DNA of 43,421 nucleotides from a bacterium (GTDB taxonomy: Bacteria; Electryoneota; Electryoneia; Electryoneales; Electryoneaceae), in contig JAHLLH010000011.1 of the NCBI GenBank assembly GCA_020444265.1, positions 90,290-133,710 of the forward strand, in the 5' to 3' direction. The translations under genes and the position numbers were made by a program. This document shows positions 1 to 43,421 of the stretch, one piece after another. Numbering within the stretch: position 1 is the first letter of the stretch; every line of letters starts with the position of its first letter. The notes under the pieces were generated by a model, which did no database searches, had not been told where the DNA came from, and saw nothing but the letters and a program-made list of their open reading frames with translations.

Positions 1-25
1 GGCGAGTCATGTCTTCAGGATAACT

Positions 26-1576
26 CTACCAGCGTTCCGCCACAGACTTGGCCTGCATGAAGAGCAGCAGGTAGTCCTTGCCGCCAGCCTTCGAATCGGT
101 ACCGGACATGTTAAATCCGCCGAAAGGCTGTACACCGACCAACGCGCCGGTGATCTTTCGGTTCAGGTAGAGGTTGCCGACGTGGAATTCACGACGGGCG
201 CGCTCGAGACGGTCACGGCGCTTGGAAATGAGGCCGCCGGTAAGGCCGAACTCTGTGCCGTTGAAGATCTCGACGGCATTGTCGAAGTCCTTCGCCTTGA
301 TGATGGCGAGGACGGGCCCGAAGATCTCTTCCTGGGCGATGGTATCGGTCGGCTTGACACCGGAGAAGATCGTCGGCTCGACAAAGAAACCACCCTCGAT
401 CGCCTTGCCGCCGAGTTCCAGCTTGTTGCCGTCCTTCTTCGCCTTCTCGATGTACTCGAGGATGTTGCCATGCGCCGCTGCATCGATCACAGCACCCATG
501 TCCGGGTTGTTTTCCGGGTGGGCGATCTTCAGCTGCTTGGTCTTCTCGACAACCTTCTTCACCAGCTTGTCGTAGACCTTGTCGACAACAATCAGTCGGC
601 TGCAAGCGGAGCATTTCTGGCCCTGGAAGCCGTAGGCACCCAGCACAGCCTGCTCGGCCGCGTAATCGAGGTCTGCGGTCTCATCGACCACCAGGCCATC
701 CTTACCGCCAAGTTCCATGATAGTACGCTTGATCCAGAGCTGGCCCTCATTGACCTTCGCGGCACGCTCGTGGATACGCAGGCCGACCTCACGTGAACCA
801 GTGAAGGCAATCATGCGTGTCTTCGGATGATCAACCAGGGTGTCACCCACTTCACCGCCGCTACCGGGGCAGAAGGTGATCGCTTCGGCCGGCATGCCAG
901 CTTCCAGCAGGATGTCGATGAATTTCGCCGCGATGATCGGAGCACCCGACGCCGGCTTTAGGACGACGGTGTTTCCCGTCACCAACGCGGCGACGGTCAT
1001 CCCCGCCATAATCGCGAGCGGGAAGTTCCACGGCGGAATGACAACGACGGTTCCGATCGGCTCGTAGTAAAGGTTGTTCTCCTCACCCGGCCACGGTTCC
1101 ACGTTCTGTGCGCCGCCAAGACGGAGCATCTCGCGACCGTAAAACTCGAGGAAGTCGATGGCTTCGGCGGTGTCGGCATCTGCTTCACGCCAGTTCTTCG
1201 ACTCCTCGTAGGTCATCGTCGCGGAAAGCTCGTGCTTCTGCGCCTTCATCGCGTGGGCCGCCTTCATCAGGATGCGGGCACGCTCTTCGTAGTTGACGAA
1301 GCGCCAGGTCTTCATGTAATAATCATGAGCCTTGTTGACGGCGTCTTCTGCCTGCGCTTTGCTGGCCTTGCCGACGGTACCGATCACGGTATCCGGGCTG
1401 GCTGGGTCAATCGATTTGATGGACTGCTTCGACTTGACACGCTTGCCGCCGATCAGCAGGTCCCAATGCTTGCCAAAGTCGCCCTTGACCTTCTTCAGGG
1501 CATCTTCGTAGGCCGCACGGTTGGCTTCAACAGAGAAGTCCGTGAACGGCTCATTTTTGTACGGAAGGACGGACAT
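26..1576 (-). CDS. pruA: 1-pyrroline-5-carboxylate dehydrogenase (L-glutamate gamma-semialdehyde dehydrogenase)
   Basis: This cytoplasmic enzyme oxidises L-glutamate gamma-semialdehyde (P5C) to glutamate with NAD+, the second step of proline breakdown. The 516-residue length is that of the stand-alone RocA/PruA type, not of a bifunctional PutA. The aldehyde dehydrogenase fold is clear: the PWNFP segment near residue 182, the general-base glutamate E288 in ELGGKD, the nucleophile C322 in GQKCSACSR, and EEIFGPV near residue 418. The ATG at 1576 is followed at once by the conserved N-terminus (LPYKNEPFTDF), so the start is secure. No proline dehydrogenase is visible here; the gene stops 25 bases from the window edge, so a partner could lie just outside. 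The 760 bases upstream hold no gene but several repeats. Confidence 0.96.
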   Translation of the reverse strand: MSVLPYKNEPFTDFSVEANRAAYEDALKKVKGDFGKHWDLLIGGKRVKSKQSIKSIDPASPDTVIGTVGKASKAQAEDAVNKAHDYYMKTWRFVNYEERARILMKAAHAMKAQKHELSATMTYEESKNWREADADTAEAIDFLEFYGREMLRLGGAQNVEPWPGEENNLYYEPIGTVVVIPPWNFPLAIMAGMTVAALVTGNTVVLKPASGAPIIAAKFIDILLEAGMPAEAITFCPGSGGEVGDTLVDHPKTRMIAFTGSREVGLRIHERAAKVNEGQLWIKRTIMELGGKDGLVVDETADLDYAAEQAVLGAYGFQGQKCSACSRLIVVDKVYDKLVKKVVEKTKQLKIAHPENNPDMGAVIDAAAHGNILEYIEKAKKDGNKLELGGKAIEGGFFVEPTIFSGVKPTDTIAQEEIFGPVLAIIKAKDFDNAVEIFNGTEFGLTGGLISKRRDRLERARREFHVGNLYLNRKITGALVGVQPFGGFNMSGTDSKAGGKDYLLLFMQAKSVAERW

Positions 1577-1701
1577 GGATACTCCCGGTGGAATGTGTGA
1601 ACGTTACTGGCCGGGGACCCTCGTCCCCTATGCACATCCGGGGGCCGCACGTGCCAGAACACGCCGCCCACCCCGGGTCGAACACTGTGTTACGAATAAA
1701 A

Positions 1702-1762
1702 GTCATTGCGAGGCTTGCCCGCCTTTGGCGGGAATCCGGCAATCGCCGGACGACGAAGCAAC
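1702..1762. repeat. Nested intergenic palindrome of the GTCATTGCGAGG ... GACGAAGCAAC type
   Basis: The element opens with GTCATTGCGAGG and closes with CGACGAAGCAAC. In between are two smaller palindromes, GCCCGCC-ttt-GGCGGG and CCGGC-aat-GCCGG. Repeats with these same outer words are familiar from intergenic regions of many unrelated bacteria. This is the only copy I found in the window. Confidence 0.6.
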
Positions 1763-2050
1763 CCCCTTAAGTCGGGCACCCCGCCTCGCACTTCCCTCAC
1801 GAACGCGCAGGTATAAAGTTCCACGGAACGGCCCAAACCCGGACCTTTCCGAGCAACCCTCGTTCAAGATTTCACGCGCCCGGAGTGGCAAATATAGAAC
1901 GGCGCAACGCAGGGGGCAACCAGCGGGGAGACCCCCGGCGAGCGAGGGACAATGGAGGGGGTATGAATCAACGAGCGGCCACGTGCAGAACCTGTTGTGT
2001 CAGGTCCTCGTGCCCGACACTTCAACCATCCGCGAAGTAGAGAAGACGCT

Positions 2051-2080
2051 GTTCCGCCACGTCTCCTGACCTGGCGGAAC
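2051..2080. repeat. Palindrome, TTCCGCCAG family
   Basis: A 30-base near-perfect palindrome: GTTCCGCCA and GTC on the left, GAC and TGGCGGAAC on the right, with loop TCCT and one unpaired C on each side. The same outer word, TTCCG(C/T)CAG, ends the palindromes at 11331, 13387, 20366, 27707 and 29301. It therefore belongs to a dispersed family in this genome. Confidence 0.75.
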
Positions 2081-2085
2081 TAAGG

Positions 2086-2308
2086 TGTCATCCCGGGCTC
2101 CGACCCGGGATCCAGCATCCTTCCCCTGTTCGGAGCGACCAAGTTAGATCCGGGATCGACTCTCGCGTTCGAGTGAGGGGAGGGATGGAATCCTGCCACT
2201 TGACCAGAAGACCGCCCTCACTCCACGCCCAGGATGGACCTCGGATTTGACCCAATCGCTCATGGCTGGTACAGGTAGCTGGGCCCCGGGTCGGAGCCCG
2301 GGGTGACA
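2086..2308. mobile_element. MITE-like 223-bp element with palindromic inverted ends
   Basis: The left end (2086-2116) reads TGTCATCCCGGGCTCCGACC and continues CGGGATCCAGC. The right end (2278-2308), read on the minus strand, gives TGTCACCCCGGGCTCCGACC and continues CGGGGCCCAGC. The ends match at 28 of 31 bases, and each is itself a palindrome around CCCGGG(C/T). The 160-base interior has no credible gene. This fits a non-autonomous miniature inverted-repeat element, or two oppositely oriented copies of the widespread TGTCATCCCGGG palindrome. The interior also holds GATCCGGGATC and GGAATCCTGCC, pieces of related repeats. No transposase is in the window. Confidence 0.55.
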
Positions 2309-2335
2309 TACGGCAAACACGGTGTATGCCTGCTG

Positions 2336-2962
2336 TCATTCCTCGTATGCAATCAGGTAGTACTCCAATTCAGGTGCATGTTCAACCGAGACGGCGCGGT
2401 AGCCGGCAACCAGGCCGATACCGGGGGCGAAGTACTCGTCGGTGAAGCCGCGACGGTCGTAGGCATCCTGATCGGTGGTGCGGATTTGCAGGCAGCCGTG
2501 ATACGTCGTGTCAGGAGTGGTAAGGGTCAAGCCGCCAGCGATCACATCCCGCACAGATGGCTGCTCCTCGTCGTCCACCGTCAGCACGAGCGGCACCCCC
2601 GCACTGTCTGGGTGCATGTAATAGAGGTGGGACCAGAAAAGAACGCCAAACTCATCTTGGTCACGTGCCAGGACACGATTGCCATCATGCGCAAACATCG
2701 CATCCGACGTATAGCTGGGCCCTGAGTCGCCGTAGAACGTTTTCCGCATCTGGTAGGCGAGTTGGTGATCCACCGTCGAACGGCTCATCACCTCTCGCTG
2801 GAAAAGAGTGTCCCCGGAAGTGTCCAGGTAGGTCCAACGGGATCCATTGTGGAGCGGGAAAAAGAGTTCCCCATTGATCTCATCCGGGGAAACAATCTTG
2901 TCGTCGCCGCAGCCTGCGACCAGCAGCAGGGTAGCGAGAAGAAAGAAGTGAGCTGGCTTCAT
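2336..2962 (-). CDS. Small lipoprotein of unknown function (paralogue of the one at 7039)
   Basis: The predicted 208-residue protein starts MKPAHFFLLATLLLVAGCGDD: a lipoprotein signal with lipobox VAGC, so it should be exported and lipidated on the cysteine. The ATG at 2962 is chosen because an upstream ATG ten codons away lacks the charged start of a signal peptide, and AGGT sits just before 2962. The mature part opens with FFPLHNGSRWTYLDTSG, closely matching YYPLSIDNSWTYQSYE in the lipoprotein at 7039-7710. Both continue with beta-rich sequence and end in a segment like EYFAPGIGLV. I know no function for this family. The gene stands alone, tail to tail with the repeat element at 2086-2308. 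Confidence 0.85.
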   Translation of the reverse strand: MKPAHFFLLATLLLVAGCGDDKIVSPDEINGELFFPLHNGSRWTYLDTSGDTLFQREVMSRSTVDHQLAYQMRKTFYGDSGPSYTSDAMFAHDGNRVLARDQDEFGVLFWSHLYYMHPDSAGVPLVLTVDDEEQPSVRDVIAGGLTLTTPDTTYHGCLQIRTTDQDAYDRRGFTDEYFAPGIGLVAGYRAVSVEHAPELEYYLIAYEE

Positions 2963-3040
2963 GACACACCTGACCGTTGGATGCGGGGACATCCTTTCCG
3001 GCTCATCTCAATATAGGGATACTCTAGCCTGAAAGAGTAG

Positions 3041-5395
3041 CTAGTCCAGCAGTTCCGACGGCTTATCCTGCTCCTCTTCCGAAGCTGGTTCCGGGTCAGT
3101 AGCCTTGATACTGTTCCCGTTCAAAAGATCTTCCCCGACCCCTTCGCCCTGATCATCGGTAATCAGGATGTCCTGCCCGGCGCGGACAAAGAGGATGTCC
3201 TGCACCTTACGGAAGCCGTGCAGGAAGGAGCCCTTATCCCGCGTCATCTTTTTCAGCGAGAAGCCAGTAATGACCAGGTCCGCGGTATTCGACCACGCCG
3301 CAACGAGATCATCGAAGGGGACATCCGGTTCGAGAGCGACCGCCTGCAAGTTACTGGAGGAAATGGGGATACGTCCCTGCTCGATCAGGTCATGGAGACG
3401 GGCCACTTCCTCATCCATATTCCGTGGTTCGAAGGCGGCGAAGAGCTTGATTTCGGAACGTTTCCAATCCGGGTGACCGACGATGATATAGGCGAGCAGA
3501 ATCATCAGGTTAGCGTTACGGAAGTCGCCCGGATTAAGCCAGACATGGACCGCACGATGGTAGCCGAAGTGACGTTCCGAGCTGCGCAGGATGCAGATGT
3601 TCATCCCAGCGATGGCCGCAAAATGGCTGCCGTCGATGATGTCGCTCAGCTCGCCCGGCGATTCCTTGTCAAATTCGAAGAGGATCGAGTTGTTGTCCAT
3701 CCCCGCCATGCCTGGAATCTGGACAATCTGAGCGACTGCCGTCTTGAAACTTGGCGAGATAATCGTATCGACATAAACCCCCGCCTCACTCGCTTCGGTC
3801 TGCTCGATAAGACGGTTCAGTACGAGCTTCGCGTCACGGTTTGTCGCGACACTAAGCGGACCGTTGATGAAATGGATGTAGGTCCCGAAACCATAGTAGT
3901 GCGAGATCCAGCGCAACAGTTCGAACGAAGCGACTCGTTCCAGAGAATGCTGCGAAATCGCGATGAACGAGGGACGCCAATTGGTGACATCCGGTGTAGC
4001 ACGCCTTTTCTGGATCATCACCTGCAGGTTGCGTGTCATCTGGTATAGAACCCCACGGACCACGGCGGTCAGGTCACGTTCCCCTTTACGAGTCTGCTGC
4101 AGGCCGACATAGGTAGCCGCCATCATGATCAGCGCGAGGGTGGCATACCCTGGTTGCATCTGGAACATGACAATGAACGATGCCGCCGCACCCAGCAGTG
4201 AGAGGTACCACTTGGTGCGGAAGGTGGGACGGTAACTCGGGTTCCCGGCGAAATGCTCAAAGAAGCTGATCGCGCAAAGGGTGCCGTAGGTAATCATAAA
4301 GAACATCGAAATGATCTGCGCGACGACATCAACATTGCCCAGCGAGACAAAAACAAGCATGATCCCGGCGGTCAGCCAGGTGGCATTGGCGGGATCATTG
4401 CCCGCACCTGTCCCCTTGCTGAGCAGGGTGTTCCACTGCGGAACCGGCAGGATACGGTCATTCGCGAGGGCTTGCAGAGTACGTGGCGCTACCAGGATCG
4501 ACCCGATAGCCGAGGAAACGGTGGCCGCTGCCAGCCCGATGGGAATAATCGGGCCCCAGATGGCGATGTCGCTCATGATGAACTGTTTGCCCGCGAGCTG
4601 TTCCGGGGTGGCGCTCCACGCCATTTTGGCGACGATCAGCAAATAAACGACCATGCCGGTGATGGTCGCGGCAAGGGTGCCGACGGGAATCGAGCGACGG
4701 GGGTTCCGCAAATCGCCGGAGAGACCTACACCGGCGGTCATGCCGGTGAAGGCAGGGAAAATAATTGCAAAGACACGGAAGAAGCTATCGGGATTGGCGA
4801 CACGGTCTGCCAGGCCAACCTCATCTGGCCCACCTGCCACCTTGCCGCCCAGGAAAAAGGCGCCAATCGAGAAGGCGAGGATCACCACCACCACCCAAAG
4901 CGCGCCAACGCCAACATTCGCACCCTTCCGCGCAATCAGCACCGCAAGCAGGATCGCCGCCGGAATCGAGATCATGCGCACATCGGGCGTAAAGCCAAGC
5001 GTGCTTTCAATCCAGGGGAAGAGGGGACGGAAGGCTTCGGAAAAGGCGATCAGATAAAAGGCAACCGAGACCGCTTGGGACAAGTAGAGTGAAATGCCGA
5101 TCACCCCACCCACGGTCGCTCCGAACGAGCGGCTGATGATGAAGTATTCACCACCGCCCTCGACCTTGAGGTTGGTTGCGATTTCCGCCACCGCCAAGCC
5201 GGTCGGGATGGTGATCGCATGCCCAATCAGGACAATCGCGACCGCACCGAGGATGCCCACATTCCCGACCGCGTACCCAAAACGCAGGAAGAGAATTGCA
5301 CCGAGAATGGTGCTGACAGCAGCGAGGAAAACCGGGGCGGTTCCGAAACCATGCCCCGCCTGCCTCTTTACGGCATCCGACCCTGTGGCGCTCAT
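3041..5395 (-). CDS. SLC12-like cation-chloride cotransporter / APC-superfamily permease
   Basis: A 784-residue inner-membrane transporter. The N-terminal ~440 residues form the usual APC helices, beginning GHGFGTAPVFLAAVSTILGA. The segment FPAFTGMTAGVGLSGDLRNP and the following RRSIPVGT is the signature region of cation-chloride cotransporters (Na-K-Cl / K-Cl family), and the later NWRPSFIAI segment also matches that family. The C-terminal ~350 residues are a soluble regulatory domain ending in an acidic tail. The likely substrate is K+ and/or Na+ with Cl-, but an amino-acid or amine substrate cannot be excluded. The start at 5395 is preceded by GGAGG at good spacing; an in-frame start 28 codons upstream has none. 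It is a single gene. Confidence 0.85.
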   Translation of the reverse strand: MSATGSDAVKRQAGHGFGTAPVFLAAVSTILGAILFLRFGYAVGNVGILGAVAIVLIGHAITIPTGLAVAEIATNLKVEGGGEYFIISRSFGATVGGVIGISLYLSQAVSVAFYLIAFSEAFRPLFPWIESTLGFTPDVRMISIPAAILLAVLIARKGANVGVGALWVVVVILAFSIGAFFLGGKVAGGPDEVGLADRVANPDSFFRVFAIIFPAFTGMTAGVGLSGDLRNPRRSIPVGTLAATITGMVVYLLIVAKMAWSATPEQLAGKQFIMSDIAIWGPIIPIGLAAATVSSAIGSILVAPRTLQALANDRILPVPQWNTLLSKGTGAGNDPANATWLTAGIMLVFVSLGNVDVVAQIISMFFMITYGTLCAISFFEHFAGNPSYRPTFRTKWYLSLLGAAASFIVMFQMQPGYATLALIMMAATYVGLQQTRKGERDLTAVVRGVLYQMTRNLQVMIQKRRATPDVTNWRPSFIAISQHSLERVASFELLRWISHYYGFGTYIHFINGPLSVATNRDAKLVLNRLIEQTEASEAGVYVDTIISPSFKTAVAQIVQIPGMAGMDNNSILFEFDKESPGELSDIIDGSHFAAIAGMNICILRSSERHFGYHRAVHVWLNPGDFRNANLMILLAYIIVGHPDWKRSEIKLFAAFEPRNMDEEVARLHDLIEQGRIPISSSNLQAVALEPDVPFDDLVAAWSNTADLVITGFSLKKMTRDKGSFLHGFRKVQDILFVRAGQDILITDDQGEGVGEDLLNGNSIKATDPEPASEEEQDKPSELLD

Positions 5396-5527
5396 CCTTT
5401 TCCTCCGTTGAGATGGCGGAATGTACCGCTCAACGAAGTTTCTCAACAAGCATTCCTTCGCATCGAGCAAAGAGACCAAACGCCCAGCCGGAGGGCAGGG
5501 CGTCGAGTTAATACATATCAGAGAGAA

Positions 5528-6346
5528 TCACCCGAAATAGGATGCATCCGGAAACAGACGATCCAGAATGGCTTTCCACTCCGCACCAAGTTCCTCGAGA
5601 CGGCCTGCATCACCATCGAAAGAATGCAGCATCAGGTTAACCATGCTGCCCTGCTCCATCCGTTCCAGACTGATACGCAAAATGGCATCCTGCCAGTTGG
5701 CAAGCCGTGCCACCAGGTCGAGCGGAGGCTGGTGAACCAACATTTCCCCCTCCATCGGAAGACCGGCAGGTGTCTGCCAGGAGAACCGTTCACCCTCCGC
5801 TATCCCGACAATCCCATCTCCATGATCGATGCCGTCCGGTCCAGTCAATTTCGCCCAGGCCTCCTCCGCTGTCTTTTTAGCTATCAGCAGGTAACCCATC
5901 TGATCGCGGCGAGCCGTTTCCGGGTGACGCAGCATTTCCTCGAGCACGATGAAAAACTGGACCCAGCCACGTTTCATCGACTCGTACTCGTTGTCCCATT
6001 GCTCCTCGACAAACCCGGAATGGACAAAGCGAAGGACCGTTTTCCCTTTCTCCGTCCGGATGCTGTATTCCTGCATCAGACGGACCGGTTCTCCATCCTT
6101 TTCTTCCCGAGGTGGATCGTGCAGCTTCAGCAGAACCCCCGGCTCCCAAGAAACTATCTGGGTGCTTCCCTCCATCCCCTCCCCGAAGGAAACCCAGATG
6201 CTGCCACCCTCACCCGGCTCCACCTTTGCTTGCGGAGCGAACCAGCCCTGCAACCCTTCGGCCGTGGCAACCGCCTTCCAGACCTGTTCCGGGGATGCCT
6301 CGGTGGTGATGCTCAACTCGATGTTCTTCACTCGCCGTTCACTCAT
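5528..6346 (-). CDS. SRPBCC/AHSA1-like protein, probably two domains
   Basis: This 272-residue soluble protein begins with a typical AHSA1 (Aha1-C-like, START/Bet v1 fold) pattern: IELSITTEASPEQVWKAVAT, then GWFAP, then FVHSGF and W near residues 110-128. That unit normally ends near residue 150. The remaining ~115 residues (AEEAWAKLTG...) look like a second, degenerate copy of the fold. Members bind hydrophobic ligands or act with ArsR-type regulators; no substrate can be named. Its ATG overlaps the TGA of the ArsR gene by four bases, so the two are translationally coupled. A strong Shine-Dalgarno (GGGAGGAGAAGT) precedes it. ArsR-SRPBCC pairs are a common arrangement. Confidence 0.85.
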   Translation of the reverse strand: MSERRVKNIELSITTEASPEQVWKAVATAEGLQGWFAPQAKVEPGEGGSIWVSFGEGMEGSTQIVSWEPGVLLKLHDPPREEKDGEPVRLMQEYSIRTEKGKTVLRFVHSGFVEEQWDNEYESMKRGWVQFFIVLEEMLRHPETARRDQMGYLLIAKKTAEEAWAKLTGPDGIDHGDGIVGIAEGERFSWQTPAGLPMEGEMLVHQPPLDLVARLANWQDAILRISLERMEQGSMVNLMLHSFDGDAGRLEELGAEWKAILDRLFPDASYFG

Positions 6347-6948
6347 ACTTCTCCTCCCTCTGCTCCCCCCTTAACTGCTGGATGTGCCCCCAGGAAAAAC
6401 GAGTAGGTCCGTCCCTCAGGAGCACTCTCGTCATTGTAGGTTTCAACAAGCCTCCCCAGTGTCTGCAACAGCTCTTCGGTGAATTGACGGCGGGCTGTTG
6501 GAGAAGCGAAACGGATATCTGTATCAAGGGTCAACGTGGAAAGCTTTTTACCCGCTTTCCGAGCTCCACGCTCCAGGCTGGCAAGGTCACCGATCATCTT
6601 TGCGGCCCGTGCGACCAGGTAGGACCAGGAGAATTTCTCTCGCATCGTGGCAGGATCGGCACCAATCGCACCCAGCGCTCCCGGGTCGATCAGCCAACGT
6701 GTTGCGACCGAAACGACTACTTTTTCGGTCACATTCCCCTTCTTCCGCTCCTCGACTGGCTCGAGCAGGCCAACCTGTTCAAGTTCACGCAGATGGTAGT
6801 TGACCTTTTGACGTGGCAGCCCAATCCGTTTCGCAACATTGGCCGCGGTATCGGGACTGGTCAGTTCGCTGAGGATCTGTTGACGCAGGGGATGGAGCAG
6901 TGCCTGAGCCTGCTCAGGATCATGGGCAATCGCGAGTGCAACAGACAT
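6343..6948 (-). CDS. ArsR-type winged-helix transcriptional regulator
   Basis: The N-terminal half of this 201-residue protein is a winged helix: LLHPLRQQILSELTSPDTAANVAKRIGLPRQKVNYHLRELEQVGLLEPVEERKKGNVTEKVV, with the recognition helix around PRQKVNYHLRELEQ. There is no CxC metal-binding motif in that helix, so it is not a classical arsenic or cadmium sensor. The C-terminal part (residues ~90-200) is probably a dimerisation or ligand domain. The start has GAGAGGG upstream. It is the first gene of a two-gene operon and overlaps the SRPBCC gene, which it probably controls along with itself. The ligand is unknown. Confidence 0.87.
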   Translation of the reverse strand: MSVALAIAHDPEQAQALLHPLRQQILSELTSPDTAANVAKRIGLPRQKVNYHLRELEQVGLLEPVEERKKGNVTEKVVVSVATRWLIDPGALGAIGADPATMREKFSWSYLVARAAKMIGDLASLERGARKAGKKLSTLTLDTDIRFASPTARRQFTEELLQTLGRLVETYNDESAPEGRTYSFFLGAHPAVKGGAEGGEV

Positions 6949-7038
6949 GAAACCCTCTCGTTGACGGAAGCAAAGTAGTCAACTGAGGGCTTGCCGACAA
7001 GAATGTTTTTCTAGAAAAATTAATTGATCGGAGCAGTT

Positions 7039-7710
7039 TCAGTGAACATCGTAGGAGACCAGCTCCCTCCGCTGGTGAAGCATCAGAGACCCGCTCTCCC
7101 AGATACGGACTTCTTCCAGCACTTCGCCAACCCCGAGTACGAAATAGTGTTTTCGCTCCGCGATCACTCCGCTCGTTTCGGAGCGCCAGGTGTTGACACA
7201 GCAATTGGTGAAGGTTCCCGCCGGGACCTCTGCAGTTGATGAGATTGATTCCAGCTCCCAGTAGCTGGTCACATCTTCATCATCAATTTCACGCCACCGC
7301 GCCCCCAGCGCTTCGCTGTCAAAGTTATAAATCTCATACCAGGGGCCCCAGTCATCGTTGACTACCGGTTCGAAATGGAGGGTGGTCACACGATGATACA
7401 CGCCCTCATTCCGTCGCATGATATACCGTTCCGCAGGCGTAGCCGTGCCAATTCCGATGCTATCCACACAAATCGCACCATATTCCTCCAGGTGCATTCG
7501 TTCCCCGGTAATCCGTCGCTGGGTCTCACGCATGGGACGCGGCTCCCCATCAACAATTTCATAACTCTGGTAAGTCCAGCTGTTGTCAATGGAGAGAGGA
7601 TAGTAGGAGGTAAGGCCCGGTCCCGTGTCATTGGTTCCAGTCAATTCTTCATTGACACAACTGGTGAAAAGAAACATCAGGGGCAGAAAAGCGATCCAGG
7701 TACGTTTCAT
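7039..7710 (-). CDS. Lipoprotein of unknown function (paralogue of the one at 2336)
   Basis: This 223-residue protein has the signal MKRTWIAFLPLMFLFTSCVNEE with lipobox FTSC, so it should be a lipoprotein. The mature part contains YYPLSIDNSWTYQSYEI, a segment shared with the lipoprotein at 2336-2962 and seen in other FCB-group surface proteins that begin with a 'PL..G..W.Y' strand. Near the end it has ERKHYFVLGVGEVLEEVRIWESG, again matching the paralogue's EYFAPGIGLV. The ATG at 7710 has GAGGGGGAC upstream. It lies 27 bases downstream of the PorD-like gene on the same strand, so the two may be co-transcribed. No function is assigned. Confidence 0.85.
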   Translation of the reverse strand: MKRTWIAFLPLMFLFTSCVNEELTGTNDTGPGLTSYYPLSIDNSWTYQSYEIVDGEPRPMRETQRRITGERMHLEEYGAICVDSIGIGTATPAERYIMRRNEGVYHRVTTLHFEPVVNDDWGPWYEIYNFDSEALGARWREIDDEDVTSYWELESISSTAEVPAGTFTNCCVNTWRSETSGVIAERKHYFVLGVGEVLEEVRIWESGSLMLHQRRELVSYDVH

Positions 7711-7737
7711 CGTAGTCCCCCTCAGCAGAATGGGGGA

Positions 7738-8592
7738 TCAACGCCGATCGAGCAGCTTCTCATAATAGTCGGCGTGATCCGGATTCGGATCGAGGGAGGC
7801 CAATTTGGAGATGGACGTGAACTCCCTGTACTCCGCCAGCGCATTGCCGTAATTGTAGTAATTCAAATCAAAAAACCGTTCCAGGCTTTCGACTTCGAGT
7901 TTGTCCAACTGTTTGACCGCGTAGAGCAGGTACTGCTTTGCTGTTTCACGATCCCGTTCCTCATAGAAGAGCCATTCACCTGTATAGAAAAGGAAGTTGA
8001 GATAGCGCAGTTGATCGTGCCTGTCATCCAGCACCTCTTCTACCCATTCTTCCCGTTTGTCCCACCCCAGGAAAAAGCGGCTTGAGAAACGCGCCTGCTG
8101 AGCGATGCGTCTTGCTGTCTCGTAATAAGGGGTGCCACCAAACTTTTTCAGCTTGTCATACTCAAACCCCAAAGCCATGAAGACGTAGAAGTCGATCATG
8201 CTTCGGAACGACTCGAACTGCTCGGAATAGTTGAGCTGCACACCCGGCTCGAGGGCGAACTCCCACCGTTTGTCGTTGTACTGCATATTGCTGCGGTTCG
8301 AGACGACAAAGGTCGCGCTGTAGCGGTCTTCATAGCTGAGCGCTTTCGCCTCGCTGAAGTAGATCTCGATATCGAGGGGCAGTTCATAGAGGTAATCGTT
8401 GGGACACCATTCACGCTGGTTGAGGTAGGATTCAACGATACGGTTCAGCCCCTGAAGTTTGTTTTTGTTTTCCTGCGGTAGTTTTTCCATCGAGACACGA
8501 ACCGAACCAACCAGTTGCTGGGCCGGGGCTACAGGGGCCAGGAAGAGGAGGAAAACGAGGACAGCAGTCAGGGTAAACAGGGTCCGTTTCAC
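7738..8592 (-). CDS. DUF4835 / PorD-like periplasmic protein
   Basis: A predicted 284-residue exported protein starting (with GTG at 8592) MKRTLFTLTAVLVFLLFLAPVAPAQQ, a clean signal peptide. The mature protein has the DUF4835 pattern: VRVSMEKLPQENKNKLQGLNRIVESYLNQREW, then a beta-rich stretch ending FYVFMALGFEYDKLKKFGGTPYYETARRI, then a helical C-terminus. DUF4835 proteins in Bacteroidetes are linked with the type IX secretion system (PorD); that link is family knowledge recalled, not shown here. It fits the T9SS-type tail on the esterase at 21654. A TTG seven codons upstream is an alternative start; neither has a good ribosome site. The last ~50 residues are less conserved. Confidence 0.75.
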   Translation of the reverse strand: MKRTLFTLTAVLVFLLFLAPVAPAQQLVGSVRVSMEKLPQENKNKLQGLNRIVESYLNQREWCPNDYLYELPLDIEIYFSEAKALSYEDRYSATFVVSNRSNMQYNDKRWEFALEPGVQLNYSEQFESFRSMIDFYVFMALGFEYDKLKKFGGTPYYETARRIAQQARFSSRFFLGWDKREEWVEEVLDDRHDQLRYLNFLFYTGEWLFYEERDRETAKQYLLYAVKQLDKLEVESLERFFDLNYYNYGNALAEYREFTSISKLASLDPNPDHADYYEKLLDRR

Positions 8593-8875
8593 GCGAGCAT
8601 CCAATCCATTCAACCAGTCATGTTCAGAGAAAGATAGTACAGGGAAGGTACTCCCAAAACTCCCCTCTGGGTTCCCACACCTTGCTCGGTGGCTGTTTCC
8701 ACCTCCCGAGACACAGTAAAATCAAGCTGATGACACTTGTCGATCCCCCACCTCTCCCCCTACCATATCAGAGTGTTGGGGGTCTCTAATACGGAAGACC
8801 TGAAACATCTCACCGTAATAGTCCATCCTCACTCAACACCCGGTCGGATTTTGATAGCGGGAGCACGCGGAAGCC

Positions 8876-11206
8876 ATGGAAGATTCAAGACTCAGTTTTT
8901 CTGGTCGCGCCATCTTCCGTCACCTCTCCGTCTCCATTCCGAAGAACGAGGAACAGGCATTCCTCGATCTGCTCCATTTCGAAAATCTGCGTCGATTCGG
9001 GCTCGTCATCCTCTCGCTCGCCTTCCCAGGCCTCCTCTTCGGGCTCGCTGTTCCCTATCTGAATCGTCACGCAGGCAGCCCTGTCCCGATCGAACCGTAT
9101 ACGGTTTTGCACTATTCCATTCTCTCCTTAATGCTGATCCTGGCTATCCTTTTCATCCGCATCATACCCAAAACAGTTGAGGAGGCCACCCTCTGGAAAC
9201 GGCAGTTGATGATAGGCAGCTTCGGCGCGGTGTTGATGGGAACAGCAATCACATCAGGCTTAACCTTTACCCTTCCGATTGGTCTGATCCCGATGCTGGG
9301 CTCCACGGTAATACTCAGCATCCTCGTACTGCTGCGAGGTCGAACTCTCGGCCTGCTCATGTTGTTTGGGCTTGCCGCTTTCCTCCTCTCAGCTTCCATC
9401 TTCCACCCGGACGAGCACCTTTTCGCGGAGTCGATCGGGATTGTCGCGATCTACGTCATGTCGTGGATCATGTCCCGTTTCCTCGTAAATGTTCGACTCC
9501 AACCCTACCTCGAACAGATTCGTCTTGCCGCCATCAACCGTGAGTTGAGTCGTGAAGTGGAGGAACGGCGCAAAGTCGAGCAGGAGCTGCGCTCGGCGCA
9601 CGAAGTCCTTGAACAGCATGCCATCTCGAAGACTTCCGACCTGCAGCGAGCGGTCGAAGAACTCGCCGACAGTGAAGAGAAATATCGCGCCCTGTTTGAA
9701 ATGGCAAACGATGCCATTTTCTTGATGGACGGTGAGGTCTTTGTCAACTGCAACGCAAAGACATTGGAGATTTTCCAGTGCACGCGTGAACAAATTGTCA
9801 GCCAACCTCCCTATCTCTTCTCCCCTGAATTTCAACCGGATGGACGAGACTCGACAGAAAAAGCGCGGGAAAAGATCGAAGCAGCCTTGGCAGGCGAACC
9901 CCAGTTCTTTGAATGGGTCCATTGCCACCATGACCGATCCTTGTTCGATGCGGAAGTCAGCCTGAACCAGATTGAATTGGCGGGCAAGCCTTACCTGCTG
10001 GCGATCGTCCGAGACATCACCGACCGTAAAAAGGCTGAGCAGGCACTTCGCGAAAGTGAGGAGAAATTGCGCCAGGCGCAGAAACTGGAAGCGATTGGGC
10101 GTCTCGCGGGCGGGGTGGCCCATGATTTCAACAACCTGCTGACCGCGATCATGGGCAATGCGGAAATGGCGATGCTTTCACTTTCCAAACCTGATCTGCT
10201 GCAGAAACAACTCGAGGAAATCCAATCCACCGGGGACCGTGCCGCCAAGCTGACGCGTCAGCTGCTTGCCTTCGGCCGCCGTCAAACACTTGCCCCGAAA
10301 CGGATTGACATCAATGAGATCCTGCGTAGTATGGAAGCGATGTTGAACCGTTTGGTTGGCGAGGAGATCACTCTTGCGTTGGACCTCGACGATGCCCTCC
10401 CCGCCATCGAAGCCGATCCGGTCCAGTTTGAGCGAATCGTCACCAATCTCGCTGTAAACGCCAGGGATGCCATGCCCGAAGGTGGTCTCCTGCTGATGTC
10501 AACCAATTATATACCCATGTGCAGTTGGCACGGAGAAGCGACCATCGTCGACGATCACACGAAAGACTGTGTGATGCTGACAATACGCGATACGGGTATC
10601 GGCATGCCCCCCGAGGTCCTCGATAACATTTTCGAGCCCTTCTTTACAACCAAAACGGGAGAGCGTGGGATTGGACTCGGACTGGCGACAGTGTATGGTA
10701 TTGTCAAACAGTCGGGCGGAGAGATACAGGCCGAAAGCCGTGTCGGGCAGGGGTCAGTTTTTAAACTCTGTTTCCCTGCGGTCAATGCTCCAGCGGAACC
10801 GAGCGAAATCAAGGTGGAGAAAGCGAGCCAACTCGAGGGTTCAGAAAAAATCTTTGTGATCGAGGATGATGAATCCGTCCGCCGCCTCACTGTAAATGTT
10901 CTTACAAAATTCGGCTACACGGTGCACGAAGCGATCAACGGACGTCGTGCCCTCGACCTTTGCCGGACGATGCGTGAACCGGTTGACCTGATTATATCAG
11001 ACGTCGTCATGCCTGAAATGAGCGGACCCGATTTCGCAGTGGAAGTCCGTCGTCTCTGGCCAGCCATCCCGCTCCTCTTTATGTCCGGCTACCACGACGA
11101 CCCCCAGACAGAACGTGTGCTGCACGATCTTCACGCTCCACTCCTGACCAAACCATTCCAACCTGTTGCCCTCGTCAAAGAAATCCGAAGGATCCTCGAC
11201 TCCTGA
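8876..11206 (+). CDS. Membrane hybrid sensor histidine kinase with PAS and receiver domains
   Basis: A 776-residue signalling protein. Residues ~40-215 contain about six hydrophobic helices without a large outside domain. A short coiled coil ([20 protein letters not shown]) leads to a PAS domain (~residues 265-390). Next comes the dimerisation/phosphotransfer domain with phospho-acceptor H416 in [11 protein letters not shown], then the HATPase with N-box [11 protein letters not shown]1 DTGIGMPPE and G2 [14 protein letters not shown]-terminal receiver domain (~655-776) carries the acceptor D709 in SDVVMP. The HDFNN form of the H-box is typical of hybrid kinases. No partner response regulator with a DNA-binding domain is adjacent, so its output is unknown. 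GGAAG lies just before the ATG. Confidence 0.92.
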
Positions 11207-11296
11207 CAGGGCTCAGATGTTCACTACTTCTTCTCGATCCCCCTCCCGAAAGAAATGGTTTCTTTGTAGGTTAGGGCATGAGTGTCGGCCTGGTAC

Positions 11297-11358
11297 TGCG
11301 TTGCGTCAGGCCCCCGAGCCTGACGCATATTCCATCAGACATGGGCGTCCGACGGAAC
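11297..11358 (+). repeat. Double palindrome, first copy upstream of uvrC
   Basis: Two hairpins in a row. TGCGTCAGG pairs with CCTGACGCA around CCCCCGAG (11302-11327). Then TCCATCAGAC / GTCCGACGGA forms an imperfect palindrome (11331-11357). The same unit recurs at 11401-11462 in the same direction and at 13387-13445 inverted. The copy at 11401 differs at only a few bases. Confidence 0.8.
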
Positions 11359-11372
11359 GGGCAGTGCAAGAA

Positions 11373-11400
11373 TAGCCCGGGTGCCCCGGCTTGGCTTTAT
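11373..11400. repeat. GGGTGCCCCGGCTTGG repeat
   Basis: The string GCCCGGGTGCCCCGGCTTGG here matches GGGTGCCCCGGCTTG at 29175 and 43323. It is related, inverted, to GGGTGACGGGGCACCC at 20301 and 29359. It sits between the two copies of the double palindrome. Confidence 0.6.
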
Positions 11401-11462
11401 TGCGTTGCGTCAGGCCCCAGAGCCTGACGCAGGATCCGTCAGACGTGGGCGTCTAACGGAAC
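11401..11462 (+). repeat. Double palindrome, second copy, abutting the uvrC start
   Basis: Same layout as 11297-11358: TGCGTCAGG / CCTGACGCA, then TCCGTCAGAC / GTCTAACGGA, ending two bases before the first possible uvrC ATG at 11464. In the mRNA the hairpins would lie directly upstream of the start. The inverted copy at 13387-13445 follows the uvrC stop codon. Confidence 0.8.
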
Positions 11463-11463
11463 G

Positions 11464-13371
11464 ATGGGAAACAGAGGACACGTGACCACCTACGGCAATC
11501 CCAAACCACGGTCTGAGGAAAAGATCACACCCCCTTCCTCCGCCACCCTCGAGCAGAAACTGGAGCTGCTCCCGCGTGAACCGGGAGTCTACATCTTCCG
11601 GGACGACAAGGGAAAGATCATCTATATCGGCAAGGCAAAGGTGCTGCGCAGCCGTGTCCGCAGCTACTTCTCCGGTCGGGATGATGGACGCTACCAGTTC
11701 CCTCTGTTGGTCGCGAGGATTGCCGACCTGGAGACGATTGTCACGGACAACGAGGTCGAGGCGCTGATCCTCGAATCGACGTTGATCAGGCGGCATCGCC
11801 CACGCTTCAACATCGATGTCCGCAACGATACCACCTATCCCTACCTGAAAGTAACCCGTGAACCCTACCCGCGTGTTTTTCTGACCCGTCAGCCAAAGTC
11901 AGACGGATCAAAATATTACGGGCCTTTGACCGAGGTAAAGCAGGCGAAGGAAACGGTCAATGTGCTGCGCAAGGTGACTCATATCCGCACCTGCAACCTG
12001 AACATCACGGACGAAAGCATCCGCGAGGGGAAACACAAGGTCTGCCTCGAGTACCACCTCGGCAACTGCCTGGGCCCTTGCGAGGGGCTGCAAAGCGAAG
12101 ATGAGTACAAACAGGGGTTGCAGCTGATGGTTGATGCAGTACACGGGAAAGCTGCCCCGTTGATCGACACGCTCGAAGGACGGATGAAGGACTACTCCTC
12201 GAAGCTGATGTTCGAGGAGGCGGCCAAGACACGCGACCAGATGGAACGGACCCGCTCGCTGGTCATCCGTCAGAAGGTGAGCAACCTCGATGAGCTGAAC
12301 CGTGACATCTTCGGCTACTCGCAGGAGGATCGTGATGCAGTCATCGCGGTCCTGAGGATGCGTGCCGGGCGTATCATCGGACGAACTCACTCCTACCTGA
12401 GCCGATTCGAAAATGCGGATCGTGCGGAGATCTGGGCACGCTACCTCGCAGAATTTTATGTCAATGATTCACGCAGTGTGCCGGACGAGATCATCCTGCC
12501 GGACGAACCTGGCGAGAGCGATGAGTGGATGCCGCTGCTGACCTATCTCGACGACAAGCTCGGCAAAAAGGTCAAGTGGATTACACCGCAGCGTGGTGAC
12601 AAGCATCGATTGCAAGAGTTGGCGACCCACAACGCCGAGCTGCTGCTGAAGGAACGTATTCAGGCAAAGGCGGCACGGGACCGTACCCCCCACAGCCTCA
12701 TCTCGCTCGCGGAACACCTCAAGCTTGAGAATCCGCCACGGGTGATCGAGTGTTTCGACAACTCAAACCTCTTCGGTCAGCACCCGGTCGCCGCGATGGT
12801 TCGTTTTGAGGATGCCCGTCCGAAGAAAAGCGAGTACAGGCATTACAAAATCAAAACGGTGATCGGGATCGACGATTTCGGCTCGATGCAGGAGGTGGTC
12901 GGGCGACGGTACCGCCGTCTGCTGAAAGAAAATGCCGACATGCCCGACCTGATCCTGATCGACGGCGGTAAAGGGCAGGTGAATGCAGCGAGGCGGATTG
13001 CCGACAACCTCGGGTTGAAACAGGTACCGGTGATCGGGCTTGCGAAACGTCTGGAGGAGATTGTCTTCCCGGGTTCAACCGACCCGATCACCCTCCCTCT
13101 CACCAGTTCCGCATTGAAGTTGCTGATGCAGATTCGTGACGAAACCCATCGTTTCGCGATCACCTACCACCGCAAGCTGCGCGGCTCCGCCCAAATCTCC
13201 TCGACGCTCGAGTCGATTGACGGCATCGGCGAGTCGGCTGCCAAGGCCCTCTTGAAACACTTTGGCTCCCTCAAGCGTTTGAAAGAGGCCACCCCGGAGC
13301 AGATCGCCCAAGTCAAAGGCTTCAGCCTGACCCGTGCGAAAAAGCTTGTGGGGCAGTTGGGGGAATTGTAG
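11464..13371 (+). CDS. uvrC: UvrABC system protein C (excinuclease subunit)
   Basis: UvrC makes both incisions around a DNA lesion once UvrA and UvrB have loaded. The 635-residue protein has all expected parts. The N-terminal GIY-YIG nuclease (GVYIFRDDKGKIIYIGKAK) makes the 3' cut. A UVR helix pair (SSKLMFEEAAKTRDQMERT) is the UvrB contact. The C-terminal RNase H-like nuclease (IECFDNSN; DLILIDGGKGQ) makes the 5' cut, followed by a helix-hairpin-helix pair (LESIDGIGESAAKALLKHFG). The conserved start lies near residue 28, so the true start may be the GTG at 11482 or even later; no candidate has a good ribosome site. Inverted copies of a repeat bracket the gene. Confidence 0.97.
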   Translation: MGNRGHVTTYGNPKPRSEEKITPPSSATLEQKLELLPREPGVYIFRDDKGKIIYIGKAKVLRSRVRSYFSGRDDGRYQFPLLVARIADLETIVTDNEVEALILESTLIRRHRPRFNIDVRNDTTYPYLKVTREPYPRVFLTRQPKSDGSKYYGPLTEVKQAKETVNVLRKVTHIRTCNLNITDESIREGKHKVCLEYHLGNCLGPCEGLQSEDEYKQGLQLMVDAVHGKAAPLIDTLEGRMKDYSSKLMFEEAAKTRDQMERTRSLVIRQKVSNLDELNRDIFGYSQEDRDAVIAVLRMRAGRIIGRTHSYLSRFENADRAEIWARYLAEFYVNDSRSVPDEIILPDEPGESDEWMPLLTYLDDKLGKKVKWITPQRGDKHRLQELATHNAELLLKERIQAKAARDRTPHSLISLAEHLKLENPPRVIECFDNSNLFGQHPVAAMVRFEDARPKKSEYRHYKIKTVIGIDDFGSMQEVVGRRYRRLLKENADMPDLILIDGGKGQVNAARRIADNLGLKQVPVIGLAKRLEEIVFPGSTDPITLPLTSSALKLLMQIRDETHRFAITYHRKLRGSAQISSTLESIDGIGESAAKALLKHFGSLKRLKEATPEQIAQVKGFSLTRAKKLVGQLGEL

Positions 13372-13386
13372 AAAACTGCTGCAACA

Positions 13387-13445
13387 GTTCCGTCAGACGC
13401 CCACGTCTGATGGATGCAAGCGTCAGGCTCAGGGGCCTGACGCAA
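13387..13445 (-). repeat. Double palindrome, inverted copy downstream of uvrC
   Basis: Read on the minus strand this is the same double palindrome as 11401-11462, with about 85% identity by eye. As RNA it forms GTTCCGTCAGACG.../CGTCTGATGGA and GCGTCAGG.../CCTGACGC hairpins 15 bases after the uvrC stop. It could serve as a 3'-end stabiliser or weak terminator, but no U-run follows. It also lies 23 bases before the start of the next gene. Confidence 0.8.
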
Positions 13446-13468
13446 CACATAGCAGAACTCGGACAGCC

Positions 13469-14869
13469 ATGATCCCGCACCTCCTCACCCTGCTGCTGCT
13501 GATCCTGCCAATGGTCGGGATTCCATCGATCTTCGGCACGGACAAGGCTGCGCGGTATGAGGAGGATCATACCACCTGGGTTTACCCGCCGTGGGAACAT
13601 ACCTGGGGAATTGTTCGCGCCACCCAGACCCATCTCACCTTCTACTCGATGGGAGCCTCGCAGTTCATCAACCCGCAAGGGCTTGCGGTGGTCCGTCTCG
13701 ATGCGAGCAATGACCCTGAAAGCCGTGGTGATGACGATGAGGTCACCGTCTACGGTGTCAATTCTGGCGAAAATACGATCATCTATAACAAATCGATGAC
13801 CAGCCTCGGCTTCTACAACGGGGAAAACATCCCGGACAAACCGCTCGACCAACCTTGGGACATCGCCGCCCTGGTCAATGGTCTGGTGTACATCACCGAT
13901 GCGGGCAACCAGCGGATCATCAAGCTGCGGAATGTGAATTCCGAACTCGAGTACGTCGCGACGTTCGGCATGGCGGATTCGGTTGGATTGGTGCTGCCTC
14001 GCGGGGTGGACGCGACCGATGGGGGCCGTGTCGTGGTCGCGGATGCAGGCTCGAACCGTGTGCTTTTATTCGACAGCACCGGTGTTTTAACAGGCGAGCT
14101 GACTGGCTTTGACCGTCCGGTTGGACTGGCCGCCGTCGACTCGGAAACCATTTTCCTGCGACCCCCGCGTGACTACATCGTCGTCAGTGATTCCGGCGGG
14201 CGACGTATCCGGAAGCTCACCTATGCTGGTACTCTGCTGCACGAGGTGGATGTGGCAGAGGCGACTGGCTTGGAAAACCCTTATGTCGGGCACCTAGCCA
14301 TCGACCTGTTTCACAACATCATCGCTACCGATTCGGTCAACAACTGCATCCTGAAGTTCGACAACGAGCTCGATATCCTCGCTGTCTGGGGTCAAAAGGG
14401 GAAGGGAAGGAGTCGATTCGTCGGCCCGACCGGGATTGCGGCATGGAGACGATTCGGACAGACCTTTGTCGCGGAACAAGGCGGCGCGCACTACCTCTGG
14501 GTGGGGACTGATTTCACCCACCCCCCGCGTCTATCCATCGAAAAGGGTCCGATCATCCGTCTCAAACTTGGCTTGACGGAGCGCAGCCGGATCACTTTGC
14601 GTTTATTGGATCGAAAGGGAGAGCTGGTACAGGACTTACGGGCGACACGTTCCGCCGGGGAACAATCGCTGAACTGGCTGCTCAACCGGAAACAAACCCC
14701 GTTGCATCTGGATAGCGATGACCCGATCCGAGTGAGCCGTCTCCAACCTCCCGAACCTGGCCGTTACATCCTCGAGATTCACCTGCGCGCGAGCTATTCC
14801 TCCAGCAAGGCCTTCGAGAAGGTTGTCGAGACAGAAGTTGAGCTCACACCCGACCTCTATACGAACTGA
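13469..14869 (+). CDS. Secreted NHL-repeat beta-propeller protein
   Basis: The 466-residue protein begins MIPHLLTLLLLILPMVGIPS, a signal peptide or N-terminal anchor. The ATG at 13469 is chosen because the preceding in-frame residues come from the repeat at 13387. The body contains NHL-type blades: QPWDIAALVNGLVYITDAGNQRI, LPRGVDATDGGRVVVADAGSNRVLLFD and DYIVVSDSGGRRIRKL, probably six in one propeller. The last ~100 residues (RSRITLRLLDRKGELVQDLR...PGRYILEIHL) resemble the FlgD-type Ig-like domain often found at the C-terminus of FCB exported proteins. NHL propellers usually bind other proteins or polymers; no catalytic residues are seen. The function is unknown. It runs tail to tail with the ABC permease. 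Confidence 0.82.
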   Translation: MIPHLLTLLLLILPMVGIPSIFGTDKAARYEEDHTTWVYPPWEHTWGIVRATQTHLTFYSMGASQFINPQGLAVVRLDASNDPESRGDDDEVTVYGVNSGENTIIYNKSMTSLGFYNGENIPDKPLDQPWDIAALVNGLVYITDAGNQRIIKLRNVNSELEYVATFGMADSVGLVLPRGVDATDGGRVVVADAGSNRVLLFDSTGVLTGELTGFDRPVGLAAVDSETIFLRPPRDYIVVSDSGGRRIRKLTYAGTLLHEVDVAEATGLENPYVGHLAIDLFHNIIATDSVNNCILKFDNELDILAVWGQKGKGRSRFVGPTGIAAWRRFGQTFVAEQGGAHYLWVGTDFTHPPRLSIEKGPIIRLKLGLTERSRITLRLLDRKGELVQDLRATRSAGEQSLNWLLNRKQTPLHLDSDDPIRVSRLQPPEPGRYILEIHLRASYSSSKAFEKVVETEVELTPDLYTN

Positions 14870-14887
14870 CCAGGCTAACGGTTCGCC

Positions 14888-17326
14888 TTATTCGTGACGA
14901 AGCGACAACACCGGGTTGTTGTTCGCGGCACGCCAGGCAAGTACACCAACCGTCAGCCATGCAACAGCGACTGCGATCAGGGTAGCCGCGAATAGCAGCA
15001 GCGGACTTAGTTCCACACGGTAGGCGAAATTCTCCAGCCACCGTTGCATCGTAAACCAGGCAAAGGGCCATGCGACCACTGTCCCTGCGAGGACCAGCAG
15101 GGTGATCTGCCGTGTCAACAGCAGGACTATATGGCCGGATTCGGCGCCCAACGCTTTGCGTATGCCGATCTCCTTGGTCCGTTGTGTCACTTCAAGCGTC
15201 GCAAGACCCAACAGACCGAGCGCAGCGATGACGATGGTGAAGAAGGAGGCGAGACGGACAATCGTGCTCCAGCGCTGCTCTTCACGATACATCCCATCAA
15301 CCTGGTCATCGACAAAATCGACATCAAACCCATACTCCGGGGCGAGGTCGGGCCATGCGGCTTCCAGCCTGCGCAGAGTCCCGGCGATATCATCTCCAGC
15401 CAGACGGATGAGCACACTTTGGACGGTGAACCAGTTGGGAGAACTGGCGCCAATCCCCTGACGAAAAAGGACTTCAGGGCTTAGTTGCAACAGAAGTGGC
15501 TCAATCTCCTCGTGCAGCGAGGAGAAATGAAAATCCTCCACCACACCAATCACTTCTGTCTCCTTCAAGCCAGGGACAGCCTGACCGATCGGGTTGTCCC
15601 ATGCCATGTAGTCCACCATCGCCTGGTTGACAATCAGCGCATGTTCACGGTCGTAGACGCTACCCGGATCAAAGTTGCGACCAGAGGTCAATTGGATGCC
15701 CATCACATCGAGAAAGTTGGGACGGACGCAGTTGGTATGAACGTTCTCATAGATCTTTCCGGCACCGTCCGCCCAACGTAGACCGGTCCAGAAGTTTGCA
15801 TCGAAGCCGCAGGAAATACCGGTCACTCCCAGCACACCAGGGTCATCCTTGAAGGCGAGCTGCACACGGTCCGCGATAATCGCACCCGTGGAATCAAGAT
15901 TGCTGACTTCCAGCTCGATGACCTGGTCACCGTTGTAGCCGAGTTCCTTCTGTTGGATGAAACTGAGCTGGCTGGCCATGATCAGGGTAATGGCCACCAG
16001 TGCTACTGCCATGCTGAACTGGATAAAGACCAGCACCTGCCGAAGTCGTGCCTTGCCGCCGACACGGAGATGGCCACGGATCGCGTTGATCGGCGAGAAT
16101 CCGGACATCACAATTGCAGGATAGCTGCCAGCCGCAAACACGACCAGCATCCAGATGGCGAGGCCGCCGAGCAGCATCGACCAATCGAATGCCATCACGA
16201 TGCTACGTTCCGCGAGGGTTGAAAAAGCAGGCAGAAGAAGTTCGGCCGCGCCATAACCGAGAATCATCGCAACCAGGGTCAGCAGGGCGATTTCAAGCCA
16301 GAATTGACGCATGATCTGGGTGCGATGCGCGCCCATCACCTTGCGCACTCCCACCTCGAGGGCACGAGTGGTGGATCGTCCAATCGCGAGGGTAGTAAAG
16401 TTGATGCAAGCAATGAGCAGCACTCCGAAACCGATGATCATCAGGATCAACGGTCCGTTGACAGAGGTTTCCGTCGGCCAGCCGTTGGGATTATCGAGGG
16501 CGAGGTGGATGTCTGTTACAGGCTGAAAATGGTAGCTCTTTGAGTCATTTTCATCTTCACCCCCCGTGGCCTTAACAAACTCCTCCAGCTTGCTGAGTGT
16601 ATTCGCAACCGCCGCCTCAACCGTTGCGATGTCAGCCATCGGCTCGAGACGGGCGTACGATTCCGAATAGGTGACCTGCCAACCCTCGTTTAGAAGAGAT
16701 GCCAGGGATTCTTGCAAGAGGACAAAGGGGGTCAAGACATCATAGTCGAACGTACTGTTTGAAGGAGGGGCGGTAGTGATTCCTCGAACCATGAAGGTCA
16801 TATAACCTTCATTGGTATTCATCTCGAAGCGACGCCCCATCGCGGAACCCTCGCCAAAGAGTTTTTTGGCGAGACGGTCGGTGATGATGGCGCCATCACG
16901 TGCCTCTAGCGCGGTCGCTGGATCACCTTCCAGCATCGGAATACGGAAAAGGGTCGGGAAATTGGGATCGACATACATGTTCTCTTCTTCATATTCCGCT
17001 TGGTCAATCCGGATCCGTTCAACACCATCAACCAACCGGGTCACCCCTTCAATTCCCGGCAAGTTCTCATTAAACGTGTCCGCAAAACGGGACGATACCT
17101 CGCTGGATATTTCAGTCTGTACGCCATTTTCCTCCTCCAGCGATACGATACGGTAGAGATGGTCCGCTTCGGGGATGTACTGGTTGTAGCTGAATTCGTG
17201 GCGCGTATAGAGGAAGATCAGCAGGCAAACGGTGATCCCGAGAGTCAGGCCCAACAGGTTGATGATGGTGTAGATCCGGTTCCGAAACAAGGCACGAAGT
17301 GCCACCTTGATGTAATTCGTCCACAT
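14888..17326 (-). CDS. ABC transporter permease, MacB/FtsX-like
   Basis: An 812-residue inner-membrane protein with two copies of the MacB/FtsX unit. Each copy has one helix, a periplasmic domain and three helices. The first starts NRIYTIINLLGLTLGITVCLLIFLY and ends with the FtsX segment GVRKVMGAHRTQIMRQFW. The second ends with EIGIRKALGAESGHIVLLLT. This long duplicated form is common in Bacteroidetes and relatives and usually works with a separate ATPase in export of small molecules, peptides or lipoproteins, or in mechanotransmission. No ATPase gene is adjacent, so the partner is elsewhere. The ATG at 17326 has GGGAGG six bases upstream; an ATG ten codons earlier does not. Confidence 0.9.
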   Translation of the reverse strand: MWTNYIKVALRALFRNRIYTIINLLGLTLGITVCLLIFLYTRHEFSYNQYIPEADHLYRIVSLEEENGVQTEISSEVSSRFADTFNENLPGIEGVTRLVDGVERIRIDQAEYEEENMYVDPNFPTLFRIPMLEGDPATALEARDGAIITDRLAKKLFGEGSAMGRRFEMNTNEGYMTFMVRGITTAPPSNSTFDYDVLTPFVLLQESLASLLNEGWQVTYSESYARLEPMADIATVEAAVANTLSKLEEFVKATGGEDENDSKSYHFQPVTDIHLALDNPNGWPTETSVNGPLILMIIGFGVLLIACINFTTLAIGRSTTRALEVGVRKVMGAHRTQIMRQFWLEIALLTLVAMILGYGAAELLLPAFSTLAERSIVMAFDWSMLLGGLAIWMLVVFAAGSYPAIVMSGFSPINAIRGHLRVGGKARLRQVLVFIQFSMAVALVAITLIMASQLSFIQQKELGYNGDQVIELEVSNLDSTGAIIADRVQLAFKDDPGVLGVTGISCGFDANFWTGLRWADGAGKIYENVHTNCVRPNFLDVMGIQLTSGRNFDPGSVYDREHALIVNQAMVDYMAWDNPIGQAVPGLKETEVIGVVEDFHFSSLHEEIEPLLLQLSPEVLFRQGIGASSPNWFTVQSVLIRLAGDDIAGTLRRLEAAWPDLAPEYGFDVDFVDDQVDGMYREEQRWSTIVRLASFFTIVIAALGLLGLATLEVTQRTKEIGIRKALGAESGHIVLLLTRQITLLVLAGTVVAWPFAWFTMQRWLENFAYRVELSPLLLFAATLIAVAVAWLTVGVLAWRAANNNPVLSLRHE

Positions 17327-17498
17327 GGCCGCCTCCCAGCGATCGGCATCCCCCACGGTGCCCTATGAGGAAATCTGATACAACCTGCGTGCCAAGCCTC
17401 GCTGCATCTTGTTATTACAGAAGTTATATTTCATTCCTTCGGTAAGCAGCACACCATATTGTTCGTTATCGTACACCAGATGTGCTGAATCGAACAGC

Positions 17499-18209
17499 TT
17501 ACGCCCACTCGAGGTAGTCAGAGGGATTGTAGAAGGTTTCGATGCTTCCGGGGTCCAGCGAGATGTCGACCAGCAGACGGGCTGCTTCTTCCGGGGTGAT
17601 ATCGTGCGACTCATCAGCAAGGCCGAGGGTGGCAAGCAACCGATCCCGTTTGCCGCGGCGCCTCTCTTCGACAGGGGTACCCAGGAGCGTCGCGATCCGG
17701 ATACCGGTGTAGCGCAGGCTACTGTTGGCAAGAAAAGCTTCCGCCTTCCCTTTTTCGGCGAGCATTTCGATGGAGGATGTCTCGTCCGCTCCAGCGGCGG
17801 AGGCGAGGATAAATCGTGGATTGGAGCCGCTGGAGGAAGAGGCGCGCATCAACATGGTCGCTAAACCATTGTCCACCGCCTCGTAACCATCGATGAAAGG
17901 GTTGTATCGTCCGCCGGATTTACGTCCCATCCGTGTCGGATTGGACCCCAACAGACAGAATACAAGGGATGGTTTGCGCTGGGCAAGGGTGTTGGAAATG
18001 TCAATCTGCTCAAAGGCTGTCAGATCAATTTCCGCACCGCGTGACTTGAACCACTCCAGCCACTCGTCCAGATCGGTGTGGTCCTGACGGACATGGGCGA
18101 CGGTGGGGATGCCCCGTGCCAGCAGTTCATCGACTACGGCACGGCCTGTCGGCCCTGTCGCCCCGGCGACAAAAGCAAGCTGTTCGACCTGTTGCACCGA
18201 TTCAGTCAC
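17499..18209 (-). CDS. NAD(P)-binding Rossmann-fold protein (atypical SDR-like)
   Basis: A 236-residue cytoplasmic protein with the dinucleotide-binding motif VAGATGPTGRAVVDELLARG, a variant of GxxGxxG typical of atypical short-chain dehydrogenases and NAD(P)H-binding proteins. It then has FCLLGSNPTRMGRKS (strand 4 region) and FILASAAGADETSS. The usual YxxxK catalytic pair is not evident; EMLAEKGKAEAFL sits where it would be. This suggests an NADPH-sensing or reductase-like role rather than a classical dehydrogenase. The start is a GTG at 18209 with GGGATGGGG before it. It is separated from the ABC permease by about 170 bases and may be its own unit. No substrate is inferred. Confidence 0.8.
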   Translation of the reverse strand: MTESVQQVEQLAFVAGATGPTGRAVVDELLARGIPTVAHVRQDHTDLDEWLEWFKSRGAEIDLTAFEQIDISNTLAQRKPSLVFCLLGSNPTRMGRKSGGRYNPFIDGYEAVDNGLATMLMRASSSSGSNPRFILASAAGADETSSIEMLAEKGKAEAFLANSSLRYTGIRIATLLGTPVEERRRGKRDRLLATLGLADESHDITPEEAARLLVDISLDPGSIETFYNPSDYLEWA

Positions 18210-18311
18210 ACCCCATCCCGATCCGTTGGTTGCACGAATCTCGCCTTTCCAGCGTGCTCAGTCAAGGTTCACATGGTCATCGCAGACAGTTTACCATAAC
18301 GAGGACCGCCA

Positions 18312-18355
18312 TCCCAGACAGTTTAACATGACTCGTTATGTTAAACTGTCTGGGA
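18312..18355 (-). terminator. Perfect 18-bp hairpin overlapping the 3' end of the phosphomutase-like gene
   Basis: TCCCAGACAGTTTAACAT (18312-18329) and its exact complement (18338-18355) are separated by GACTCGTT. The right arm contains the stop codon and last five codons of the gene at 18341-19321. No T-run follows on the minus strand, so it may be a factor-dependent end or an mRNA stabiliser. A partial third copy of the arm, CAGACAGTTTACCATAAC, lies at 18283-18300. The element may thus be a repeat that inserted into the gene end. Confidence 0.6.
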
Positions 18356-19321
18356 GGAATCCAGCACCTTCAATACGTTTGGAACCAGGTCGGTGATCGC
18401 TTCGCTGGGGGCAAGAATCGCTTCGGCATCGGGTCCGACCGCCACAGCCGCGACCGGGTTGAGGGTGTGAGTCTTCACCGACAAATCCTCGCAATTGCCA
18501 TGGTCGCTGGCGATCAACAGGGTATCCTTTTCCGGGTCAAGCCCCTCGAGTAGTGTGCGCAGAAAGAGCATCACCTCACGTGCCACATCCTCCGCCCAAC
18601 CCATCTCCTGGTTGTGGCCGGCCATGTCCGTTTTTACATACTCGAAGACGACGAGGTCATGTTCCGGCACCAGCGAGACAACACGCCGTCCCGCCTCCGC
18701 CGGATCAATTACCGGTACATCTTCCTTCGCCATCCACTCGGCGAATTTCTCGGGATTCCGCTCGAACCGTTTAAAAACGACTTCCTTGCTTCCAGCTGGG
18801 GGTTGGAGTTTATCGTGGTTGCCCTGCAAGCGTACCAATTCTCCAGTCAAATCGTGGAAAACCGCCCTCCCCTCACGATAATCATCCATCATCCGTACCG
18901 GCAGATCGGCCGCTTTCACCGCGTGAGTCGTGACAGACTGGCGGGTCTTCGGCCTGCGGAAATAGGCATCGTTGTAGGCATTGGCAAAGGTCGACTTCAG
19001 GCCGAGTGCTCTCGCCTTTTTGTGGACCGAGTGTTCATATACCATCTCGATCAGTTTGGGAATCGGGAAGCCGGAGAGGTGATGCCCAAGTGCGGCGGGA
19101 GCGTTGAAACCGGTGAAGAGTGCGGTGGTGCCGGTGGCCGATTGAGGAAGCCCCTCCACCCCAAGAGATGCATCAAGCGGTTTGTGATACGATCCTGGGT
19201 ACGTCGGGAGACGGCCCTCCACGGCGATCAAGGTCGGATCCTCGATCCGTGCCCACGGATTGATCTCCCGATCATCCGGCCCCACCCCCACTCCATCCAG
19301 AAAAACCCAGACGACACTCAC
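18341..19321 (-). CDS. Alkaline-phosphatase-superfamily metalloenzyme (phosphomutase-like)
   Basis: The 326-residue protein has the metal-binding pattern of the phosphoglycerate mutase / phosphopentomutase / phosphatase superfamily: LDGVGVGP at the start, QSATGTTALFTGFNAP with the nucleophile position near residue 62, FEYVKTDMAGH, and SDHGNCEDLSVKTHTLNPV, which carries D, H and H ligands. The last motif is close to that of cofactor-independent phosphoglycerate mutase, but the protein is far shorter than the ~510-residue enzyme and lacks its inserted transferase domain. It is therefore a stand-alone metalloenzyme whose substrate is unclear. Its GTG start overlaps the mazG stop as GTGA, so it is translated together with mazG. 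This coupling hints at a nucleotide or phosphoester role. Confidence 0.82.
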   Translation of the reverse strand: MSVVWVFLDGVGVGPDDREINPWARIEDPTLIAVEGRLPTYPGSYHKPLDASLGVEGLPQSATGTTALFTGFNAPAALGHHLSGFPIPKLIEMVYEHSVHKKARALGLKSTFANAYNDAYFRRPKTRQSVTTHAVKAADLPVRMMDDYREGRAVFHDLTGELVRLQGNHDKLQPPAGSKEVVFKRFERNPEKFAEWMAKEDVPVIDPAEAGRRVVSLVPEHDLVVFEYVKTDMAGHNQEMGWAEDVAREVMLFLRTLLEGLDPEKDTLLIASDHGNCEDLSVKTHTLNPVAAVAVGPDAEAILAPSEAITDLVPNVLKVLDSSQTV

Positions 19322-20214
19322 GACCCGGCTCCGCTCTTCTGCTCACGGGCCTTCGCTTCGTGCTCCGCCTGTTTGACACGATCCCAGATAGCATCCATCT
19401 CTTCGAGGGTGAGGTCACTCAGGAGATGTCCTTCGCTGGCGGCCTGCGCTTCGACCTGCTCGAACCGTCCCATCACTTTTTCCGTCGAACGCCGCAACGC
19501 TTCTTCCGCAGAGAAGCCAGAGAGACGAGCTGCATTCACCGCGCTGAAGAGCAGGTCACCGATTTCTTCCTCGGCATGCCGTTTGTCGCCGCTCATCACT
19601 GCTTCGATGGTTTCCTCCATCTCCTCACGCAGCTTGTCGAGGGCGCCGCTCGCATCGGGCCAGTCGAACCCGACACCAGCCATCTTTTCCTGCACACGGA
19701 AAGCGCGAGTCAGAGCGGGTAACGTTTTTGGAACCCCGCCGAGGGTCTTCTTCTGTTCGCCGCCATTCCCTTTGTCACGCAGCTTAATCTTTTCCCACTC
19801 GTCCCTCACCTCATCAGGTGTTTCGAGGGCCATATCACCGAAGACATGGGGGTGGCGTCGGATCATTTTTTCACGAATACCGCGAATCACATCGGCCAGC
19901 TCCCAACGGTTTTCTTCCTCTGCGATACGGGAGTGAAAGACGATTTGCAGCAGGATGTCACCCAACTCCTCACGCAGCCCATCCAAGTCACCCTGGTCAA
20001 CCGCTTCGAGTGCCTCGTAGGCTTCCTCGAGCAAGTAGGGACGGAGGCTCTCGTGGGTCTGGGCACGGTCCCATGGGCAACCGCCCGGTTCACGCAGCAG
20101 ACGCATCACCTCACGCAAAGCGCGCATTTCATCCACTGCACTGCCATCACTCAGGATTTCAGGCGGCAGGTTATCGGGAAACTCGGATTTTTCAGGCTGG
20201 TTGTTCTTGCTCAT
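19318..20214 (-). CDS. mazG: Nucleoside triphosphate pyrophosphohydrolase MazG
   Basis: MazG hydrolyses (d)NTPs to NMP and pyrophosphate, clearing abnormal nucleotides and influencing ppGpp levels. The 298-residue protein has the two-domain form. The first domain is GGCPWDRAQTHESLRPYLLEEAYEALEAVDQGD...EELGDILLQIVFHSRIA, and the second is EETIEAVMSGDKRHAEEEIGDLLFSAVNAARL. Both carry the ExxE...ExxD metal-binding set. The ATG at 20214 (MSKNNQPEK) is chosen because the 38 in-frame codons upstream have no similarity to the family; the conserved region starts around residue 27. It is the first gene of a unit with the phosphomutase-like gene. The upstream space holds a cluster of palindromes. Confidence 0.95.
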   Translation of the reverse strand: MSKNNQPEKSEFPDNLPPEILSDGSAVDEMRALREVMRLLREPGGCPWDRAQTHESLRPYLLEEAYEALEAVDQGDLDGLREELGDILLQIVFHSRIAEEENRWELADVIRGIREKMIRRHPHVFGDMALETPDEVRDEWEKIKLRDKGNGGEQKKTLGGVPKTLPALTRAFRVQEKMAGVGFDWPDASGALDKLREEMEETIEAVMSGDKRHAEEEIGDLLFSAVNAARLSGFSAEEALRRSTEKVMGRFEQVEAQAASEGHLLSDLTLEEMDAIWDRVKQAEHEAKAREQKSGAGS

Positions 20215-20295
20215 GGCGATTTTGTAATCCAAGTAAAAAGTTGATGAGGCTGCCGGGGGCTGTCGTTCAGCGAAACAGTCGTGTGCTGATATGCA

Positions 20296-20325
20296 CGCTT
20301 GGGTGACGGGGCACCCACTCCAATT
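20296..20325. repeat. GGGTGACGGGGCACCC repeat
   Basis: GCTTGGGTGACGGGGCACCC here is identical over 20 bases to the copy at 29355. That copy continues as a full GCTTGGGTG/CACCCAAGC palindrome; here the right arm is degraded to CACCCACTCC. Confidence 0.7.
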
Positions 20326-20330
20326 CAAGT

Positions 20331-20403
20331 ACTGTCAGGTCCTTAGCAAAGCGGAGACCTTTCAAGTTCCGTCAGGTCCTTAGCGAAGCGGAGACCTGAC
20401 GGG
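20331..20403. repeat. Tandem CAGGTCCTTAGCGAAGCGGAGACCTG palindromes
   Basis: Two copies in tandem. The first (20333-20360) has CTGTCAGGTCC, TTAGCAAAGC and GGAGACCT, with a lost right end. The second (20366-20402) is complete: TTCCGTCAGGTC, core CTTAGCGAAGCGGA, GACCTGACGG. The complete form recurs at 29301-29336 with one core change (AGCGCAGCG). Confidence 0.8.
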
Positions 20404-20428
20404 CAATCGCACCGAAGGCGCGAATCAT

Positions 20429-20484
20429 GTGTCAGATCTGAGGATCTGACACAACGTTCAGTATCAGATCTGCGGATCCGATAT
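20429..20484. repeat. Two AGATCTG palindromes downstream of the CDF gene
   Basis: GTGTCAGATC / GATCTGACAC with loop TGAG (20429-20452) is perfect. TATCAGATC / GATCCGATA with loop TGCG (20462-20483) has one mismatch. They follow the stop of the CDF transporter on the minus strand and could act as 3' hairpins, though no T-run is present. Confidence 0.7.
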
Positions 20485-20495
20485 AGCATTGCAGG

Positions 20496-21407
20496 CTACA
20501 TCCCGCGAACCGTGCCTTCGCCATCGAGATGCGAATCGACCGGTTCGACATGGATCATCGCATCGGCGACATAGCTGTATTTTTCGAGGATGCGTTCCTT
20601 CACATCATGGGCCACATCATGCCCGTCCGCAACACTCATCTCACCGTCGACCTCGATATCGAGGTCGACATAGACCAGCGGGCCATAGCGCCGTGAACGG
20701 ATGCGGTGGGCGTTAACCACTTGCGGGACTCCAAGTGCGATGACCTCCACCGCGCCCAGTAGTTCCGGGTCCTGTTCAGTGTCCACCAGGTCGTGCGCCG
20801 CCTCAAGACCGATTCGCACGGCAGTACGCAGGATGAAAAGGGTCACAACGAGGCTGGCCACAGCATCCATGAACCATGCCCCCGGGATCAGCAGGGCGCT
20901 GGTCACACCGATCAGGACAGCTATCGAAGAAAAGGCATCGCTGCGGTGATGCCAGGCATTCGCTTCGAGCACTCTCGAGTGCGCTTTGCGAGCATTGTCC
21001 CGTGTCCAGCGAAAAAGGCTTTCCTTAGTTCCGATGGAGAGGAGAGCGATCAGGGCAGCCGGCCAGCCGACTTGTTCGATGGTTCCGTGCATCAGGGTAA
21101 TTACCGCACTGCGACCGATGGTGAAGGCCGCCAGCAGCAGGAACCCGGCAATGATCAGGGAGGCAAGCGATTCGACACGGCCATGCCCGTAGGGATGGTT
21201 CCGGTCAACAGGTCGTCTTGCGACACGGACCGCCACAATAGCGATCACGTCGGTAATAAGATCACCCGTTGAATCAATCGCATCGGCAATCAACGCTTGG
21301 CTGTGAAAGAGCACGCCGCCGACAGCTTTTAAAATCGCCAGGAGCACATTGATACATGCCCCCCACACAGTGACTCGTTTCACCCGCTTCTGGACGCTGG
21401 CTTCCAT
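20496..21407 (-). CDS. Cation diffusion facilitator (CDF) family metal exporter
   Basis: A 303-residue inner-membrane protein that would exchange protons for divalent metal (Zn2+, Fe2+, Mn2+, Co2+ or Cd2+). It shows six hydrophobic helices. Helix 2 carries the metal-site acids in ADAIDSTGDLITDV. HPYGHGRVESLASL is the conserved loop before helix 3, and helix 5 has HHRSD, the second half of the metal site. The C-terminal cytoplasmic domain (VVNAHRIRSRRYGPLVYVDLDIEVDG...) is the usual dimerisation domain. The DxxxD/HxxxD set does not fix the metal. The ATG at 21407 is preferred, with AGAGGT ten bases before it; a TTG ten codons upstream lacks a ribosome site. It stands alone, flanked by repeats and a terminator. 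Confidence 0.93.
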   Translation of the reverse strand: MEASVQKRVKRVTVWGACINVLLAILKAVGGVLFHSQALIADAIDSTGDLITDVIAIVAVRVARRPVDRNHPYGHGRVESLASLIIAGFLLLAAFTIGRSAVITLMHGTIEQVGWPAALIALLSIGTKESLFRWTRDNARKAHSRVLEANAWHHRSDAFSSIAVLIGVTSALLIPGAWFMDAVASLVVTLFILRTAVRIGLEAAHDLVDTEQDPELLGAVEVIALGVPQVVNAHRIRSRRYGPLVYVDLDIEVDGEMSVADGHDVAHDVKERILEKYSYVADAMIHVEPVDSHLDGEGTVRGM

Positions 21408-21552
21408 TCCGAATCGTACCTCTGCCTGATCGCTCAAAGTTGTAAAAGATAATCATTCAATGATTCGAATTCGGTTTCTTCATCCACTTTGATGCAATCG
21501 AAGAATACATAGCACTAAATTGGTCAGGTCACTCCATGTCAATGCAGCCATA

Positions 21553-21587
21553 GAAAAAATGGCCGGGCGAAATTGCCCGGCCAAAAA
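21553..21587 (-). terminator. Rho-independent terminator of the esterase gene
   Basis: On the minus strand GGCCGGGC and GCCCGGCC form an 8-bp GC-rich stem with loop AATTTC, followed by ATTTTTTC. It lies about 70 bases beyond the esterase stop. An A/T run on the other side would allow weak termination in the plus direction as well. Confidence 0.9.
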
Positions 21588-21653
21588 GTTTCTCTTATTT
21601 ATTGGAAGCTAACTTCTGCCAACGCCGCCACTGTCTTTCGCTTGAGTTACCCG

Positions 21654-23600
21654 TCATTTGCAAAGCACCAGTTTCTGTGTGCGGACCCCATGCAGCTTGC
21701 TCTTCAGGGTTGCAAAATAGACTCCGCTTGCCAACTCGGAGGCATCTAACGGAACTACCTGCCGTCCAGCAGTCTTCGAACCGTGTAGCAGAGTTTGGAC
21801 TACTTGCCCCTGAATGTTCACAATCGAGAGACGGTATTGACCCTCGGCGGGAAGGGTGACACTCAGGTTCGTAAAGCTGTTGAACGGGTTCGGCCAGGCC
21901 GACTCGATCGCATAATTGGAGGCCAGCATCTGTTGCGCTTCCGCCTCATTGTTGCTTACTGGAATAATCTCGAAGAAATCGTACCAGAATGGGAAACCAC
22001 CACTCGAAACAGTGATCGTAATTGGAACAGCCACCCCCGGCTCACAGTTTTCGCTCAGTTCAACTCGGAAAGAGTTCGGGTGAGTCGCTGAATCCCCTGG
22101 CGCAATGTCCCCGATCATTTGTTCGTCCCCAAGAAGGAACGATCCATATTGTTCCTCGATGGTAAGTTTCATGGTGAGATCTGTTGCTGAAACAGTGCTC
22201 CCGGCATTTTCCATCCACAACCTGATGAATGTTGTCTCGCCAATCACCGGGTCGGTCTCTTCTGGATAGATCGTGTGGGAAGCATACTGCAGAGGACCGA
22301 TTGTTGTGAACGCCCCCAGTCGGAGCTGATTGAGGGATGTGCCAGCGGTCTGATCCATCACCCAGACATCAATCCACCAGATATCCTCGATCTCAGGAAT
22401 TTGGCATGTTCCACCAAATAAGCCATCTCCTTCCTCACCGTCGCCATGTTCTCCATCATCGAACAGATCAATGGTTTCCATGCCCGTAAAACTCTCATTG
22501 TAAATCGTTGCCTGCAGTAGGAGAGTGTGATCCTCATTGTTAGTGGTCGACACACAAATCTGCGCATCACCGGAGCCCGGTTCGTAGCAGGATTCCACCG
22601 CATATGCTGCGCCCGCCCGTCCAAGGTCGGGATGAAACACCGAATCAACAAAGGCTAGTGAAATCGGATACCGTTGCGGCAGAAGGTTCATGTGCCCACC
22701 TGGATAGGGTTCATACCTGTAGGGCAAATCGTGCACTGTCATCGAATCACAGAATGCTTCGTTCGGTACGAGAAATCTTGGTTCTGCTTCCCCACAATCG
22801 AGGTAGAGATCCGGCAATGTCTCCTGGGTGAAGGATGCGATGATTTCGCTCGGGTTGAACGAGCTCCACCGTTCGAGCACCGTAGGAATCAGGTTCCCCT
22901 CATTATCAATGGGAAGATCCAGGTGGTGAGGAGGATTGTCCGGATTGGGTGACCATGCTGCAGCATCGGCGAACATAAGTGTAGTGTAAGTGCCATCGGA
23001 CGGATTGAACGGACCTGAACCTCCAGCTTCATTCAAGATGGTTGGTATGGTGAAATCAAAATAAACCTTTGTATCGAGAGCTCCGGTGTGAGATACAATG
23101 GCGGCGAATCTCTCAGGATTGTGCAATCCGATGATCATCGACCCGGTCGCTCCCATCGAATGACCCATCAGAGCACGCTTTTCCGGTCTGGCATCGGTAT
23201 TGTAAGTCGAATCAATATAGCTCACCAAGTCGATCGCGATGTAGTCCTCGATCATACCAAGTGTGGACGAATTCGACCACCAATTCCAGCCATTATAGGG
23301 ACCTGTATTTCCATCCGGCTTGACAATGATAACTGGAAGGATGGTAGATCCGATCAAATCGTCCGCAACGGAGAGGACCTCAGAATAACCGTTCTGATTG
23401 GATGAACCACCGTGAAGAAAGTAGATGACTGGATAGCGGGTTTCCTCATCTTCCGGGTTGTATCCCGAAGGCAGGTATACATCGACAGCTTTTTCGATGT
23501 TTAATGCGGGACTGAAGAATGAATCATCCACTACGCTACTCTGCGCCAGACAGGGTCCGGCAATCGCGGTAACAAGAATCACAAAGAACCACTTACGCAT
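21654..23600 (-). CDS. Secreted esterase (alpha/beta hydrolase) with type IX secretion sorting domain
   Basis: The 648-residue precursor starts with the signal MRKWFFVILVTAIAGPCLAQ; the ATG at 23600 has a strong GGGGGGAAG site, unlike the longer frame. Residues ~25-330 are an esterase-D-like alpha/beta hydrolase: oxyanion region YFLHGGSSNQNG, nucleophile S148 in MGHSMGATG, probable acid in LYLDCGEAE and histidine in YPGGHMN. Similar domains act on feruloyl, acetyl-xylan or simple esters, so a plant-polymer substrate is possible but unproven. Residues ~340-560 look like two beta-sandwich modules. The last ~85 residues (WPNPFNSFTNLSVTLP...QLSIVNIQGQVV...GVYFATL) form a type A T9SS sorting domain, implying surface display or release. 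A terminator follows the gene. Confidence 0.9.
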   Translation of the reverse strand: MRKWFFVILVTAIAGPCLAQSSVVDDSFFSPALNIEKAVDVYLPSGYNPEDEETRYPVIYFLHGGSSNQNGYSEVLSVADDLIGSTILPVIIVKPDGNTGPYNGWNWWSNSSTLGMIEDYIAIDLVSYIDSTYNTDARPEKRALMGHSMGATGSMIIGLHNPERFAAIVSHTGALDTKVYFDFTIPTILNEAGGSGPFNPSDGTYTTLMFADAAAWSPNPDNPPHHLDLPIDNEGNLIPTVLERWSSFNPSEIIASFTQETLPDLYLDCGEAEPRFLVPNEAFCDSMTVHDLPYRYEPYPGGHMNLLPQRYPISLAFVDSVFHPDLGRAGAAYAVESCYEPGSGDAQICVSTTNNEDHTLLLQATIYNESFTGMETIDLFDDGEHGDGEEGDGLFGGTCQIPEIEDIWWIDVWVMDQTAGTSLNQLRLGAFTTIGPLQYASHTIYPEETDPVIGETTFIRLWMENAGSTVSATDLTMKLTIEEQYGSFLLGDEQMIGDIAPGDSATHPNSFRVELSENCEPGVAVPITITVSSGGFPFWYDFFEIIPVSNNEAEAQQMLASNYAIESAWPNPFNSFTNLSVTLPAEGQYRLSIVNIQGQVVQTLLHGSKTAGRQVVPLDASELASGVYFATLKSKLHGVRTQKLVLCK

Positions 23601-23847
23601 GATACTTCCCCCCTGCACAATTTCCAGCTCCTGGAAATGTGCATTCGTACAACTCCGGCTCATGCTGGGTGGTACGCGCATCTCCTGCGGGGATGATCTA
23701 CGCTGCCCATGTGAAAGATATATTCAAACAAAGCTGTTTCCACCATCGCTCAGCTGAATTCAAGCTTTTTGAGTCGATCATGGAAGAGCGATCAGGGACT
23801 TCATCAACTGGAGTTTCCGTCATGCAGAATTCATGAGGAATCTCTCA

Positions 23848-23885
23848 ACAAAAAAAGCAGCGCCGGAATGTGGTTCCGACGCTGC
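23848..23885 (-). terminator. Rho-independent terminator after ftsH
   Basis: On the minus strand GCAGCG and CGCTGC close a stem that also pairs GGAA with TTCC around a short loop. It is followed directly by TTTTTTTG. It lies 22 bases beyond the ftsH stop. Confidence 0.9.
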
Positions 23886-23906
23886 CTGAAGTTTCTATGC
23901 ACCCTC

Positions 23907-26138
23907 TCAGTCTTCCTTTTTTGGAGGGCGACGTCGCCTCGGACGTGAGCTCGGCTTCGGCGAATCCGAAGAGCTTTCACTCTCGCTTGAACTACTACCA
24001 GACGAATCACTACTTCCCGACGAACGTGGACGGCTGCTGGAGCTGCTACGGCGACGAGGAGGACGACGGCGTGGCGCAGGCTTCTTCTCTTCCTCGCCCG
24101 CAACCTTCTTTTCGCTGCCCGAATCATCGTCATCGATCTTCTTCAGCACATCCTCGACCTCTTTGATCCGGTCGCGAGGACCGCTGCTGCGTCGACGATT
24201 GGCAGAGGACTTGGCCTTGTCACCGTTTGTCGGCTTCGGCAAAGTCTTGCCCTCGAGCACAGCCGCGATCTCTTCACCATCAAGAATCTCGTGCTCGAGC
24301 AAGGCCTGTGCGAGGGTATGAAGCTTCTCGAGATTCTCCTGCAGCAGATCGACCGCGGTATTCTGCGCGTTCATCACAATCCGCTTGATCTCACGGTCAA
24401 TTTCGAGGGCGGTAGCATCTGCAAACGACCGTTGCTGCGAGAAGTCACGTCCAAGGAAAACCTCATGGTCTCCACCACCCATTTTGATGGGACCGAGTTT
24501 CTCGCTCATCCCCCACTCGCAAACCATGCGACGGGCAATCTCGGTTGCTGAACTGATATCTGACGCTGCACCATTCGTGTAGTCGTCAAAGATGATCCGC
24601 TCAGCGGCACGTCCACCCATCAAATGAATCAGCTTGTTCTCGATGTATTTCTTCGCCCACGAATGCTTCTCGTCAATCGGCAGGTAATGGGTGACACCGA
24701 GGGCACGCCCACGCGGAATAATGGTCACCTTATGCACCGGGTCGGAGCCGGGGGTGAACATTGCGACCAGCACATGGCCCGCTTCATGGTAGGCGGTCAG
24801 CTTTTTCTCTTCATCGCTGATAAGCATCGAACGGCGTTCGGTGCCCATCATCACCTTGTCCTTGGCATTCTCAAAGTCGATCATCTCGACTTTGTCACCA
24901 TCACGACGTGCGGCGAGCAGCGCAGCCTCGTTGACAAGGTTCGCCAGGTCGGCACCGGCAAGGCCCGGAGTGCCCTTGGCAAGGACCTTCACATCGACAT
25001 CACTGCCAAGCGGGATGTTGCGGCAATGAACCCGGATGATGCCTTCACGTCCACGGACATCGGGACGATCCACAACAATCTGGCGGTCGAAACGGCCCGG
25101 ACGCAGGAGCGCCGGGTCGAGGACATCGGGACGGTTGGTCGCGGCGATCAGGATAACACCTTCGTTCGACTCGAAGCCATCCATTTCGACCAGGAGCTGG
25201 TTGAGTGTCTGCTCGCGTTCGTCATGCCCACCACCGAGACCGGCGCCGCGTTGACGGCCTACTGCATCAATTTCGTCGATGAAGATGATGCAGGGCGCAC
25301 TGCGTTTGCCCTGCTCGAACAGGTCACGGACTCGGCTGGCACCGACACCGACAAACATCTCGACAAAGTCAGCACCGGACATCGAGAAGAAGGGGACGCC
25401 CGCTTCTCCGGCGACCGCACGGGCCATCAGGGTTTTACCCGTTCCAGGAGGGCCGACCAACAAGGCGCCCTTCGGAATCCGTCCGCCAAGCTTCTGGAAT
25501 TTTTTCGGATCCTTGAGGAACTGGATGACTTCTTGCAGTTCTTCCTTTGCTTCGTCGCCGCCGGCGACATCATCAAAGGTGACCTTTGTTTTGCTTTCAG
25601 TCATCAGCTTCGCACGGCTTTTCCCGAAGCTGAAGATGCCGCGATTCTGGCCCGCGGTCATGCGCCGCATGAAAAAGATCCAGAGACCGATCAGGATGAT
25701 CCAGGGCAGGATCGAGGTTAGGATCATGCCGAGCCAGTTGGTCGCACGTTCTTTGAATTCTGTCTTGATACCGCGTTCGTTCCACTCCTGTACCATCTCA
25801 TCGCTGATCAGCGGCAGGATGGTTTTGAACTCGGTTTTCCCCTCCGCATCGGGAGTATTCAGAGTTCCAGTCAGTTCTTTTTCGATAATGACAGCGGATT
25901 GAATCTTATCTGCTTCGAGCAGGTCACGGTATTCGGTATAATCGATAACGTTGGGTTCTTCTCGCTCCGGATTCATGTAGGTCGAAACCGTAATCACGAT
26001 CAGGATGAGCAGAATCCAGAAGGTCAACGTGCGCGCGGCACGTTTCCACTCGAACCGATCATCCGGTTCCTTGCCCCCGTTATCCTTGCGTGGACCGTGC
26101 GACCCACGGGGTGGGGTTGGCTTCTGTTCGTTGGCCAT
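23907..26138 (-). CDS. ftsH: ATP-dependent zinc metalloprotease FtsH with arginine/serine-rich tail
   Basis: FtsH is the membrane-anchored hexameric AAA+ protease that degrades misfolded membrane proteins and short-lived regulators. Order in the 743 residues: helix 1 (~36-55), periplasmic domain, helix 2 (~132-152), AAA+ module with Walker A GPPGTGKT (K235), Walker [16 protein letters not shown] and the SRH segment [19 protein letters not shown], then the peptidase with zinc ligands H451EAGH455. The protein is ~100 residues longer than usual: after LEGKTLPKP it has a low-complexity extension with [13 protein letters not shown] and [13 protein letters not shown] runs, ending [10 protein letters not shown]. 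The extension is in frame and followed by a terminator, so it is probably real. It lies 11 bases downstream of tilS in one operon. Confidence 0.97.
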
Positions 26139-26149
26139 GTATTCCTCGT

Positions 26150-27544
26150 TTACTCCACCGTCTGCATCGGCGGTGGGGTGATAGTCACTTTCGCGAGGGT
26201 GCGTGTTTCAGCTCGCACCCGGACGTGGTCGGCAATCCGCTCACCTGCCACCATCGCAATGCTGCCATCGTTCTTCAGTAGCACCCAAAGAACACCGATC
26301 CGTTCCCCTGATTTTCGCCTCAGGGCTCGGGTGACCTTGACATTACTGTCTGGTCGTCCGAGTGGATTGTAGCGGTCCCCTTCCTGCCAGGGACGAATGG
26401 TCAAGGTCGATCCGAGCTGATCCGCATCTAGAAATTCGACCTCGCCCGGGACGGAAGGCAAGCTATCGACATCGTCCGCCGCCAACAACTCGATTGCAAC
26501 CGAACCACCATCCGGGAGGAGTACTGTGCCGGGACACGCCACAGGCAAAGGTTCAATATCATGCAAACCGTTCAGCACCAAACGGGTTTCGGTGTGCCTG
26601 CACTCCACCCCTTGAACGACAAAGCGATCACCTGGACGGCTTGTCAGTGCGACGTTCAGCTGCTTCCGCGCCGTGCGACTGAGATAAGCGTTCTCAGCTT
26701 CGATATCCGCTGCATGGCACCACGCCAGCATCAGCACACGGTTTCGGGTATCGGCAAAATACCCGGCGAGCGACGGTGCATCAACCGCAATCCAACGATG
26801 GGTGCTCCCCCTGTGGACAGATGCTAATCCATCACGCGCCGCCTGTTCGAGCACATCCTCTGCATCCGCTGCGTACGCCGCCGATTGGGCGATATTTTCC
26901 CATGATCCAGCGCCGAACCTTTCAAGGATCAGCGGTTTCAGACGGTTACGAATCGCCGTCCTGGTGATTAAATCCCCGACATTCGTAGGATCTTCTACCC
27001 ATTGGATGTTCCACTCACGCAAATGATTGCACAATTCTTCGTGCCTCACGGAGAGCAGGGGACGCATCCATCGCCCACGTCTGGCCCGAGCGCCGGACAA
27101 GCCAGCCGTACCTGCGCCCCTCATCCCTGCGAGCAGAAAGCTCTCCGCCTGATCGTCCAGGGTGTGCCCGGTCAGGCAGCGAATGCAGTTGTGCTCGTCC
27201 GCCATCTTTTCCAGCGCTGCGTACCGAACCTCCCGTGCCGCAGCCTCGAATCCTATCTTTTTTCGCTCTCCATGGGGTACGACGACATGCGCTACGGTGC
27301 ATTTCACATGTAGTTCGTCGGCTAACTTTCTAACCAATCGTTCCGACTTGTCGGCAAACTCACCGGTGCCATGATGGACATGCCCTATTAATAGGCGGCT
27401 AATCATTTCCTTCGGAGGCAGGCAAAGATGGAGTAGGGCCACTGAGTCAGCGCCCCCGCTGACCGCAACCAGAATCTTCTCCTCTGGAGCTAACCCAGAT
27501 GAGACCTTTTTCCAAAAGGAGGATCGATCGAGCATGTTCTCCAC
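26150..27544 (-). CDS. tilS: tRNA(Ile)-lysidine synthetase
   Basis: TilS attaches lysine to C34 of the CAU-anticodon isoleucine tRNA, turning it into a reader of AUA codons. It is essential in nearly all bacteria. The 464-residue protein has the PP-loop VSGGADS at residues 28-34, HVHHGTGEFADKSE after it, LTGHTLDDQAES, and RTAIRNRLKPLIL in the adjoining domain. The C-terminal lysidine domain is recognisable in LTIRPWQEGDRYNPLGRPDSNVKVTRALRRK. The frame opens with a GTG at 27544, with an ATG three codons in (27535) that has GGTGGAG close before it; either could be the start. It is upstream of ftsH, a gene order found in many phyla. Confidence 0.96.
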   Translation of the reverse strand: MENMLDRSSFWKKVSSGLAPEEKILVAVSGGADSVALLHLCLPPKEMISRLLIGHVHHGTGEFADKSERLVRKLADELHVKCTVAHVVVPHGERKKIGFEAAAREVRYAALEKMADEHNCIRCLTGHTLDDQAESFLLAGMRGAGTAGLSGARARRGRWMRPLLSVRHEELCNHLREWNIQWVEDPTNVGDLITRTAIRNRLKPLILERFGAGSWENIAQSAAYAADAEDVLEQAARDGLASVHRGSTHRWIAVDAPSLAGYFADTRNRVLMLAWCHAADIEAENAYLSRTARKQLNVALTSRPGDRFVVQGVECRHTETRLVLNGLHDIEPLPVACPGTVLLPDGGSVAIELLAADDVDSLPSVPGEVEFLDADQLGSTLTIRPWQEGDRYNPLGRPDSNVKVTRALRRKSGERIGVLWVLLKNDGSIAMVAGERIADHVRVRAETRTLAKVTITPPPMQTVE

Positions 27545-27676
27545 CCTGTGACCGAATGCAGAGAAAATAGCACGGGATCGGTGAGGATGCTGAGCAGATG
27601 CGGATCAAGCAGAAAGAGGTGAGGCGCGGTCCTGCGGGTAGCCCAGGGCCCTCCGCTACCCGGATTCACACCCTCG

Positions 27677-27734
27677 TTCTGTCAGGTCGGGAGACCTGAC
27701 AGAAAATCCGCCAGGTCAGGAGACCTGGCGGAAC
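27677..27734. repeat. Two tandem CAGGTC palindromes
   Basis: TTCTGTCAGGTC / GACCTGACAGAA with loop GGGA (27677-27704, perfect 12-bp arms). Two bases later comes TCCGCCAGGTC / GACCTGGCGGA with loop AGGA (27707-27732, perfect 11-bp arms). The second is the same family as 2051-2080. Confidence 0.85.
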
Positions 27735-27770
27735 TTCTTGCAAACCCGGTGAGGAATCTCCGAATGGGTG

Positions 27771-27790
27771 GCCCGGGGTTTGACCCGGGT
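27771..27790. repeat. CCCGGGGTTTGACCCGGG palindrome
   Basis: GCCCGGGGTTTGACCCGGGT is a short palindrome related to the ends of the 2086-2308 element (CCCGGGCTCCGACCCGGG), with a different centre. It lies between tilS and tolB with the CAGGTC pair and the tolB hairpin. Confidence 0.6.
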
Positions 27791-27801
27791 TTCATACTCC
27801 G

Positions 27802-27829
27802 AAGAAACCCGACACTGAAGTGTCGGGCC
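27802..27829 (-). terminator. Probable terminator after tolB
   Basis: On the minus strand CCCGACACT and AGTGTCGGG form a perfect 9-bp stem, followed by TTTCTTCGG. It begins eight bases after the tolB stop. The T-run is short, so efficiency is uncertain. Confidence 0.65.
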
Positions 27830-27835
27830 AGTCGC

Positions 27836-29131
27836 TTAATCCTGAATCGGGCTCCAGGCTGGTTGCAGGCCATCTGCCAACAGCGGGCGACGCAGGCTGC
27901 CATCTGCATTCATCACCCAGACTTTCCCGCGATAACTGTAGGTGATTTTCATGCCGTCCGGGCTGAAGATCGGGTCGAGGTGATCGCCCGGCTCATTGGT
28001 CAGCGCCACATCCACATCCCCACTCGGGTCCATGCTGCGCAGCTGGAAGCCCGTATCCTCCTGGCGAACATAGACAATCCGGTCGCCGGTTGGCGACCAG
28101 GCGGGATCGGCATTGTAGCGTCCCTCGGTGGTCAGGCGACGGACATTCGCGCCAGCTCGGTCCATGCGGTAAATCTGCGGGGTACCGCTGCGGTCAGACA
28201 TGAAGACAATCTCCCGGCCTGTCGGCGCCCACGATGGCGACGTATCGATCCATCGTCCGCTAGTCAGGGGACGGAGATTGCTACCATCGGCACCCACCAT
28301 GTAAAGGATCGTCGAGGGACCTGTCGACCCGGCGAAGATGATCTCCTTGCCGTTGGGTGACCACGCCGGTGCAGCATCGGTTCCGACTCGACGGAGTAGC
28401 GGCTTGATTTTTCGCTCATCCATGTCGGCGATATAAAGGTCGGCATCGGCTCCACCACGGAACGAGCAGAAGACAAGCCTCTTCCCATCCGGCGCCCAGG
28501 AGGGCGAGAGGGCGATGGAATTATCGCGTGTCATCGGCCAACGAGACCCGCCATCCCACGCAACGAGTACAATTTCCTTGATGTTCCCAGGCCGTCGCTC
28601 CACACAGGCGATCCGGCTGCGGAAGGGTGGGGTCATGCCGGTGATCTGACGCAGGATCTCTTCCGCACCCGCTTCCGCACTGGATGAGGCATCTTCGACA
28701 TCGAAGGAAATTCCCCCCGCGTAATAGGCTTCGCCATCGATCGTCTTCAGGGTCAGCACAGCACGCAGTTTCGATGTGCCGGTGGAATCGGGTTTGATCA
28801 AAACATTAAGACGGCTGCCCGGGTCGCGATCCGCAGGAACTTCGGGAGGACCGGCGAGGGTGGAGTCCGCTTCACGCACCAGGTTGACATACCCGGACCA
28901 TTCGATGGCATAGCGCAGGCGGCCATCAAAGGTTTGGGCGATGGTGCGGTCAGTTGGATCGAGGGCATTGTCCATCGAGAAGCTGTGCAGCAATGTGGGT
29001 CGATAGAAGCCCATTGAGTGAGCTTCGAGCACCACTTCAGGATTGGGTTCCTGGGCAGAGCTGATCCCAGCAATCAGGACCAGCATCGCCATCGCGAGAA
29101 AACGTGAACCAACTCGTTTTTGATCAAGCAC
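27836..29131 (-). CDS. tolB: Tol-Pal system periplasmic protein TolB
   Basis: TolB is the periplasmic propeller that links the inner-membrane Tol complex to Pal and the outer membrane during cell constriction. The 431-residue precursor, from the GTG at 29131, starts VLDQKRVGSRFLAMAMLVLIAGISSAQ, with AGGA upstream. The longer frame reads through repeats and is rejected. The TolB N-terminal domain occupies residues ~30-165, followed by about six PD40/WD40-like repeats with the S/P-x-W-S/A-P-x-G-x-x-I pattern (SPSWAPDGKRLVFCSFRGG, APAWSPNGKEIIFAG, DPAWSPTGDRIVYV). It stands 258 bases downstream of the tonB-like gene, with repeats between, so it probably has its own promoter or depends on read-through. 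Confidence 0.93.
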   Translation of the reverse strand: MLDQKRVGSRFLAMAMLVLIAGISSAQEPNPEVVLEAHSMGFYRPTLLHSFSMDNALDPTDRTIAQTFDGRLRYAIEWSGYVNLVREADSTLAGPPEVPADRDPGSRLNVLIKPDSTGTSKLRAVLTLKTIDGEAYYAGGISFDVEDASSSAEAGAEEILRQITGMTPPFRSRIACVERRPGNIKEIVLVAWDGGSRWPMTRDNSIALSPSWAPDGKRLVFCSFRGGADADLYIADMDERKIKPLLRRVGTDAAPAWSPNGKEIIFAGSTGPSTILYMVGADGSNLRPLTSGRWIDTSPSWAPTGREIVFMSDRSGTPQIYRMDRAGANVRRLTTEGRYNADPAWSPTGDRIVYVRQEDTGFQLRSMDPSGDVDVALTNEPGDHLDPIFSPDGMKITYSYRGKVWVMNADGSLRRPLLADGLQPAWSPIQD

Positions 29132-29172
29132 AGGACCAATCCTCGTTTTTCGTGGTACATCTGGTACACGTA

Positions 29173-29203
29173 CTGGGTGCCCCGGCTTGGCTCGCAAGCA
29201 GGG
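29173..29203. repeat. GGGTGCCCCGGCTTGGC repeat upstream of tolB
   Basis: CTGGGTGCCCCGGCTTGGCT, then CGCAAGCAGGG. It matches the repeat at 11373 and 43323 and would sit in the tolB upstream region. Confidence 0.65.
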
Positions 29204-29300
29204 TTTTTGTAACCAATTAATCAGATCCTCCCTCATCGCGCCCTTGGCGCGAAGCACGGACAGGATGCCTACCTCTACACATTAGCTGTGCTGATCTCTG

Positions 29301-29336
29301 TTCCGTCAGGTCCTTAGCGCAGCGGAGACCTGACGG
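29301..29336. repeat. CAGGTCCTTAGCGCAGCGGAGACCTG palindrome
   Basis: TTCCGTCAGGTC and GACCTGACGG enclose CTTAGCGCAGCGGA. It differs from the copy at 20366-20402 by one base in the core. Confidence 0.85.
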
Positions 29337-29354
29337 TGTCGTGCTAAAATGCGA

Positions 29355-29378
29355 GCTTGGGTGACGGGGCACCCAAGC
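29355..29378 (-). repeat. GCTTGGGTGACGGGGCACCCAAGC palindrome after tonB-like gene
   Basis: Perfect 9-bp arms GCTTGGGTG / CACCCAAGC around ACGGGG, 12 bases beyond the tonB-like stop. Related to 20296-20325. On the minus strand the hairpin is followed by TCGCATTTTAGC, a possible but weak terminator. Confidence 0.75.
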
Positions 29379-29389
29379 CACGAAAAAAC

Positions 29390-30172
29390 CTACTTGTCAT
29401 CATGGAACTTGTAGGTCACCCCCAACCGATCAGACGGGAAACCGGGCGGCAGGGGTGGGAACTTGGCACGCATCAGGGCACTCCGTGCAGCCAGGTCCAT
29501 GCTGCCAATCCCGCTCGATTTCATCAGGATCAGCTCCTTCATCGTCCCATCCTTTTCGATAAAGAAATGGTACTCCGCCACAGAACCGGTCGATCGTCCC
29601 CGGTAATTAAACCGTCGCTGGACCTCAGTCTCAACTCTCGATAGAAAGAGGTTCGCGCCCGGGAAGTCAGCATCGCTGTTCGCACCGATCCCCGGTCCTT
29701 CCGGGCCCGGCTTCGCGCCAACTCCAGCCCCGGTTTCTTCGGTTTCTGCTTCAGCAGTCGATTCCCCCGCTGCAGGTTGTACCGGAGCGGGCTCGGGATC
29801 CTCGACCGGAACTTCAGTCTTGGCCACCGTCTCGGGTTCCTGATGAACCGGTTTTGGCTCTTCCTTTTTCACAGGCGGCGGTGTTTCAACCTTTTTTTCG
29901 ACTGGCGGTGCTGGTTTCTCTTTTGCCTGTGGTTTGTTATCCGGGACCAACGCATCATCTGCCTTCGCCGGGGTTGACTTCACCCAGCCCGGGACATTCT
30001 CGCCACCGCCACGGAGACGGACCATCATGATCTCCGGCGCCGCCTCCTTCGGTGTCAAGAGGCCGAGAGAGGGGAGCAGGACCACCAGAATGGTGAAGGC
30101 GACATGCCCCATCAGCGCCAGCAGGAAACTACTGCGCCAACTTGAGGGCAGATGAGATCCACCGATGGTCAC
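29390..30172 (-). CDS. TonB/TolA-type energy transducer
   Basis: A 260-residue inner-membrane-anchored protein that would carry energy from the TolQ/TolR motor to the outer membrane. One N-terminal helix (SSFLLALMGHVAFTILVVLLPSLGLL), a proline/glutamate/lysine-rich spacer (~75-165), then a C-terminal TonB domain: RVETEVQRRFNYRGRSTGSVAEYHFFIEKDGTMKELILMKSSGIGSMDLAARSALMRAKFPPLPPGF. The domain is the TonB_C/TolA-like kind. Given tolQ and tolB neighbours it most likely fills the TolA role, but a TonB role in nutrient uptake is possible. The start is a GTG at 30172 overlapping the exbD stop (GTGA). Confidence 0.9.
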   Translation of the reverse strand: MTIGGSHLPSSWRSSFLLALMGHVAFTILVVLLPSLGLLTPKEAAPEIMMVRLRGGGENVPGWVKSTPAKADDALVPDNKPQAKEKPAPPVEKKVETPPPVKKEEPKPVHQEPETVAKTEVPVEDPEPAPVQPAAGESTAEAETEETGAGVGAKPGPEGPGIGANSDADFPGANLFLSRVETEVQRRFNYRGRSTGSVAEYHFFIEKDGTMKELILMKSSGIGSMDLAARSALMRAKFPPLPPGFPSDRLGVTYKFHDDK

Positions 30173-30612
30173 CTTCCGCCACTCCCCTCTTTTTTCGTCA
30201 ACATTCCAAGGTCATCTACTCCCGCCGCTCGCAGTTCATCGAGGACATACATCACATCACCGTAGGGCACACCCTCGTCCGCCGCAAGGAAAACCGGTGC
30301 CTTGGCGGCAGGATCCTCGCCCGCATTTTTCCAGATTGCCTGGAAACGCTCCGGGAAAGCCTGTGCCGAGACACGTTCCTCGTCAATCCAAATGGTCCGG
30401 TCCGGCAGCACTTTGACTGTGATTCCCTGGCTGGGATCGGGTGCGGCGGTCTGGGCGGTCGGCAGGCCCATCTCGATGGCGGTCTTGATGACCGGTGCGG
30501 TGATCATGAAGATGACCAGCAGCACGAGGAAAACATCGACCAACGGGGTCACATTGATGTCGGCAAGTGCCTCGAAATCGTCGCCGTCCCCTTTATGTTT
30601 CGCTCCGATCAT
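30169..30612 (-). CDS. Biopolymer transport protein ExbD/TolR family
   Basis: The 147-residue protein has the ExbD/TolR layout: a short cytoplasmic N-terminus, one helix (PLVDVFLVLLVIFMITAPV) with the proton-relay aspartate D26, then a periplasmic domain. With the TolQ-like subunit it forms the proton channel that drives the TonB/TolA-type protein. Its ATG overlaps the tolQ stop codon by four bases and its stop overlaps the start of the tonB-like gene, so the three subunits are translationally coupled. TolR and ExbD cannot be told apart from sequence alone; the tolB neighbour favours TolR. Confidence 0.93.
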   Translation of the reverse strand: MIGAKHKGDGDDFEALADINVTPLVDVFLVLLVIFMITAPVIKTAIEMGLPTAQTAAPDPSQGITVKVLPDRTIWIDEERVSAQAFPERFQAIWKNAGEDPAAKAPVFLAADEGVPYGDVMYVLDELRAAGVDDLGMLTKKEGSGGR

Positions 30613-31253
30613 CGGCCAAACTCATCTTCGCTACGGATTGACACGACCAACCTGCGATTGAACTCATCGACCCGTCGCAGCAGGTTTCTTTGCGCGGCGG
30701 TGAACCCATTGTAGGCCATCACCGCCGGAATGGCAGCGAAAAGCCCCATCGCGGTGGCAATCAAGGCTTCCGCGATCCCGGGCCCGACCACTTCCAAGGC
30801 AGGCTGCCCTTCGATCCCACCCAGTTTCAGAAAGGCGATCATCACTCCCCACACGGTGCCCAACAGGCCAATGAAGGGAGCGGACGAGCTGATCACAGCC
30901 AGCAACGGCAACCCCTTTTCTCCATCGCCACGAATGGCATCCCGTTCCAGGTCGAGAGTTTCTCCCCAGGCATTTGCATCGCTTCGGCCCAGGCGCATCA
31001 CTTCCCGTTCGGCGGCGAGGTAAACTCGTCCCGAAGGGCTGTGCGGCTGGTTCAGCGCCAGCTTGTGAATTCCCTCAGCATCCAGGTTGCCACGCAAGGC
31101 CTGGAAGAAAGTTCGATCCCCCGCCTTCGCGCGGCGGAAGAAGCGCCATCGCTCAATCACAACAACCCAGCTTAACAACGAGAGGAGAAACAACACCACC
31201 AGGATCGCCTTGTTGACCAGGCTGGCATCCTGCAGGATGGTCCACACGTTCAT
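30609..31253 (-). CDS. tolQ: MotA/TolQ/ExbB proton channel protein
   Basis: A 214-residue inner-membrane protein with three helices: residues ~18-38 (AILVVLFLLSLLSWVVVIERW), and the paired helices in LPLLAVISSSAPFIGLLGTVWGVMIAF and GIAEALIATAMGLFAAIPAVMAY, the conserved ExbB/TolQ core. The ATG at 31253 (MNVWTILQDASL) is preferred: AAAGG lies nine bases upstream, while the longer frame begins in unconserved sequence. It is the first gene of tolQ-exbD-tonB, and with tolB makes a Tol-type set. No pal gene is in the window. The symbol rests on the tolB context; an ExbB role is the alternative. Confidence 0.92.
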   Translation of the reverse strand: MNVWTILQDASLVNKAILVVLFLLSLLSWVVVIERWRFFRRAKAGDRTFFQALRGNLDAEGIHKLALNQPHSPSGRVYLAAEREVMRLGRSDANAWGETLDLERDAIRGDGEKGLPLLAVISSSAPFIGLLGTVWGVMIAFLKLGGIEGQPALEVVGPGIAEALIATAMGLFAAIPAVMAYNGFTAAQRNLLRRVDEFNRRLVVSIRSEDEFGR

Positions 31254-31447
31254 AACTGCTACCTTTCGACAGGGAGAAAGCATCAATGGAATGCAAAGTA
31301 GGGCGCTCGACGCTCCGTGGCAATGGGTTCGCTGTTGCACGGTTGCACGCTTGGGGGTGCCGGTGGGGTTCCCGGGCTGGAACGCTCCGGTCGCTCTGGA
31401 AAACGGGCAAAGCGACATTTCTTCTTGTATTTTCCCGGTAGAGACGA

Positions 31448-33703
31448 GTGAGTAGGCGGAACATTCTTGTCGTGAGGTGGAGCATCCGTACCGCAAAACA
31501 AATTGCGATGGCCCTCGCAGGTACTCTCCTGCTGCTGATGCTGGTTTCGGGCTCGGCCTATGCCGTCTTCCGGAACACACCTCCCACGGACCTCAGCCTG
31601 AAGAAGTCCCTCGGGCAACCAGAGGGAAGTGTCTGGCTGACTCGTGGCTGGTCCTACATGCCGGGAGACAATCTCGATTGGAAAGAGCCAACCTTTGATG
31701 ACTCCGCCTGGCCCGTTGTCGCAAGCCGTCACAACCCGGAGGACTTTCCGGGCGGTTGGACCGGTATCGGCTGGTTCCGTCAGGAAGTCGAGCTGGACTC
31801 TGCCAACTTCACCCCGCCGCTGGGGATGATGTTGATGGTGGCCGGCGCGGTCGAGGTGTATATCGACGGCGAATTGAACTATGCGATCGGCAACGTCAGC
31901 GAAGACCCGGACGAAGAAATCGCCTTCCATCATTATCGACCAACTTCCATTCCCCTCGTGCTCGAGACCGGCAAACATCTTATCGCGATCCGTCAATCAC
32001 AATGGCGTTGGAAGGACTACAACCGCAAAGCAAACAACCCCGTAGGCTTCTGGCTCTGGCTGGGCGAAGCGCGTGCCATGGCAGATCTGGCGACTCACCG
32101 GACAAGAATGCTGTCGAAGAACCTCTATTTCTTCACCGGGGCCGCCTTCGCCTTTGCTTTGCTTCACCTGCTGCTCTTCCTCTATTACCCTGTGGAACGC
32201 GCGCACCTCTATTACGCGATCCATACCATCGGCATTGCGGTACTGACCTACGTGGGTTTCTCCACAAGTTTTGTCAGCGACCCCGATCTCTTTCTCCGAT
32301 TGATGTGGATCTTTAAGCTGGCCATCCTCCTGGCGATGGTCTATGCCCTGAGGTTTACGTACTCCGTCTTCTATGATCGATTGCCGATTACCTTCCGAGT
32401 ACTGGTTCCCATCGCCATTTCACTGGGAGCGATCGCCTGGTGGATTCCGCTCGAGTGGATCTATCTCTTCACCCTCGTGCTTTTCGCAGAAATGATCCGT
32501 GTAATCCTCATTTCCATCTTCCACCGTCGTTCCGGCGCATGGATTGTCGGCCTCGGCCTGACGGCGCTGGTGGTGGCGAGTACGGTCCAGATCATCAACG
32601 AACTGACCATGGGGCCGGATGGTCCACGAGTCGAGAACGTTTACCTTTATGGAGTCATGGCCTTCCTCGTCAGCATGTCGATCCTGCTGGCACGGAACTC
32701 CGCCCGGACCAAGCAGTCCCTGATGGAACAGGTCGAGCATGTGCGTGAGCTGTCGCTGAAATCGCTCGAGCAGGAACGTCGGGCACGAGACCAGGAGGTC
32801 GAACGGCTTCGTCTCGCTCAGGAAAATGAACGGGTGGAACGTGAGCTGGAAGTGGCCCACGAACGTGAGCAGATGCTGAGCAAGCTTGAGGAAACCAACC
32901 AGGAACTGCAAGCAAGTAACAAACATCTGCGTGACACCCAGGCGCAGCTTGTCCAGTCAGAGAAGATGGCCAGTCTCGGAAGCCTTGTCGCCGGCATCGC
33001 GCACGAGATCAACACGCCCATCGGCGCGGTCGGCTCAATGCACAACACCCTCGAACGATCCCTCGATAAACTAAGGGATCATCTCGACCATCATCCCTGC
33101 GACAGCGAGGAAGATCACAGTAAGCTGGAACGTGTGCTGAAGGTGGTCGATGAAGCCAACCGTGTCATACGCAGCGGCATCGAGCGTGTGACCACGATCG
33201 TGCGTCGGCTGCGTTCGTTTGCCCGTCTCGACGAAGCCGAACTGAAGCGCGCTTCGGTAGAAGAAGGGCTCGAGGATACCTTGACCCTGATCCATCATGA
33301 GATCAAACATGGCATCCATGTGATCCGTGAGTACGGCAATGTCGGCCAGATCAACTGCTACCCGGGCCGACTGAACCAGGTTTTTCTCAACCTGCTGAAC
33401 AATGCCCGTCAGGCGATGGAGGGTGAGGGGACGATCACCGTCCGGACGCGTGTCGAAAAGGAGTGGGCGGTTATCGAAATCGCCGACACAGGTAGTGGCA
33501 TTCCCAAAGACAAGCTGTCGAGGATATTTGATCCCGGCTTCACGACCAAGGGGGTCAAGGTGGGGACAGGGTTGGGCTTGTCGATCACCTACAAGATCAT
33601 CGAAGAACATCAGGGCCGTATCGAAGTCGCCAGCGAAGTCGGCAAAGGTACTACCTTCTCCATTTACCTGCCGCTCAACCTGCAGGAACCCGCCAAAACT
33701 TAG
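31448..33703 (+). CDS. Membrane sensor histidine kinase with jelly-roll and 7TM (DISM-like) sensor
   Basis: A 751-residue protein. A first hydrophobic segment (~20-42) is followed by an extracytoplasmic beta-sandwich (~55-190: EPTFDDSAWPVV..., GIGWFRQEVELD) resembling galactose-binding-like domains of glycosidases and 7TM-DISM receptors. Then come about seven helices (~215-405) and a long coiled coil (~415-510, rich in RLRLAQENERVERELEVAHE). The kinase core has H519 in GIAHEINTPIGA, N-box NLLNNARQAM, G1 DTGSGIPKD and G2 GTGLGLSITYKII. The start at 31448 is a GTG with only a weak purine-rich site; a GTG eight codons later is possible. The ligand may be a carbohydrate. No regulator gene is adjacent. 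Confidence 0.9.
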   Translation: MSRRNILVVRWSIRTAKQIAMALAGTLLLLMLVSGSAYAVFRNTPPTDLSLKKSLGQPEGSVWLTRGWSYMPGDNLDWKEPTFDDSAWPVVASRHNPEDFPGGWTGIGWFRQEVELDSANFTPPLGMMLMVAGAVEVYIDGELNYAIGNVSEDPDEEIAFHHYRPTSIPLVLETGKHLIAIRQSQWRWKDYNRKANNPVGFWLWLGEARAMADLATHRTRMLSKNLYFFTGAAFAFALLHLLLFLYYPVERAHLYYAIHTIGIAVLTYVGFSTSFVSDPDLFLRLMWIFKLAILLAMVYALRFTYSVFYDRLPITFRVLVPIAISLGAIAWWIPLEWIYLFTLVLFAEMIRVILISIFHRRSGAWIVGLGLTALVVASTVQIINELTMGPDGPRVENVYLYGVMAFLVSMSILLARNSARTKQSLMEQVEHVRELSLKSLEQERRARDQEVERLRLAQENERVERELEVAHEREQMLSKLEETNQELQASNKHLRDTQAQLVQSEKMASLGSLVAGIAHEINTPIGAVGSMHNTLERSLDKLRDHLDHHPCDSEEDHSKLERVLKVVDEANRVIRSGIERVTTIVRRLRSFARLDEAELKRASVEEGLEDTLTLIHHEIKHGIHVIREYGNVGQINCYPGRLNQVFLNLLNNARQAMEGEGTITVRTRVEKEWAVIEIADTGSGIPKDKLSRIFDPGFTTKGVKVGTGLGLSITYKIIEEHQGRIEVASEVGKGTTFSIYLPLNLQEPAKT

Positions 33704-34599
33704 CGCTTTCGGGTAGTAAGAAACCAGTTTGCCCGTTCCCGCATCGCCGGGTCGGGGTGATTCTCGGCAATATCCTCCAACGCTTGAACCGCTGGACGAT
33801 TTCTGTAGCTGGCTGAATGCAGGACAATTCCAAGCGCTTCTTCACGAATCGCCCTCAAGCTGTCATGGATGAAGGGAAGGACCCACTCGACATGATTCTT
33901 GTCCGGCGATTTGGCCGCATGATGCAGAACTTGGTAAATCATCCATGATGTTTCCAGATCGTTGTCTGGTGGAGTGTTCAGCAGCAATGAATCAATAGAT
34001 GCGGGCAAGACGACTGGGCTATTTGTACGCTCAATTGCGAAGCCGATACGAGTCCGTTCCTCGCTGGGAGCATGCAGCAGAGCTCGGATCAGCACATGCC
34101 GTTCAAGAATCCGACTGTTTTTAGATGCCCATCCATAGTACTGCAAGTCGTCGATTCTGTCCTGCACCTCGTCCAGCCGCCCCCACTTCACCATCTGGTC
34201 GATCACGGCCTTTGCAACTTCCTGATCCCCGGATTGGAGGTGACCAATCACATACTCTTCCACCTCCGGGAACTCCCCCATCATGCTGCCTAAGCCCTCG
34301 ATTTTGATTCTCAAACTTTTCGCATCCGGCGCAGGAAATACGAGCAGCGAGTCAGCAATCACCTGCCGCTCCTTATTGTCGTTGATGCTATCCATCCACT
34401 TCCCGACGTCCCGGTACACCCCCTTGGACACCTCAAGGTAGAAATACTCACCGTTTTCGGGATACGCACTTTGTTTCGCCTGTTCAATACGATTAAGGGA
34501 TTTCTCGTACTCCCAAGAATGTGGTTCCGGGATATGGAAAAAGGCGAACACAGCGGCGGATAGCACGATAGCGGCTACGAATAGTTTTGTGTTTGTCAT
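33700..34599 (-). CDS. Anchored HEAT-repeat-like protein of unknown function
   Basis: The 299-residue protein starts MTNTKLFVAAIVLSAAVFAFF, an N-terminal helix that is either a signal peptide or an anchor; there is no lipobox. The rest is mostly helical. The last ~60 residues (WVLPFIHDSLRAIREEALGIVLHSASYRNRPAVQALEDIAENHPDPAMRERANWFL) fit HEAT-like repeats with the usual D/R pattern, and earlier segments (VEEYVIGHLQSGDQEVAKAVIDQMVKWG) look like further repeats. Such proteins mediate binding. It overlaps the 3' end of the kinase at 31448 by four bases on the opposite strand, so the two transcripts are convergent. No function is assigned. Confidence 0.78.
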   Translation of the reverse strand: MTNTKLFVAAIVLSAAVFAFFHIPEPHSWEYEKSLNRIEQAKQSAYPENGEYFYLEVSKGVYRDVGKWMDSINDNKERQVIADSLLVFPAPDAKSLRIKIEGLGSMMGEFPEVEEYVIGHLQSGDQEVAKAVIDQMVKWGRLDEVQDRIDDLQYYGWASKNSRILERHVLIRALLHAPSEERTRIGFAIERTNSPVVLPASIDSLLLNTPPDNDLETSWMIYQVLHHAAKSPDKNHVEWVLPFIHDSLRAIREEALGIVLHSASYRNRPAVQALEDIAENHPDPAMRERANWFLTTRKR

Positions 34600-34667
34600 T
34601 ACAATTCTGCCTCGTATTCCCAGTTCTTCTCCGAAAACTAAACCTTCTAACTCTATCCGGCCAAGAG

Positions 34668-34700
34668 AGAAAAAAGCCGCGACGATTATTGTCGCGGCTC
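34668..34700 (-). terminator. Rho-independent terminator after cspA
   Basis: On the minus strand AGCCGCGAC / GTCGCGGCT form a perfect 9-bp stem around a 7-base A/T-rich loop (34675-34699), followed by TTTTTTCTC. It lies 30 bases beyond the cspA stop. Confidence 0.92.
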
Positions 34701-34729
34701 AACAAGCCTCGCGGGGCCTGGTTCAACGG

Positions 34730-34933
34730 TTACGCGTTCACACGCTGGACGGAGCGGGCAGCCAGACCTTTCGGTCCCTGCTCGATCTCGAACTCGACCT
34801 CTTCCCCTTCGACCAATGTCCGGAATCCGTCACCAGTGATTGCACTGTAGTGGACGAAAACATCACCCTCCGATTCCGTCTCAATGAACCCGAACCCTTT
34901 TGACTCGTTGAACCACTTCACTTTGCCATTCAT
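34730..34933 (-). CDS. cspA: Cold-shock protein (CspA family RNA chaperone)
   Basis: A 67-residue single cold-shock domain that melts RNA secondary structure. RNP1 is at residues 12-17 (KGFGFI), RNP2 at 25-32 (VFVHYSAI), and the protein opens with the near-universal [15 protein letters not shown]. Length and sequence are typical of CspA-like proteins from many phyla, so whether it is cold-induced or constitutive cannot be said. The 374-base gap upstream, to the divergent DUF2953 gene, leaves room for the long 5' leader characteristic of cold-regulated csp genes. A strong terminator follows. Confidence 0.96.
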
Positions 34934-35307
34934 ACTGCTCTCACACTGTCAGTTAGCTGTACATCGGCGATTTACGAAGCCGACCATAAAAAGGTAAGCT
35001 CTTGAATTGGATAGGCCAAGCAACGCAACAAAAAGCGAACATTCTCTTTCAAATGCTTCGAGCGCTCCATCATTCGCTGTCCAAATCGTTTTGAAATTCA
35101 TTCTGTAAGGATAAAGCACTCATCCTGCACTCCAGTTTATCCTGAATGTCATTTAAGAGAAAATCAAGATTATTAAACAGTTAGTCCACTTTATTCACAT
35201 GCAACATCCCCTCGTTGCTGCAACGTCCCCCCTTGCCCGGGCGCACCTTCAGGTCCCATCTTGCCCAACAGGAAGGATAGCCTTCCAAAAAGCTCTGGAG
35301 ACATTTT
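34934..35307. other. Gene-free divergent promoter region between cspA and the DUF2953 gene
   Basis: The stretch is clearly more A/T-rich than the surrounding genes and has no coding frame. It must hold the cspA promoter and leader (minus) and the promoter of the DUF2953-GerW pair (plus). GGATAAA and TTTATCC (35109-35142) could pair across a 20-base loop in the cspA leader. No confident -35/-10 pair could be chosen on either strand. Confidence 0.55.
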
Positions 35308-36414
35308 GTGGGTTGGATCATCCTTGCACTCCTTCTCGTCCTGTTGTTGCTTCCCTTCCTGATTCCAGTGAGGGTTTTGCTACGTCTGGATGAATCTACC
35401 CGCGATTGGGCCCTCTATTTCGGTCTTTTCCAGCTCGCACCTGACACCACCCGACGTCTTGAGGTGCTCCGAGTAAAGGTTGTGAGATGGACTCGAGTTC
35501 CCCTCTTCATTCTGCTCTCCCTCGGCCAGGGACTCTTGTTGCCCTTCCAGCTTCTTTTTCTCCTCTTCAAAGCCATTGCAAAACCCTTCCAGAAGGTCGC
35601 CCATTGGCAACGGGAACGTCGATCCGCGAAACGATCCGCGTCCTCGGCTCGTATCGAACCTCCCGAACCCGCTGATGTGGAGGAGCCTCAGGAAGCAACC
35701 GGGCTCGAATCCCCTGGTGAAGAAGGAAGGATTGAGCGGCGTGAACCCGCCCATGGTATGGAGGTAGACGAGGGTTCCGGTGAGGAAGAAGAAAACTCGG
35801 CGCCGGACGATGAGCTGAGCCAACCGGACTCGCCTTGGGATCTACCCGATGAGGATGTAGCAGACGACACCTCCGAGGAACCACCCCCACCGCCTCCACC
35901 CAGACCGGAGTCCTCTTCTGACCGTGAAAAGAATGAGGAGGCCCGTTCAGGGGAAGATGGACAGGGAATCTTTGGAGGGCTACGTGCTGCGTTTGATCGG
36001 GTCGGGTCGATTCGTGAGATGATCGACCTCTATCTCGGATACGTGCGCGAGTACAGCCCCTTGGCCAAAAAGATCCTTCGTCGTGTGTTTCGTTTCCTGG
36101 GCCGATGTATGCGAGCGTTTCGATTCCGCACCTTTGACGCCCATCTCCAGATGGGGGGCGATCCGGCGACACTGGGTGCGATGCTGGGCTGGCACCATGC
36201 GCTGGCCGCATCCATTCACCCTTCGGTTCCCCACCATCTGGTGTTTGAACCGGACTATGATTCCGAAGAGCTTGCCCCTCATGGAACTCTTGATCTTGAA
36301 TTGGTCATTTGGCCCTATCGTTTCCTCCTGCCTACCTTGCTGCTCGTGGTCACCATGCCTTGGTGGTCGATCTACAAGGTGGTACGGAACCATCGTAAAC
36401 AAGACTCTGCTTGA
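35308..36414 (+). CDS. DUF2953-like membrane protein (YtfI-type)
   Basis: The 368-residue protein has an N-terminal helix (MGWIILALLLVLLLLPFLIPVRVLLRL), a second hydrophobic stretch (~65-90), a very acidic and proline-rich middle (~105-215, including EEPPPPPPPRPES), and a C-terminal region FRTFDAHLQMGGDPATLGAMLGWHHALAASI...PDYDSEELAPHGTLDLELVIWPYRF. This last part fits the DUF2953 pattern (G..D...T....G). A final helix closes the protein. The start is a GTG at 35308 with GGAG eight bases upstream. It lies 11 bases before the GerW-like gene. In Bacillus the same pair is ytfI-ytfJ, so the two families keep company beyond Firmicutes. Its function is unknown. Confidence 0.8.
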   Translation: MGWIILALLLVLLLLPFLIPVRVLLRLDESTRDWALYFGLFQLAPDTTRRLEVLRVKVVRWTRVPLFILLSLGQGLLLPFQLLFLLFKAIAKPFQKVAHWQRERRSAKRSASSARIEPPEPADVEEPQEATGLESPGEEGRIERREPAHGMEVDEGSGEEEENSAPDDELSQPDSPWDLPDEDVADDTSEEPPPPPPPRPESSSDREKNEEARSGEDGQGIFGGLRAAFDRVGSIREMIDLYLGYVREYSPLAKKILRRVFRFLGRCMRAFRFRTFDAHLQMGGDPATLGAMLGWHHALAASIHPSVPHHLVFEPDYDSEELAPHGTLDLELVIWPYRFLLPTLLLVVTMPWWSIYKVVRNHRKQDSA

Positions 36415-36425
36415 GGAGTGGTCTG

Positions 36426-36833
36426 ATGAGCAACGAAGCCCAGAACCTGATTGAAGGGCTGCTTGAAAAGGCACGCGACATTGCACGCAGCGAAACTGTG
36501 GTCGGCGAACCGATCAAGTTCAACGATGTGCTGGTGGTTCCGGTTGTGCAGATTTCCATCGGCTTTGGTGCGGGTGGTGGCTCCGGATCCGAGGGATCCA
36601 AGAACGGTGGAGTCGGGGCAGGTGGTGGTGGCGGTATCCGCATCGAACCCTCCTGCTTCCTGGTGCACGATGGTACCACAGTCCGACTCCTGCCCGCGAA
36701 GGGTGGCAAGGGCAAGGGCATGGATTCGCTGATCGAAAAACTGCCTGACCTGCTGACCTATGCGATGGACTCGCTTCGTGGGCATGGTGAACGACGCCCG
36801 GAAGACGAGACAAGTGAGGGGTCGGAGGAGTAG
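36426..36833 (+). CDS. GerW/YtfJ family protein
   Basis: The 135-residue protein matches the YtfJ (GerW) family from end to end. Helical start NLIEGLLEKARDIARSETVVGEPIKFNDVLVVPVVQISIGFGAGGG, then a glycine-rich stretch (GSGSEGSKNGGVGAGGGGG), then the core IRIEPSCFLVHDGTTVRLLPAK. In spore-formers GerW affects germination; in others its role is unknown. There is no sign of sporulation here, so a general envelope or cell-surface role with the preceding DUF2953 protein is more likely. The ATG at 36426 has GAGGAG upstream, overlapping the end of the DUF2953 gene region. A terminator follows at 36878. Confidence 0.92.
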   Translation: MSNEAQNLIEGLLEKARDIARSETVVGEPIKFNDVLVVPVVQISIGFGAGGGSGSEGSKNGGVGAGGGGGIRIEPSCFLVHDGTTVRLLPAKGGKGKGMDSLIEKLPDLLTYAMDSLRGHGERRPEDETSEGSEE

Positions 36834-36877
36834 ATCCCACGCATACCAAGAAGTGACTCTGATTGTGACTCTCAACG

Positions 36878-36914
36878 AGCCCCGAACATTCGGCAGAATT
36901 TCGGGGCTGTTTTG
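36878..36914 (+). terminator. Rho-independent terminator of the DUF2953-GerW operon
   Basis: AGCCCCGAA / TTCGGGGCT (36878-36886 and 36900-36908) form a perfect 9-bp stem with loop CATTCGGCAGAAT, followed by GTTTTG. It lies 45 bases beyond the GerW stop. Confidence 0.85.
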
Positions 36915-37133
36915 TGCAGTTCGAGCGCGTTCAGGTCTTTTGTTTTCCACTATTTGCCCTCGTTTGCGGCGTGAGTTGGGGACAACAATTACACACTTAC
37001 ATGCTTCTCTTGTTACCCTCACGCAATCGACACACTTCTTGTTCATCTCCGGGGTCGTGTTGTGAGGTACTTGGAGCACCTTTTCATCGCCTCTCACATT
37101 ACGATTTTGGAACTTGAAGAGAAACAGATAGAT

Positions 37134-37149
37134 AACCAACATCTTGTGT
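37134..37149 (+). promoter_or_regulatory. Possible NrdR box
   Basis: AACCAACATCTTGTGT compared with the NrdR-box consensus acaCwAtATaTwGtgt: the inner ten positions match at eight and the right half is perfect. NrdR is the zinc/ATP-cone repressor of ribonucleotide reductase genes. Boxes usually come in pairs ~31 bp apart, and I see no good second box, so this is tentative. It lies ~65 bases upstream of the -35 of the putative nrdJ promoter. Confidence 0.35.
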
Positions 37150-37213
37150 TCAGCAAGCAGCAAAACCTCAGGATATGGTGGTTCTACTTTCTTCCAGCAG
37201 TGGGTATCGAGTA

Positions 37214-37242
37214 TTGACTAGCAAGAAGAGGTGATCTATCTT
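37214..37242 (+). promoter_or_regulatory. Putative sigma-70 promoter of nrdJ
   Basis: TTGACT at 37214-37219 (5 of 6) and TATCTT at 37237-37242 (4 of 6), spaced 17 bases apart. Transcription would start near 37249, giving a 5' leader of about 420 nt, just at the point where strong secondary structure begins. Confidence 0.5.
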
Positions 37243-37254
37243 GCCATCGCTCCT

Positions 37255-37620
37255 GGAAGACGATTCGTGAACAGGCAAGGGTAGCGAATCGGAGGCCGTC
37301 TGAATCTGGGGAGATTCACCGCCACTTTCAGGGAAGCGTGGGAGATGGTCAGGCGTCACGCACTGGTATCGTTGAAACGGGTGCACCAGCACTTGCCCCC
37401 TCTTGTTTTTCTTGGAAACGTAACAGTCGGTTATTACGGTACTTCCGAAAGGCCGCAAGGATTCGGGCACGAGTCCTCGCTCTCCTTGTGACTAGACGGA
37501 TGATCGTAGACGGAAGCTGAGTGAAAACACCACGCTAGCCTTTTGCCACCAGAACAAGCGGATGAAGGCCCACAGCCGGGACCTTTTACAACCCCTTCGG
37601 TACCCGGCAGTTACGGTCAT
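37255..37620 (+). ncRNA. Long structured 5' leader of nrdJ, candidate cis-regulatory RNA
   Basis: No protein frame is credible here, but hairpins follow one another: CGATTCG/CGAATCG (37261-37291); TGAATCT-gggg-AGATTCA (37301-37318); GCGTG/CACGC (37336-37361); CTGGT/ACCAG (37363-37389); CGTAA/TTACG (37419-37438); GGATTCG-ggca-CGAGTCC (37459-37476, one G-U pair); AGC-tga-GTG-aaaa-CAC-cac-GCT (37515-37536); GCCGGGACC/GGTaCCCGGC (37575-37608). The block 37511-37583 has GGAAGC, GTGAAAAC, GCTAGCC, GCCACC, GATGAAGGC and AGCCGGGACC in the order of the conserved cobalamin-riboswitch words, though degenerate. Structured RNAs ahead of nrdJ genes have been proposed by comparative work (an 'nrdJ' motif, from memory); identity with that motif is unverified. 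It could also be an independent small RNA. Confidence 0.5.
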
Positions 37621-37670
37621 TTCCTGATAATTGTTTACATGTGCTAACTTCTTATCCACCGGGAGCAGCT

Positions 37671-40520
37671 ATGCCAGCTAACACCAATACCTCGCTGCGT
37701 GAGTCGGGCGCAAAGAGCGACGCTAAGGTATTGAAAGGGCTTACCTTCAGCCCTTATTTCGCAAAGAAAGACGTGCATCCTTTCGATGATATCGAATGGG
37801 AAAAACGGGATGCAAGCATCACCAATGAAAAGGGCGAAGTGATTTTCGAGCAGAAGGGCATTGAGATGCCCAAGCACTTCTCCCAGCTCGCTACCAACGT
37901 TGTAGTTTCCAAGTACTTCAAGGGAACGATGGGTACCCCCGAGCGCGAAAACAGCCTGCGCCAGGTGGTCGGTCGTGTCGCGGACACGATGACCGAGTGG
38001 GGGATCAAGGATGGGTATTTCGCCAGCAAGGATGACGCTCAGGTCTTCCGTCATGAGCTTACCTTCCTGCTGGTGAACCAGTACATGGCCTTCAACAGTC
38101 CCGTCTGGTTCAACGTCGGTGTTGAGGATCACCCGCAGTGCTCCGCCTGTTTTATCAACAGCGTGGAAGACACCATGGAGTCGATCCTCGACCTGGCGAA
38201 AACCGAGGGCATGCTCTTCAAGTTTGGATCCGGGGCAGGCAGCAACCTCAGCCCGTTGCGCTCCAGCTATGAAGGGATGACCCACGGTGGCCAGGCCTCT
38301 GGGCCCGTGAGCTTCATGAAGGGTTTCGATGCCTTCGCAGGGGTCATCAAGTCGGGCGGCAAGACACGCCGCGCCGCGAAGATGGTCATCCTCAATGTCA
38401 ACCACCCCGACATCGTTGACTTTATCGAGTGCAAAACTCGTGAGGAACGAAAAGCGAAGTCGCTGATCAAGGCGGGATATGATCCCTCCTTTAATGGGGA
38501 AGCGTATTCCTCCATCTTCTTCCAGAACGCCAACCATTCGGTGCGTGTGACAGACGACTTCATGAAAGCCGTCCAGAACGACACCGAATTCAGCACCCGC
38601 AAGGTGACCGACCCGACCGTCGCGGTTGACACCTATCGTGCGCGCGACCTGATGAAGAAGATCGCCGAGAATGCCTGGGAAACCGGTGACCCGGGTTTGC
38701 AGTTTGACACGACGGTCAACGATTGGCATACCTGCGCGAAGACAGACCGGATTTACGCGTCCAACCCCTGCAGCGAGTACATGTTCCTCAATGACTCTGC
38801 CTGTAACCTCGCCAGCCTCAACCTGATGAAGTTCCGCAATGCGGATGGCACCTTCAACGTTGACGCCTACCGTTCGGCGGTCCGGACAACCATTACCGCG
38901 ATGGAAATCATCGTCAGCAATGCTTCGTACCCGACGAAGAAGATTGAGGAAAACAGCCACAAGTTCCGCCCGCTGGGCCTTGGCTATGCCAACCTCGGTG
39001 CGTTGCTGATGAGCCTCGGCCTGCCCTATGACAGCGCCGAAGGTCGTGCCTATGCCGCGACGGTCACCGCGCTGATGCACGGCGAAGCGTATCGAACCTC
39101 GGCGGAGATCGCCGGTGTGACCGGACCGTTCCAGGGCTACAAAAAGAACGCGCGTCCGTTCATGCGTGTTGTGCGTAAGCACGCCAATGCGGTCGAACTG
39201 ATTGACAGCAACAAGGTGCCCGCCGAGTTCCTCGATAAGGTTGAAAATGTCTACGACGAGATGATTCATCTCGGTGAAGAGAATGGTTTCCGCAACTCGC
39301 AGGTCACCGTGCTCGCCCCAACCGGCACCATCGCCTTCATGATGGACTGCGATACGACGGGCATCGAGCCGGACATCGCGCTGGTCAAGTACAAGAAGCT
39401 CGTCGGCGGCGGTATGCTGAAGATTGTCAACCGCACCGTCCCCATGGCCCTCAGGCGTCTGGGGTACGATGAGAAAACCGCGGAAGCGATCGTCCGTTAT
39501 GTCGATGAAAACGACATGATCGAAGGTGCGCCGGGCCTCAAGCCAGAACACCTGCCAATCTTCGATTGCGCTTTCAAGCCCTTCAAGGGTGATCGTTCCA
39601 TCAACTACATGGGCCACATCCGAATGATGGGTGGTGTGCAGCCCTTCCTCAGCGGAGCGATTTCGAAGACGGTAAACATGCCGAATTCGGCCACGGTAGA
39701 TGACATCCAGCATGCTTACCTCGAGTCCTGGCAGCTCGGTCTCAAGGCGGTCGCGATCTATCGTGACGGTTGCAAGGCGAGCCAGCCGCTGAACACGAAG
39801 CAGGATGATGCGAAGGAAGAGACAGCGGTCGCGAAGGCGCCGAAACGTATCGGACGTCGCAAGCTGCCGGATGAACGTACCTCGATCACCCACAAGTTCA
39901 GCGTCGGTGGGCATGAGGGCTACATCACGGTTGGTTGCTATGAAGATGGCAAACCGGGCGAGATCTTCATCACGATGGCGAAGGAAGGTTCTTCGATTTC
40001 CGGCCTGATGGACAGCTTCGCAACCTCGATTTCAATCGCGTTGCAGTATGGTGTGCCGCTGAACGTCCTCGTGCGTAAGTTCATCCACACCCGTTTCGAG
40101 CCGTCCGGCTTCACCAACAACCGTCAGATCCCCATCGCCCACTCCGTGATGGACTACCTCTTCCGCTGGTTGGCGTTGAAATTCCTGCCGCCCGAGGAGC
40201 ATGGTTTGTCCACCCCGGACAGCGAAGCGGATGTCCTCGAGGTCGAGGACGAAGCGGCTGCCCCGCAGCCGGTAGCGGTTGGAGCACCGAAGCCAGACAA
40301 CGGTAATGGCAACGGATCGTCAAAGGGTGAAGAGGATGCCTACAGTCAACGCATCATGGACGAGGCACGGAAGCTGATCGACCAGACCGACACGAACGAG
40401 CAGTTTGTCGCGGTCAACCAGTCGGATGCCCCACCCTGCTCCACCTGCGGTTCGATCATGGTCCGCAACGGCTCCTGCTACAAGTGCCTGAACTGCGGTA
40501 CCACGAGTGGCTGTAGTTGA
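37671..40520 (+). CDS. nrdJ: Adenosylcobalamin-dependent (class II) ribonucleoside-diphosphate reductase
   Basis: NrdJ makes deoxyribonucleotides with a thiyl radical generated from adenosylcobalamin, with or without oxygen. The 949-residue protein is the large class II form. It has NSPVWFNVG, the redox-region PQCSACF (C157, C160), FKFGSGAGSNLSPLRSS, NPCSEY with the presumed radical C367, SACNLASLNL, and APTGTIAFMMDCDTTGIEPD. After ~720 residues comes the extended C-terminal domain (KFSVGGHEGYITVGCYEDG...), then an acidic/glycine-asparagine linker and a zinc-ribbon-like end with six cysteines in PPCSTCGSIMVRNGSCYKC and LNCGTTSGCS. The ATG at 37671 has GGGAG five bases before it; an upstream GTG frame adds ten unconserved residues. 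No NrdAB or NrdD is here. The long leader suggests RNA-level control. Confidence 0.97.
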   Translation: MPANTNTSLRESGAKSDAKVLKGLTFSPYFAKKDVHPFDDIEWEKRDASITNEKGEVIFEQKGIEMPKHFSQLATNVVVSKYFKGTMGTPERENSLRQVVGRVADTMTEWGIKDGYFASKDDAQVFRHELTFLLVNQYMAFNSPVWFNVGVEDHPQCSACFINSVEDTMESILDLAKTEGMLFKFGSGAGSNLSPLRSSYEGMTHGGQASGPVSFMKGFDAFAGVIKSGGKTRRAAKMVILNVNHPDIVDFIECKTREERKAKSLIKAGYDPSFNGEAYSSIFFQNANHSVRVTDDFMKAVQNDTEFSTRKVTDPTVAVDTYRARDLMKKIAENAWETGDPGLQFDTTVNDWHTCAKTDRIYASNPCSEYMFLNDSACNLASLNLMKFRNADGTFNVDAYRSAVRTTITAMEIIVSNASYPTKKIEENSHKFRPLGLGYANLGALLMSLGLPYDSAEGRAYAATVTALMHGEAYRTSAEIAGVTGPFQGYKKNARPFMRVVRKHANAVELIDSNKVPAEFLDKVENVYDEMIHLGEENGFRNSQVTVLAPTGTIAFMMDCDTTGIEPDIALVKYKKLVGGGMLKIVNRTVPMALRRLGYDEKTAEAIVRYVDENDMIEGAPGLKPEHLPIFDCAFKPFKGDRSINYMGHIRMMGGVQPFLSGAISKTVNMPNSATVDDIQHAYLESWQLGLKAVAIYRDGCKASQPLNTKQDDAKEETAVAKAPKRIGRRKLPDERTSITHKFSVGGHEGYITVGCYEDGKPGEIFITMAKEGSSISGLMDSFATSISIALQYGVPLNVLVRKFIHTRFEPSGFTNNRQIPIAHSVMDYLFRWLALKFLPPEEHGLSTPDSEADVLEVEDEAAAPQPVAVGAPKPDNGNGNGSSKGEEDAYSQRIMDEARKLIDQTDTNEQFVAVNQSDAPPCSTCGSIMVRNGSCYKCLNCGTTSGCS

Positions 40521-40544
40521 TCGACAATAACAAAGTGATCATTC

Positions 40545-40574
40545 AACGGGCGTCCTTCTGGACGCCCGTTTTAG
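40545..40574 (+). terminator. Rho-independent terminator of nrdJ
   Basis: AACGGGCGTCC / GGACGCCCGTT, perfect 11-bp stem with TTCT loop, followed by TTAG. It lies 24 bases beyond the nrdJ stop. The T-run is short but the stem is very stable. Confidence 0.85.
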
Positions 40575-40607
40575 TCGTATCCTTCCTCCTCAAAAAGGAA
40601 AAAGCAG

Positions 40608-41018
40608 ATGAGCGAAAAACAGACACCGGACGCTGCCACCATCCTGACCATAACCGCTGTGGACAACCTGGAGAAAAGCGGTCGGTTTTACGATGCCGTG
40701 TTTGGGTGGGAGCGACGGATCGATGTACCCGTCTATATTGAATACCGTCTGCAAAGCGGACAGGGGTTCGGGCTGTATGCACGGTCCAATTTTGGCCACA
40801 ACACCGGTCGTACGCCCATCTCCGCCCCGACCGGCGAGGCCACAACTGCAACCGAACTCTATTTCCACCTGTCCGATCCTCACCCCTACATCGAGCGATT
40901 GAAAGAGAACGGTGCTAGGGAATTGTCCCCATTCGGCAAACGGGACTGGGGCGACGATGCGGGCTATTTCACGGACCCCGATGGCAATGTAATTGTGATC
41001 GCACGTTCCCCTGTCTGA
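40608..41018 (+). CDS. VOC (glyoxalase/bleomycin-resistance fold) protein
   Basis: A 136-residue soluble protein with paired beta-alpha-beta-beta-beta modules: ITAVDNLEKSGRFYDAVFGWERR at the start, and DPHPYIERLKENGARELSPFGKRDWGDDAGYFTDPDGNVIVIA at the end. The terminal motif is diagnostic of the vicinal-oxygen-chelate fold, which includes glyoxalase I, dioxygenases and antibiotic-binding proteins. A single unit of this size would dimerise. No substrate can be inferred. AAGGA lies about ten bases before the ATG. It follows nrdJ after a terminator, so it is probably its own unit. Confidence 0.9.
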   Translation: MSEKQTPDAATILTITAVDNLEKSGRFYDAVFGWERRIDVPVYIEYRLQSGQGFGLYARSNFGHNTGRTPISAPTGEATTATELYFHLSDPHPYIERLKENGARELSPFGKRDWGDDAGYFTDPDGNVIVIARSPV

Positions 41019-41108
41019 TCTCCTTGCCGCAATCGCCTGTACAACCTACATTCACCGATAGCCGTCGCACGATTAGCAAAACCCGTCAGCCCAATGGAGA
41101 CAGCCTTC

Positions 41109-42422
41109 ATGTCACTGATCACCGTCATTCTCATCACCCTGCTCGGCGCCGCACTCGCTGCTGCCGCCACCTATGTTGCAGTCTCGTCACGCTCCACTTC
41201 GCAAAGGCGAGAGCTCGAAACCAAGCTGAATGAGCGGGGCGAGACCATCGCTCGTCTCGAATCACGGCTTGAAGCGGAATCCAAGGGGCATGAAGAAAAA
41301 CTGGCGGCCTATGCGGATGCCGAAAAGAAGCTCTCCGCCACCTTCGAATCGCTGGGCGGGAAAGTGCTCGAATCGAATGCCAAGCAGTTTCTCGAACGAG
41401 CGCAAAAGGAGCTCGATTTGGTCCGTAAGGATTCGACCGGAGACCTTGAAAAGCGGAAGCAGGCTATCGAAGAGTTGGTGAAGCCATTGTCTGAATCCCT
41501 CAAGGCGGTGGACAACAAGATCGGAGAGATGGAGAAGACACGGGCGGGGGCGTACGGTGAGTTGATGGAACAGGTGAAGGCGATGGCGGTTGCCCAGCGT
41601 GAATTGCGTGCCGAGACCAACACGCTGAGCCGTGCCCTCGGCAAGACCCAGACCCAGGGTCAGTGGGGCGAACTTCAACTGCGGCGAGTGGTCGAATTTG
41701 CCGGCATGGTTAAATATGTGGATTTCACCGAACAGACCACGACGGTTGAAAGGGACCGTCCCGACATGGTCGTCAAACTGCCGGGCGGGAAAAACATCGT
41801 CGTCGATGCCAAGGCGCCCCTCGAGGAATATTACCAGGCTAGCAATGCCGACAACGAGACCCTGCGAAACCAGCACCTGAAGAGCTTCGCCGCCAATGTC
41901 CGCAGCCGGATCATCGCCCTCGGGCAGAAGAACTACTGGCAGAAGCTTGAGAACACCCCGGAATTTGTCGTCCTCTTTCTGCCCGCCGAGAGTTTCTTCA
42001 GCGCGGCTCTGATTGAAGAACCGGGATTGATCGAGATCGGCACGGACAAAAAGGTCATCCTCGCCACCCCGACCACCCTGATCGCCCTGCTGAAAGCCGT
42101 CGCCTACGGTTGGACGCAGGAGGAAGTGCGCGAGAACGCCAAGGTAATCAGCGAGTTGGGACGGGATATGCACGGTCGTGTTGCCACCCTCGCCGACCAC
42201 TTCGACAAACTCGGCAGCGCCCTGACCAATTCGGTCAAGCATTACAACAAGGCGGTCGGGTCGCTGGAACGTCAAGTCCTGCCCCAGGCTCGAAAATTTG
42301 AGGAACTGGGCACAGGTTCCGGTAAACCGATCAAGGAACTCCCCCCCATCGAGGAAACCACCCGCGACCTGTCCGCCCCCGAACTGCTCGAGGGGTCAGG
42401 TGGTGAGGAGGACGACGTATAG
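41109..42422 (+). CDS. rmuC: DNA recombination protein RmuC
   Basis: RmuC limits inversions at short inverted repeats and is thought to be a membrane-tethered nuclease-like protein. The 437-residue protein starts with an anchoring helix (MSLITVILITLLGAALAAAATYVAV), followed by a coiled coil (~30-140), then the RmuC domain: LGKTQTQGQWGELQLRRVVEFAGM, GKNIVVDAKAPLEEYYQA, FVVLFLPAESFFSAAL. The D and K in DAKAPL lie in a PD-(D/E)xK-like core. The ATG at 41109 is preferred over one five codons upstream: GGAG is ten bases before it. In a genome with so many palindromic repeats this is a suggestive but unproven partner. Confidence 0.95.
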   Translation: MSLITVILITLLGAALAAAATYVAVSSRSTSQRRELETKLNERGETIARLESRLEAESKGHEEKLAAYADAEKKLSATFESLGGKVLESNAKQFLERAQKELDLVRKDSTGDLEKRKQAIEELVKPLSESLKAVDNKIGEMEKTRAGAYGELMEQVKAMAVAQRELRAETNTLSRALGKTQTQGQWGELQLRRVVEFAGMVKYVDFTEQTTTVERDRPDMVVKLPGGKNIVVDAKAPLEEYYQASNADNETLRNQHLKSFAANVRSRIIALGQKNYWQKLENTPEFVVLFLPAESFFSAALIEEPGLIEIGTDKKVILATPTTLIALLKAVAYGWTQEEVRENAKVISELGRDMHGRVATLADHFDKLGSALTNSVKHYNKAVGSLERQVLPQARKFEELGTGSGKPIKELPPIEETTRDLSAPELLEGSGGEEDDV

Positions 42423-42559
42423 CAGTCTTCAAGCAAGAATTGACACACTCGTTTCCCATATGGAACGGGGGTTTTTCTTGGGTTGGTGGGAGAAAGAGCT
42501 TACCTTTGAAGAGTCAACGAAAGAGGATCGGGGGAGAGGATTCCTCCGGGGAGTGGTCC

Positions 42560-43204
42560 ATGCTGCATCGTGACATCATCCCGCTGTTTCCCCTGCAGAA
42601 AGTGCTGTTTCCACGCATGATCCTGCCGCTGCACATTTTTGAAGAGCGGTACAAGGAGATGATCGCCCACTGCAGGGAATTCAACCGCCCCTTCGGCGTG
42701 CTGCTCGCCGATGAGGTCGAGCGTGGTGCGGTCGGGACCACGGCAACCATCCAACGTGTGCTGCACGAGTACGAGGATGGACGCATGGACATCATCGCGG
42801 TGGGTGAAGAACGGTTCAAGGTGACCGATGTTATTTACGAGCAGTCCTACATCAAGGCTGAGATCAAGCCGCTGGTCGATGTCAACACCCTCGCCGCAAG
42901 CGCACGTGAAGTCGAAGGGATGCTCGATCTCTTTCGTGGCTTCATTGACCGTCTCGGCCTTGAGGAGAAGCAACGCGAGCAGCTTGAAGAACTGGTGATC
43001 GACCTGGAATTGGAACGAGAAGTTTCCTATGTCATCGGCCAGACCATCGGCCTGGACAACGAGAGCCAACGCAGCCTGCTGCAGCAGCGCTCCCCGAAAG
43101 AACGGATCAAGCTGCTGCTGCACGAACTGAAACGATACGACCTGCTGCACGAGCGTGCGCGTCAGCTGTTCGAAAACAGCGATTTTGATCCGAGTGCGAA
43201 CTGA
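42560..43204 (+). CDS. Stand-alone LON N-terminal substrate-binding domain protein
   Basis: The 214-residue protein is a single LON N-terminal (PUA-like) domain, without AAA+ or protease parts: IIPLFPLQKVLFPRMILPLHIFEERYKEMIAHCRE, FGVLLADEVERGAVGTTATIQRV, DIIAVGEERFKV. A helical C-terminal half (EGMLDLFRGFIDRL...SPKERIKLLLHELKRYDLLHERARQL) follows, as in full Lon. Similar free-standing proteins occur widely and their role is uncertain. The ATG at 42560 has GGGGAG six bases upstream; earlier in-frame residues are not conserved. It lies 137 bases after rmuC. Confidence 0.92.
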   Translation: MLHRDIIPLFPLQKVLFPRMILPLHIFEERYKEMIAHCREFNRPFGVLLADEVERGAVGTTATIQRVLHEYEDGRMDIIAVGEERFKVTDVIYEQSYIKAEIKPLVDVNTLAASAREVEGMLDLFRGFIDRLGLEEKQREQLEELVIDLELEREVSYVIGQTIGLDNESQRSLLQQRSPKERIKLLLHELKRYDLLHERARQLFENSDFDPSAN

Positions 43205-43322
43205 CGGAAGAATTTGGTGACAGTCACCTAATTCATCCGACATCCGGTACAACGTTCATTTTCGTACAGTAAATCAGGTAACTGTCTCCAAACTCGGCAC
43301 GAGACAAAACAACCTTATTGGC

Positions 43323-43360
43323 GGGTGCCCCGGCTTGACTTGCCAAGCCGGGTACCTTTT
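43323..43360 (+). repeat. GGGTGCCCCGGCTTG ... CAAGCCGGGTACC palindrome
   Basis: CCCGGCTTG / CAAGCCGGG (43329-43337 and 43344-43352), loop ACTTGC, preceded by GGGTGC and followed by TACCTTTT. It belongs to the family at 11373 and 29173 and here keeps both arms. It could terminate the LON-domain transcript. Confidence 0.7.
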
Positions 43361-43421
43361 ACCTGTTTGGGCTTGCCCCGTTTTGGTGGACACTTGGAAA
43401 AGCAACTTATCTTGTTGCGAG

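Follow-up and report, generated by a model that had tools for sequence, protein, structure and literature searches.

Ribonucleotide reductase sets the dNTP supply of the cell. Among described control systems of its genes, the NrdR regulon, in which the widespread repressor NrdR uses tandem boxes at reductase promoters and which is exemplified by Streptomyces coelicolor nrdRJ, is closest to the locus analysed here. NrdR boxes follow a spacing rule of 15-16 bp (PMC12051234); they often overlap the polymerase site, a frequent but not defining feature, and NrdR kinks DNA strongly (PMC9110341). Two types of RNA element also invite comparison, namely the cobalamin riboswitch (RF00174) and the nrdJ RNA motif, an Rfam cis-element of Streptomyces (PMC8388888).

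The window, i.e. the whole stretch of DNA that was analysed (43,421 nt), corresponds to C15:90290-133710 of the host genome, the assembly of which amounts to 4.33 Mb and is 94% complete. It contains nrdJ, the upstream neighbour of which codes for a Spore_YtfJ-family protein. The nrdJ control region was compared with its counterparts in the family genomes having upstream DNA, six including the host, and the following features were delimited.

37035..37067, + strand: distal block, CTTCTTRYT-N7/8-GKGYC-NN-G(T/C/G)(T/C)GTGA-like
37134..37149, + strand: putative NrdR box 1 (AACCAACATCTTGTGT), 13 of 16 consensus positions
37166..37181, + strand: putative NrdR box 2 (CCTCAGGATATGGTGG), 10 of 16 consensus positions, 16-bp spacer to box 1
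37214..37242, + strand: sigma-70-type promoter TTGACT-N17-TATCTT with conserved spacer word AAGAAG
37243..37670, + strand: nrdJ leader, 428 nt, sequence otherwise hardly conserved
37458..37477, + strand: hairpin at conserved position, AGGATTCG-GGCA-CGAGTCCT, 8 bp, -11.0 kcal/mol
37480..37484, + strand: CTCTC island
37647..37653, + strand: ACTTCTT beside the ribosome site
37671..40520, + strand: nrdJ, class II (adenosylcobalamin-dependent) ribonucleotide reductase, 949 aa, no ATP-cone

Pfam search assigned Ribonuc_red_2_N, barrel and TSCPD domains to NrdJ and detected no ATP-cone on it. Since nrdJ is the single PF02867 gene of the host genome and no NrdD was found there, NrdJ is the sole ribonucleotide reductase within the 94% completeness of this genome. 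Because the ATP-cone is absent, NrdJ probably escapes overall shut-off by dATP, as judged from known biochemistry of these enzymes. If so, transcriptional control by NrdR would remain as feedback.

The promoter-like pair at 37214/37237 pointed out in the initial annotation was confirmed. It consists of -35 TTGACT at 37214 and -10 TATCTT at 37237, separated by a 17-bp spacer, and represents a sigma-70-type promoter kept with at most one mismatch before nrdJ in all six genomes. This conservation is confined to nrdJ and concerns no other gene. The AAGAAG word of the spacer is invariant across the six genomes. Transcription would start just after 37242.

Upstream of the promoter, two putative NrdR boxes are located. 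Scored against the NrdR box consensus, which we take to be acaCwAtATmTwGtgt, the pair 37134/37166 (32 bp start to start) reaches 23 of 32, the best value in the 43-kb window. Box pairs with a spacer of 15-16 bp and box 1 starting 78-80 bp before -35 are present in five of the six genomes, and in each of these five the score was reached by none of 300 shuffles. In the remaining genome (G004, locus L003), no recognisable NrdR pair precedes nrdJ; promoter and distal block are intact there. The form of the boxes fits the literature (PMC9110341), and the gene downstream of them codes for a ribonucleotide reductase. NrdR itself is encoded at C9:278400 (TIGR00244, 182.3 bits versus a cut-off of 124.65). 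Autoregulation of nrdR was rejected on the grounds that no good box pair precedes this gene.

The locus thus resembles S. coelicolor nrdRJ in having two 16-bp boxes with a 16-bp spacer in upstream position and NrdR encoded in the genome. It differs in several respects: nrdR is located apart from nrdJ, leaders are 428-479 nt long, a rigid distal block is present 99 bp further upstream, and the boxes lie wholly upstream of -35, box 2 ending 33 bp before it, so that the polymerase site is not overlapped. The last difference does not exclude the pair from the NrdR class, since such overlap is only described as occurring often. The box pair was recognised by sequence and conservation; by analogy with studied NrdR systems, NrdR-dATP/ATP tetramers would bind both boxes (37134-37181) at high dNTP levels and repress nrdJ. 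Since box 2 ends at a distance of 33 bp from -35, DNA bending or polymerase contact would be needed for repression. Sensing of nucleotides, which the initial annotation had suspected in the leader RNA, is better explained by the NrdR protein: the box pair starts at the first base of the interval (37134-37670) which that annotation had marked.

The distal block contains 15 invariant columns in the six genomes. Its CTTCTT precedes -35 by 176-179 bp in all six; in five, the distance to NrdR box 1 is 99-100 bp. Such rigid spacing of NrdR boxes and distal block suggests that both might take part in a shared nucleoprotein complex. Genome-wide pattern search of the family genomes retrieved good copies of the block at nrdJ only, matches elsewhere being weak and containing two mismatches. 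A regulon-wide element was rejected accordingly, copies at nrdJ alone having been found; a match on another contig of G003 turned out to be coding sequence.

CTTCTT words occur at 37035-37043, 37220-37228 (inverted) and 37648-37653 of the nrdJ control region. Read on the opposite strand, the AAGAAG of the promoter spacer matches the distal CTTCTT and, in four genomes, the CTTCTT at the ribosome site. These words might be sites of a looping DNA-binding protein, possibly aided by NrdR bending, although we know of no such CTTCTT-binding protein. This reading, which is compatible with other explanations, appears rather unlikely to us. The fixed register of the distal word argues for it, as do the occurrence of CTTCTTRYT only twice in 43 kb, both times in the nrdJ control region, and the kinking of DNA by NrdR (PMC9110341). 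On the other hand, the third copy reads CTTCTT in just four of the six genomes, and so short a word could belong to unrelated elements.

Ahead of the nrdJ ATG at 37671, some 430 nt contain no convincing gene, in line with the initial annotation. Measured from -10 to the start codon, the leader of the host comprises 428 nt, those of the five relatives 436-479 nt; its extent and start site are deduced from promoter and ATG positions. A long leader ahead of the B12-dependent reductase is therefore real, with length conserved in relatives. The same does not hold for its sequence. Identity among the six leaders is 41.5%, compared with 36-39% for shuffled leaders processed by the same alignment program, and two species of one genus share 41% in the leader versus 62% in the upstream control region. 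Leader sequence thus appears nearly random between species, even inside one genus. When the leader was searched as DNA against 60 relatives, it matched nothing besides itself. Candidate leader peptides, 34-aa frames following a purine tract in two genomes, were dismissed, as they are neither conserved in sequence nor present in all six genomes.

Overall folding of the leader is also at chance level, z scores being -0.63 and -0.54 in two runs against shuffles. In the set as a whole, chance level applies to five of the six genomes; z scores of relatives range from -2.2 (G005) to +1.3. Perfect stems of 6 bp or more number four in the leader versus 2.98 in the null, a count that 32 of 100 shuffles attain; for the best local fold, too, 32 of 100 shuffles do as well. 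The eight stems, several with perfect arms, to which the initial annotation had drawn attention do not exceed shuffles in number, in overall folding or in their best local member. RNAalifold applied to the leader alignment predicted a sole shared stem, a hairpin formed by CUUCUU and the ribosome site, without two-sided changes.

All six leaders retain two short words, CTCTC and ACTTC, while none of 200 shuffled sets contained any such 5-mer. ACTTC is situated near the start codon in all six genomes, in four of them exactly 24 nt before it. Low identity, both among the six genomes and within one genus, together with folding z scores scattered around zero would agree with the leader being a passive spacer, an old intergenic stretch kept by a far-upstream promoter, the islands of which are due to chance or represent DNA-level sites. 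We find this doubtful in view of leader length, which is held within 428-479 nt, of the retention of CTCTC and ACTTC in all six genomes, and of the hairpin described below, which was equalled by none of 200 shuffled sets in a family-wise comparison.

The requirement of NrdJ for adenosylcobalamin, the length of the leader and a 9-bp bulged stem before the ribosome site might be taken as signs of an adenosylcobalamin riboswitch (classical, variant or ON), with the final stem at 37575-37608 as expression platform. We consider this reading highly improbable. Scan of the whole 43-kb window with Rfam 15 gave no match, and the leader itself showed no meaningful match to cobalamin or any other Rfam family at E<=10, so that the degenerate cobalamin words seen in it are recognised by no model. 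A genuine cobalamin riboswitch elsewhere in the host genome scores 93.8 bits, so the method is effective here and it is the nrdJ leader that fails. The covariance-model core is missing from the nrdJ leader, and conserved core and stems of a cobalamin riboswitch are missing from the six homologous leaders. In short, the cobalamin aptamer of the proposed B12-sensing leader gained no support, having neither an Rfam match nor a conserved core. The final stem (GCCGGGACC/GGTaCCCGGC) does exist, with a predicted energy of -14.3 kcal/mol; it is not shared in the leader alignment, and its proposed function of expression platform is not supported, as the stem lacks conservation. Moreover, no reductase besides NrdJ was found, so that an OFF switch at its gene would deprive the cell of dNTPs.

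The nrdJ leader is therefore similar to the cobalamin riboswitch (RF00174) in being RNA before a B12-linked gene, and different in lacking model match and conserved core, the real riboswitch of this genome being located elsewhere. With the nrdJ RNA motif it shares, by name, the location at nrdJ; however, no match to the leader appeared in the scan of Rfam 15 as a whole. No Rfam riboswitch was detected at nine nrdJ loci from relatives or, at the gathering threshold, at 35 nrdJ loci of other phyla. Control by any Rfam family was thus dismissed, none being found at the control regions in the window, the leader and the 44 related nrdJ loci.

The single cobalamin riboswitch of the host was located at L115:1501-1702 (G000:C11:737988-738189). 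It is followed by genes for a secreted protein and a TonB-receptor-like protein, both named by reading of their sequences, which probably constitute a B12 uptake cluster.

CTCTC is found 237-279 nt after -10 in all six leaders, and in each of them a CTCTC is preceded, at a distance of at most 17 nt, by a perfect hairpin, different in sequence every time. Hairpin energies summed over the six genomes amount to -49.1 kcal/mol (p 5e-6 for random anchors). When the lowest sum for shuffled leaders was taken across all offsets and three anchors, none of 200 shuffles reached the observed one, the minimum being -41.0; this family-wise comparison concerns an element that was found after looking, in six leaders. 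Four of five inner pairs of the hairpin display changes on both sides. As each genome has arms of its own sequence, it is pairing that is under constraint rather than a DNA word of a protein. Compensatory changes, as expected of structured cis-regulatory RNA, were detected solely in hairpin 37458-37477, so that this site passes the check proposed in the initial annotation, as regards both its position and its paired changes among leaders of relatives, and the rest of the leader does not.

It is possible, though we propose it only tentatively, that hairpin and CUCUC form a new small cis-regulatory RNA tuning nrdJ after initiation, be it as a hairpin-stabilised pause, an attenuator or a target of trans-acting RNA or protein. 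Conserved position with compensatory changes and the presence of CTCTC in all six leaders, unmatched by any 5-mer of the shuffled sets, are consistent with this proposal. In five of the six genomes, 12-14 nt separate the hairpin from the island (counting the second CTCTC in G002), a distance similar to that at hairpin-dependent pauses. Against the proposal, the distance is just 2 nt in the window and there is no T-run. Search of other phyla for the hairpin-CTCTC combination yielded no case in which the hairpin reached -6 or a lower value, versus 1.5 in the null, i.e. no enrichment. That this previously undescribed element controls the sole reductase after initiation together with NrdR and the new upstream element in fixed register is a more far-reaching suggestion, which we regard as improbable in this complete form.

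As to the region as a whole, it is likely to represent an NrdR-repressed promoter of the sole reductase followed by a long leader that is not a B12 switch and carries hairpin-CUCUC acting in cis. As far as can be read from sequence, the control region is made up of a well-conserved NrdR-type promoter, an unusually long leader, a small putative RNA element and a new DNA block. Within the leader, hairpin-CUCUC and the pyrimidine tract by the ribosome site would most likely act in cis after initiation, the proposed effects being pausing, altered mRNA stability or ribosome access. Several points speak against this explanation: G004 has no NrdR pair, the boxes are wholly upstream of -35, the hairpin is weak in G005 (-4.3), and its distance to CTCTC in the window deviates from that in the other genomes. 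Rigid three-part upstream region and hairpin leader would provide layers of control for which we found no published description in class II enzymes.

In other phyla, 77 nrdJ loci (L033-L112) were examined, and 37 of them carry NrdR pairs with a score of 22 or more upstream of nrdJ, compared with 0.0 in shuffles. These pairs mostly lie 200-450 nt before the NrdJ match, with a median of 390 nt at scores of at least 23. Because long distance between boxes and nrdJ recurs across phyla, it is widespread in the NrdJ clade and not peculiar to the host; for the same reason, the leader is open to study in cultured Anaeromyxobacter.

Four nrdJ regions of Bacteroidetes/Ignavibacteria (L043, L045, L047, L051) share the blocks TATAACGGca.TATGTGGcaA.tGTCAA and TTGACTTGAGT...CTATATTCgC. 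Their leader measures about 265 nt and may hold a conserved hairpin. Finally, group II intron matches were observed near nrdJ at L008:4338-4419 (G001, downstream) and at L091:8257-8331.
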